A DNA stretch of 35,818 nucleotides from the NCBI GenBank assembly GCA_900299055.1, contig OMII01000196.1, forward strand, positions 1 to 35,818. Direction: 5' to 3'. This DNA comes from Pseudomonadota bacterium. GTDB taxonomy: Bacteria; Bdellovibrionota_C; UBA2361; OMII01. Every line of letters begins with the position of its first letter. Within the stretch, counting starts at the first letter, position 1. The notes below the pieces were generated by a model. It saw only the letters and a list, made by a program, of their open reading frames with translations, searched no databases and was not told the origin of the DNA. The translations under genes and the position numbers were made by a program. Shown piece by piece: positions 1 to 35,818 of this stretch.

Positions 1-1
1 A

Positions 2-1240
2 AGAAACCTCCGTCTCAGTAGACTATGGGCCCAACGAGCCGATGAGCTGTCGACAATCGCAGGACCTGGCTCTCTTGCCGCACTTCTTCGCTCTGCACAC
101 TTTGCAATAGAAAGTCTACTCAGCGAGCCGTGCGCTAATCCTTTCAACGAAACCTGTCGAGACCTGCATAAGGTCTACCTCAAATCTACCCAACGAATTG
201 TAAGAGAAGTTGCACGGAATGGCTGGGAATTTCCAGAGCTCGCGCCCAGTCGCTATCGCTTCTCAAATACCGACGCCCAACAACTTCGGAATCTGCGCGA
301 CTGGCGCCTCAGCCTCGACTCATCTACTGCCACACATGAGCTCGACCGACCCGGCCTCGGACTACCTGCCGTAGGGTGTCGCGAGGGATGGAGTGACGAC
401 GCCGGAGCTCTCGCTGGCCTCTCGATCTGTTCGCCAATTACATTCATCATCACCTTCGAGCGGCCGACCAGCGAGGACCGCCTCACCGCGCACCTGTCGG
501 CCGTGAACGCCTATGAGCAGGAGGTCTTCGAGACGCGTTCAACGGCTGTGCCGGTCGCCGCAGCGACAACTGCAGCGCTCGAGACTCTGCTGAAAGGCGC
601 TGACGAAAGTTCCATGAGTGCTCGACTGTGGTGTCTTAGCAAACCAGAGCGAACAACTACCATCGCACTCGGCATTACCAGCTCCCCGACGCTACCCTCT
701 GCATTCTCCCAAGGCTTTAACTTCGTCGCTGCGACGCCTGAGATGCAGTCCGCTTTCACGCCATGTGTTTATAATTCCGATAGTGGCCAGCCGCTCACCA
801 ATGCAACTGAACTTCTCCGTCTGCTCCGAGCTCTTGTTGCCCCGAAACATGGCGCACCGATTGAGCAAGCTCCAATTCGCATTGTTCCCTTCGTCTCAGG
901 CAAAGAAGCCGTTGCCATGGCTCGTAGTATGGCAGCTCGGATCAAGCGCCACACTAACAGAGCCACGCGCGCGCCAAACCAACCCACGACGTTTTCTCTA
1001 CCCGCAATCGGCGTCAATACAGTCAACGCCGATCCTGCGACAGTCCGTGACCTCTCGCGGTATGCAGACGACTTACATACGTCTTTCACCGAAACCTCGG
1101 ATCAAAGCAGCCTTCTCGAGCTACTCCCCGAAATATTGCATCAACACCGCGCAGGGGTAGCAGACGGTCAAGCGCACACCATCCCAACCTCGAACGATTC
1201 GGCTCCCGCAAGCGAGCTCTCTGTATCTCCAGTCATGTAA
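2..1240 (+). CDS. Partial, degenerate alpha/beta-hydrolase-like protein (5' end outside window)
   Basis: The reading frame is open from the first bases of the window, well upstream of the GTG used by the ORF track, so this is the C-terminal ~412 residues of a longer protein. The segment RPGLGLPAVG, followed by a TFIITF strand and later SSPTLPSAF, TPEMQSAF and the SGQPLTNATELLRLLRAL stretch, follows the layout I know from large lipoprotein-like alpha/beta hydrolases (GLGVPLVG; HGLxSSPxxW; DPELRxxY; PTGxPLxxSAxxLR). Where those enzymes carry the nucleophile elbow GHSMGG, this protein reads IVPFVSGKEAVAMARSM, with no GxSxG. The HG of the oxyanion region is also changed (ALGITSSP). If the assignment is right, it is probably a catalytically dead relative. 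The C-terminus is Ser/Pro rich. Family assignment comes from remembered patterns and is moderate to low confidence; that it is coding is likely. Confidence 0.5.
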   Translation, partial: RNLRLSRLWAQRADELSTIAGPGSLAALLRSAHFAIESLLSEPCANPFNETCRDLHKVYLKSTQRIVREVARNGWEFPELAPSRYRFSNTDAQQLRNLRDWRLSLDSSTATHELDRPGLGLPAVGCREGWSDDAGALAGLSICSPITFIITFERPTSEDRLTAHLSAVNAYEQEVFETRSTAVPVAAATTAALETLLKGADESSMSARLWCLSKPERTTTIALGITSSPTLPSAFSQGFNFVAATPEMQSAFTPCVYNSDSGQPLTNATELLRLLRALVAPKHGAPIEQAPIRIVPFVSGKEAVAMARSMAARIKRHTNRATRAPNQPTTFSLPAIGVNTVNADPATVRDLSRYADDLHTSFTETSDQSSLLELLPEILHQHRAGVADGQAHTIPTSNDSAPASELSVSPVM

Positions 1241-1359
1241 TTTCTCTTGGTTTGCGTTCTCGAAATCTGGAGCACTCTTGTCGAACAGGCTCTTCTTTCT
1301 GAGGTTCTCTCAGCGTCACCTTTAGGCTATGTATAGCGTACACCTAATGAGGTCCATCT

Positions 1360-2625
1360 ATGAGTCACGCACATATCGCGCAATTTTCCGCGGAGTCACC
1401 GAACGCATCCTCAGCCACACCTGCAATCGACGCCGTGAAACACCTCACGGATCAGCTGTCCGTAGTTGATCAATCCGTCTGCTTGCAACTAATCACAGCC
1501 TCCAACGCTGGCGTGGCGGCTGCAGCCCTGCGGTCGTTAAGCCCAGAAGCTGCCGGCAACCTTTTTTCCGCCCTGCCTGCAGATGTCCAAGAGAGCATCT
1601 CGCTCGAGCTGCCGCCCGCCGTGCGTAACCAGTGGATGCTCAATCTATCGTTTGCGCCAAACACTGTGGGCAGGCTGATGGAAGCTCCTGTCGGGATATT
1701 CTCCCCGGATACGACCGTCGCCTCTGCGGTTGAGAAGCTCCGCGAACTCATAAAGCGAGACTTCATCACGTACGTATATGTTGTTGACGACGTCAAAGTA
1801 CTGCGCGGGCTAGTAGTGATGCGCGACCTTCTATTCGCCGACCCCGCCACTACGCTCGGAGATGTGATGCTGACCTCGCCATTCACACTATCGCCCGACA
1901 CGCCACTTATGAGCGCCATGAGAGAGGTGCTCGTCAGACACTACCCGGTATACCCAGTTACCTCCGCCAGCGGCGAGCTCCTCGGGCTGGTCCGGGGCTA
2001 TCGACTCTTTCAGGCTCAGGCAATCGAGATTAGCGCTCAAGCTGGAAGCATGGTCGGTGTCGAAAAGGGCGAGCGAATTACAACTCCGCTCTTCACAGCG
2101 TTCAAGTACCGCCACCCATGGCTTCAACTCAATTTGCTCACCGCATTTGTCGCCGGAGCTGTGGTTAACTTCTTTCAGGGCACTATCGACCAAATAGTCG
2201 TACTGGCGGCTTTCCTGCCTGTGCTGGCCGGCCAATCGGGCAACACTGGGTGCCAAGCGCTTGCGGTAACGCTTCGCGGCATGACCCTCGGAGAGCTCGA
2301 AAATACTAAGGTTTCAAGGCTCATCATGAAAGAGGGTCTGCTAGGTCTCTGCAATGGGGTACTCGTTGGACTCTCCGCCGCCACAGGAATGTATTTGCTC
2401 GCGAGTTCAGAACAGCATCCGAGCGCCCTACTACTGAGTGGAATAGTTTTGTTCGCAATGGTGGGAAGCTGCTTTATAAGCGGACTATCTGGCTCACTTG
2501 TCCCTCTCATCCTTCGAAAAGTGGGGGCAGATCCGGCTACCGCGTCTAGCATTTTTCTTACGACCGCAACCGACGTGGCAAGTATGAGCCTCTTGCTCGG
2601 CTTGGCGACCTTGCTAATGCTCTAG
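1360..2625 (+). CDS. mgtE: Magnesium transporter MgtE
   Basis: This is an inner-membrane Mg2+ channel/transporter, 421 residues. The N-terminal ~100 residues are a shortened helical MgtE N domain, including LSPEAAGNLFSALP. Two CBS repeats follow (about 110-225), the usual Mg2+-sensing gate. The C-terminal half is five hydrophobic segments. The first long loop has the signature PVLAGQSGNTGCQALAV, and the last helices carry GADPATASSIFLTT...D, both hallmarks of the pore domain. The ATG is preceded by GAGGT at six bases spacing. It is shorter than many MgtE proteins (~450 residues), mainly at the N domain, but looks intact. It is convergent with the next gene, only ten bases away. Confidence 0.95.
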   Translation: MSHAHIAQFSAESPNASSATPAIDAVKHLTDQLSVVDQSVCLQLITASNAGVAAAALRSLSPEAAGNLFSALPADVQESISLELPPAVRNQWMLNLSFAPNTVGRLMEAPVGIFSPDTTVASAVEKLRELIKRDFITYVYVVDDVKVLRGLVVMRDLLFADPATTLGDVMLTSPFTLSPDTPLMSAMREVLVRHYPVYPVTSASGELLGLVRGYRLFQAQAIEISAQAGSMVGVEKGERITTPLFTAFKYRHPWLQLNLLTAFVAGAVVNFFQGTIDQIVVLAAFLPVLAGQSGNTGCQALAVTLRGMTLGELENTKVSRLIMKEGLLGLCNGVLVGLSAATGMYLLASSEQHPSALLLSGIVLFAMVGSCFISGLSGSLVPLILRKVGADPATASSIFLTTATDVASMSLLLGLATLLML

Positions 2626-2635
2626 CACGTTTAGT

Positions 2636-2956
2636 CTATCGCCCGAACTTCGAGACGACCTCCAACAACGTCCGAAATGAATGTACCTGATCTCCAAATA
2701 CGAGCTCCGTCTTTGCCTGCATCTGCGGCGCTGTCTCCTTCAGATAACGCTCATAACTCTCCATCGACGGTGCCGTGTACTGCACGGCGTACGTTTTCCC
2801 CCCCTGCTCAAAAGCGTGCACACGAACCAGAAGAGCCTTGTTGAAAAACCCTGTCGCAAGCATCTCTGGAATATGAGACGACTCCATCCACTGGAGCCAC
2901 TCCTCGAGAATCTCGTCTGACACATTCACCGTGACGTTGTATACAACTTCGGACAT
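2636..2956 (-). CDS. DUF4286 family protein
   Basis: A small cytoplasmic protein of 106 residues whose whole length fits DUF4286: VYNVTVNV at the start, then EWLQWMESSHIPEMLATGFF, YAVQYTAPSMESYERYL and a closing FRTLLEV. The fold is probably a ferredoxin-like dimeric barrel; the biochemical role is not known. The ORF track begins 12 codons upstream, but the internal ATG before SEVVYN has an AGAGGTG ribosome site and matches where family members start. It lies 20 bases after the doxX stop on the same strand, so the two are probably cotranscribed. Confidence 0.9.
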   Translation of the reverse strand: MSEVVYNVTVNVSDEILEEWLQWMESSHIPEMLATGFFNKALLVRVHAFEQGGKTYAVQYTAPSMESYERYLKETAPQMQAKTELVFGDQVHSFRTLLEVVSKFGR

Positions 2957-2976
2957 ATCCCACCTCTCATCCGCTG

Positions 2977-3462
2977 CTAGCGGGCGCAACAACTACCCGA
3001 GGTCTCCCCTGCGTTTGCTGAGAGCTTACGGTCAACTGAGAAAGCGCCGGCTCCTGAAATCACCAAAGACAAACACGCGCCTATCACCAACAGGTGATAT
3101 TCGAAGCCTTCTCCCTGTTGCACACCAAACCAGTTCATGAAAAATCCATTCTGTCCGTGCGCCATAAGCACCGCTCCAGCCATGACGACAGCTAAGCTTG
3201 CCGCACAAAATCGAGTCATGAGGCCCGCGATCAGCGCGACGGCACCTACCGATTCAGCCATAATTACAAGCAACGCAATCAGCCACGGCAACCCGAGCTT
3301 TGTCGTCAACAGCTCCATCGTCGCATTAAAGCCGAGCCCCCCAAATACACCCAGCGTCTTCTGAAGGCCGTGCGGGAGCATCACCAAACCGACAGTCAAT
3401 CGGGCGACGGTCGCCCCCACATTACAGTTAGTCTTCATCAAGGCAGTGCACGCGCAGACCAT
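2977..3462 (-). CDS. DoxX family membrane protein
   Basis: This integral membrane protein has four hydrophobic segments and the DoxX-type opening ARLTVGLVMLPHGLQKTLG, followed by GLPWLIALLVIMAESVGAVALIAG and MTRFCAASLAVVMAGAVLMAHGQNGFFMNW. These are typical of the DoxX/SURF4-like family, often linked to redox or thiosulfate metabolism, but the exact substrate cannot be read from the sequence. Two starts are possible: the first ATG has an AGGGGG just upstream (4 bases spacing); the second, eight codons in (MKTNCN), has no clear ribosome site. I keep the first. The tail ends SGSCCAR, with two adjacent cysteines. Confidence 0.88.
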   Translation of the reverse strand: MVCACTALMKTNCNVGATVARLTVGLVMLPHGLQKTLGVFGGLGFNATMELLTTKLGLPWLIALLVIMAESVGAVALIAGLMTRFCAASLAVVMAGAVLMAHGQNGFFMNWFGVQQGEGFEYHLLVIGACLSLVISGAGAFSVDRKLSANAGETSGSCCAR

Positions 3463-3631
3463 ATATCCCCCTGTTACGTTTCAGAACCTGGCCAGATAGT
3501 GCCCGATAATACCGTCTTTTGCGACCCCTTAGTTCGTCGTACAGCCAGAGGAGTCCGAACCGCACAAACCGCGCCACTGACCGCCCGGGAGCTTTCCCCA
3601 AAACAGTTTTTTCACTACGATTGCACCTACT

Positions 3632-5344
3632 ATGAAGCAGATATTAATTAACGCCCTCCACGAAGCCTCAAAACTCCCCCTCGAGGTGATCGAGAAGAAC
3701 CTCGTACCGACAAAGGACCTTAAGCACGGGGACCTGGCGTTCCCCTGTTTTCTCCTCGCGAAAGACTGGGGTATGACGCCCCCACAATGCGCACAGCGTC
3801 TGAAAGAATCCATCGCTCTACCGACGGGATTCGAACGAGCCGAGCCCCAGGGTCCTTATCTTAACTTCTTCTTCGACCGGGCGAAGTCGATAGCCACTAT
3901 TTCGAGTCAGGTTCGTTCCGAAGGTGCCGGCTACGGCGGCAGAACACACAAGGGCTCTATCGTTATCGACTATTCGGCGCCTAACATCTCGAAGCCGTTT
4001 CACGTTGGTCATCTCCGAACGACAATCATCGGCTTTTCCCTCTATAACCTTTTCAGGCAGCTCGGATTTACAACGATCGGAGTAAACCACCTCGGTGACT
4101 GGGGAACTCAATTCGGATTCGTATATGCCGGGTGTAAGATTTGGGGACGCCCTGGTGATACCATGAACGAGCTTGTTGGTCGTTACGTCGACGCAAATAT
4201 GCTTCGCAAGGCCCAGGATGAAGGCAAAGAGCTCGACAAACCAAACGTCAACGAAATAGCGAGAGATTATTTTAAGCGCCTTGAGGCAGGCGATCCTGAA
4301 GCGAAGGAATTTTGGCAGTGGAACATGGACGTCTCCCTGGCGTACTACCATAAGACCTACGCACGCATGGGTATTTCTTTCGACTCATGGAACGGCGAGT
4401 CATTCTATTTCAAGTATTTTGATGAGATGACAAAGACGCTCAAAGAGAGTGGCGTTCTTGAGAACTCAAAGGGCGCACTGGGTGTCGACCTTGGCGAACC
4501 TCTCGGCTTCGCTCGACTCTTAACTGAAGATGGAAGAACGCTCTACCTCACTCGCGATGTAATCACAGCCGACTACCGTGAAAAGACATATCACCCAGAG
4601 AGGATTCTATACGTCGTTGGTGCTCCACAAACCCTACACTTCAAACAACTCAAAGGTATTATGGAACGCCTCAACCATCCAACGGCGCCAAAGATTACCC
4701 ACATCCCGTATGGACACGTTCCCGGGATAAGCACTCGCAAGATGAAGAGCGATGCAAGCGATATATCGCTAGATGCGCTTCTAGAAGAGGCGCACGAGCG
4801 AGCAAAAGTCGCCTACGAATCTGAGGTCTCTAAGCGCCCCGAAGGAGTCGACGTCGATGCAGTAGCTGAGGCCGTAGGGCTTGGAGCTATTTATTTTAAC
4901 TACCTTTCACGCACCAACATTAAAGAGTTTCATTTTAGCTGGGATGAAGCTCTTAACTTTAAGGGCGACACTGGCCCGTATCTCATGTATGCAGTCGCGC
5001 GCCTTTTTAGTATGGAAGAGCGTGCTCGCGCCGAAGGAGTCACGGCTTGCGACCACGCGGCAGGCGAACATCTTACAGAACCCGAGGCCTGGGAGATCGC
5101 TACGGCTCTCGCCAAGTATCCATCTGTTCTGGAGCGAACCGCGAGCGACTACGAACCATGCAATATTTGCAACTACGCCTTAGAGCTCGCTAAGGCGATC
5201 TCACGCGGATACGTTAAGCTTCGCGTTAGCGGTGAAACAAACAAAGACGTCGCGCAAGCTCGCCTTACACTTTTCGTCTGCGCCAGAACAGTGCTAGCCA
5301 GTGCTCTACAACTGCTTGGGATCAGACCGCTCGAACGCATGTGA
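3632..5344 (+). CDS. argS: Arginyl-tRNA synthetase
   Basis: Class I aminoacyl-tRNA synthetase charging tRNA-Arg in the cytoplasm, 570 residues, full length. The N-terminal Add-1 domain (about 1-85) includes GDLAFPCFLLAKD. The HIGH motif is HVGH at 124-127 in SAPNISKPFHVGHLRTT. NHLGDWGTQFG follows. The region of the KMSKS loop reads GISTRKMKS, in keeping with the relaxed form of this loop in many bacterial ArgRS. The C-terminal DALR anticodon-binding domain begins near DTGPYLMYAVARL and ends with the usual LLGIRPLERM. No strong Shine-Dalgarno is visible before the ATG. The last 39 bases overlap the convergent Cys-rich gene. Confidence 0.96.
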   Translation: MKQILINALHEASKLPLEVIEKNLVPTKDLKHGDLAFPCFLLAKDWGMTPPQCAQRLKESIALPTGFERAEPQGPYLNFFFDRAKSIATISSQVRSEGAGYGGRTHKGSIVIDYSAPNISKPFHVGHLRTTIIGFSLYNLFRQLGFTTIGVNHLGDWGTQFGFVYAGCKIWGRPGDTMNELVGRYVDANMLRKAQDEGKELDKPNVNEIARDYFKRLEAGDPEAKEFWQWNMDVSLAYYHKTYARMGISFDSWNGESFYFKYFDEMTKTLKESGVLENSKGALGVDLGEPLGFARLLTEDGRTLYLTRDVITADYREKTYHPERILYVVGAPQTLHFKQLKGIMERLNHPTAPKITHIPYGHVPGISTRKMKSDASDISLDALLEEAHERAKVAYESEVSKRPEGVDVDAVAEAVGLGAIYFNYLSRTNIKEFHFSWDEALNFKGDTGPYLMYAVARLFSMEERARAEGVTACDHAAGEHLTEPEAWEIATALAKYPSVLERTASDYEPCNICNYALELAKAISRGYVKLRVSGETNKDVAQARLTLFVCARTVLASALQLLGIRPLERM

Positions 5345-5590
5345 TGGCAGAGCTGGATCAATGCGGTCGCGGGCTGCAAAGATCCCTTCGTCATGGGCAC
5401 AATGCGCACAACAGAAAAATCGTCCCTCGCTTTCGACTCCATGTCCGATAATTCGGCAGGAGCAATGCTCGCACTGAGGAGCAAGCTTCTGAATGGCGCA
5501 CTCAAAGCTGTCAAAAGAATATGTGCGGCCCTCAATCGTAACCTGAAAGCACTTATCATACTCGTTCCTACAAGTGGCACAGATACTCAT
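5306..5590 (-). CDS. Small Cys/His-rich metal-binding protein
   Basis: A 94-residue protein with clustered metal ligands: ICATC near the N-terminus, FDSFECAIQ in the middle, then CEHCSCRIIGHGVE and FFCCAHC. I recognise the pattern (ICAxCxNxYDKxF, FDSFECAIxxLAPxC, FCCAHCA) from short proteins in proteobacteria and actinobacteria that are sometimes labelled prokaryotic metallothionein. Zinc binding is the most likely property; the function is unknown. The start sits four bases after the stop of a short upstream reading frame, suggesting translational coupling to something now broken. Its 3' end overlaps the end of argS by 39 bases on the opposite strand. Confidence 0.78.
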   Translation of the reverse strand: MSICATCRNEYDKCFQVTIEGRTYSFDSFECAIQKLAPQCEHCSCRIIGHGVESEGRFFCCAHCAHDEGIFAARDRIDPALPSHAFERSDPKQL

Positions 5591-5594
5591 ACAC

Positions 5595-5744
5595 TCAATC
5601 CCTCACTGATGGGTGAAGTGTAGACAAGTTCCTCATTGTTTCTATGATATCCAACACAGCTTCCGCGCTACGAGAATCTCCCACATCTGCACTGCTGGGC
5701 TCGCAGAACCTTTTCGCTAGGTTGCCTACCGCGTCACGACCGAC
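5595..5744 (-). pseudogene. Possible C-terminal gene remnant upstream of the Cys-rich gene
   Basis: This ~49-codon open frame runs from just after an in-frame TGA to a TGA four bases before the ATG of the Cys-rich gene. It has no ATG, GTG or TTG near its 5' end, so it does not appear in the ORF track. The translation contains GDSRSAEAVLDIIETMR, which reads like the C-terminal helix of a real protein (it vaguely recalls nucleotide-sugar enzymes). It could be the tail of a decayed gene that once preceded the Cys-rich gene, or a chance frame. Nothing upstream in the other two frames extends it. Confidence 0.25.
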
Positions 5745-5780
5745 TCAGCTCGCCGCTACTAGTTGAATAGAAAGTTACAG

Positions 5781-6033
5781 TATAAGTCACTCTGTTCCTG
5801 CGAGGTTATTTTGGAGGCCCATCAATTGCACTTGTGAGAGCGACGAAGACCACAAAAGTTTTTTTGCAGGGCGCTTAAAAATTTCTTGAAAGTGTGTGCG
5901 CAGAGGCATACGATCAGAATTGCACCACATGGTGCTGATTGCTTGCTAGTCAAAATGGGACACTCGATAGTGCCCCACTTGGTGGCCGCCTGAGGTTCCT
6001 GGACCCCTCCAACCTCAGGCGGTTTTTATTTAT
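5781..6033 (+). ncRNA. Candidate structured non-coding RNA or leader ending in a strong terminator
   Basis: This stretch has no credible ORF, begins at a TATAAG box (no good -35) and ends in a perfect intrinsic terminator about 0.6 kb after argS, so it is probably its own transcript. Inner helices are visible: GCACCA/TGGTGC near 5922-5935, and GGG-CACT/AGTG-CCC around 5957-5975. The 5' segment CCT..GAGGTT.....GGAGG (5797-5817) can pair with CCTCC-AACCTC-AGG (6006-6019), forming a closing helix that uses the same 3' strand as the terminator. That is expected either of an RNA with paired ends (6S-like) or of a terminator/antiterminator switch. I do not recognise a known Rfam family, so the class is unassigned. 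Confidence 0.45.
5986..6033 (+). terminator. Strong rho-independent terminator
   Basis: A perfect 12-bp stem, CCGCCTGAGGTT paired with AACCTCAGGCGG, has a 13-base loop and is followed directly by TTTTTATTTAT. It is the clearest intrinsic terminator in the window. It has no gene immediately upstream, hence the inference of a small RNA or attenuated leader. Confidence 0.9.
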
Positions 6034-6155
6034 AGCCACCTCTACATCTGAACCGGCCGCATAACTTCGGAATAAGCCGAACCAACGTAACAACCTGGTG
6101 ATACTATGCAAATCGCCATCACGTCGTGGTCCGGCCGACCAGTGACGAACATTCT

Positions 6156-6185
6156 TTGACTAGTTATACGGTTAGCACGTAGACT
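6156..6185 (+). promoter_or_regulatory. Putative sigma-70 promoter for the RRM gene
   Basis: TTGACT, an 18-base spacer and TAGACT lie about 135 bases before the RRM start codon. This predicts a leader of roughly 130 bases, of the kind seen on cold-shock and RNA-binding-protein mRNAs. The -10 box matches only four of six consensus positions, so this is a reasonable but unproven call. Confidence 0.4.
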
Positions 6186-6267
6186 GGCCCTCGAGCCTTC
6201 TGCTCTATCGGAATTGCAGGTCCTGTCATCAACAGTCCCCGTTTGACGTTTAGAAGAATGAAGATCA

Positions 6268-6291
6268 CCCCAGACCTTCGGTCCGGGTTTT
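6268..6291 (+). promoter_or_regulatory. Leader hairpin before the RRM gene
   Basis: CCC-A-GACC, a TTC loop and GGTC-C-GGG form a compact hairpin with one mismatch, followed by TTTT. It lies about 30 bases before the AAGGA ribosome site of the RRM gene. It could be a weak attenuator or a temperature-sensitive leader structure; neither can be decided from sequence alone. Confidence 0.4.
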
Positions 6292-6320
6292 GACTGTGTA
6301 TAGTAGATTGATAAGGATCT

Positions 6321-6671
6321 ATGAAGAAACTTTTTATTGGAAATATTGCATACGCTACGTCCGAGGAATCACTTCGCGCGTTCTTCGAGGAGTTCTCTCC
6401 TCGTTCGGTTAAGATCGCAACGGACCGTGATACCGGCCGCTCGCGCGGATTCGGCTTTATCGAGATCGATGACGACGCACAGGCCGAGGCCGCGATAGAG
6501 ACCCGCAACGGACAAACTCTTGATGGAAAGGCGCTGAACGTAAGTGAGGCTCGCCCTCGTGAAGACAGACCTCGCTCAGGTGGTTTCGGTGGCGGCGGAC
6601 GTCGACCAGGTGGAAACGACCGTGGCGGAAGATCGTCGCGTGGCGGTTACTCCGGTGGCGGACGGTACTAA
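6321..6671 (+). CDS. RRM-domain RNA-binding protein, glycine-rich tail
   Basis: A 116-residue single-RRM protein. RNP2 is LFIGNI (4-9) and RNP1 is RGFGFIEI (42-49), with the usual aromatic residues for stacking on RNA bases. Residues ~84-116 are a Gly/Arg-rich tail (GGFGGGGRRPGG and similar). It resembles the cyanobacterial and proteobacterial Rbp proteins, which act as RNA chaperones and are often cold-induced. AAGGA lies seven bases before the ATG. The gene is monocistronic: it has its own terminator, and its upstream region holds a predicted promoter and hairpin. Confidence 0.95.
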   Translation: MKKLFIGNIAYATSEESLRAFFEEFSPRSVKIATDRDTGRSRGFGFIEIDDDAQAEAAIETRNGQTLDGKALNVSEARPREDRPRSGGFGGGGRRPGGNDRGGRSSRGGYSGGGRY

Positions 6672-6693
6672 CTAAACCGTTACGGTATCAAAC

Positions 6694-6752
6694 AACACCC
6701 TCTAGACTCGAGGCGCTGCGTGCAGTCGCCAAAGGTTTAGAGGGTGTTTTTT
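6694..6752 (+). terminator. Rho-independent terminator of the RRM gene
   Basis: AACACCCTCTA pairs perfectly with TAGAGGGTGTT, and the loop holds a second helix (GGCG-CTGC / GCAG-CGCC with one bulged T). A run of T follows the 3' arm. It begins just over 20 bases after the stop codon. Confidence 0.92.
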
Positions 6753-6797
6753 ATTCGATACACTCCCTCTGACGGACGTTGGTAGCAACGAAGGCTG

Positions 6798-7382
6798 CTA
6801 CTCCTTGGCAGCCCGCTGCATCTCGCGCATCGCTTTGGCCAGGTCAGGATTATTCTTAAGAGCATCCAGCGCCGCCTGAGCCTTCGCAACCGATTCGGTT
6901 GCACTAACTATCGGCCCCCCATTTACTGATATATCCCCTGGCTTCATGTCTGCCGGGCAATCGCCTTTGTAAACAGCAACAATTGTCGTCTCGGTCCGTC
7001 CTGAACCAAAGAGTGCTGGCTTCATCTCCGAGACCATTGTGCCTCGATACTCCCGCTCAAAATCCCCAGTGAATGTGCCATCACTCACCATCGACGAACC
7101 TGCGATGGAGCACTCCGTGTGCAATCGATAACCGGCTCCGGTTTTCTCGACTGTATTCACAGGGCACATCCCCTTGGGACCTCCTTGGCTTACAAGGCCG
7201 CGCAATCCCTCCTCCGTAGAAGCATCGACACACTGTCGACTGACTTGCGACCCAGCGCCCCCTCCTACCGAGATAGTGGCCTCCCACAATCCCGCTTTCC
7301 GGGTAGGGAGTGACTCCGCCCACGCAGAGCCTACTAAAACAGTTACGACCACAAGCCCAGACACTAAACTAATCCTAATCAT
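6798..7382 (-). CDS. DUF3617 family exported protein
   Basis: A 194-residue secreted or periplasmic protein. Residues 1-22 form a signal peptide (IRISLVSGLVVVTVLVGSAWA). The mature part begins with the DUF3617 signature KAGLWEATI, followed by a QCVD segment, MCPVNTVEKTGAGYRLHTEC and a FTGDFEREYRGTM strand. Cysteines typical of the family are present, probably as disulfides. The C-terminal ~40 residues are an Ala/Lys-rich helix. The function of the family is unknown. AGAGGG precedes the ATG by three bases. The ATG overlaps the stop of a possible small upstream ORF (ATGA), so the two may be coupled. Confidence 0.88.
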   Translation of the reverse strand: MIRISLVSGLVVVTVLVGSAWAESLPTRKAGLWEATISVGGGAGSQVSRQCVDASTEEGLRGLVSQGGPKGMCPVNTVEKTGAGYRLHTECSIAGSSMVSDGTFTGDFEREYRGTMVSEMKPALFGSGRTETTIVAVYKGDCPADMKPGDISVNGGPIVSATESVAKAQAALDALKNNPDLAKAMREMQRAAKE

Positions 7383-7519
7383 AAACCCTCTGAGAGAGAC
7401 CCGCCTCTGACCCTAGCCATCTCTAGACCTCTCGTAAACGGGCAAACCGACGCCTGTGCAGCCTCAAGCAACGCAACCTGTCGATCTTTCTTGAGCTCGG
7501 CCGTCAAACCCTGTACCAT
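7379..7519 (-). CDS. Possible small ORF coupled to the DUF3617 gene
   Basis: This 46-codon ORF (starting MVQGLTAELKK) ends in TGA, overlapping the ATG of the DUF3617 gene as ATGA, a common coupling arrangement. An AAAGGCGG precedes its ATG. The predicted peptide is helical and charged, with one cysteine. I recognise no family, and it sits in the intergenic space opposite a divergent helicase gene. It may equally be a chance frame. Confidence 0.3.
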   Translation of the reverse strand: MVQGLTAELKKDRQVALLEAAQASVCPFTRGLEMARVRGGSLSEGL

Positions 7520-7540
7520 CCGCCTTTTTTGCTCGCAGGC

Positions 7541-9595
7541 ATGGCTCTCACCGAACAGGAACAATCAGCCCTAACGCACGAGGAAACAATATTCCTCACC
7601 GTCAAGCGCTCTATCTCCGATCAGATTACTCGAGCTGAGGACCGACTCTACCACGAAAATCAACGCGCCCGCGCTCTCACCTCCGAGATTCACGAGACCC
7701 GTAGAGCCGAAGACAAGGCACTCTTGGCCTCTGACGAAGCAGTGTCCCACGGCCTCAAGGACCACAAGCGAGAAGAGGTGGAAACTCTGCGCGTTCAGGC
7801 TAACAACCCATATTTCGCTCGTATCAAGTTAGAGGAGGAACTTTCAAACGGTTCAACAACTCTGATTGAGTACAAGCTTGGATTCTCAGCTAATACAGAC
7901 TTGCGTATCGTCGACTGGCGGCGGGCCCCAATTTCAAAGCTCTATTACGAGTATCAGGAAGGCAGTGAATACGTCGAGGAAATACTAGGTCGCGAACGTG
8001 TCGGAAAAGTGCTTGAGCGGGTTCGCGTCGACATCGACAAAGGCTCTCTCAGGTCGATCGAAAATCGCTACGGCACCTTTGTCTGGGATGCGGTAACCGC
8101 GTCGTGGACAAACAAAGCGGGCCGACACCACAGAGGAAAATCAAACGAGGGTCAACTACCCGAAATCCTCTCCCTGATCACCGCCGACCAGTTCCGCTCG
8201 ATAACCGTCGACGCGAATACCGCTGTCCTCATTCAGGGCGTAGCCGGCTCAGGCAAAACTACGGTGGCTATTCACCGGCTTGCGTGGCTTCTCCATCCCG
8301 ACAACTCCCAGCTCACTGCAAGCGACGTGGGGATCGTGGTCTTAAGTCCCGCCTTACGTGCCTACATCGAAAATTCTCTCCCATCCGCCGGGCTCTCTGA
8401 TATCTCTGTCCAAACCTACCACGAGTGGGCCTGGCGAAGTCTAAAGACGCTACCAGACGCAAAAGATATGCAGGTGTCGCGAAGTTCCACAGCCGCACCT
8501 CTGGGCGCGACCCGCGTGAAGCGATCTTTGGCGCTACTCAAGACACTCGAAAGCGCTGCCACACGCTCCGGTCACGGCACTACTCGATATGCTGACCTTC
8601 AGGCCGAGCTACTCGCAATCCTATCCAAGCCCGAGGAGATTCTCGCCAGAGATGACTCTCGAACGCTCTCCCGGGAGATAATTGAACTTGCGCTGCGCAG
8701 AACGCAGGAGAGCTTTGAAGAGGGTTTGCTGGACTGGGAGGATGACGCTCTCTTGCTGCGCTTATTTCAGCTCCACACTGGGGGCACCCAAACCAATGGA
8801 AACTCTCTTGGAACCTACGGGCATCTGATCATCGACGAGGTGCAGGACCTATCTCCTCTCGAGCTCGCTACTGTTATCTCAGCCGTCAAGGAGCACAAGG
8901 ATTTAACGCTCGTTGGTGACACGGCGCAAAATCTCGATGTTACACAGTCCTTCCCTGGCTGGGACGCTCTGCGACGGCACTGGAATTTTAGTGAGGATAT
9001 GTCACGCTACATATCACTTGAGGTAAGCCACCGATCGACTCTGCCAATAATGCGTCTTGCGGCTTCTATTCAAAGATCTGAATTACCTCGAACCGGCCGG
9101 CACGGTCGAACTCCGATCTGGTTCCATTGCCGCGATGAAAGCCAGGGCATCGAGCACGTTCTCAAATGGCTGATGAAGGCGTCTGAGCTGTTTCCGACAA
9201 AGATCGCCGCTGTAATCTGCGCCACACCCGAGGACGCAGCATTCGCTTTCAAAATGCTTCAGCCAACGTTTGGACCCCGTGTCCGCCGTGGTGATTCACA
9301 CTCGTTCTCGTTGGAAGAAGGCATTCTCGTTACCGACGTTCGCCAAGTGAAGGGTCTCGAATTCTACTCGGTCCTCCTGTGGAATCCAACCTCCCACTCA
9401 TACAGAGGCGACGAGCTTGGACAGAATCTTTTATACGTTGCAGTTACACGAGCCGAGGAGAATCTCTGCCTCGTGACCTGGAACCGCCCGTCAAAGCTGT
9501 TGCCATCCTTTGGCGCCTCACGCCTCATTCGATCTATGGATATGACAATCCAAGACGAGAGCCCCTCTGACTCAACCGCGGGCAACGATGATTGA
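7541..9595 (+). CDS. UvrD/Rep-type superfamily 1 helicase, HelD-like
   Basis: SF1 helicase/ATPase of 684 residues. A coiled-coil-like N-terminal arm is followed by a region ending DLRIVDWRRAPISKLYY, as in HelD-type proteins. Walker A is GVAGSGKTT (~233-241). Walker B is LIIDEVQD (~429-436), motif III is LVGDTAQ, motif V is VKGLEFYSVLLW and motif VI is YVAVTRAEENL. HelD proteins of Gram-positives release stalled RNA polymerase, and E. coli HelD is DNA helicase IV; which role applies here is undecided. The ORF track starts at a TTG; I prefer the ATG four codons later. It leads a run of four same-strand genes. Confidence 0.88.
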   Translation: MALTEQEQSALTHEETIFLTVKRSISDQITRAEDRLYHENQRARALTSEIHETRRAEDKALLASDEAVSHGLKDHKREEVETLRVQANNPYFARIKLEEELSNGSTTLIEYKLGFSANTDLRIVDWRRAPISKLYYEYQEGSEYVEEILGRERVGKVLERVRVDIDKGSLRSIENRYGTFVWDAVTASWTNKAGRHHRGKSNEGQLPEILSLITADQFRSITVDANTAVLIQGVAGSGKTTVAIHRLAWLLHPDNSQLTASDVGIVVLSPALRAYIENSLPSAGLSDISVQTYHEWAWRSLKTLPDAKDMQVSRSSTAAPLGATRVKRSLALLKTLESAATRSGHGTTRYADLQAELLAILSKPEEILARDDSRTLSREIIELALRRTQESFEEGLLDWEDDALLLRLFQLHTGGTQTNGNSLGTYGHLIIDEVQDLSPLELATVISAVKEHKDLTLVGDTAQNLDVTQSFPGWDALRRHWNFSEDMSRYISLEVSHRSTLPIMRLAASIQRSELPRTGRHGRTPIWFHCRDESQGIEHVLKWLMKASELFPTKIAAVICATPEDAAFAFKMLQPTFGPRVRRGDSHSFSLEEGILVTDVRQVKGLEFYSVLLWNPTSHSYRGDELGQNLLYVAVTRAEENLCLVTWNRPSKLLPSFGASRLIRSMDMTIQDESPSDSTAGNDD

Positions 9596-9730
9596 CCGAT
9601 CCTGTAGCGATCTGTCCGAACTAGTATCACCGCCCACCGCTGGAATCATTTGTTGAGCCCCGCTCTTTAGTAGATTTGCACAAAGCCCTAGAATCCCGGC
9701 GCAGCGATTTTAAAATCATGAGGTTGCGGT

Positions 9731-11104
9731 ATGAGCCCAATCACCAGCACAACAGCCATAGCCACCACGGTAACACCGAGCTTCGCCACTCTCGTTGGCG
9801 CCAAGATAGACGTTTCCCATCAAGACTGGCTACCGTGTCCAAACTTGGACGACGCATCGCCGCAAGTGATACGAGAAATTGAGGACCAGTTGAGCGCTCA
9901 GCTACCGAGTGGCGACACCCGCCTTGCCTACATAGGTCGCAACCGATTTGAAGCGCTTCCAGTGCGCGAGGCGCTACTCCTCGACCAGGACCGGCGCATC
10001 ACTGAAGAGCGAGCGACGTTAACGTACCCTTCAAGGACTGGCCGGACCCTGGACCCCGCACTCGCCTCATGCGTGTTATTCGCTGGTACAGGTAGCCGCG
10101 ATCTGGGCGAGCGAATCGCCACAAGACTCGGAGCTAAGCCGGGGCAGCTCCTGGTCGAGCAGTTCGCCAACGGCGAGTCTCGAATCGTGGTAAATGAGAG
10201 TGTCCGCGATAAGGATGTGTTCGTTATCCAAAGCGGGACCCCGCCCGTAAATGAGAGCTTTGTGGAATTAAATCTTACAGTCGACGCACTCAAGCGAGCC
10301 TCCGCTCGCAGTATCACTGCCGTAGTCCCTTATTTTCCTTACTCTCGACAAGATCGAAAGGATAAGCAGCGCGCACCAATCAGCGCTCGCTGGGCCGCTG
10401 ATGTACATGAAATATCAGGCGTTAATCGGGTGGTGACAATCGATATCCACGCAGAGCAAATCGAGGGCTTTTTCTCTGTGCCGATGGACAATCTAGCCGG
10501 TTTCCCACTCATGGTGCCGCATCTTGCCAAGAGGTATGGAAGCAGCAAGATAGCGATCGTGAGCCCCGACGCAGGCGGAATGAAGCGCGCAGAAGCCGCA
10601 GGAGAGGCGCTTGCCCGACACCTATCGCGTTTTTCGGAAGAAGAGGGCTACACCATTGATGCTGAGATCCGTGTTGAAGGTATGTATAAACGCCGAGACA
10701 AGCCGGGTCATGTTGCCGAGTCTAAGCTTATCGGAGATGGCGATAGCATACGCGGCGCTACCTGCATTCTTGTAGACGATATGATCGACACAGGAGGCTC
10801 CTCGATTAAGGCTGCGCAATTGCTGCGGTCGTCCGGGGCCAAGAACATAGTTCTCTGTGCTACGCACCCAATATTCTCTAAGCAGTGTGTCGAGAATTTC
10901 AGAAAAGCCCCAGACGATGGGGGTGGGCGACTTATCGACGAGGTCGTTGTAACCGATACCATCCCCCTGCGACGCGGTCAGGGAGATCTGATCACGGTCA
11001 TCTCGGTGGAGACGCTACTGGCGGAGGCAATCCGTCGCATCTGCAGCGGCGCCGGAGCTTCCCTGCGAGAGCTCCAAGGGTTCACCGGCTCTTTTGATAA
11101 TTAG
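9731..11104 (+). CDS. prs: Ribose-phosphate pyrophosphokinase with N-terminal extension
   Basis: Makes PRPP from ribose-5-phosphate and ATP, for nucleotide, His and Trp synthesis. The catalytic part (~113-457) matches Prs: CVLFAGTGSRDLGERIA, FANGES, PYFPYSRQDRK, TIDIHAEQIEGFF, and the PRPP loop VDDMIDTGGS (348-357). ATHPIF and VTDTIPL follow. The family is usually ~315 residues; this one has 457. The surplus is an N-terminal extension of about 112 residues that I do not recognise, plus a longer loop around the flexible KRR segment (MYKRRDKPGH) and a glycine insert near 395-400. GAGGT precedes the ATG. It may be the housekeeping enzyme or a specialised paralogue. Confidence 0.88.
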   Translation: MSPITSTTAIATTVTPSFATLVGAKIDVSHQDWLPCPNLDDASPQVIREIEDQLSAQLPSGDTRLAYIGRNRFEALPVREALLLDQDRRITEERATLTYPSRTGRTLDPALASCVLFAGTGSRDLGERIATRLGAKPGQLLVEQFANGESRIVVNESVRDKDVFVIQSGTPPVNESFVELNLTVDALKRASARSITAVVPYFPYSRQDRKDKQRAPISARWAADVHEISGVNRVVTIDIHAEQIEGFFSVPMDNLAGFPLMVPHLAKRYGSSKIAIVSPDAGGMKRAEAAGEALARHLSRFSEEEGYTIDAEIRVEGMYKRRDKPGHVAESKLIGDGDSIRGATCILVDDMIDTGGSSIKAAQLLRSSGAKNIVLCATHPIFSKQCVENFRKAPDDGGGRLIDEVVVTDTIPLRRGQGDLITVISVETLLAEAIRRICSGAGASLRELQGFTGSFDN

Positions 11105-11197
11105 CATCTCAACAACATCGAGACGCTGATCTTTCCCCTTTTGGAGGCTGTCGAGTCTTGATACTCTCGCCGGTATCTTTATTCGTACGGAGTTCTT

Positions 11198-11758
11198 ATG
11201 GTCCTTGGCTGGGTAAAATCAGTTTCGATTCTGTCGGTTGTTATCGGAACTCTCTCGCTTCTCTCAAGCGAAGCTGGGGCCGAGTCTGCCGCATCGATGG
11301 AGCGCGCCGCACGCAAGGCACTTAACGAACTGTACGAGACAACCCCTGGTGCTAAGGCACTCGCTGACGACGCTGTCGGCGTTTTGGTATTTCCGAGCAT
11401 TGTAAAGGGCGGGTTTGTATTCGGTGCACAGTATGGCACCGGAGTTCTCTTTAAGGGCAATGAGGCTCACGGATACTACAGCACCGCATCGGCGTCATTT
11501 GGACTACAGGCTGGTGTACAAAAGTTCGGATATGCACTCTTCTTCATGACCCAGGAAGACCTCAGCTGGCTCAAGAAATCGAACGGCTGGGAGCTCGGAG
11601 TTGGTCCATCAATCACCATAGTAGACAAAGGAATCGCCTCATCCATCAGCACGACCACCGCGCAAAAGGGCGTGTATGCCTTCTTCTTTGATCAGCGCGG
11701 CCTCATGGCCGGCGTGGGACTACAGGGGACTAAAGTCACTCGGATTATCCCAGACTAG
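11198..11758 (+). CDS. YSC84/SYLF-domain lipid-binding protein
   Basis: A secreted protein of 186 residues. Residues 1-28 are a signal peptide (hydrophobic core ILSVVIGTLSLL, cut after AGA). The rest is one SYLF/Ysc84 domain: AKALADDAVGVLVFPSIVKGGFVFG, YYSTASASFGLQAGVQKFGY, a GVGPSI strand and AYAFFFD-like YAFFFDQRGLMAGVGLQG. SYLF domains bind phosphoinositides in eukaryotes; bacterial versions are exported and poorly characterised. GGAG precedes the ATG. It sits between prs and the deaminase fusion on the same strand. Confidence 0.92.
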   Translation: MVLGWVKSVSILSVVIGTLSLLSSEAGAESAASMERAARKALNELYETTPGAKALADDAVGVLVFPSIVKGGFVFGAQYGTGVLFKGNEAHGYYSTASASFGLQAGVQKFGYALFFMTQEDLSWLKKSNGWELGVGPSITIVDKGIASSISTTTAQKGVYAFFFDQRGLMAGVGLQGTKVTRIIPD

Positions 11759-11826
11759 CGATATAACGGCAGCTTTTGGCAAAAATACCGGTGTACCCAG
11801 CTACGTAGCCTGGTATATACTTGCGT

Positions 11827-14148
11827 ATGGCTCCTGTAACTATCGAACACCCTCTAGATTGGGGTTATCACTACCAGCTAGTGTTCGTATACACCCCCGG
11901 GACACGACATTTCGCAGGCCGAATTGTGGGTCCAATCGGAACCACTGGCCGCGTCGAACATCATCTCGTTCAACTCATCTCTCTTTCGGTAGCAGGTGAA
12001 TCGCTGAAGTTTCATCGTCGTAAAGACGGATCGCCATCCCTATCTCTCAATCTTCCACCCTCCGCCAGCGCCACTTTTCCGGTCGAGATTCGCCTTGGTG
12101 GCAGCTCGGAGAAGCAAGGAGAGCTCTTTGGTCGCTATCGAGTAACGTCAAAGGGAGTTGAGTACGGCGAGGTCTTTCAAAAGCTCACCGTCTTGGAGAC
12201 GAGAATGCTGGCCAACGAGAAGCTCCACCGCTGGTTGCCGTATCCAAGAACTCCACTCAAGCCGCCCATTCTCAGGACCGACCTGCATACCCACAGTTCT
12301 GGGCAGGTATCGTCTGCAGGGCTTATGGAGATAGCGCTGCGAAATAAAATCCCCTACCCGACAAGACTCCTCGGCGCGCTCGGAATCCCGTTCTCTCGGG
12401 AAGATGTCTGCATGACTAAGCGCTACTTCTACGCCCCAACTGACGGTCCCGAGATAGGCAACATCCCAGCCGAAGAAGAGGCGGTTCCTCTTGATTCTCT
12501 CTCAACTCACAGCAGAAACGTCCTGGCTGCGGCGATGTCAGTGCCACCCGACAGGCAGGTCACCTTTGGCGACTTAGAGGTGTCTGTATATCGATTTCGA
12601 ACTCCTATAGCTAAGGCGCCAGCGCTTGCCAAAGATCTGCTCTACAAGTACGCAGAAGAGTACGCGCAGCAAGGCGTTCAGTATGCGGAGATCACCGCCT
12701 CTTCTACGAGCTTTCTTATTCCCGAGCACCTCGCACTTATCCATGAAAATCTTCCCACGATCGAGGCCGAGACTGGGGTCAAAATCAGATTTCTCGCCGG
12801 CCTCGCCAGGAACCTCCCAGACGAACTACTCGCTCGGGAAGTTGAGAAACTCACAATCATGGGCAAGAGCCCATATATCGTTGGCGTAGATTTTGTTGGT
12901 TTTGAGGATAACAAGGTCGAGGACCTCGAGCCGCACATTCAATCGATCGCGGCTTGGGCCAGTAAGAACGACCCTGAGTTTACACTCCGAATACACGCTG
13001 GCGAGAACAGAAAAAATCTTGGGAATGTTCGTGAATCGTTGCGACTAGCGCAAAAATATCGAATGCGAGTGCGTATCGGTCACGCCGCTCACGGTCTTGA
13101 TCAGCAGGCGCTGGAGATCGCGGAGTCTCTCGCAAAAGATAATTTAGTCATGATCGAGTTCAACCCCGACTCGAACCTAGCCCTCAACAACATCGACACT
13201 GCTGAGGAGCTCGAGATGGTTCAGTGCCTCAACCGCTCCATTCCGTTTGTTGTGTGCTCAGACGCAGGTGGATTGTTTCAAACTGACATCTGGCAGATAG
13301 ATGATACAGCATCATTTGCAGGACTCAAGGAGCACCACTTCGACATAATCGCCAAGCATGAGAACGATCATATACAACGAGAATCAAGGCGATTTCAGCG
13401 AAAGATGGAGAGCCTTCCCGATAACTATCTATCCCAAGTGGCGGCACGCATAGCGGAGCTACCAGCACTAAAGGTGAGCAGCAAGCATGCCAATCCAGCG
13501 ATCAAGAGGGCTTTTGAAGAACACCTCGCGGCCCTTGGAATCGAGTTCTCTCAACCAAGTATTGCCCAGGCGACTCATGAAAAACGACCGATTCTAATTC
13601 TCGGGGCTTCCGGAGCGCGCTGGTGGGATAAAATATCGCCAGACCACCACACGCTTATCACCGAACTACTGTCTGGCCTAGTATCGGCTATTGACCCACG
13701 CGCTGCGTTTCTTATGATCGGCCGCCCCAAGGACGCGGGAATCACAACCGCCCTATCTTCGGCTGTTATTCAGCACAACACCTCTCACTGCATCGAGGAT
13801 CAAATCTCGCTTATAAGTGCCACCGTACAGGCCGACCAGACTCGTCAGTCATTTTCGCCCGGCCTTACCCATGTGCTACCACTATACGGCGGCCTTTTTA
13901 CCGTGCCACATCAACTCGTCGACTACGTGGCCGCTCTCGGGGGCATGGTGATCTTTATCGGAGGTGGCACCTTCGTGCGTGACGCTATCCTTGTCGCGCG
14001 CGAGCGGAACGTTGCGTTTGCGCTTATGTATGGCCCAGCTGGCGCGTCTACGGATAAGGCTGTTATGTTTTCAAGAGACCGGCAGTTCACCGACCTTGCA
14101 GGGCTCCTTGCGCTGATCCGACAGCACAGACCTGATCTGCTGCGCTAA
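11827..14148 (+). CDS. Adenosine-deaminase-type hydrolase fused to a C-terminal Rossmann-like (possibly SLOG) domain
   Basis: A 773-residue three-part protein. Residues ~1-140 are a beta-rich domain I do not recognise. Residues ~150-500 are a metal-dependent adenosine/AMP deaminase barrel: HTH in TDLHTHSSG (metal pair), IHAGE (His ligand and catalytic Glu), RIGHAAHG, EFNPDSNL (family E-CP-SN) and VVCSDAGGLF. The metal Asp is kept, but the second Asp of the usual DDP, which contacts the purine, is Ala. Residues ~588-773 begin with ILILGASGA and contain GGLFTVPHQLVDYVAALGG and IFIGGGTFVRDAI, suggesting a Rossmann-like nucleotide-binding domain of SLOG/LOG type. Usual adenosine deaminases have ~330-350 residues. 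The start is the ATG two codons after the TTG in the ORF track; no clear ribosome site is visible. No RdrA-like ATPase is nearby, so a RADAR system is not supported. Confidence 0.75.
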   Translation: MAPVTIEHPLDWGYHYQLVFVYTPGTRHFAGRIVGPIGTTGRVEHHLVQLISLSVAGESLKFHRRKDGSPSLSLNLPPSASATFPVEIRLGGSSEKQGELFGRYRVTSKGVEYGEVFQKLTVLETRMLANEKLHRWLPYPRTPLKPPILRTDLHTHSSGQVSSAGLMEIALRNKIPYPTRLLGALGIPFSREDVCMTKRYFYAPTDGPEIGNIPAEEEAVPLDSLSTHSRNVLAAAMSVPPDRQVTFGDLEVSVYRFRTPIAKAPALAKDLLYKYAEEYAQQGVQYAEITASSTSFLIPEHLALIHENLPTIEAETGVKIRFLAGLARNLPDELLAREVEKLTIMGKSPYIVGVDFVGFEDNKVEDLEPHIQSIAAWASKNDPEFTLRIHAGENRKNLGNVRESLRLAQKYRMRVRIGHAAHGLDQQALEIAESLAKDNLVMIEFNPDSNLALNNIDTAEELEMVQCLNRSIPFVVCSDAGGLFQTDIWQIDDTASFAGLKEHHFDIIAKHENDHIQRESRRFQRKMESLPDNYLSQVAARIAELPALKVSSKHANPAIKRAFEEHLAALGIEFSQPSIAQATHEKRPILILGASGARWWDKISPDHHTLITELLSGLVSAIDPRAAFLMIGRPKDAGITTALSSAVIQHNTSHCIEDQISLISATVQADQTRQSFSPGLTHVLPLYGGLFTVPHQLVDYVAALGGMVIFIGGGTFVRDAILVARERNVAFALMYGPAGASTDKAVMFSRDRQFTDLAGLLALIRQHRPDLLR

Positions 14149-14167
14149 AAAGAACCGTCCAGTGCCT

Positions 14168-14350
14168 GAGACTTTCTCCCGGATGATGGTTATCTCACGT
14201 TAAATCAATGCCTTGTGCGATTTAAGGGCGAAGCGTGGAAAACTCCTCGTAAAAGGCTTAGTCTCTCCAAGCTCTTTTCCCCTTTTCATACGGGTACTCA
14301 GCGCGACAAGCGCAAGGTTTTTCATCCTGGGCGTAAGCCCATACTTTTTT
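14168..14350 (+). promoter_or_regulatory. Structured leader before the secreted protein gene
   Basis: The 214-base gap after the deaminase gene has several self-complementary parts. GAGACT and AGTCTC enclose ~85 bases. Inside them CACG-TTAAATC pairs with GATTTAA-(8 bases)-CGTG. A compact hairpin TGGGC-GTAA-GCCCA is followed by TACTTTTTT and then immediately by the AAGGGG ribosome site of the next gene. This looks like a 5' untranslated region with an attenuator-like element. I do not match it to a known riboswitch class. Confidence 0.4.
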
Positions 14351-14362
14351 AAGGGGATTGGT

Positions 14363-14917
14363 ATGAGAGGACTTTTGTTTCTCTGTCTCGTTACCGCGTC
14401 GGCTCAGATGAGCTTGGCGCAGACTCCAGCGGAACCACCGTTCCGCATGGAACTGGTCCAGAACCTCGGCGTGTCTTTTGAGGGTCCACGAAACTGTTGG
14501 TCGATTGTGAATACGGGTGGAGGCACCAAGGTGGCCTTCATTGATTCCGCCGGATCAATGCTGGCCTATCGACTGGTGTCGTGGGATACCACCAACCCAG
14601 CCGAGCTCGCCGTGCGGGACGGTGCACTAATGGTGAAGTACCTGGGTCGAACGTATCAGTTTGCTCAGCAGGTACGCTACGAACACCGACTGGTGGTAGC
14701 ACCTGTGACACGAGTGTACCAGGGACTCATCTTCCAGTGGCCTCACACCCAGCATGAGTGGGTTCAGGTTGCTGTACCAGTGTACGGGCCTCAGTGGCAG
14801 GAAGTACTACCGCCGCCAACTCTTAATGGTACTCCCAGAGAGAGCTCGGCGCCCGTGACTCCCTCAACGGCACCATCAGGACGACAAAGAGCGCCTGATA
14901 CGACCACTATGACTTAG
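14363..14917 (+). CDS. Small secreted protein of unknown function
   Basis: Predicted product of 184 residues. The ORF track starts 50 codons upstream, but the internal ATG has AAGGGG at proper spacing and begins a textbook signal peptide (RGLLFLCLVTASAQMSLAQ), so this start is clearly better. The mature protein has alternating beta-type segments and one cysteine (RNCWS), and ends in a Pro/Thr/Ser-rich tail. I recognise no family. It is likely periplasmic or surface exposed. It is preceded by a structured leader with a terminator-like hairpin and followed by an intergenic inverted repeat. Confidence 0.65.
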   Translation: MRGLLFLCLVTASAQMSLAQTPAEPPFRMELVQNLGVSFEGPRNCWSIVNTGGGTKVAFIDSAGSMLAYRLVSWDTTNPAELAVRDGALMVKYLGRTYQFAQQVRYEHRLVVAPVTRVYQGLIFQWPHTQHEWVQVAVPVYGPQWQEVLPPPTLNGTPRESSAPVTPSTAPSGRQRAPDTTTMT

Positions 14918-14926
14918 TGGTTTTAA

Positions 14927-14954
14927 GGGTTTTCAACGCTCGCGCTGAAAACCC
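14927..14954. terminator. Intergenic inverted repeat, possible terminator
   Basis: GGGTTTTCA pairs perfectly with TGAAAACCC across a 10-base loop, between the convergent secreted-protein gene and the minus-strand helical-protein gene. Neither side has a good T run, so it may be a bidirectional or rho-assisted end signal. Confidence 0.45.
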
Positions 14955-14992
14955 GCCTTATGTGGGAATTATCCGCCAGTCGTTCGCTGTGT

Positions 14993-15319
14993 TTATGCGC
15001 ATCGCTCGTAGGAGCCTGCCTGTCGAAGCGCACGTAGGGACTCCAAGATATGTCCTGCATCCATCTTGATCATCAGGGAGGCTCTGCGGACCAAGTCAGT
15101 AAGGCGCTCCGCCTCTCTCCAGTTTCGCTGATCTGTAGCACGCTCGAGGTCTGCTACAAGGCATCGCTGCCTGCGCACTACCTCGCGGTAGGACTCCATA
15201 CGGTGTGACAGCTCCCGGTCTTTAAGCGCCAATGGCTTTACCGCTGCAGCCGCTCCGGCGATCGCTACATCGAGAGCGTTAAGCGCCTGATTAATCTTGA
15301 GAGTTGCATCTGCTTTCAT
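14993..15319 (-). CDS. Small helical protein of unknown function
   Basis: A 108-residue, almost wholly alpha-helical, charged protein (e.g. DLERATDQRNWREAERLTDLV), probably a helical bundle or coiled coil. No transmembrane segment or signal peptide is visible, and I recognise no family; its size and helicity resemble small chaperone-like or adaptor proteins. There is no convincing ribosome site before the ATG. A second small gene on the same strand lies ~220 bases upstream, and both are next to an orphan methylase. Confidence 0.5.
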   Translation of the reverse strand: MKADATLKINQALNALDVAIAGAAAAVKPLALKDRELSHRMESYREVVRRQRCLVADLERATDQRNWREAERLTDLVRRASLMIKMDAGHILESLRALRQAGSYERCA

Positions 15320-15542
15320 AGGGGCTTTTCGTATCGCCTAGCACAACCAATTCACAGATATATATCCACCCGCAGCCACTCGTTGCTTCACACTAATTTA
15401 AGCGTGTTGGTATGGAGAAGTGCGACAGGTGCGATGCGGGCGCCCTGTACAAGATCCCATCGACAGTCATCTTACCTGCCGTTCTTAGGTCATCTCTGCC
15501 GCTGTTGCGATATCCTTCGCTACGGCCGTGGCTACGAGAGCA

Positions 15543-15833
15543 CTAGACGAGATACGCGTCATCCCAGAAGACGATGGACTCAACACCGAGTTGGTGCGCT
15601 TCCCCATTTACAAAGTCGCCGATAAAAGTTGCGGCCCGATCACGCTGAGAGGCTAACTCGTTAAGATAGTCTTGTGTAGATTTGATGTAGACTGTCGCGC
15701 CCGTATCGAGCGAGAGCTTTGCGTAATACAGCCCACTATCCTCGTAGCAGTCCGCTTCTCCGATTAAGGTATAATCGACAACATGACCTGATAAGGTATC
15801 CCGACCACTGATCATCTTCTGAATGTCTTCCAT
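15543..15833 (-). CDS. Small protein of unknown function
   Basis: A 96-residue soluble protein, acidic, with alternating strands (HVVDYTLIGEADCYEDSG, YYAKLSLDTGATVYIKST) and a DAYLV end. I recognise no family. GAGAG lies five bases before the ATG, which supports translation. It is divergent from the D12 methylase gene. Confidence 0.55.
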   Translation of the reverse strand: MEDIQKMISGRDTLSGHVVDYTLIGEADCYEDSGLYYAKLSLDTGATVYIKSTQDYLNELASQRDRAATFIGDFVNGEAHQLGVESIVFWDDAYLV

Positions 15834-15997
15834 GGTGCTCTCACGTTAAAAGTGAACCAGCCTTACTGACGAGGTTCTAGTCGGTGGAGCATCCGTAGAC
15901 CTAAAGAGCTTTTCGCTGTACTCAACCGTCGAAACTTTGACGCTTCCTCTGCCTGGCTAGCCATCTGCTGGCAAACGATGCCATTTTATAGGGGCGC

Positions 15998-17311
15998 TTG
16001 TTTCACCTTGCTCGAACTAGAACGACGTACGACAATCTCCGGGTGATTCTTCGCCCCACGGATACTCAAAAAAAACTAACCTATACTGCGGCACAACACT
16101 CCGCAGCTCGCACCCCGCACTTTGTTTTCAACCAACTCATTCCCTACATCGGAAACAAGCGCAAACTCCTGGGTCTGATAGAACAAGCCTTACCCGTCGC
16201 CGCTCGGGCTCACGGAAAAACGTTTCTAGATCTCTTCGCGGGAAGCGGCGTGGTGTCGCGCTATGCTAAATCTCTTGGCTATCAGGTACTCTCGAACGAC
16301 TGGGAGCCCTACGCCCGAGTTATCAACGGCTGCTACATAGGCACCAATCGCGCTCCCCGCTTCAAGAAATTAGGTGGATATGAGGCGGCGCTTGGCTCGC
16401 TGAACGACTTGCGCCCATGTTCTGACTGGGTGACAAAGCACCTCTGCCCTCGCAGTGATACACATTTTGATGTGAGCAGAGATCGAATGTTTTATATGCG
16501 CAAGAATGGTAGACGGATTGACGCCATTCGAAATGCGATCCTTGACTGGAAAGAGTCGGGGCTCATTACCGAACACGAGGAGATCTGCCTCTTAGCCCCA
16601 CTACTCTATCAAGCGTGCTACAATAGCAACACAAGCGGAGTATTTAAGGCGTTCCACAACGGATGGGGTGGCAGGACAGGCACAGCGCTCTACCGCATCG
16701 CGGGAGATCTCACACTCTCTCCAGCCGTGTTCTGCGACAACGGCCTACGAAACAAGGTCTTCTGCGAGGATGCCCAAAAGCTGGCTCGCCGCTTGAGCGG
16801 CTCGGCAGTCGACGTCGCATATCTCGACCCTCCGTACAATCAGCACCCCTACGGCAGCAACTACCATGTCCTCAACTCAATCGCCCTTTGGGATAAGCCC
16901 GTTGTAGGCACCACGATAGCCCATGGAAATAAGTCAGCGATTCGCACAGACTGGCGCTCACAACGTCGCAGCGCCTACAACTACGCTAAAGAGGCAAGTC
17001 GAGCCTACCAACAACTTCTCGACACGCTTAATGCCCGCTTCATTCTGACCAGTTATAGCACCGATGGGTCTATTCCGTTGGACGAGTTACTACGTGCCAA
17101 CACACAACGGGGTCAGACAACTTTGGTTATGCGTGGATACAAGCGCTACAGAGTCAGCAGTCAGCGTTTTTCAGAAAAGCCGATGAATGTCGAATTCATT
17201 ATTGTCACCGACACAACTCGACGGCCACGAGCTTCAGTTGAATCGCTGCTTCGCTCCATTCAAGCACAGGAGCGACAAGTTCTCTCAGCTCATCCAGAAA
17301 TCTGTCGTTGA
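15998..17311 (+). CDS. D12-class DNA adenine N6-methyltransferase (orphan)
   Basis: Transfers a methyl group from S-adenosylmethionine to adenine in DNA. Domain order is that of the alpha/D12 class: motif X YIGNKRKLL, SAM motif I FLDLFAGSGVVSRY, motif II YQVLSNDWEPYA, a long target-recognition region (~150-250), then catalytic motif IV YLDPPYNQHPYGSNYH and the late strand FILTSYSTDG. At up to 437 residues it is longer than Dam (~280), mainly in the recognition region and C-terminus. The start is uncertain: TTG as given, or the GTG 15 codons later. No restriction endonuclease is adjacent, so it is an orphan methylase. Its recognition site cannot be read from the sequence. Confidence 0.88.
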   Translation: MFHLARTRTTYDNLRVILRPTDTQKKLTYTAAQHSAARTPHFVFNQLIPYIGNKRKLLGLIEQALPVAARAHGKTFLDLFAGSGVVSRYAKSLGYQVLSNDWEPYARVINGCYIGTNRAPRFKKLGGYEAALGSLNDLRPCSDWVTKHLCPRSDTHFDVSRDRMFYMRKNGRRIDAIRNAILDWKESGLITEHEEICLLAPLLYQACYNSNTSGVFKAFHNGWGGRTGTALYRIAGDLTLSPAVFCDNGLRNKVFCEDAQKLARRLSGSAVDVAYLDPPYNQHPYGSNYHVLNSIALWDKPVVGTTIAHGNKSAIRTDWRSQRRSAYNYAKEASRAYQQLLDTLNARFILTSYSTDGSIPLDELLRANTQRGQTTLVMRGYKRYRVSSQRFSEKPMNVEFIIVTDTTRRPRASVESLLRSIQAQERQVLSAHPEICR

Positions 17312-17314
17312 GAC

Positions 17315-17364
17315 GCTACGCTTGGAGTTCCTTTAACCTTTGACGGAAAAACCCCAAGCGTAGC
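17315..17364. terminator. Bidirectional hairpin between convergent genes
   Basis: GCTACGCTTGG pairs with CCAAGCGTAGC (11 bp, perfect) around a 28-base loop, exactly filling the gap between the stop codons of the methylase and the amidotransferase genes. Neither side has a long T run. It probably serves as a shared transcription end. Confidence 0.55.
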
Positions 17365-17369
17365 CTTAT

Positions 17370-18071
17370 CTAGAGCGCCTTGGCGAACGCCTCCCACAAG
17401 CGGTCAGTCACGCCAGTCATCGCCTCTGGATGCCCCTGCGTCCCTACACAGAAGGGATGGTCGCAGTGTTCAATGAACTCCGCGATTCCATCCTCACTCC
17501 TTCCTACGACTCTAATACCAGTACCGGGCGAAGCGACCGCCTGGTGATGGATAGAGTTCAGAAGAATCTCTGTTGTGCCAAGGATGGTACCGACCTTACT
17601 ACCCGGCTCAAGCACCACCTTGTGGCAATGTTTAGCCAGATAGCTGTAGATCGTTGAGTTCTCCGCTCGGTGCGAGACCTCGGAAACATCGGGCAAATGC
17701 TGAATCAGCGTTCCTCCCAACGCCACATTTAACACCTGCGCGCCCCGACAAATGGCCAAGATCGGCCGCCCGTCTCGAACGAACTCACGCACCAGCGCTA
17801 GCTCAACACTATCTCTGTCGGTTGACCCCTTATCGGTCTTGTTATGCCTCTCAGCGCCATACAGAGCCGGATCGACATCTACTCCGCCAATAAGCAACAA
17901 CCCCTGCACGGACAGCATGATCTGCCGAATCCATGCCGTAGTGACCGTGGGCGGCAGTAGCACCGGAAACATATCGTGCTCAAACAGCTTCTGCAGGTAC
18001 GTCTCGCGGACGAATGCTTCGGCATCCGTCCCCTGACCAGACGTAGCCATCGGTACAAGTACTCTCTTCAT
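17370..18071 (-). CDS. Class I glutamine amidotransferase-like hydrolase, PuuD/peptidase C26 type
   Basis: Gamma-glutamyl-gamma-aminobutyrate hydrolase-like protein of 233 residues. The nucleophile Cys is at about 108 in ILAICRGAQVLNV, after LLIGGVDVDPALYG. Catalytic His and Glu are in the closing GTQGHPEA. NSIHHQAV is the usual substrate-side loop. The family cleaves gamma-glutamyl amides (polyamine or GABA catabolism). No other putrescine genes are in the window, so the substrate is open. I choose the ATG (MKRVLVP) over the GTG one codon earlier, because GAAAGG is eight bases upstream of it. Confidence 0.9.
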   Translation of the reverse strand: MKRVLVPMATSGQGTDAEAFVRETYLQKLFEHDMFPVLLPPTVTTAWIRQIMLSVQGLLLIGGVDVDPALYGAERHNKTDKGSTDRDSVELALVREFVRDGRPILAICRGAQVLNVALGGTLIQHLPDVSEVSHRAENSTIYSYLAKHCHKVVLEPGSKVGTILGTTEILLNSIHHQAVASPGTGIRVVGRSEDGIAEFIEHCDHPFCVGTQGHPEAMTGVTDRLWEAFAKAL

Positions 18072-18302
18072 CACAAGAACCTTTCATGCAAACAAGGAAC
18101 TCCAAACGTTACGAGGTAAAGGGGCTTACTACCCACTTCTCTCGAAACGCTCTGTAACGCTTCTACTCGTATTCACAGTGAACTCTCATCATACAGAACC
18201 TATATCACTAACCAAGGCCTGCGTCTTAGCGGTGGCATACGTGCGAGCTATGACGCAACTACGACACTGGAGCGATTCGGCCGCTACGAAAACCTCTCAG
18301 GT

Positions 18303-18322
18303 AAAAGCGCCACCACAGGCGC
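18303..18322 (-). terminator. Putative terminator of the aspS/tRNA-Leu unit
   Basis: On the minus strand GCGCC, a six-base loop and GGCGC are followed by TTTT. It lies ~60 bases past the 3' end of the tRNA. The stem is short (5 bp) but GC rich. Confidence 0.5.
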
Positions 18323-18379
18323 AAACGCTCACTACCGAGTGGCATGACGTTACCGTTGCGACGGAGTATGCTTCTACGA

Positions 18380-18466
18380 TGGTGCCCAGAGCCGGACTTG
18401 AACCGGCACGGTATTGCTACCCCAGGATTTTAAGTCCTGTGCGTCTACCAATTTCGCCATCCGGGC
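18380..18466 (-). tRNA. tRNA-Leu (anticodon UAA)
   Basis: A full cloverleaf can be drawn: acceptor GCCCGGA with TCTGGGC, a Leu-type D loop (AATTGGTAGACGC), anticodon stem CAGGA/TCCTG around CTTAAAA (anticodon UAA), a long variable arm (GGGTAGCAATACC) as expected for class II tRNAs, and T arm GCCGG-TTCAAGT-CCGGC. CCA is encoded. It follows aspS by about 66 bases on the same strand and may share its transcript. Confidence 0.96.
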
Positions 18467-18532
18467 GGAGAAACGAGTCGAACGACTCACCTAAAAGCCT
18501 ATCACTAAGCTTCTCGTCTTTAAAGGGCGCTG

Positions 18533-20323
18533 TTATCCTTTTGGGGCTACCTCAGGCATGACCACCCGAATATGGACATCACGAAGAGCCTTCTCGCTGG
18601 GCACACTTGGGGCTCCCATTAAAAGGTCTTCCACACTCTGCGCCATCGGGAACGCTATTACATCTCGAATTGCGTCCTCTTGAGCCAGCAGCATCACTAT
18701 ACGGTCGATTCCCGGCGCAAATCCGCCATGCGGAGGGGCACCGAACTTGAATGCCTTGATCATGCCACCAAACTTCTCGTCAACATCGGCCTGAGAATAC
18801 CCGGCGATCTCAAACGCCTTGTACATAATCTCCGGCTGATGATTACGGATCGCACCACTGGAAAGCTCATATCCGTTGCAGACAATGTCATACTGATATG
18901 CCTTTATGTCGAGCGGATCCTGCTCTAACAGCGCCTTCATCCCACCTTGGGGCATCGAAAACGGGTTGTGACTGAAGACGATCTGTCGAAGTTCCTCGTC
19001 CCACTCGTACATCGGAAAGTCCGTCACCCAACAAAAATGATAGCCACCCGAAAGCAATCCAAAATCATCGCCAAGCTTTGCTCTCAATTTACCGAGGTGC
19101 GGCAAGATCTGACGCGGCTTACCGGCGCCGATGAAGACAACTTGCCCAGGCTTGAGCCCAAGCGCGCTGATTAACGATTCCTGCTCAGCCGGACTCACAA
19201 ACTTCGCGATCGAGCCGCGCCATCCAGTCTCTTCGTAAATCAGATACGCAAGTCCCTGACCACTCCACTTTTGGAACAGCTCGATAGTATCATCGAAGTA
19301 TTTGCGTGCCGGCGGAGTCATAACCGGAAGAGGCATGGCAAAGATACCACCCTTATCACTCAGCACATTCTGAAACACCTTAAATGAGGAGTCAGAGAAT
19401 ACAGACGTCACTTCGTTGAGCCGCAGTGGATTTCGAAGGTCAGGCTTATCCGAGCCGAAGCTTCTCATCGCCTCGGCGTATGGTATTCGTACGAAGGGCG
19501 CCGGAGTCACGACATCTTTAGCAAACGTGGTGAAGACGCGAGACAGAAGCTGCTCTCCGACTGTGAAGACATCTTCCTGTTCAACAAAAGACATCTCGAT
19601 GTCGCACTGGTAAAACTCACCCGGCGATCGGTCGGCGCGCGGATCCTCATCGCGAAAGCACGGCGCTATCTGGAAGTAACGATCAAAGCCCGACACCATC
19701 AAAAGCTGCTTAAACTGCTGCGGTGCTTGCGGTAGTGCAAAGAATTTACCTGGATGAAAACGAGAGGGCACAAGAAAATCGCGCGCGCCCTCTGGCGAGC
19801 TGCTCGTAAGAATCGGCGTCTGAAACTCACTAAAACCCATGCCTGTCATGATCTCTCGGATCTTACTAATGACCCGCGAGCGAAGAAGGATATTCTCATG
19901 CACCTTCTCTCGTCGAAGGTCGAGAAACCGATAGGTAAGTCTGGTCGGCTCGGGAGCCTTATCGTCTTCAGCAATTTGAAAAGGCAAAACCTCGGCCGAG
20001 GAGAGAACCTCAACGGATTGGCAATGTATCTCAACCTCTCCGGTCTCGATCTTTGAGTTGACCATCGCCGTGTCACGTCTTCGCACTACACCCGTGACTT
20101 TTACCACGGACTCAACGCGAGCACTTTGAATCTCCTCGACACCGCTGCTGTTAAAGACTACTTGCGTCTGCCCATAATTGTCGCGAAGGTCAACAAACAC
20201 CAACCCTCCATGATCTCGCTTGCGCAAAATCCATCCCGAAAGAGTAACTGTCTGTCCATCGTGCGAGGCGCGAAGTTCGCCGCAGGTATGAGAACGATAA
20301 ATACTGGTAAGATATGAGGACAT
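18533..20323 (-). CDS. aspS: Aspartyl-tRNA synthetase
   Basis: Class II synthetase charging tRNA-Asp, 596 residues, normal for the bacterial type. An OB-fold anticodon domain comes first ([23 protein letters not shown]). Motif 2 is [20 protein letters not shown], and motif 3 includes [11 protein letters not shown] near the end. The bacterial GAD insertion lies between them. The ORF track begins 27 codons upstream; [17 protein letters not shown] matches the family start better, although its ribosome site is weak. The sequence RSPGEFYQ, rather than RQPEFTQ, resembles the alphaproteobacterial form. Whether it is Asp-specific or also charges tRNA-Asn is not settled here. Confidence 0.95.
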
Positions 20324-20440
20324 CAAAAATCCGAAAAATACGTACAAAACGTGTGTCCCCGGTATACTACGAAACCACGGCCCCGTCACGAGGCATGAAT
20401 TCAAGCTCTTAGCTGTATTTTTTGCGAATAATCGCCGGTT

Positions 20441-20959
20441 CTATCGACTAAATAGCCGTGAGGCCGTATCCAGAGCGACACCAAGCGGCGCTAATACCAT
20501 CGCCGACGTACCCCGCGCGTCAGCTCCCTCAAAGGTTACCTGAAGTTGCCGGCCACGATGGCCATCTGAAACCTCAGCAAGTTCGCGCATAGAGACGTCC
20601 CCGCGATCATGAAACCCAAGCCTCACACTAAACTCTGCACTTGCTCCTGCAAGTGTCCGAAACACTCGGGCCCTTATCGTTTCATCCGATCGCTTCTCAA
20701 ACAAGAGCCAGCCGCTCCCCATGCACTCATCAGACACGGCTCTCGGTTCTGTAAATTGATATCCGGTGCCGGTCTCCCGGCAGCAAACGCTCACCTCTCG
20801 CCCAGGATCGCCGAGAAACGCATAGCTAAGGGCACAGAGGCCATCGATGCCGGCCTGTTCCAAAATCAAGGTAGAGTAGCGCCGTAGACTAGGGCGGGCG
20901 AAGCGAGAATCCGAAACACTCGGACCATTCTCTGGCAGACGATCTTCAGTGATGAGCAT
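20441..20959 (-). CDS. Protein of unknown function downstream of murG
   Basis: Predicted product of 172 residues. The ORF track begins at a TTG 17 codons upstream, but the internal ATG (MLITEDRLPENG) has GAGGGG at six bases spacing and is the better start. No signal peptide is evident; two or three mildly hydrophobic stretches (DGLCALSYAFLG; SAMVLAPLGVAL) are present, and there are three cysteines in the middle. I recognise no family. It lies ~140 bases after murG on the same strand, so it may be the last gene of the ftsW-murG unit; a role in cell-wall growth would be a guess from position only. Confidence 0.55.
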   Translation of the reverse strand: MLITEDRLPENGPSVSDSRFARPSLRRYSTLILEQAGIDGLCALSYAFLGDPGREVSVCCRETGTGYQFTEPRAVSDECMGSGWLLFEKRSDETIRARVFRTLAGASAEFSVRLGFHDRGDVSMRELAEVSDGHRGRQLQVTFEGADARGTSAMVLAPLGVALDTASRLFSR

Positions 20960-21103
20960 ACCCTGCCCCTCAAAACCCGAAAAAACCGACGTAAGACGAG
21001 ATGAAGGCAACCGACGCCTCCTCTCCTCACATATAGTTTCGATGCTCGATTCAATCGAACGATTCGTGGCCTCTAAGGGCTTTAGACAGGCTGGACTCTG
21101 CCT

Positions 21104-22243
21104 TTATCGTCCAGCTAACCTCTTGATCCCCAGAGCGATCGATTGTGCGGCCTCAAGACCGCGGGGCTCGCACGACGCCTCTTTCATAGCCCGATAGGTC
21201 TCTGGCGAAAGTACAGACTCGAGTGCCGACGTCAGTCGCTGTCCGAATTGAGGCTGATTCTCTTCGACAACGATAGCTTTATGCAGATTCGCCAAAGCCC
21301 TCGCATTATCGCTTTGATGCGTACCTTGTTGAAACGGGTACGGAACAAACACAGCTGGGCGGTTCACACACGAAATCTCCGCAACGGAACTGGCGCCAGC
21401 CCGACTGATAATAATGTCGCTCCACTCGTATGCTCCCGCCATATCATCAATAAAGGAGACCACCGAGGCTTTTACTTTTGCGGCCCGGTATGAATTGAGA
21501 ACGAGATCTACATTCTCCTGCCTACACTGATGCACCACCTCAACGCCCCGAGAGCTCAACAAAGCGCCGAAATGGGCAACTGCCTCGTCTAACCCGCGCG
21601 CTCCCTGGGATCCTCCCAATACGAGCAGACGGGACGGAGCTCCGGTCCTCACCGCCGCTCTATCGACCGCCTTTAACTCCGGCCTGACAGGATGTCCAGT
21701 AAACTCGACAACCGCTCTACCCTTGACTGTCGTCTCGCGAAACGATACCGACATTCGATCGGCCACATAACCAAGCACTCTATTCGCCATACCCGGATGG
21801 AGTTCGGCCTCATGGGCCCAGGAAGGGATCCGCATGATGCGCGCTACCACGAGCGGCAACACCGAGACATACCCGCCCACACCTACGACAACATCGGGTT
21901 TAAATCGACGAAACAAACGGACGCATTGAAACACACCAATAGGTAGGCGAGCTGCAAACTGCACAAGCCCCAGCAGCCCACGACGCTTAACGCCCGCACT
22001 AGAGATGATATGCCGAGTGAACCCTCTCCCCACAATCAGCTTCTCCTCCAGGGGTTTTCCTGCTCCGATGAACTCGACCACTGCGCCCGACGTCACCTCA
22101 CGCAGCGCATCCACGACGTGGAGGGCCGGAATTAAATGGCCTCCGGTTCCAGAGGCGGCTACTAAGACCCGCAAACCAGGGGCGACTTGGCCACCAACGC
22201 TCACGTGGGAAGATTCCAAAGATGACGAGGCACACTCAGACAT
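21104..22243 (-). CDS. murG: UDP-GlcNAc:lipid I N-acetylglucosaminyltransferase MurG
   Basis: GT28 glycosyltransferase making lipid II at the inner face of the inner membrane, ~379 residues. N-terminal G loop ASGTGGHLIPALHV, then VVGVGGYVSVLPLV, the HPGMANRVL segment, TGHPVRPEL, a second G loop LGGSQGARGLDEAV, and the donor-sugar region IISRAGASSVAEI with PFQQGTHQSDNA. It has a ~25-residue Ser-rich N-terminal extension before the first strand. The ATG is two codons inside the TTG start of the ORF track. It lies 14 bases after the ftsW stop, the classical ftsW-murG order of the division/cell-wall cluster, although the usual murC and murD are not here. Confidence 0.96.
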   Translation of the reverse strand: MSECASSSLESSHVSVGGQVAPGLRVLVAASGTGGHLIPALHVVDALREVTSGAVVEFIGAGKPLEEKLIVGRGFTRHIISSAGVKRRGLLGLVQFAARLPIGVFQCVRLFRRFKPDVVVGVGGYVSVLPLVVARIMRIPSWAHEAELHPGMANRVLGYVADRMSVSFRETTVKGRAVVEFTGHPVRPELKAVDRAAVRTGAPSRLLVLGGSQGARGLDEAVAHFGALLSSRGVEVVHQCRQENVDLVLNSYRAAKVKASVVSFIDDMAGAYEWSDIIISRAGASSVAEISCVNRPAVFVPYPFQQGTHQSDNARALANLHKAIVVEENQPQFGQRLTSALESVLSPETYRAMKEASCEPRGLEAAQSIALGIKRLAGR

Positions 22244-22257
22244 GATCAATGATTACA

Positions 22258-23418
22258 TTACGAGGGTATTAACGTTACAGCGTCAGACTCTCGCTTGATG
22301 CCCAGTAGCAGACCAACTACCGCCATACAAGCCATAAGACTCGACCCACCATACCCGACAAGCGGCAGAACCATGCCCTTTGTCGGAAGAAGTCCGATCA
22401 CAACTCCGACGTTCAAGAGCGCAGGCGCCACGATCATCATGGTGAGCCCCACTGCGAGCGCAAAAAGGAAGGTGTCATTACGAACCGATTTGGCCAGCAG
22501 AAGCCCTCTCCACATAACCACCAGAAACGCCAGGAGCACCATTACGCCCCCTACAAATCCCAATTCCTCCGAGATTACCGCAAAGATAAAATCCGTATGC
22601 GCAGCCGGCAGAAAGAACAATTTCTGCTGACTATCACCGAGCCCCACACCCCACACCTGGCCAGTCCCCACAGCAATGAGCGACTGAATCAACTGATAAC
22701 CCTTCCCTGAAGCATCCGCAAAGGGTGAGAGAAAGCTGACGATACGCATCATGCGATACGGCGAAATCGCCACGAGCACGCCCAGCACAACCACTACTGC
22801 TACGGTGCATAGGCCCATATGTAAAAGTCGAACACCACTTGCGAGTGCCATTGCCAATACGACCACGATGATAACTGCCGACGAGCCAAAATCCGGCTGC
22901 ATGAGCAGCAGCGACGCGGCCATCCCGACCAGACCGAAGGGTTTAATAATGCCGTGAAAAAAACTCCCAATTCGAGCCTCGTGCCTCGCAAAAAAGCCAG
23001 CCATGAAGACAACCATACAGACCTTCACGAATTCAGCTGGCTGGAAACGGATCGGGCCAAACTTCACCCAGCGCGAAGCACCTCCCGCACGGTCAGCAAT
23101 CCCTGGCACCAGAGGAAGAGCGAGCAAAAAGAGCGATAGACCAAACAGATATGGGGACACCTGGCGCAGCAGCGAAAAGGGCACTCGCATACAGATGAAC
23201 ATCAGGCAAACTCCGAGGATCGCCGAAATGGTCTGTCGCTTCGCATAGAAAAGAGCCTCTCCCATCTTCTCTTGCGAAACGATGCCGGTGGTCGAATACA
23301 CCATGACAAGGCCAAAACCGACCAACAACAAAACAGTCGATAACAACACGTAATCGAGTGCCGAGGGAGCCTTCAATCCACGCAAGCGATGGGCTGCTGC
23401 AAGATGTGCGTATTCCAT
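22258..23418 (-). CDS. ftsW: Septal peptidoglycan glycosyltransferase FtsW (SEDS family)
   Basis: An inner-membrane SEDS protein of 386 residues with about ten membrane segments, polymerising lipid II at the septum with its cognate PBP. Conserved pieces: GLVMVYSTTG in the first segment, RFQPAEFVKVCMVVF, MQPDFGSSAVIIVV, the GYQLIQSLIAVGTGQVWGVGLG loop, FFLPAAHTDFIFAVISEELG, and the C-terminal NVGVVIGLLPTKGMVLPLVGYGGSS. I start at MEYAHLAAAHR; the ORF track is 24 codons longer, without support. FtsW rather than RodA is chosen because murG follows directly. Confidence 0.94.
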   Translation of the reverse strand: MEYAHLAAAHRLRGLKAPSALDYVLLSTVLLLVGFGLVMVYSTTGIVSQEKMGEALFYAKRQTISAILGVCLMFICMRVPFSLLRQVSPYLFGLSLFLLALPLVPGIADRAGGASRWVKFGPIRFQPAEFVKVCMVVFMAGFFARHEARIGSFFHGIIKPFGLVGMAASLLLMQPDFGSSAVIIVVVLAMALASGVRLLHMGLCTVAVVVVLGVLVAISPYRMMRIVSFLSPFADASGKGYQLIQSLIAVGTGQVWGVGLGDSQQKLFFLPAAHTDFIFAVISEELGFVGGVMVLLAFLVVMWRGLLLAKSVRNDTFLFALAVGLTMMIVAPALLNVGVVIGLLPTKGMVLPLVGYGGSSLMACMAVVGLLLGIKRESDAVTLIPS

Positions 23419-23538
23419 ACGGGCACTATGACAGATCGAGGCATCTTTCAGCCAGTCGCGAAATACGGTAGATGCGCCCAAAAATCCCAAACCAGGAGGG
23501 TCACTCCCCCCTTGTCCAGCGCAACGCTATCAGCCACT

Positions 23539-24360
23539 ATGTTGGCTATGAATTCTCCTGCTTTTGAGTCGCCAAGCCAATCCCACATCCACACCGTGAC
23601 GCTTGGCACAACTGGCCCAAGGATAGTCATGCTTCACGGATGGGGGCGGTCGCTTGACGCACTCAGACCTCTCGGTGAGCTCCTCGCTAATCAGTATCGG
23701 GTTGTTTTGGTAGATCTCCCGGGCTTTGGCCTCTCTCCGATCCCTCCTGAGGCATCAAACGACGGCGGAGGCTGGGACACGCGACAGTACGCGGAGAGGG
23801 TCAAACAGCTACTGGATCAACTCTCCATAGACTCGTGTATCCTTGTTGGCCATTCGTTCGGCGGAAGATTGTCAGTTCAACTAGCGGCACGATACCCCCA
23901 CCTTGTTAAGGCTCTCATTCTTATCGGCAGTCACGGCCTGTCGCGCCAACGTCCCCCACTAGAGGAAGTTCGAATCCGAGTCATCCGGTTTCTCGTTGCG
24001 TGTGCGAAAAAAATCGACGGACTGATCGGCACTCGACTCTTCGCCCACTACTTCGCGCCGAAGTTTGGCTCCGCGGACTACAAGGCTGCCGGCGACCTTC
24101 GTAAAACACTCGTGAAGACAGTCAACGAGGATTTACAAGCGCAGGCGCGTGCCATCACATCACCCGCGCTTCTGTTATGGGGCTCTAAAGACACCGCAAC
24201 CCCGACCGACCTAGCCTATAAGTATCACAGCCTCATCGCTGATTCAGAGCTGCAGATATTTCCTGATAAGGGGCACGAGCCCTTCAGTGATGTAGGCTCC
24301 CACCTGTGCGCTACGTACATCGAGCGTTTTCTCAATAAGCGAGGACTCTCTAGTGAATAA
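23539..24360 (+). CDS. Alpha/beta hydrolase in a MurF-Ddl operon
   Basis: An alpha/beta-hydrolase-fold protein of ~273 residues. The oxyanion strand is IVMLHGWGRS, the nucleophile elbow is LVGHSFGGRLS (Ser), the acid is likely in LLWGSKDTATP, and the His is in FPDKGHEPFSD. All catalytic residues are therefore visible. I see no signal peptide, so it is probably cytoplasmic. The substrate is unknown. Its stop overlaps the GTG of the membrane MurF gene by eight bases, and ddl follows, so the three form one transcription unit and the hydrolase may act on a cell-wall precursor or lipid. The start is uncertain: the ATG given, or the one three codons on. Confidence 0.85.
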   Translation: MLAMNSPAFESPSQSHIHTVTLGTTGPRIVMLHGWGRSLDALRPLGELLANQYRVVLVDLPGFGLSPIPPEASNDGGGWDTRQYAERVKQLLDQLSIDSCILVGHSFGGRLSVQLAARYPHLVKALILIGSHGLSRQRPPLEEVRIRVIRFLVACAKKIDGLIGTRLFAHYFAPKFGSADYKAAGDLRKTLVKTVNEDLQAQARAITSPALLLWGSKDTATPTDLAYKYHSLIADSELQIFPDKGHEPFSDVGSHLCATYIERFLNKRGLSSE

Positions 24361-25987
24361 AGTGACTGTCTTTCTCTACGCTGCAGGCCTGCTCTACTTT
24401 GGTTGGCGTCGATTACTATCATACCTGCGATTCTTCCAGCAGGAGGAATATAGCAAGCCGCGATTTGTAGAGTGGCTTAAAGCAAAGCGCGCATACGACC
24501 GTCGCGGTACGGCTCTAGCGGTCGGAATCGCAATCTTGGCATATACGACCCACGGCGGATGGGGGGAACTGCTCCTCGCACTGACGGGAACGCTGGGCTT
24601 CTTGTGGATTGTCCGCTGGACAGAGGAAGATCCACGCACGTCGGGCAAGATCAAACTTAACATGACTATTCGTGCCACCAAGATAGCCTACGTTGCATTC
24701 GGGCTACTCGCACTTCTTGTAAGCGTACCAATCGGGATGTCTTGCTTCAGCTGCTGTGCGAACTCCACCCCCTTTGACACGTTTGCATTCCTATCAGTTA
24801 TCTTCGTTCAAACACCTCCAGCTCTGTTAATGGTCGCCAACTCGCTGCTATGGCCGGCGGAGAAAGCACTCCAAGACAACTACTACAGAGACGCTCAGCG
24901 CATTTTGCGCGAGACTCATCCGCTTATTATCGGTATCACCGGAAGCTACGGAAAGACCGGCGCAAAAGCCGCTCTTGGAGATATTCTAACACAGTGCCTA
25001 GGTCCGACCTTCTGGCCGAAGAAGAGTATTAATACCGTAATGGGAATCACTCGTACTATCCGCGAGACCCTTAAACCGTATCACCGATATGCGGTCATTG
25101 AGATGGGCGCATACAACATAGGCTCTATTAAGCGTTTGTGTGATTTTACTCCTCCCCAAGCAGCATTGGTGACAGCAGTCGGGATAATGCACCTTGAACG
25201 ATTCGGCAGCCCCGAAAACGTCTACAATGCGAAGTCCGAGATCGCGCAGGCTCTCCCTGCGGACGGACTTCTTGTTTGTAACGGCGACAGTCCAGGCGCA
25301 CGCCGTATGGCGCACGAACACAAACGCCAGACGACCCTTCTGTATGGGCTTGATTCAACCGCCGGCAACCTCGATTGTCGGGCCGATAACCTAATTTTCG
25401 ACGACAAAGGAAGCTCGTTCACAATTCATTGGCAAGGCTCAACCTATCAGGCGAGAACACCACTACTTGGACGACCAGCAGTATCAAACATCCTAGGAGC
25501 GTTCACCATGGCGTGCGCACTTGGGGCCAACCCGGCATATGCTGCTGCCTGCCTTGCTAATCTTGAGCCTGTGGATAATCGGCTTGTGCTAGAGCGACGC
25601 TCGGGTGTTTCGTACCTTCGAGACGCCTACAACTCTAACCCGATCGGCTTTACTGCGGCACTTGAAGTGCTAAAAACCCTCAAGGCGCAGCGGCGCATCC
25701 TTATGACTCCCGGGATGATAGAACTCGGAGACCAGCAAGCTGCTGAAAATCGGCGCTTAGCCACCCTCGCAGCAGGAGCGGCTGATATCGTCATCGTGGT
25801 TGGTCATGTCAACAGAGATGCAATTCTAGGCGGGCTATCAGACGCGAAGTTCCCTCCGGAGAAGATCGTCACAGTGAACTCCCGTGAAGACGCGTTCAAT
25901 TGGCTCAAGGCTCAAGGATGCGCGGGGGATCTTGTTCTTATTGAAAACGACCTCGGGGACCTTCACGAGGGAGACGTTCGGTTTTAA
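24353..25987 (+). CDS. murF: Membrane-anchored MurF-type Mur ligase
   Basis: A Mur-ligase-family protein of 544 residues. The central ATPase domain (from ~190) has TGSYGKTG where the usual P-loop is GxNGKT(T/S), then AVIEMGAYNIGSIKRLC (MurF-like E-MGA-N-GEI), AAGIxHLE-like VGIMHLERFGSPENV, and NAKSEIAQALP. The C-terminal domain includes YNSNPIGFTAALEVL and MIELGDQQAAENR, both diagnostic for MurF (D-Ala-D-Ala addition to UDP-MurNAc-tripeptide). In place of the normal ~80-residue soluble N-domain, residues 1-170 form about four membrane segments. It starts at GTG with GAGGA upstream, inside the hydrolase stop. Lacking the N-domain, it must hold its UDP-substrate differently, or use another acceptor. 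Confidence 0.85.
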   Translation: MNKVTVFLYAAGLLYFGWRRLLSYLRFFQQEEYSKPRFVEWLKAKRAYDRRGTALAVGIAILAYTTHGGWGELLLALTGTLGFLWIVRWTEEDPRTSGKIKLNMTIRATKIAYVAFGLLALLVSVPIGMSCFSCCANSTPFDTFAFLSVIFVQTPPALLMVANSLLWPAEKALQDNYYRDAQRILRETHPLIIGITGSYGKTGAKAALGDILTQCLGPTFWPKKSINTVMGITRTIRETLKPYHRYAVIEMGAYNIGSIKRLCDFTPPQAALVTAVGIMHLERFGSPENVYNAKSEIAQALPADGLLVCNGDSPGARRMAHEHKRQTTLLYGLDSTAGNLDCRADNLIFDDKGSSFTIHWQGSTYQARTPLLGRPAVSNILGAFTMACALGANPAYAAACLANLEPVDNRLVLERRSGVSYLRDAYNSNPIGFTAALEVLKTLKAQRRILMTPGMIELGDQQAAENRRLATLAAGAADIVIVVGHVNRDAILGGLSDAKFPPEKIVTVNSREDAFNWLKAQGCAGDLVLIENDLGDLHEGDVRF

Positions 25988-25997
25988 GGAATCTGAT

Positions 25998-27194
25998 ATG
26001 GCTAAACGGCTGAGGATTGCGGTCCTATTTGGTGGTCGCTCGGTGGAGCATGAGATCTCAGTCATCTCTGCCCTACAACTGATGCTCGCTATCGACCCGG
26101 ATAAGTATGAGGTAACACCCGTATACATCGCTCCCAATGGTCAGTGGTATACGGGCCCCGAGCTTCTTGAGCGAGCCTTCTACAGGGGAGTTCCGGGTTG
26201 TCTATCCACATTACAGGAAGTAACGCTTCTTCCAAAACCAGGGATCGGGGGATTGATGAAGCTGGGAGGTTCGCTTGCTTCTGCGACGCGCGCAATAACG
26301 CACGATTCGTCTATTATTCCGATCGATATTTTCCTACCGGTATTCCACGGGCAATATGGTGAGGATGGATGCATCCAGGGGCTCTTTGAACTTGCCAACG
26401 TGCCCTACACCGGAAGCAACGTTCCGTCGTCTGCGATAACGATGAACAAATATCTCTGCAAGATGTTCCTCAAAGTGCATGACATTCCTGTGCTCCCCGC
26501 TCTCTCGATAGCACGCAAGGATGCGAGTCATGACATAGCCGCAGTCACTTCTTGGATCACCTCACAGGAGGGCTTCGCCCAATTCCCCCTCTTTGTGAAG
26601 CCGTGCAACCTAGGCTCGAGCATCGGGGTCACGCGTGTCACCACCCGCGAAGAACTCCCGAGCGCACTTGCAAAGGTATTTAAGTTTGACACAGTCGCAC
26701 TTATCGAGCCCTGCGTATCTGAGATCATGGAGATTAACGTTTCGATTCGCGACCACAACGGGGCGCAAGCCTCAGTTGTTGAAATACCCGTCTCTCAATC
26801 AGGAGTTCTCTCGTATGAAGAGAAGTACCTACGTGATGGCGGAAAAAAGAATGGCCCATCGCAGGGTATGGCAAGCCTCACTAGAGTGATCGACCCTCCG
26901 GATTTAGATCATCACCTCCGAGATCAGGTAATCGCATACGGCAAGAAGGCATTCTCACTTCTTGGATGCTCCGGTGTGGCCAGGCTCGACTTCATAGTCG
27001 ACCTTGCGTCCGGTAAGCTCTACTTTAATGAACTAAATGCATTTCCCGGCTCGTGTTCGTTCTATCTATGGGTGCGCTCACAGCCGCGAGTCCTCTACAC
27101 ACAACTGATCGATGAGATGATAGAGACCGCTCTCAACACGTTTGCAGTGAACTCATCACTGAGTCGTGATATAGGACTGCAAGCTCTCAAATAG
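25998..27194 (+). CDS. ddl: D-alanine-D-alanine ligase (possibly altered acceptor pocket)
   Basis: An ATP-grasp ligase joining two D-alanines for peptidoglycan, 398 residues. It begins LRIAVLFGGRSVEHEIS, then PVFHGQYGEDGCIQGLFELANVPYTG, FVKPCNLGSSIGV, LSYEEKYL and GVARLDFIVD. The final active-site loop is FNELNAFPGSCSFYLW rather than the E. coli type ANTSPGMTSHSL, so the residue equal to acceptor-side Ser281 is Tyr. The omega loop is also longer. I choose MAKRLRIAV because AAGGA sits seven bases before it; the ORF track starts 38 codons earlier, inside murF. It is ten bases after the MurF stop, in the same operon. Confidence 0.92.
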   Translation: MAKRLRIAVLFGGRSVEHEISVISALQLMLAIDPDKYEVTPVYIAPNGQWYTGPELLERAFYRGVPGCLSTLQEVTLLPKPGIGGLMKLGGSLASATRAITHDSSIIPIDIFLPVFHGQYGEDGCIQGLFELANVPYTGSNVPSSAITMNKYLCKMFLKVHDIPVLPALSIARKDASHDIAAVTSWITSQEGFAQFPLFVKPCNLGSSIGVTRVTTREELPSALAKVFKFDTVALIEPCVSEIMEINVSIRDHNGAQASVVEIPVSQSGVLSYEEKYLRDGGKKNGPSQGMASLTRVIDPPDLDHHLRDQVIAYGKKAFSLLGCSGVARLDFIVDLASGKLYFNELNAFPGSCSFYLWVRSQPRVLYTQLIDEMIETALNTFAVNSSLSRDIGLQALK

Positions 27195-27223
27195 CCGCCA
27201 TAGCACGTAGCTGCGAAGAGGTC

Positions 27224-27835
27224 CTACGAGCGTCCTGCCGTAGCAGACATCTCCATCTTCATCGCAGACAGTGCGTGCACCACCTCGCCTACCACGCGCG
27301 AGAGCTGAATACACGCCTTAAGCACCGGCACGACTGCACTCCTGCCAGCTTCACCAGCGGTTGTAATCGAGCCAAGGTCGACCAGAAATTCTTCCATGAC
27401 AGCGGTCAGCTGCGGAATCACTCGGTGTTGGGCGGCGGCAAGCGGCGTCAAGTTTGTTCTCTCCTCACCGATGGCCTCTAACCTACCAACGGTCTCTGCG
27501 ACTCTTCTCATAATCGTCGAACAGTTGAGCGGATCTCCCCCCACAACACCAAAACCAAACCCCTCGCCCTCGCGATTGTTTGTCTTGACGAAATCTCTCA
27601 ATTCCTTGCGGAGCGAGAGAAGGCTATCTGATATCTGCTCGCCCGACGCGGCAGTTTTTTTAGAAAGTAGTCTGGCTCTAACATCCTCAATAGGAAGGCG
27701 TCCAATCCCGCCCAAAAATGCGGCTTGCGCATTGAGCCCATCAAGAGAGAGCGCACCCGCTTCATATAACCGACTTAGATCCTCCTGCGTGACCGGAACG
27801 GTTCCGGAGGGCCCCGAACTGATATCACCTGCCAT
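27224..27835 (-). CDS. Helical protein of unknown function
   Basis: Predicted product of 203 residues, mostly alpha-helical and soluble. A Gly/Ser-rich N-terminus is followed by helices (SDSLLSLRKELRDFVKTNN), a glycine-rich linker EGFGFGVVGGD, and further helices rich in Val/Ala/Leu. No cysteine cluster, signal or membrane segment is seen, apart from one Cys in DPLNCSTIM. AGGGGTG seven bases before the ATG decides this start over the one six codons upstream. I recognise no family. It is convergent with ddl and divergent from fahA. Confidence 0.6.
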   Translation of the reverse strand: MAGDISSGPSGTVPVTQEDLSRLYEAGALSLDGLNAQAAFLGGIGRLPIEDVRARLLSKKTAASGEQISDSLLSLRKELRDFVKTNNREGEGFGFGVVGGDPLNCSTIMRRVAETVGRLEAIGEERTNLTPLAAAQHRVIPQLTAVMEEFLVDLGSITTAGEAGRSAVVPVLKACIQLSRVVGEVVHALSAMKMEMSATAGRS

Positions 27836-28048
27836 ACAAATCACCCCTAACAAAGAAGTTTTTTCTGCAAAACGCGCCAGAATTCCCTATTTTCGTTTGA
27901 TGCCGCGTCTGCTTTTTCGATGCTGCATGGGCATTCGTGCTGATCACATCTGCTCGGTAACTGACAGCTTTTATGGCGATTGTGGGGCAATTTCACGCAT
28001 GATAGCGTTCCGTCACACACAATGCGCTAGTATCATTCCGGCACATCC

Positions 28049-29368
28049 ATGACACACAAAGATTCGAGTTCTAAACACAGCTCATCATCAACGTCACTGC
28101 GCTCGTTTATCGAGGTCGCTCCTAACAGCGACTTTCCCATTCAGAACCTCCCCTATGGCGCCTTTATCCCCAAGGGCTCCACAGCGCCACGCATCGGCGT
28201 TGCAATCGGAGACTTCGTACTCGACCTCTCAGTGCTTGCGAATGAAGGACTGCTTGGCGATGAGGCCCGCATTCAATCGTACTTCTCAGACCCGGTTCTC
28301 AATCGCTTCATGGAGCAAGGCCGTACAGTTTGGCAAACGACCCGAAACCGAATTACTGAACTTCTGCGAAGCGACTGCTCAACTCTCCGAGACAACCCGG
28401 CGCTGCGGTCGCGCGCTCTTAGCAGCCGAGAGTCCGTGACATTATCGATGCCGATTCGGGTTGGAGGCTACACCGACTTCTACTCTTCGATTGATCACGC
28501 TCGTAATGTTGGCACTCTTTTTCGGGGAGCTGAGAACGCATTGAATCCGAACTGGCGTCACATTCCGATCGGATACGACGGACGAGCTGGCTCTATTGTT
28601 CTCTCCGGCACAAATCTGCTCCGTCCTCTCGGACAAACTCGACCGTCCGATGATGCTCCGCCCACCTTCGGACCATCAAAGGCACTGGACTTCGAGCTGG
28701 AAGTTGCATTCGTGGTGGGTGTTGGTACCCACCTGGGCGAATCCATCCCCTGCTCTCAAGTGAACGAGCACGTCTTCGGAATCGTACTCCTAAACGACTG
28801 GAGCGCGCGAGATATTCAGAAATGGGAATACCAACCTCTTGGGCCATTTTTAGGCAAGAATTTCGGGACTTCGATATCTCCGTGGGTCGTTACCATCGAC
28901 GCCCTCACCCCTTTTCTAGTCGATGCTCCACAGCAAGACCCGCAGCCAATGGAGTACCTTCGATCCGCCCGACAGGTTTTTGATATAAATCTTGAGGTCG
29001 CCATTCGAACGGAGAAAATGGACCGGGGCGCCTCATTCTGTACGACTCGTTCGAACTCAAAGTTTCTGTACTGGGATCACCAACAACAGCTCGCTCACCA
29101 TACGATAAACGGATGCCCTGTTGCGCCCGGTGATCTGTATGCGACAGGCACCATTAGTGGCCCAACTCAAGATTCACTCGGATGCCTGGTTGAGATTACA
29201 AAGGGCGGCAAGCAAACGATAACTCTTCCGTCTGGAGAGGAGCGCCGCTTTCTTGCAGACGGCGACACGGTCATTATGCGCGGATGGTGCGACAATTCTG
29301 AATTTCGTATCGGGTTTGGTGAGGTCACGGGAACAATTCTACCCGCTGTCCAGGTCAGCAAGGCGTAA
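28049..29368 (+). CDS. fahA: Fumarylacetoacetase
   Basis: Last step of tyrosine/homogentisate breakdown: cleaves fumarylacetoacetate to fumarate and acetoacetate; 439 residues. The small N-terminal domain has LPYGAFIP and PRIGVAIGDFVLDLS. The catalytic domain has the expected metal and base residues: DFYSSIDHARNVG (Asp and His seven apart), DFELEVAFVVG (two Glu), LLNDWSARDIQKWEY (Asp) and FLGKNFGTSISPWVV (Lys). The pathway partners (hmgA, hppD) are not in the window, but a leucine-catabolic pair lies ~2.5 kb on, suggesting amino acids as carbon source. The N-terminus carries a Ser/Lys-rich extension. No clear ribosome site precedes the ATG. Confidence 0.96.
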   Translation: MTHKDSSSKHSSSSTSLRSFIEVAPNSDFPIQNLPYGAFIPKGSTAPRIGVAIGDFVLDLSVLANEGLLGDEARIQSYFSDPVLNRFMEQGRTVWQTTRNRITELLRSDCSTLRDNPALRSRALSSRESVTLSMPIRVGGYTDFYSSIDHARNVGTLFRGAENALNPNWRHIPIGYDGRAGSIVLSGTNLLRPLGQTRPSDDAPPTFGPSKALDFELEVAFVVGVGTHLGESIPCSQVNEHVFGIVLLNDWSARDIQKWEYQPLGPFLGKNFGTSISPWVVTIDALTPFLVDAPQQDPQPMEYLRSARQVFDINLEVAIRTEKMDRGASFCTTRSNSKFLYWDHQQQLAHHTINGCPVAPGDLYATGTISGPTQDSLGCLVEITKGGKQTITLPSGEERRFLADGDTVIMRGWCDNSEFRIGFGEVTGTILPAVQVSKA

Positions 29369-29508
29369 AGCCATTCACTGCCGCATCCACTGTATTTCGT
29401 GAGGCTCCGACGTTCATGATCTGATGGGCAGAAGGGATTGGTTTTGCCTTACGCCTTATCCTGCGGTCACGGACCCGCAATTCAAATGGCAGGGCTCGAT
29501 TGGAAGCT

Positions 29509-29536
29509 TTGACACACAATAGTATTGGGATAAGAT
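29509..29536 (+). promoter_or_regulatory. Putative sigma-70 promoter for yacG
   Basis: A perfect -35 TTGACA is followed after 16 bases by TAAGAT (four of six), about 80 bases before the yacG start. It is one of the better sigma-70 matches in the window. Confidence 0.5.
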
Positions 29537-29615
29537 CGGAGTCTTCTAGTGGTGGTCTGTATTCTACATTGTCGCACTGTCCTCCACTGGACTGACAACG
29601 AGACCTGGAGTGCTC

Positions 29616-29831
29616 ATGAACAAAGAGAAAGATGCAAGTTCAACTAAACCTTCGAGCGATCGATGTCGGGTGTGCAACAAACCGATCCCTCAGGATGCTG
29701 ACCACAAAGGCCCGTTCTGCTCTCATCGCTGCAAGCTTCAAGATCTATCAAAGTGGTTTGGCGAGGAATATCGAGTCGGCTCACATCATGCGCCATCTGC
29801 TGACGCAGATGGTGAAGCGGACAACGAATGA
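29616..29831 (+). CDS. yacG: DNA gyrase inhibitor YacG
   Basis: A 71-residue zinc-binding protein. The four ligands are CRVCNKPIP and CSHRCKLQDL, followed by the family end WFGEEYRVG. In E. coli YacG binds GyrB and blocks DNA binding. I start at ATG (MNKEKDAS) with GGAG upstream; the ORF track uses the GTG two codons earlier. The family is proteobacterial, which helps place the organism. It is preceded by a good predicted promoter and is not next to coaE, its partner in gammaproteobacteria. Confidence 0.92.
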   Translation: MNKEKDASSTKPSSDRCRVCNKPIPQDADHKGPFCSHRCKLQDLSKWFGEEYRVGSHHAPSADADGEADNE

Positions 29832-29906
29832 GATTTCGCCACACTCCCGTTTTCCAATCAGCTGATTACCACTCCGAAGCAGACCTGCGGCTCGACCCCG
29901 GCAAAG

Positions 29907-30278
29907 TTAAGAACCGTTTGATAGGCGGCGAGACTTACTGACGCTCTCCAATAACGAGTTGGTAGCGTTAGCGAGTCCGAACCTAAGATATTCAGGATTG
30001 ATTCCCAACGCCTCGCATACATTTACAAATGAAAAGGCGTAGTCAGTCTGTTTCTCCATCACCCAGTTGTACGCCTCAACGTACTTGTTTCTCTCGCTGG
30101 GTGATTTAGCAAGGATATAGCTTACAAACGACTGAACTCCATCAAACAATAAGGCCGAAAGAAGCGCACGTTCAGGGCCGTGAGCGTATCCAGCCTTGTT
30201 ATCAACGATTTCCTCAAGAACCGACGTGGCGAAACCTGTCTCTAAACCTTTACTGACACTAAATTCGCCTACTGACAT
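29907..30278 (-). CDS. Conserved small protein, deltaproteobacterial type
   Basis: A 123-residue soluble protein containing HGPERALLSALLFDGVQS, then YNWVMEKQTDYAFSFVNVCEALGINPEYLRFGL. I know this arrangement (GPERALL...D-I; W-----DY-FSF--VCE-LGIDP-YLR-GL) from short conserved hypothetical proteins common in deltaproteobacteria; no function is established. The second half looks like a helix-turn-helix-like or DNA-associated helix pair, but that is a guess. The ribosome site GGGAGG, six bases before the ATG, is close to ideal. Confidence 0.8.
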   Translation of the reverse strand: MSVGEFSVSKGLETGFATSVLEEIVDNKAGYAHGPERALLSALLFDGVQSFVSYILAKSPSERNKYVEAYNWVMEKQTDYAFSFVNVCEALGINPEYLRFGLANATNSLLESVSKSRRLSNGS

Positions 30279-30576
30279 GATATCCTCCCAACGAGGTGCG
30301 GCGCCAAGATACCCACCATCGGGCCACCTCTGGCTCAGCGGAGATGCCGTTACGTACGGCCCCCAAACTTGCTCGAAGCATCAGACAGGTAACCTAAACC
30401 GCTCTTACAGAGGTTTGGCTCCAGTCCCTTGCTGTCGAGCCCCGCTCCTTTCTATTCGGATGCCGGACGAGTTTGTTCGATGCGCAAGGAGACAACGCTA
30501 ACTAGCTGATCAGTCGCAGTTTTTAAATAATTTCCGGTGCAAAAGAGACCCTCTGGCGCACCAGACCCTTCGGGGC

Positions 30577-31707
30577 CTATCCAAACTTCTCCCAAAAGCC
30601 CATGGCCACCTCAATCAGAATGAGGGTCACAATCACCCATTCAAGCGCTTCTGAGCGCCGCTGAGCAGCAGCGTCGGACAGCTTTTGGTAGATACTATCC
30701 AGCGTGTCGAGCTTACGTCGAATGCTTGAGTTCCACTCAGGCAAGTGAAACTTGAGTGAGGCTAACGAATATACTCGCGCTAAATATTGGTCCCCCAAAA
30801 GTTTAAGCGCATTTTCTACCGCCTCATAAAGCAAGGCAGAGTCTACTTGCAAGCGAGCGATCTTTCCAAGGTCGGCATCGCCCTTCTTTCCCGTGGTCAA
30901 AACGCCGTAGGCCTTCTCAAGATAATCATCTAACTGCTCATCGAGGAATCGCATCTCAAGAAACTCAAGATTGCAGAACTCAAGCACTGCCCTTACGTCC
31001 TCAACATTTTCACCGAAGAATATTGCGCCATTCCAATCAATCACAGCGCAATCCTTCACTCCATACGATGTGCGAGTACCAAGGCAATCGCGAACCTCCT
31101 CGTCTCCGAGTTCGTCCTTCTCCGCTCGCAGTAAGCTCGCAAACTCACGCGAACCTTCTTCAAGGATCTGCGTGAACGAGTTGCTGCCATCGAACAACTC
31201 CAGGTGGTATACGACGAAATCCTCGACTGACTCGCTTAGATTAGCTCTCGAAATTGAGTCACCTAGCTGCTCCATCAGCTGTCGAACCCGTTCGCGCGCA
31301 TCTTCTAAAAGAAAGGCGTTGTCGTAGATTACCTCACCCAACTCCACCAGATGAGCCATCGGCCCCGAGATGTCGATCTGATAACACACCGAGCAGCCAC
31401 CAAAATCAAAGAGCGTCAGCTCTGCCTGGGGTTTCGTAAAGAACTTTCCTACATTGATCTGCTGTCCATGCTGGAGGATTCGAAGCGGCGGCGGATCGTA
31501 GTCGAAATATTTTGGAGCTCGTCGATTACGGCGAAATTTAGTGCGCTCTACATCTTGCTTAAGTCTCTGGGCCGCCTCATCTAGACGCACAGACAAACCC
31601 AACTCAAACGCGAACATAACGTGACACACCCCCTTGCGAAGGTGAGGCACCGGCGGCCGCATGATCGTAAGCGAACCGCTTACATCTCGAATATCCTTAT
31701 TGTTCAT
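30577..31707 (-). CDS. RMD1/DUF155 family protein with C-terminal membrane anchor
   Basis: A 376-residue protein. The body contains the DUF155 features YGVKDCAVIDWNGAIFF, VLEFCNLEFLEMRFLDEQLD and a long charged helical region. Near the end, SEALEWVIVTLILIEVAMGF is a single membrane helix close to the C-terminus, as in yeast RMD1 and E. coli YagE-type relatives. In eukaryotes these are mitochondrial; the bacterial role is unknown. GGGAGG precedes the ATG. It is divergent from the carboxylase genes, with ~130-170 bases between. Confidence 0.85.
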   Translation of the reverse strand: MNNKDIRDVSGSLTIMRPPVPHLRKGVCHVMFAFELGLSVRLDEAAQRLKQDVERTKFRRNRRAPKYFDYDPPPLRILQHGQQINVGKFFTKPQAELTLFDFGGCSVCYQIDISGPMAHLVELGEVIYDNAFLLEDARERVRQLMEQLGDSISRANLSESVEDFVVYHLELFDGSNSFTQILEEGSREFASLLRAEKDELGDEEVRDCLGTRTSYGVKDCAVIDWNGAIFFGENVEDVRAVLEFCNLEFLEMRFLDEQLDDYLEKAYGVLTTGKKGDADLGKIARLQVDSALLYEAVENALKLLGDQYLARVYSLASLKFHLPEWNSSIRRKLDTLDSIYQKLSDAAAQRRSEALEWVIVTLILIEVAMGFWEKFG

Positions 31708-31878
31708 TATTCCTCCCAGCCCTTGCTCGCCAGTCTGGCGCGGGGCTCCGGTATGACCCTTTGAGTATATCTCAGTAGCTCTGGGTAGACGAATGAATCA
31801 AATAACTACATTATTTTCAGCTGGTTAGACTTTTCTTTGTTGACTGGCGGGCCTCTGTTACCTACCCTCAACAGGTAT

Positions 31879-33486
31879 ATGCTACTTGGCACTCGATTCT
31901 CCCCCTCTGAGCCCCCCTACAATCAAAATAGCGAAGCTTTTCGGCACTATAGTGAACGGCTCTTAGCCCTCAGAGAGCGGGCCCTCGGCTCGCCATCAGA
32001 CCCTGCGGTCAAGAAGCACATCGAGCGAGGCAAGCTGCTTGCGCGCGACCGGGTGGCCCACCTGATCGACCCCGGTTCAGCTTTTCTAGAGCTCTCACAA
32101 CTCGCAGCAACAGACATCTACGACGGCGTTCGGCCTGGGGCTGGGCTCATCACGGGCATAGGCGTCATAGAGGGCACCCCGTGTATGATCATTGCCAACG
32201 ATGCAACAGTGAAAGGAGGTACGTACTTTCCCCTCACTGTCAAAAAGCATATTCGTGCCCAGCAGATTGCGCTCGAGAACAAGCTCCCCTGTATCTATCT
32301 GGTGGACTCAGGGGGCGCGTTTCTACCTCTCCAGGATCAGGTATTCCCCGATAGGGAGCACTTCGGACGGCTCTTCTACAACCAGGCCACCATGAGTTCC
32401 TTAGGCATACCGCAGATCTCTGTTGTGCTCGGATCGTGCACGGCTGGAGGTGCCTATGTTCCTGCGATGAGCGACGAGGCGATCATCGTACAAGGCCAAG
32501 GAATGGTTTTCCTCGGCGGCCCGCCGTTAGTAAAGGCAGCCACAGGAGAGGTCGTTAGCGCTGAAGATCTGGGTGGCGGCGACGTTCATTGCCGTATCAG
32601 TGGAGTGACGGACCACCTGGCCACATCAGACGCTGACGCGCTCCACAGAGCCCGTCGCTGCGTCGCATCTCTTCGAAACCTTCAGACGCCACGGCTCGAG
32701 CGCGGGGTATCTCGCCCCCCTCGCTTTAATTCCGCAGAGATCGACGCCCTTATTCCAGCCGATCCACGTCACTATTTTCCGATGCGCGAGATCCTGGCCC
32801 GCCTCATAGACAACAGTGAGCTCGATGAGTTCAAGGCATCCTACGGTTCGACCATTATTTGTGGCTTTGCGCAGATAGACGGCTTCTTAACCGGAATTGT
32901 GGCGAATGACGGAATACTCTTCTCGGAGAGCGCTCTTAAGGCAGCCCACTTCATTCAGATCTGCGACCAGCGTGGCATTCCTCTCGTGTTTATGCAGAAC
33001 ATTGTAGGATTTATGGTGGGCAAGGAGTATGAACACAAAGGAATCGCAAAAGATGGCGCAAAAATGGTTACTGCGGTCGCTTGTGCCCGCGTTCCGAAGT
33101 ACACCGTCATTGTCGGAAACTCCTACGGGGCGGGCAACTATGCAATGTGTGGGCGCGCCTACGACCCCCGTTTTCTCTGGAGCTGGCCACAATCACGGAC
33201 AGGCGTCATGGGCCCCGATCAAGCAGCTAGCGTTGTCACTCAAGTTCGCGCCGATAGCGCAAAGAGTCGCGGCGAGTCATGGACCGAGCACGCCCAGCAG
33301 GAGTACTACAACGAAATTAAGCATCAGTATCAACAGCAGACGGATGCGATATTCGCTACCTCCAGAATCTGGGACGATGGCATTATCCAGCCCAGCGAGA
33401 CGCGTGCTGTTCTCTCGTTAGCGCTATCTCTCTCCCCTCTCGATTCAGCTCCAGCGTCGCGTGCCTTTGGTACCTTCCGGATGTAG
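31879..33486 (+). CDS. mccB: Methylcrotonyl-CoA carboxylase, carboxyltransferase (beta) subunit
   Basis: Transfers the carboxyl group from biotin to 3-methylcrotonyl-CoA in leucine breakdown; 535 residues. Two crotonase-like halves are present: [18 protein letters not shown], then [56 protein letters not shown] and [21 protein letters not shown] in the first, and [33 protein letters not shown] and [12 protein letters not shown] in the second. These are specific enough to choose MCC over propionyl-CoA carboxylase. The ORF track starts 14 codons earlier at a TTG; I prefer the ATG (MLLGTRF). The alpha-subunit gene follows after five bases. Confidence 0.95.
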
Positions 33487-33491
33487 TCTTC

Positions 33492-35510
33492 ATGACAAGC
33501 AAACCTCTTCCTAAGCGGATATTGATCGCAAACCGAGGTGAGATCGCACGTCGAATTATCCGTACGTGCGATTCGTTAGGAATTGAGACAGTCGCCGTAT
33601 ACACGGAAGCCGACGCTCATGCGCCCCACGTCTCAGAAGCGACCTACTCCGAGGCGCTCGGAGCTGTAACAAACTACCTCTCTGGTCAAGCCATACTGAG
33701 CGCTGCCCAGCGCGCCGGTGCAGATGCTATTCACCCTGGCTACGGATTCCTCTCTGAAAACGCGGATTTCGCCGATGCTGTTACACAGGCTGGTTTCCTA
33801 TTCATAGGGCCAAAGCCGGAAACAATTCGGGCCTTAGGTAGCAAAACAAACGCAAAAGAGATTGCTCGAAAAGCTTCTGTACCCACCTCCCCCACACTGC
33901 TTCTGACTGCGAGCTCCTCTGCGCAGCAAGCCATTGACCTCGCCGCATTCGGAGCTTCAGTTGGCTTCCCGCTTATTATTAAAGCAGCCGCTGGTGGTGG
34001 CGGTCGCGGTATGCGACTCGTGCACGCATCCTCGTCCTTCGTTGATGAACTCGAGAGTGCGCGACGCGAGGCACTTAAAGCGTTTGGTCGCGACGAGATA
34101 TTTGTTGAGAAATGCATCTCACCGGCGCGGCATATCGAAGTTCAGATCGCGGGCGACGCCACTGGCGCAGTGGTCGCCCTAGGCACACGCGACTGTTCGC
34201 TCCAGAGAAACAATCAAAAGATAATCGAAGAGGCCCCAGCAACGAACTTGCGTCCTGGAGCGTCTGTGGAAATGCTTGACGCCGCCTCGCGACTTGCGCG
34301 AGAGGTGGGATACCTCAACCTTGGCACGGTTGAATTTCTCTATGACCAAAATGGCTCTTTTTACTTTCTTGAGGTCAACACTCGCCTGCAAGTAGAACAC
34401 CCAGTAACTGAGATGGTGACCGGTCTGGACCTCGTCCAACTCCAGCTCGCGCTAGCTTCGGGCGAGACCCTCAGTAACCTTGACCTCACATCTACGCCTG
34501 CAGTTACTGGCCATGCGATCGAGGCGCGCCTATGCGCCGAGGAGTTCTCTGGCCAATTCATTAATACAACCGGGATTATTGTTGACTCTTTTATTCCCCA
34601 GACCGACCCAAGACTTCGAGTAGATCTGGGGGTTGAGGTGTGTTCGGAGGTAACACATCACTATGATTCGATGCTAGGAAAGGTGATCGCCCACGGGAAC
34701 GACCGGGTGGAGGCGATAGAGATCTTAACAGATGGCCTTCGACGGTCTCAGATCTCAGGCGTCGGCAACAACCGTTCACTTTTGTTGCACCTGCTTCAGC
34801 AGACAGAGTTCCATCGTCAGAAGCACTCTGTGCAAGGCACCAAGGATCTTCTTCCTACCGCTGATGACGTCACGAAAGACGTCGAGCTAGGCCACGCGCT
34901 GCTCGCCGCAACTCGCCTATTCAACCCACACTCCTCTTGGTCCGAAGCCTCCCCCTGGATGCAATTCGATACCTACAGTATCGCGCCTCTTTGCACCCCC
35001 TTCACCACATCGCGATATGGCGTAACGACAAGCTCGACCTCGCTACGTAATGGCCAGCTTGTAACTGTGTCTATTAAGGGACGTACTCAAACACTCACCA
35101 TAGAAGTCCTCGAGTGCTCCTACCCCACGCCGCATCACTCTCAATGCGCGCTTCGAGTAGGGGGCGGAGAGGTTTTTACCATCGACCTCATCTTCGATGG
35201 CTCGCTAGTTTGGCTGCACACGCCAGATATAACCGTTGGATACGAACAGGTTTATGAGGAGATAGGGCGTACAGATGCGTTACAAACTCACGGTGAACGA
35301 CTCATGAGTTCGCTTATACCTGGCAGAGTCGCCGCATTGTGCGTAACAGATGGCGCCCCGGTTAACGAGGGAGACACGGTTCTCGTTCTTGATTCGATGA
35401 AGATGGAGCACCCTATAAAGGCTCCATGTGGGGGATTGATAACGCTACACGTCTCAGCAGGCACCACGGTAAGCGCTGGCTCCGTCCTGGCTCATATTAG
35501 GAAAGCATAG
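33492..35510 (+). CDS. mccA: Methylcrotonyl-CoA carboxylase, biotin-carboxylase/BCCP (alpha) subunit
   Basis: A 672-residue partner of the beta subunit. The biotin carboxylase part (1-~450) has KRILIANRGEIARRIIRT, IHPGYGFLSENADFA, the ATP loop AAAGGGGRGMRLV, HIEVQIAGD, and FLEVNTRLQVEHPVTEM. A middle region (~450-590) joins the subunits. The C-terminal biotinyl domain has the target Lys in DSMKMEHPIKAP. One oddity: the usual active-site QRRHQK reads QRNNQK, so the position of E. coli BC His236 is Asn. It is coupled to mccB with a five-base gap. Confidence 0.95.
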   Translation: MTSKPLPKRILIANRGEIARRIIRTCDSLGIETVAVYTEADAHAPHVSEATYSEALGAVTNYLSGQAILSAAQRAGADAIHPGYGFLSENADFADAVTQAGFLFIGPKPETIRALGSKTNAKEIARKASVPTSPTLLLTASSSAQQAIDLAAFGASVGFPLIIKAAAGGGGRGMRLVHASSSFVDELESARREALKAFGRDEIFVEKCISPARHIEVQIAGDATGAVVALGTRDCSLQRNNQKIIEEAPATNLRPGASVEMLDAASRLAREVGYLNLGTVEFLYDQNGSFYFLEVNTRLQVEHPVTEMVTGLDLVQLQLALASGETLSNLDLTSTPAVTGHAIEARLCAEEFSGQFINTTGIIVDSFIPQTDPRLRVDLGVEVCSEVTHHYDSMLGKVIAHGNDRVEAIEILTDGLRRSQISGVGNNRSLLLHLLQQTEFHRQKHSVQGTKDLLPTADDVTKDVELGHALLAATRLFNPHSSWSEASPWMQFDTYSIAPLCTPFTTSRYGVTTSSTSLRNGQLVTVSIKGRTQTLTIEVLECSYPTPHHSQCALRVGGGEVFTIDLIFDGSLVWLHTPDITVGYEQVYEEIGRTDALQTHGERLMSSLIPGRVAALCVTDGAPVNEGDTVLVLDSMKMEHPIKAPCGGLITLHVSAGTTVSAGSVLAHIRKA

Positions 35511-35740
35511 CCAGGTCACCGGGCAGGTCTCATGCGCTCGAGCACTGTCTAGTTTGGCATCTATCGGCGACCAAGGGTTCGTTCAATATTGAAATAGATC
35601 GTCCTCGCAGAGGCCGGTACATTCAAATCGACCTTCAGATCGACGACGAACGTCTCCTACTAGAGCAAGACTTGCTATAAAACCCCTACACCGATAGCCT
35701 TGCGCCCGAAAGCACTCGACAGAGCGCAGGAGCTAGTGGC

Positions 35741-35818
35741 ATGAGCGATCAGCTATATTTCTCGTTTACTGCGCCACCATCCCAGACCCCCGCCATTGAC
35801 TCGGCGCCCCCGCCTATT
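35741..35818 (+). CDS. Start of an unidentified gene (3' end outside window)
   Basis: An ATG with AGGAG eight bases upstream opens a frame of 26 codons that runs to the window edge without a stop (MSDQLYFSF, then a Pro/Ala-rich stretch). The ribosome site makes it likely a real gene start. Too little is visible to name it. Confidence 0.5.
   Translation, partial: MSDQLYFSFTAPPSQTPAIDSAPPPI

What the first reader, a model, noticed from the sequence alone, without database searches (positions are those of the whole stretch)
11827..14148. Adenosine-deaminase-type enzyme fused to an unknown N-domain and a Rossmann/SLOG-like C-domain
Seen: all metal-site motifs (HTH, IHAGE, RIGHAAH, CSD) are present, but the purine-contacting second Asp of the usual DDP is Ala. 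A ~185-residue C-terminal part has an ILILGASGA start and an IGGGTFVRDAI loop. Known: SLOG-family Rossmann domains bind or process nucleotides and occur in nucleotide-signalling conflict systems; deaminases act in the RADAR anti-phage system. Inference: this may deaminate or sense a modified or linked nucleotide rather than adenosine, with the C-domain making or binding the ligand.
Basis: partly seen in the sequence, partly recalled or inferred. Interest (0 to 1): 0.7.

Follow-up and report, generated by a model that had tools for sequence, protein, structure and literature searches.

The report
Deaminase fused to TRPM2-like nucleotide sensor
An uncultured aquatic bacterium makes one protein that joins a divergent adenosine-deaminase-type enzyme to a SLOG domain of the kind that senses ADP-ribose in animal TRPM2 channels, so it is probably a nucleotide-controlled nucleotide deaminase, possibly an immune effector, of an architecture I could not find described.

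Summary
Window 11827-14148 (+) encodes a 773-residue protein: a conserved N-terminal beta-rich domain of unknown family (1-~118), an adenosine-deaminase (ADA) superfamily domain (~149-540; Pfam A_deaminase 2e-22) with every metal-site residue intact, and a C-terminal domain (~587-773). The C-domain matches no Pfam model directly. Its AlphaFold model (pLDDT 83) matches only SLOG-superfamily structures, first the nucleotide-binding MHR1/2 region of TRPM channels, and a native paralogue's C-domain weakly hits Pfam LSDAT_prok ('SLOG in TRPM, prokaryote'). Both mouse-ADA aspartates that contact adenosine (Asp19, Asp296) are replaced (Ser158; Ala/Gly480). The CRISPR effector Cad1, a Rossmann-sensor plus ADA protein that turns ATP into ITP, alters the same two positions. 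Orthologues occur in 7 of 12 genomes of one genus and in none of ~370 other sampled genomes, at three or more genomic sites with no shared neighbour. All three domains are under purifying selection. No defence, TIR or Csm1-type Cas10 genes were found. Best explanation: a nucleotide-ligand-gated deaminase of a nucleotide (perhaps ATP), working like Cad1 but with an LSDAT SLOG sensor. The architecture is well supported; activity, ligand and any immune role are inferred. I found no description of this fusion.

The parts
11827..14148 (+). Whole gene: N-domain + ADA-type deaminase + LSDAT-type SLOG fusion, 773 aa
11827..12180 (+). N-terminal beta-rich domain (residues 1-118), family unknown; found only in orthologues of this protein among 383 genomes
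12181..12270 (+). Highly conserved linker (119-148; 80% invariant) leading into the deaminase domain
12271..13446 (+). ADA-superfamily deaminase domain (149-540)
12277..12306 (+). HxH metal motif H154/H156 (TDLHTHSSGQ); mouse Asp19 position is Ser158
12988..13008 (+). RIHAGEN: metal ligand H390 and catalytic E393
13072..13095 (+). RIGHAAHG: catalytic H419
13255..13272 (+). CSDAGG: metal ligand D479; mouse Asp296 position is Ala480 (Gly in three orthologues)
13447..13584 (+). Variable ADA-to-SLOG linker (541-586; 30% invariant)
13585..14145 (+). C-terminal SLOG (LSDAT/TRPM MHR1-2-like) domain, residues 587-773
13954..13989 (+). FIGGGTFVRDAI loop of the SLOG domain; conserved in the paralogue (FIGGGDIVKDAI) and alignable by eye with LSDAT GGG(T) motifs

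Best explanation
The protein is a single-gene, ligand-gated nucleotide deaminase. The C-terminal LSDAT-type SLOG domain binds an adenine-nucleotide signal such as ADP-ribose or a cyclic ADP-ribose isomer (inferred from TRPM2 and ThsA). Binding reorganises the oligomer and switches the ADA domain (inferred from Cad1). The zinc-dependent ADA domain then deaminates an adenine nucleotide, most likely a phosphorylated one such as ATP or dATP, because both adenosine-holding Asp positions are changed as in Cad1 (inferred). The N-domain probably serves assembly or partner contact (guess). Shown here: the domain architecture, the intact metal site, the two pocket substitutions, the predicted SLOG fold, the patchy and relocating distribution, and purifying selection on every domain. 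The ligand, the substrate and the purpose (infection response or stress control of the nucleotide pool) are not shown.
For: ADA homology 2e-22. All catalytic residues are invariant across orthologues, with Asp19 to Ser and Asp296 to Ala/Gly. TaqCad1 has Asp19 to Gly and Asp296 to Asn, and converts ATP but not adenosine, AMP or ADP to the inosine form when a nucleotide binds its fused Rossmann domain (PMC12669630). The ADA profile reaches Cad1 structures at 8e-5. The C-domain model's 37 PDB matches at E<=1e-3 are all SLOG-superfamily folds, with TRPM4/8/5 at the top and TRPM2 among them (best 1.3e-5, probability 1.00). The paralogue C-domain hits LSDAT_prok at 2e-4 and YAcAr SLOG at 5.5e-4, and is linked to the window C-domain by profile comparison at 6.5e-12. 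TRPM2 MHR1/2 binds ADPR (PMC13143021) and the ThsA SLOG binds 3'cADPR to switch on its enzyme (PMC11204291). No LOG catalytic signature PGGxGTxxE. A second ADA-SLOG protein in the same genome shows that the pairing recurs. Synonymous sites are near saturation while dN stays about 0.16-0.21 in all three domains.
Against: No direct evidence of ligand, substrate or gating. No signal-producing partner: no TIR_2 domain in the genus, no Csm1-type Cas10 in the own genome. No defence neighbours and no PADLOC hit. The window's own C-domain matches no Pfam SLOG model directly, and TM-scores to TRPM are only about 0.5-0.6. Cad1 has Asn, not Ala/Gly, at the Asp296 position, so substrate transfer by analogy is weak.
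Confidence: 0.45

Rival explanations
1. Bifunctional purine-nucleotide catabolic enzyme: the ADA domain deaminates a nucleotide and the SLOG domain, like LONELY GUY or nucleotide nucleosidases, cleaves base from ribose phosphate.
For: LOG-like SLOG domains act on AMP-type nucleotides (PMC9503650), and structural hits include LOG-like proteins TM1055 and TT1887. The paralogue adds a C-terminal region with an HD-type motif, which fits a nucleotide-hydrolysing chain. The window gene lies near a PRPP synthetase in two genomes.
Against: The LOG catalytic motif PGGxGTxxE is replaced by IGGG-TFVRDA without the catalytic Glu. The best structural matches are TRPM and Moco carrier, which are binding domains. 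The PRPP synthetase is not conserved next to other orthologues.
Confidence: 0.2
2. Signal-degrading or signal-converting enzyme: the ADA domain deaminates the adenine of the very ligand held by the SLOG domain (ADP-ribose, NAD or a cyclic derivative), quenching a signal.
For: Altered ribose-contact position (Asp19 to Ser) would allow a 5'-substituted substrate; LSDAT domains bind ADPR.
Against: No partner gene that makes such a signal was found. No positive evidence separates it from the gated-effector model.
Confidence: 0.15
3. Ordinary purine-salvage adenosine deaminase with an allosteric nucleotide-sensing tail.
For: The window's genome, 97% complete, shows no canonical ADA besides this protein and the paralogue, so it could fill that role. 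Chromosomal housekeeping neighbours.
Against: Both adenosine-binding Asp residues are gone; Asp296 to Asn in mouse ADA severely impairs binding and catalysis (cited in PMC12669630). Score far below the adenosine deaminase equivalog cut-off (66 vs 217 bits). Present in 7 of 12 genus members only, at different sites.
Confidence: 0.12
4. Catalytically dead ADA domain used as a scaffold or binding module.
For: Loss of two pocket aspartates.
Against: All metal ligands, the catalytic Glu and the catalytic His are invariant in six orthologues and, where readable, in a paralogue of 27-30% identity.
Confidence: 0.05

Closest known systems
Cad1 / CAAD (CRISPR-associated CARF-ADA deaminase)
   Same: Rossmann-type nucleotide-sensor domain fused to an ADA domain; metal site kept; Asp19 and Asp296 positions both substituted; ADA sequences homologous (8e-5).
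   Different: The sensor is a C-terminal SLOG/LSDAT domain, not an N-terminal CARF; extra N-terminal beta domain; Ala/Gly instead of Asn at 296; no Csm1-type Cas10 found in the genome; ATP activity untested.
LSDAT / SLOG domain of TRPM channels (MHR1/2), TRPM2 in particular
   Same: Predicted fold and top PDB matches; paralogue hits LSDAT_prok.
   Different: Sequence identity only about 9-16%; no channel; fused to a deaminase; Pfam cut-off not reached.
ThsA (SIR2-SLOG, Thoeris)
   Same: Enzyme domain followed by a SLOG domain that can sense a nucleotide signal.
   Different: The effector is a SIR2 NADase; no TIR_2 partner found here; Thoeris-type cADPR-sensing SLOG belongs to another SLOG clade (PMC9503650).
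RdrB of RADAR
   Same: ADA superfamily with N-terminal extension and insertions; nucleotide rather than adenosine substrate there (PMC9994260).
   Different: No RdrA neighbour, no PADLOC match, and no SLOG domain is described in RdrB.
Canonical adenosine deaminase (Add/ADA1)
   Same: Fold, metal site, catalytic Glu and His.
   Different: Lacks Asp19 and Asp296 equivalents; about 60-residue insertion after HxH; two additional domains.

Membership tests
ADA superfamily (PF00962) | Significant profile match above the curated cut-off | tested here: met
   80 bits vs cut-off 27
ADA superfamily (PF00962) | HxH, HAGE, GH and Asp metal/catalytic residues | tested here: met
Adenosine deaminase sensu stricto (TIGR01430) | Score above equivalog cut-off | tested here: not met
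   66 vs 216.6 bits
Adenosine deaminase sensu stricto (TIGR01430) | Asp19 and Asp296 (adenosine contacts) | tested here: not met
   Ser158 and Ala/Gly480
SLOG superfamily, LSDAT branch | SLOG fold | tested here: met
   AlphaFold model pLDDT 83; PDB matches at E<=1e-3 all SLOG folds; predicted model, not solved
SLOG superfamily, LSDAT branch | Profile match to PF18171 above cut-off | tested here: inconclusive
   Window domain: no hit; paralogue 21.1 bits vs cut-off 25.4, E=2e-4
SLOG superfamily, LSDAT branch | Binds a nucleotide | not testable with these tools
   needs binding assay
LOG phosphoribohydrolase | PGGxGTxxE catalytic motif | tested here: not met
   IGGG-TFVRDA
Cad1 (CARF-ADA) | N-terminal CARF domain | tested here: not met
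   N-domain is beta-rich with no CARF/Rossmann match; the Rossmann domain is C-terminal SLOG
Cad1 (CARF-ADA) | Type III CRISPR association | tested here: not met
   No Csm1 in own genome; only one Cas10 family tested, genome is a draft
RADAR RdrB | PADLOC model match and RdrA neighbour | tested here: not met
   No PADLOC hit; ORFs scanned around it are not RdrA
Thoeris ThsA | SIR2 effector and TIR partner | tested here: not met
   No SIR2 domain in the protein; no TIR_2 in 12 genus genomes

The most novel reading that the evidence does not exclude
A previously undescribed single-gene immune or stress effector in which an ADP-ribose-type second messenger, sensed by an LSDAT/TRPM2-like SLOG domain, switches on an ATP/dATP deaminase that poisons the nucleotide pool: a CRISPR-independent counterpart of Cad1 that links TRPM2-type sensing to inosine-nucleotide toxicity.
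Probability: 0.2. Interest if true: 0.85.

Novelty: new variant of a known kind. Interest (0 to 1): 0.56.

Why it matters
Sensor-gated ATP deaminases are so far known as Cad1 (CRISPR-tethered) and RADAR. An ADA joined to a TRPM2-type ADP-ribose-sensor fold would show that deaminase effectors can be wired to a different class of second messenger, and would give a small soluble bacterial protein in which LSDAT ligand recognition and coupling can be studied. It makes a direct prediction (ligand-dependent ATP, dATP or AMP deamination) that one purified protein can test.

Tried and rejected
Search for the fusion in plasmids, phages and viral contigs: only plain ADAs on plasmids, nothing relevant in phages or viral contigs. 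SLOG-profile hit in G175: a subtilase, false positive. N-domain: no Pfam, PHROG or credible PDB-sequence match, no significant fold match; the GFP-like and isoamylase beta-sandwich hits are chance level or weak. Profile-profile comparison of the window C-domain orthologues alone with LSDAT members gave no significant match because the alignment is too shallow; the link goes through the paralogue and the structure. Paralogue C-terminal region as an HD domain: motif only (H...HD, and HDLGK in G036), no Pfam HD hit; its PDB hit TLP-IPT was not interpreted. The neighbouring PRPP synthetase as functional partner: rejected, not conserved. RADAR and Thoeris membership: rejected. Contig C7 (the paralogue) as contamination: rejected, its Mpl gene is 92% identical to that of the closest relative. 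Burroughs et al. 2015 (gkv1267) was not in the library, so I could not check whether it lists this fusion. No metagenome scan was allowed, so the taxonomic range may be understated.

Full report
WHAT IS THERE. The window is a whole contig (C196) of a 2.9-Mb draft genome, 97% complete. Close relatives are MAGs labelled as deltaproteobacteria or Proteobacteria. The gene runs from ATG 11827 to 14148 on +, 773 aa. Domains: N-terminal beta-rich domain 1-~118; conserved linker; ADA domain ~149-540 (PF00962 2e-22); variable linker 541-586; C-domain 587-773.

ACTIVE SITE. H154, H156, H390, E393, H419 and D479 match the ADA metal and catalytic set and are invariant in the orthologues. Those that the truncated paralogue covers (H390, E393, H419 and D479) are kept there too. 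The position of mouse Asp296 is Ala in three orthologues and Gly in three, and Gly in the paralogue. The position of mouse Asp19 is Ser. A canonical ADA of the same genus (G004, L060), aligned as control, keeps NTDDP. The equivalog model for adenosine deaminase is missed by a wide margin (66 vs 217 bits). In TaqCad1 the same two positions are altered (Asn, Gly); that enzyme deaminates ATP, not adenosine, AMP or ADP (PMC12669630). That this protein prefers a phosphorylated nucleotide is therefore an inference by analogy.

C-DOMAIN. Sequence alone gives nothing for the window copy. The AlphaFold model from eight sequences has pLDDT 83 and pTM 0.85. Foldseek against the PDB gave 37 matches at E<=1e-3, all SLOG superfamily: TRPM4, TRPM8, TRPM5 and TRPM2 channels (MHR1/2), molybdenum-cofactor carrier proteins, DprA, TM1055. 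The paralogue's C-domain hits LSDAT_prok (2e-4) and YAcAr (5.5e-4), both SLOG and both below the curated cut-offs, and hhalign links it to the window domain at 6.5e-12. By eye, bacterial LSDAT members share the TH(F/V)...GGG(T) stretch with this domain. The LOG catalytic motif is missing. TRPM2 MHR1/2 binds ADP-ribose (PMC13143021) and ThsA's SLOG binds 3'cADPR (PMC11204291), so a sensor is the likelier role.

N-DOMAIN. The model (pLDDT 72 overall, about 80 over 1-110) is beta-rich; there is no significant fold match in the PDB or among viral models. A profile finds it only in this protein's orthologues among 383 genomes. Its function is unknown; strong conservation (67% invariant) suggests a structural or partner interface.

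DISTRIBUTION AND CONTEXT. Orthologues (72-86% identity) occur in 7 of 12 genomes of the genus, counting the window, and in none of the other phylum members searched. The SLOG profile found no other real member in 383 genomes spread over bacteria. The public species-genome scan returned only six loci of the same group, but that scan finds close relatives only. Flanking genes: the window, L004 and L007 share a helicase/Ysc84 neighbourhood; L008 and the G007 fragment share a lectin/DUF481/MscL-like neighbourhood; L006 and L009 share a DUF72 gene. In G002 the helicase-Ysc84 pair lies without the gene, which is elsewhere in that genome. So the gene is an accessory, relocating single gene without a fixed partner. 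No defence family was found nearby, no TIR_2 in the genus, no Csm1 in the genome.

PARALOGUE. Contig C7 (L003) of the same genome carries a second ADA-SLOG protein, 27-30% identical, truncated by the contig end, with a further ~320-aa C-terminal region bearing an HD-like motif. Its neighbour Mpl is 92% identical to that of the closest relative, so the contig belongs to this genome, yet the paralogue is not found in the sequence held beside Mpl in relatives. A standalone relative of the C-terminal region occurs in G036 next to unrelated genes.

SELECTION. Synonymous differences are near saturation between orthologues (pS about 0.6-0.9) while mean dN is 0.16 (N), 0.16 (ADA) and 0.21 (SLOG); only the linker between ADA and SLOG is loose (0.55). 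All three domains are therefore under functional constraint.

INTERPRETATION. Architecture, fold and pocket changes point to a nucleotide-gated nucleotide deaminase that works like Cad1 but with another sensor. It is not a member of Cad1 (no CARF), RADAR or Thoeris. A metabolic role cannot be excluded: the genome has no canonical ADA, and the neighbours are housekeeping genes. I found no description of an ADA-SLOG fusion in the searched papers, but the key 2015 SLOG survey was not held.

Noticed in passing
L061, L062, L064, L066, L068, L069 (genomes G002, G006, G011, G005, G009, G010): Six genus members carry a different ~400-aa ADA-superfamily protein with HVHLGGS (Asp19 to Gly) and S(T/S)DAP (Asp296 to Ala). 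Four of them lack the ADA-SLOG fusion. The Asp19-to-Gly change is the same as in Cad1; no second domain was found by Pfam in the one scanned; substrate unknown.
   Followed up: partly
L003:2-2170 (G000:C7): Second ADA-SLOG protein with an extra C-terminal region bearing an HD-phosphohydrolase-like motif (GEH...CHDLEK); possibly deaminase plus nucleotide hydrolase plus sensor in one chain.
   Followed up: partly
L047:7818-8885 (-) (G036:C66): Standalone 355-aa relative of the paralogue's HD-like region (AVHDLGKF), no Pfam match, between an argJ-like gene and an msrA/B-like gene (judged by eye).
   Followed up: partly
L082 (G089:C95): LSDAT SLOG domain fused C-terminally to a RelA/SpoT-like synthetase region and TPR-like repeats in an unrelated genome (domains judged by eye).
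   Followed up: no
window:15998-17311 (+): D12-class N6-adenine DNA methyltransferase gene without an obvious restriction partner, conserved in L004.
   Followed up: no
window:9731-11104 (+): PRPP synthetase with an N-terminal extension of about 110 residues; conserved in L004, missing at that place in L007.
   Followed up: no
L008:10842-11639 and L048:5338-6141: Legume-lectin-type domain genes in the bacterial genomes G002 and G007, near the fusion gene.
   Followed up: no
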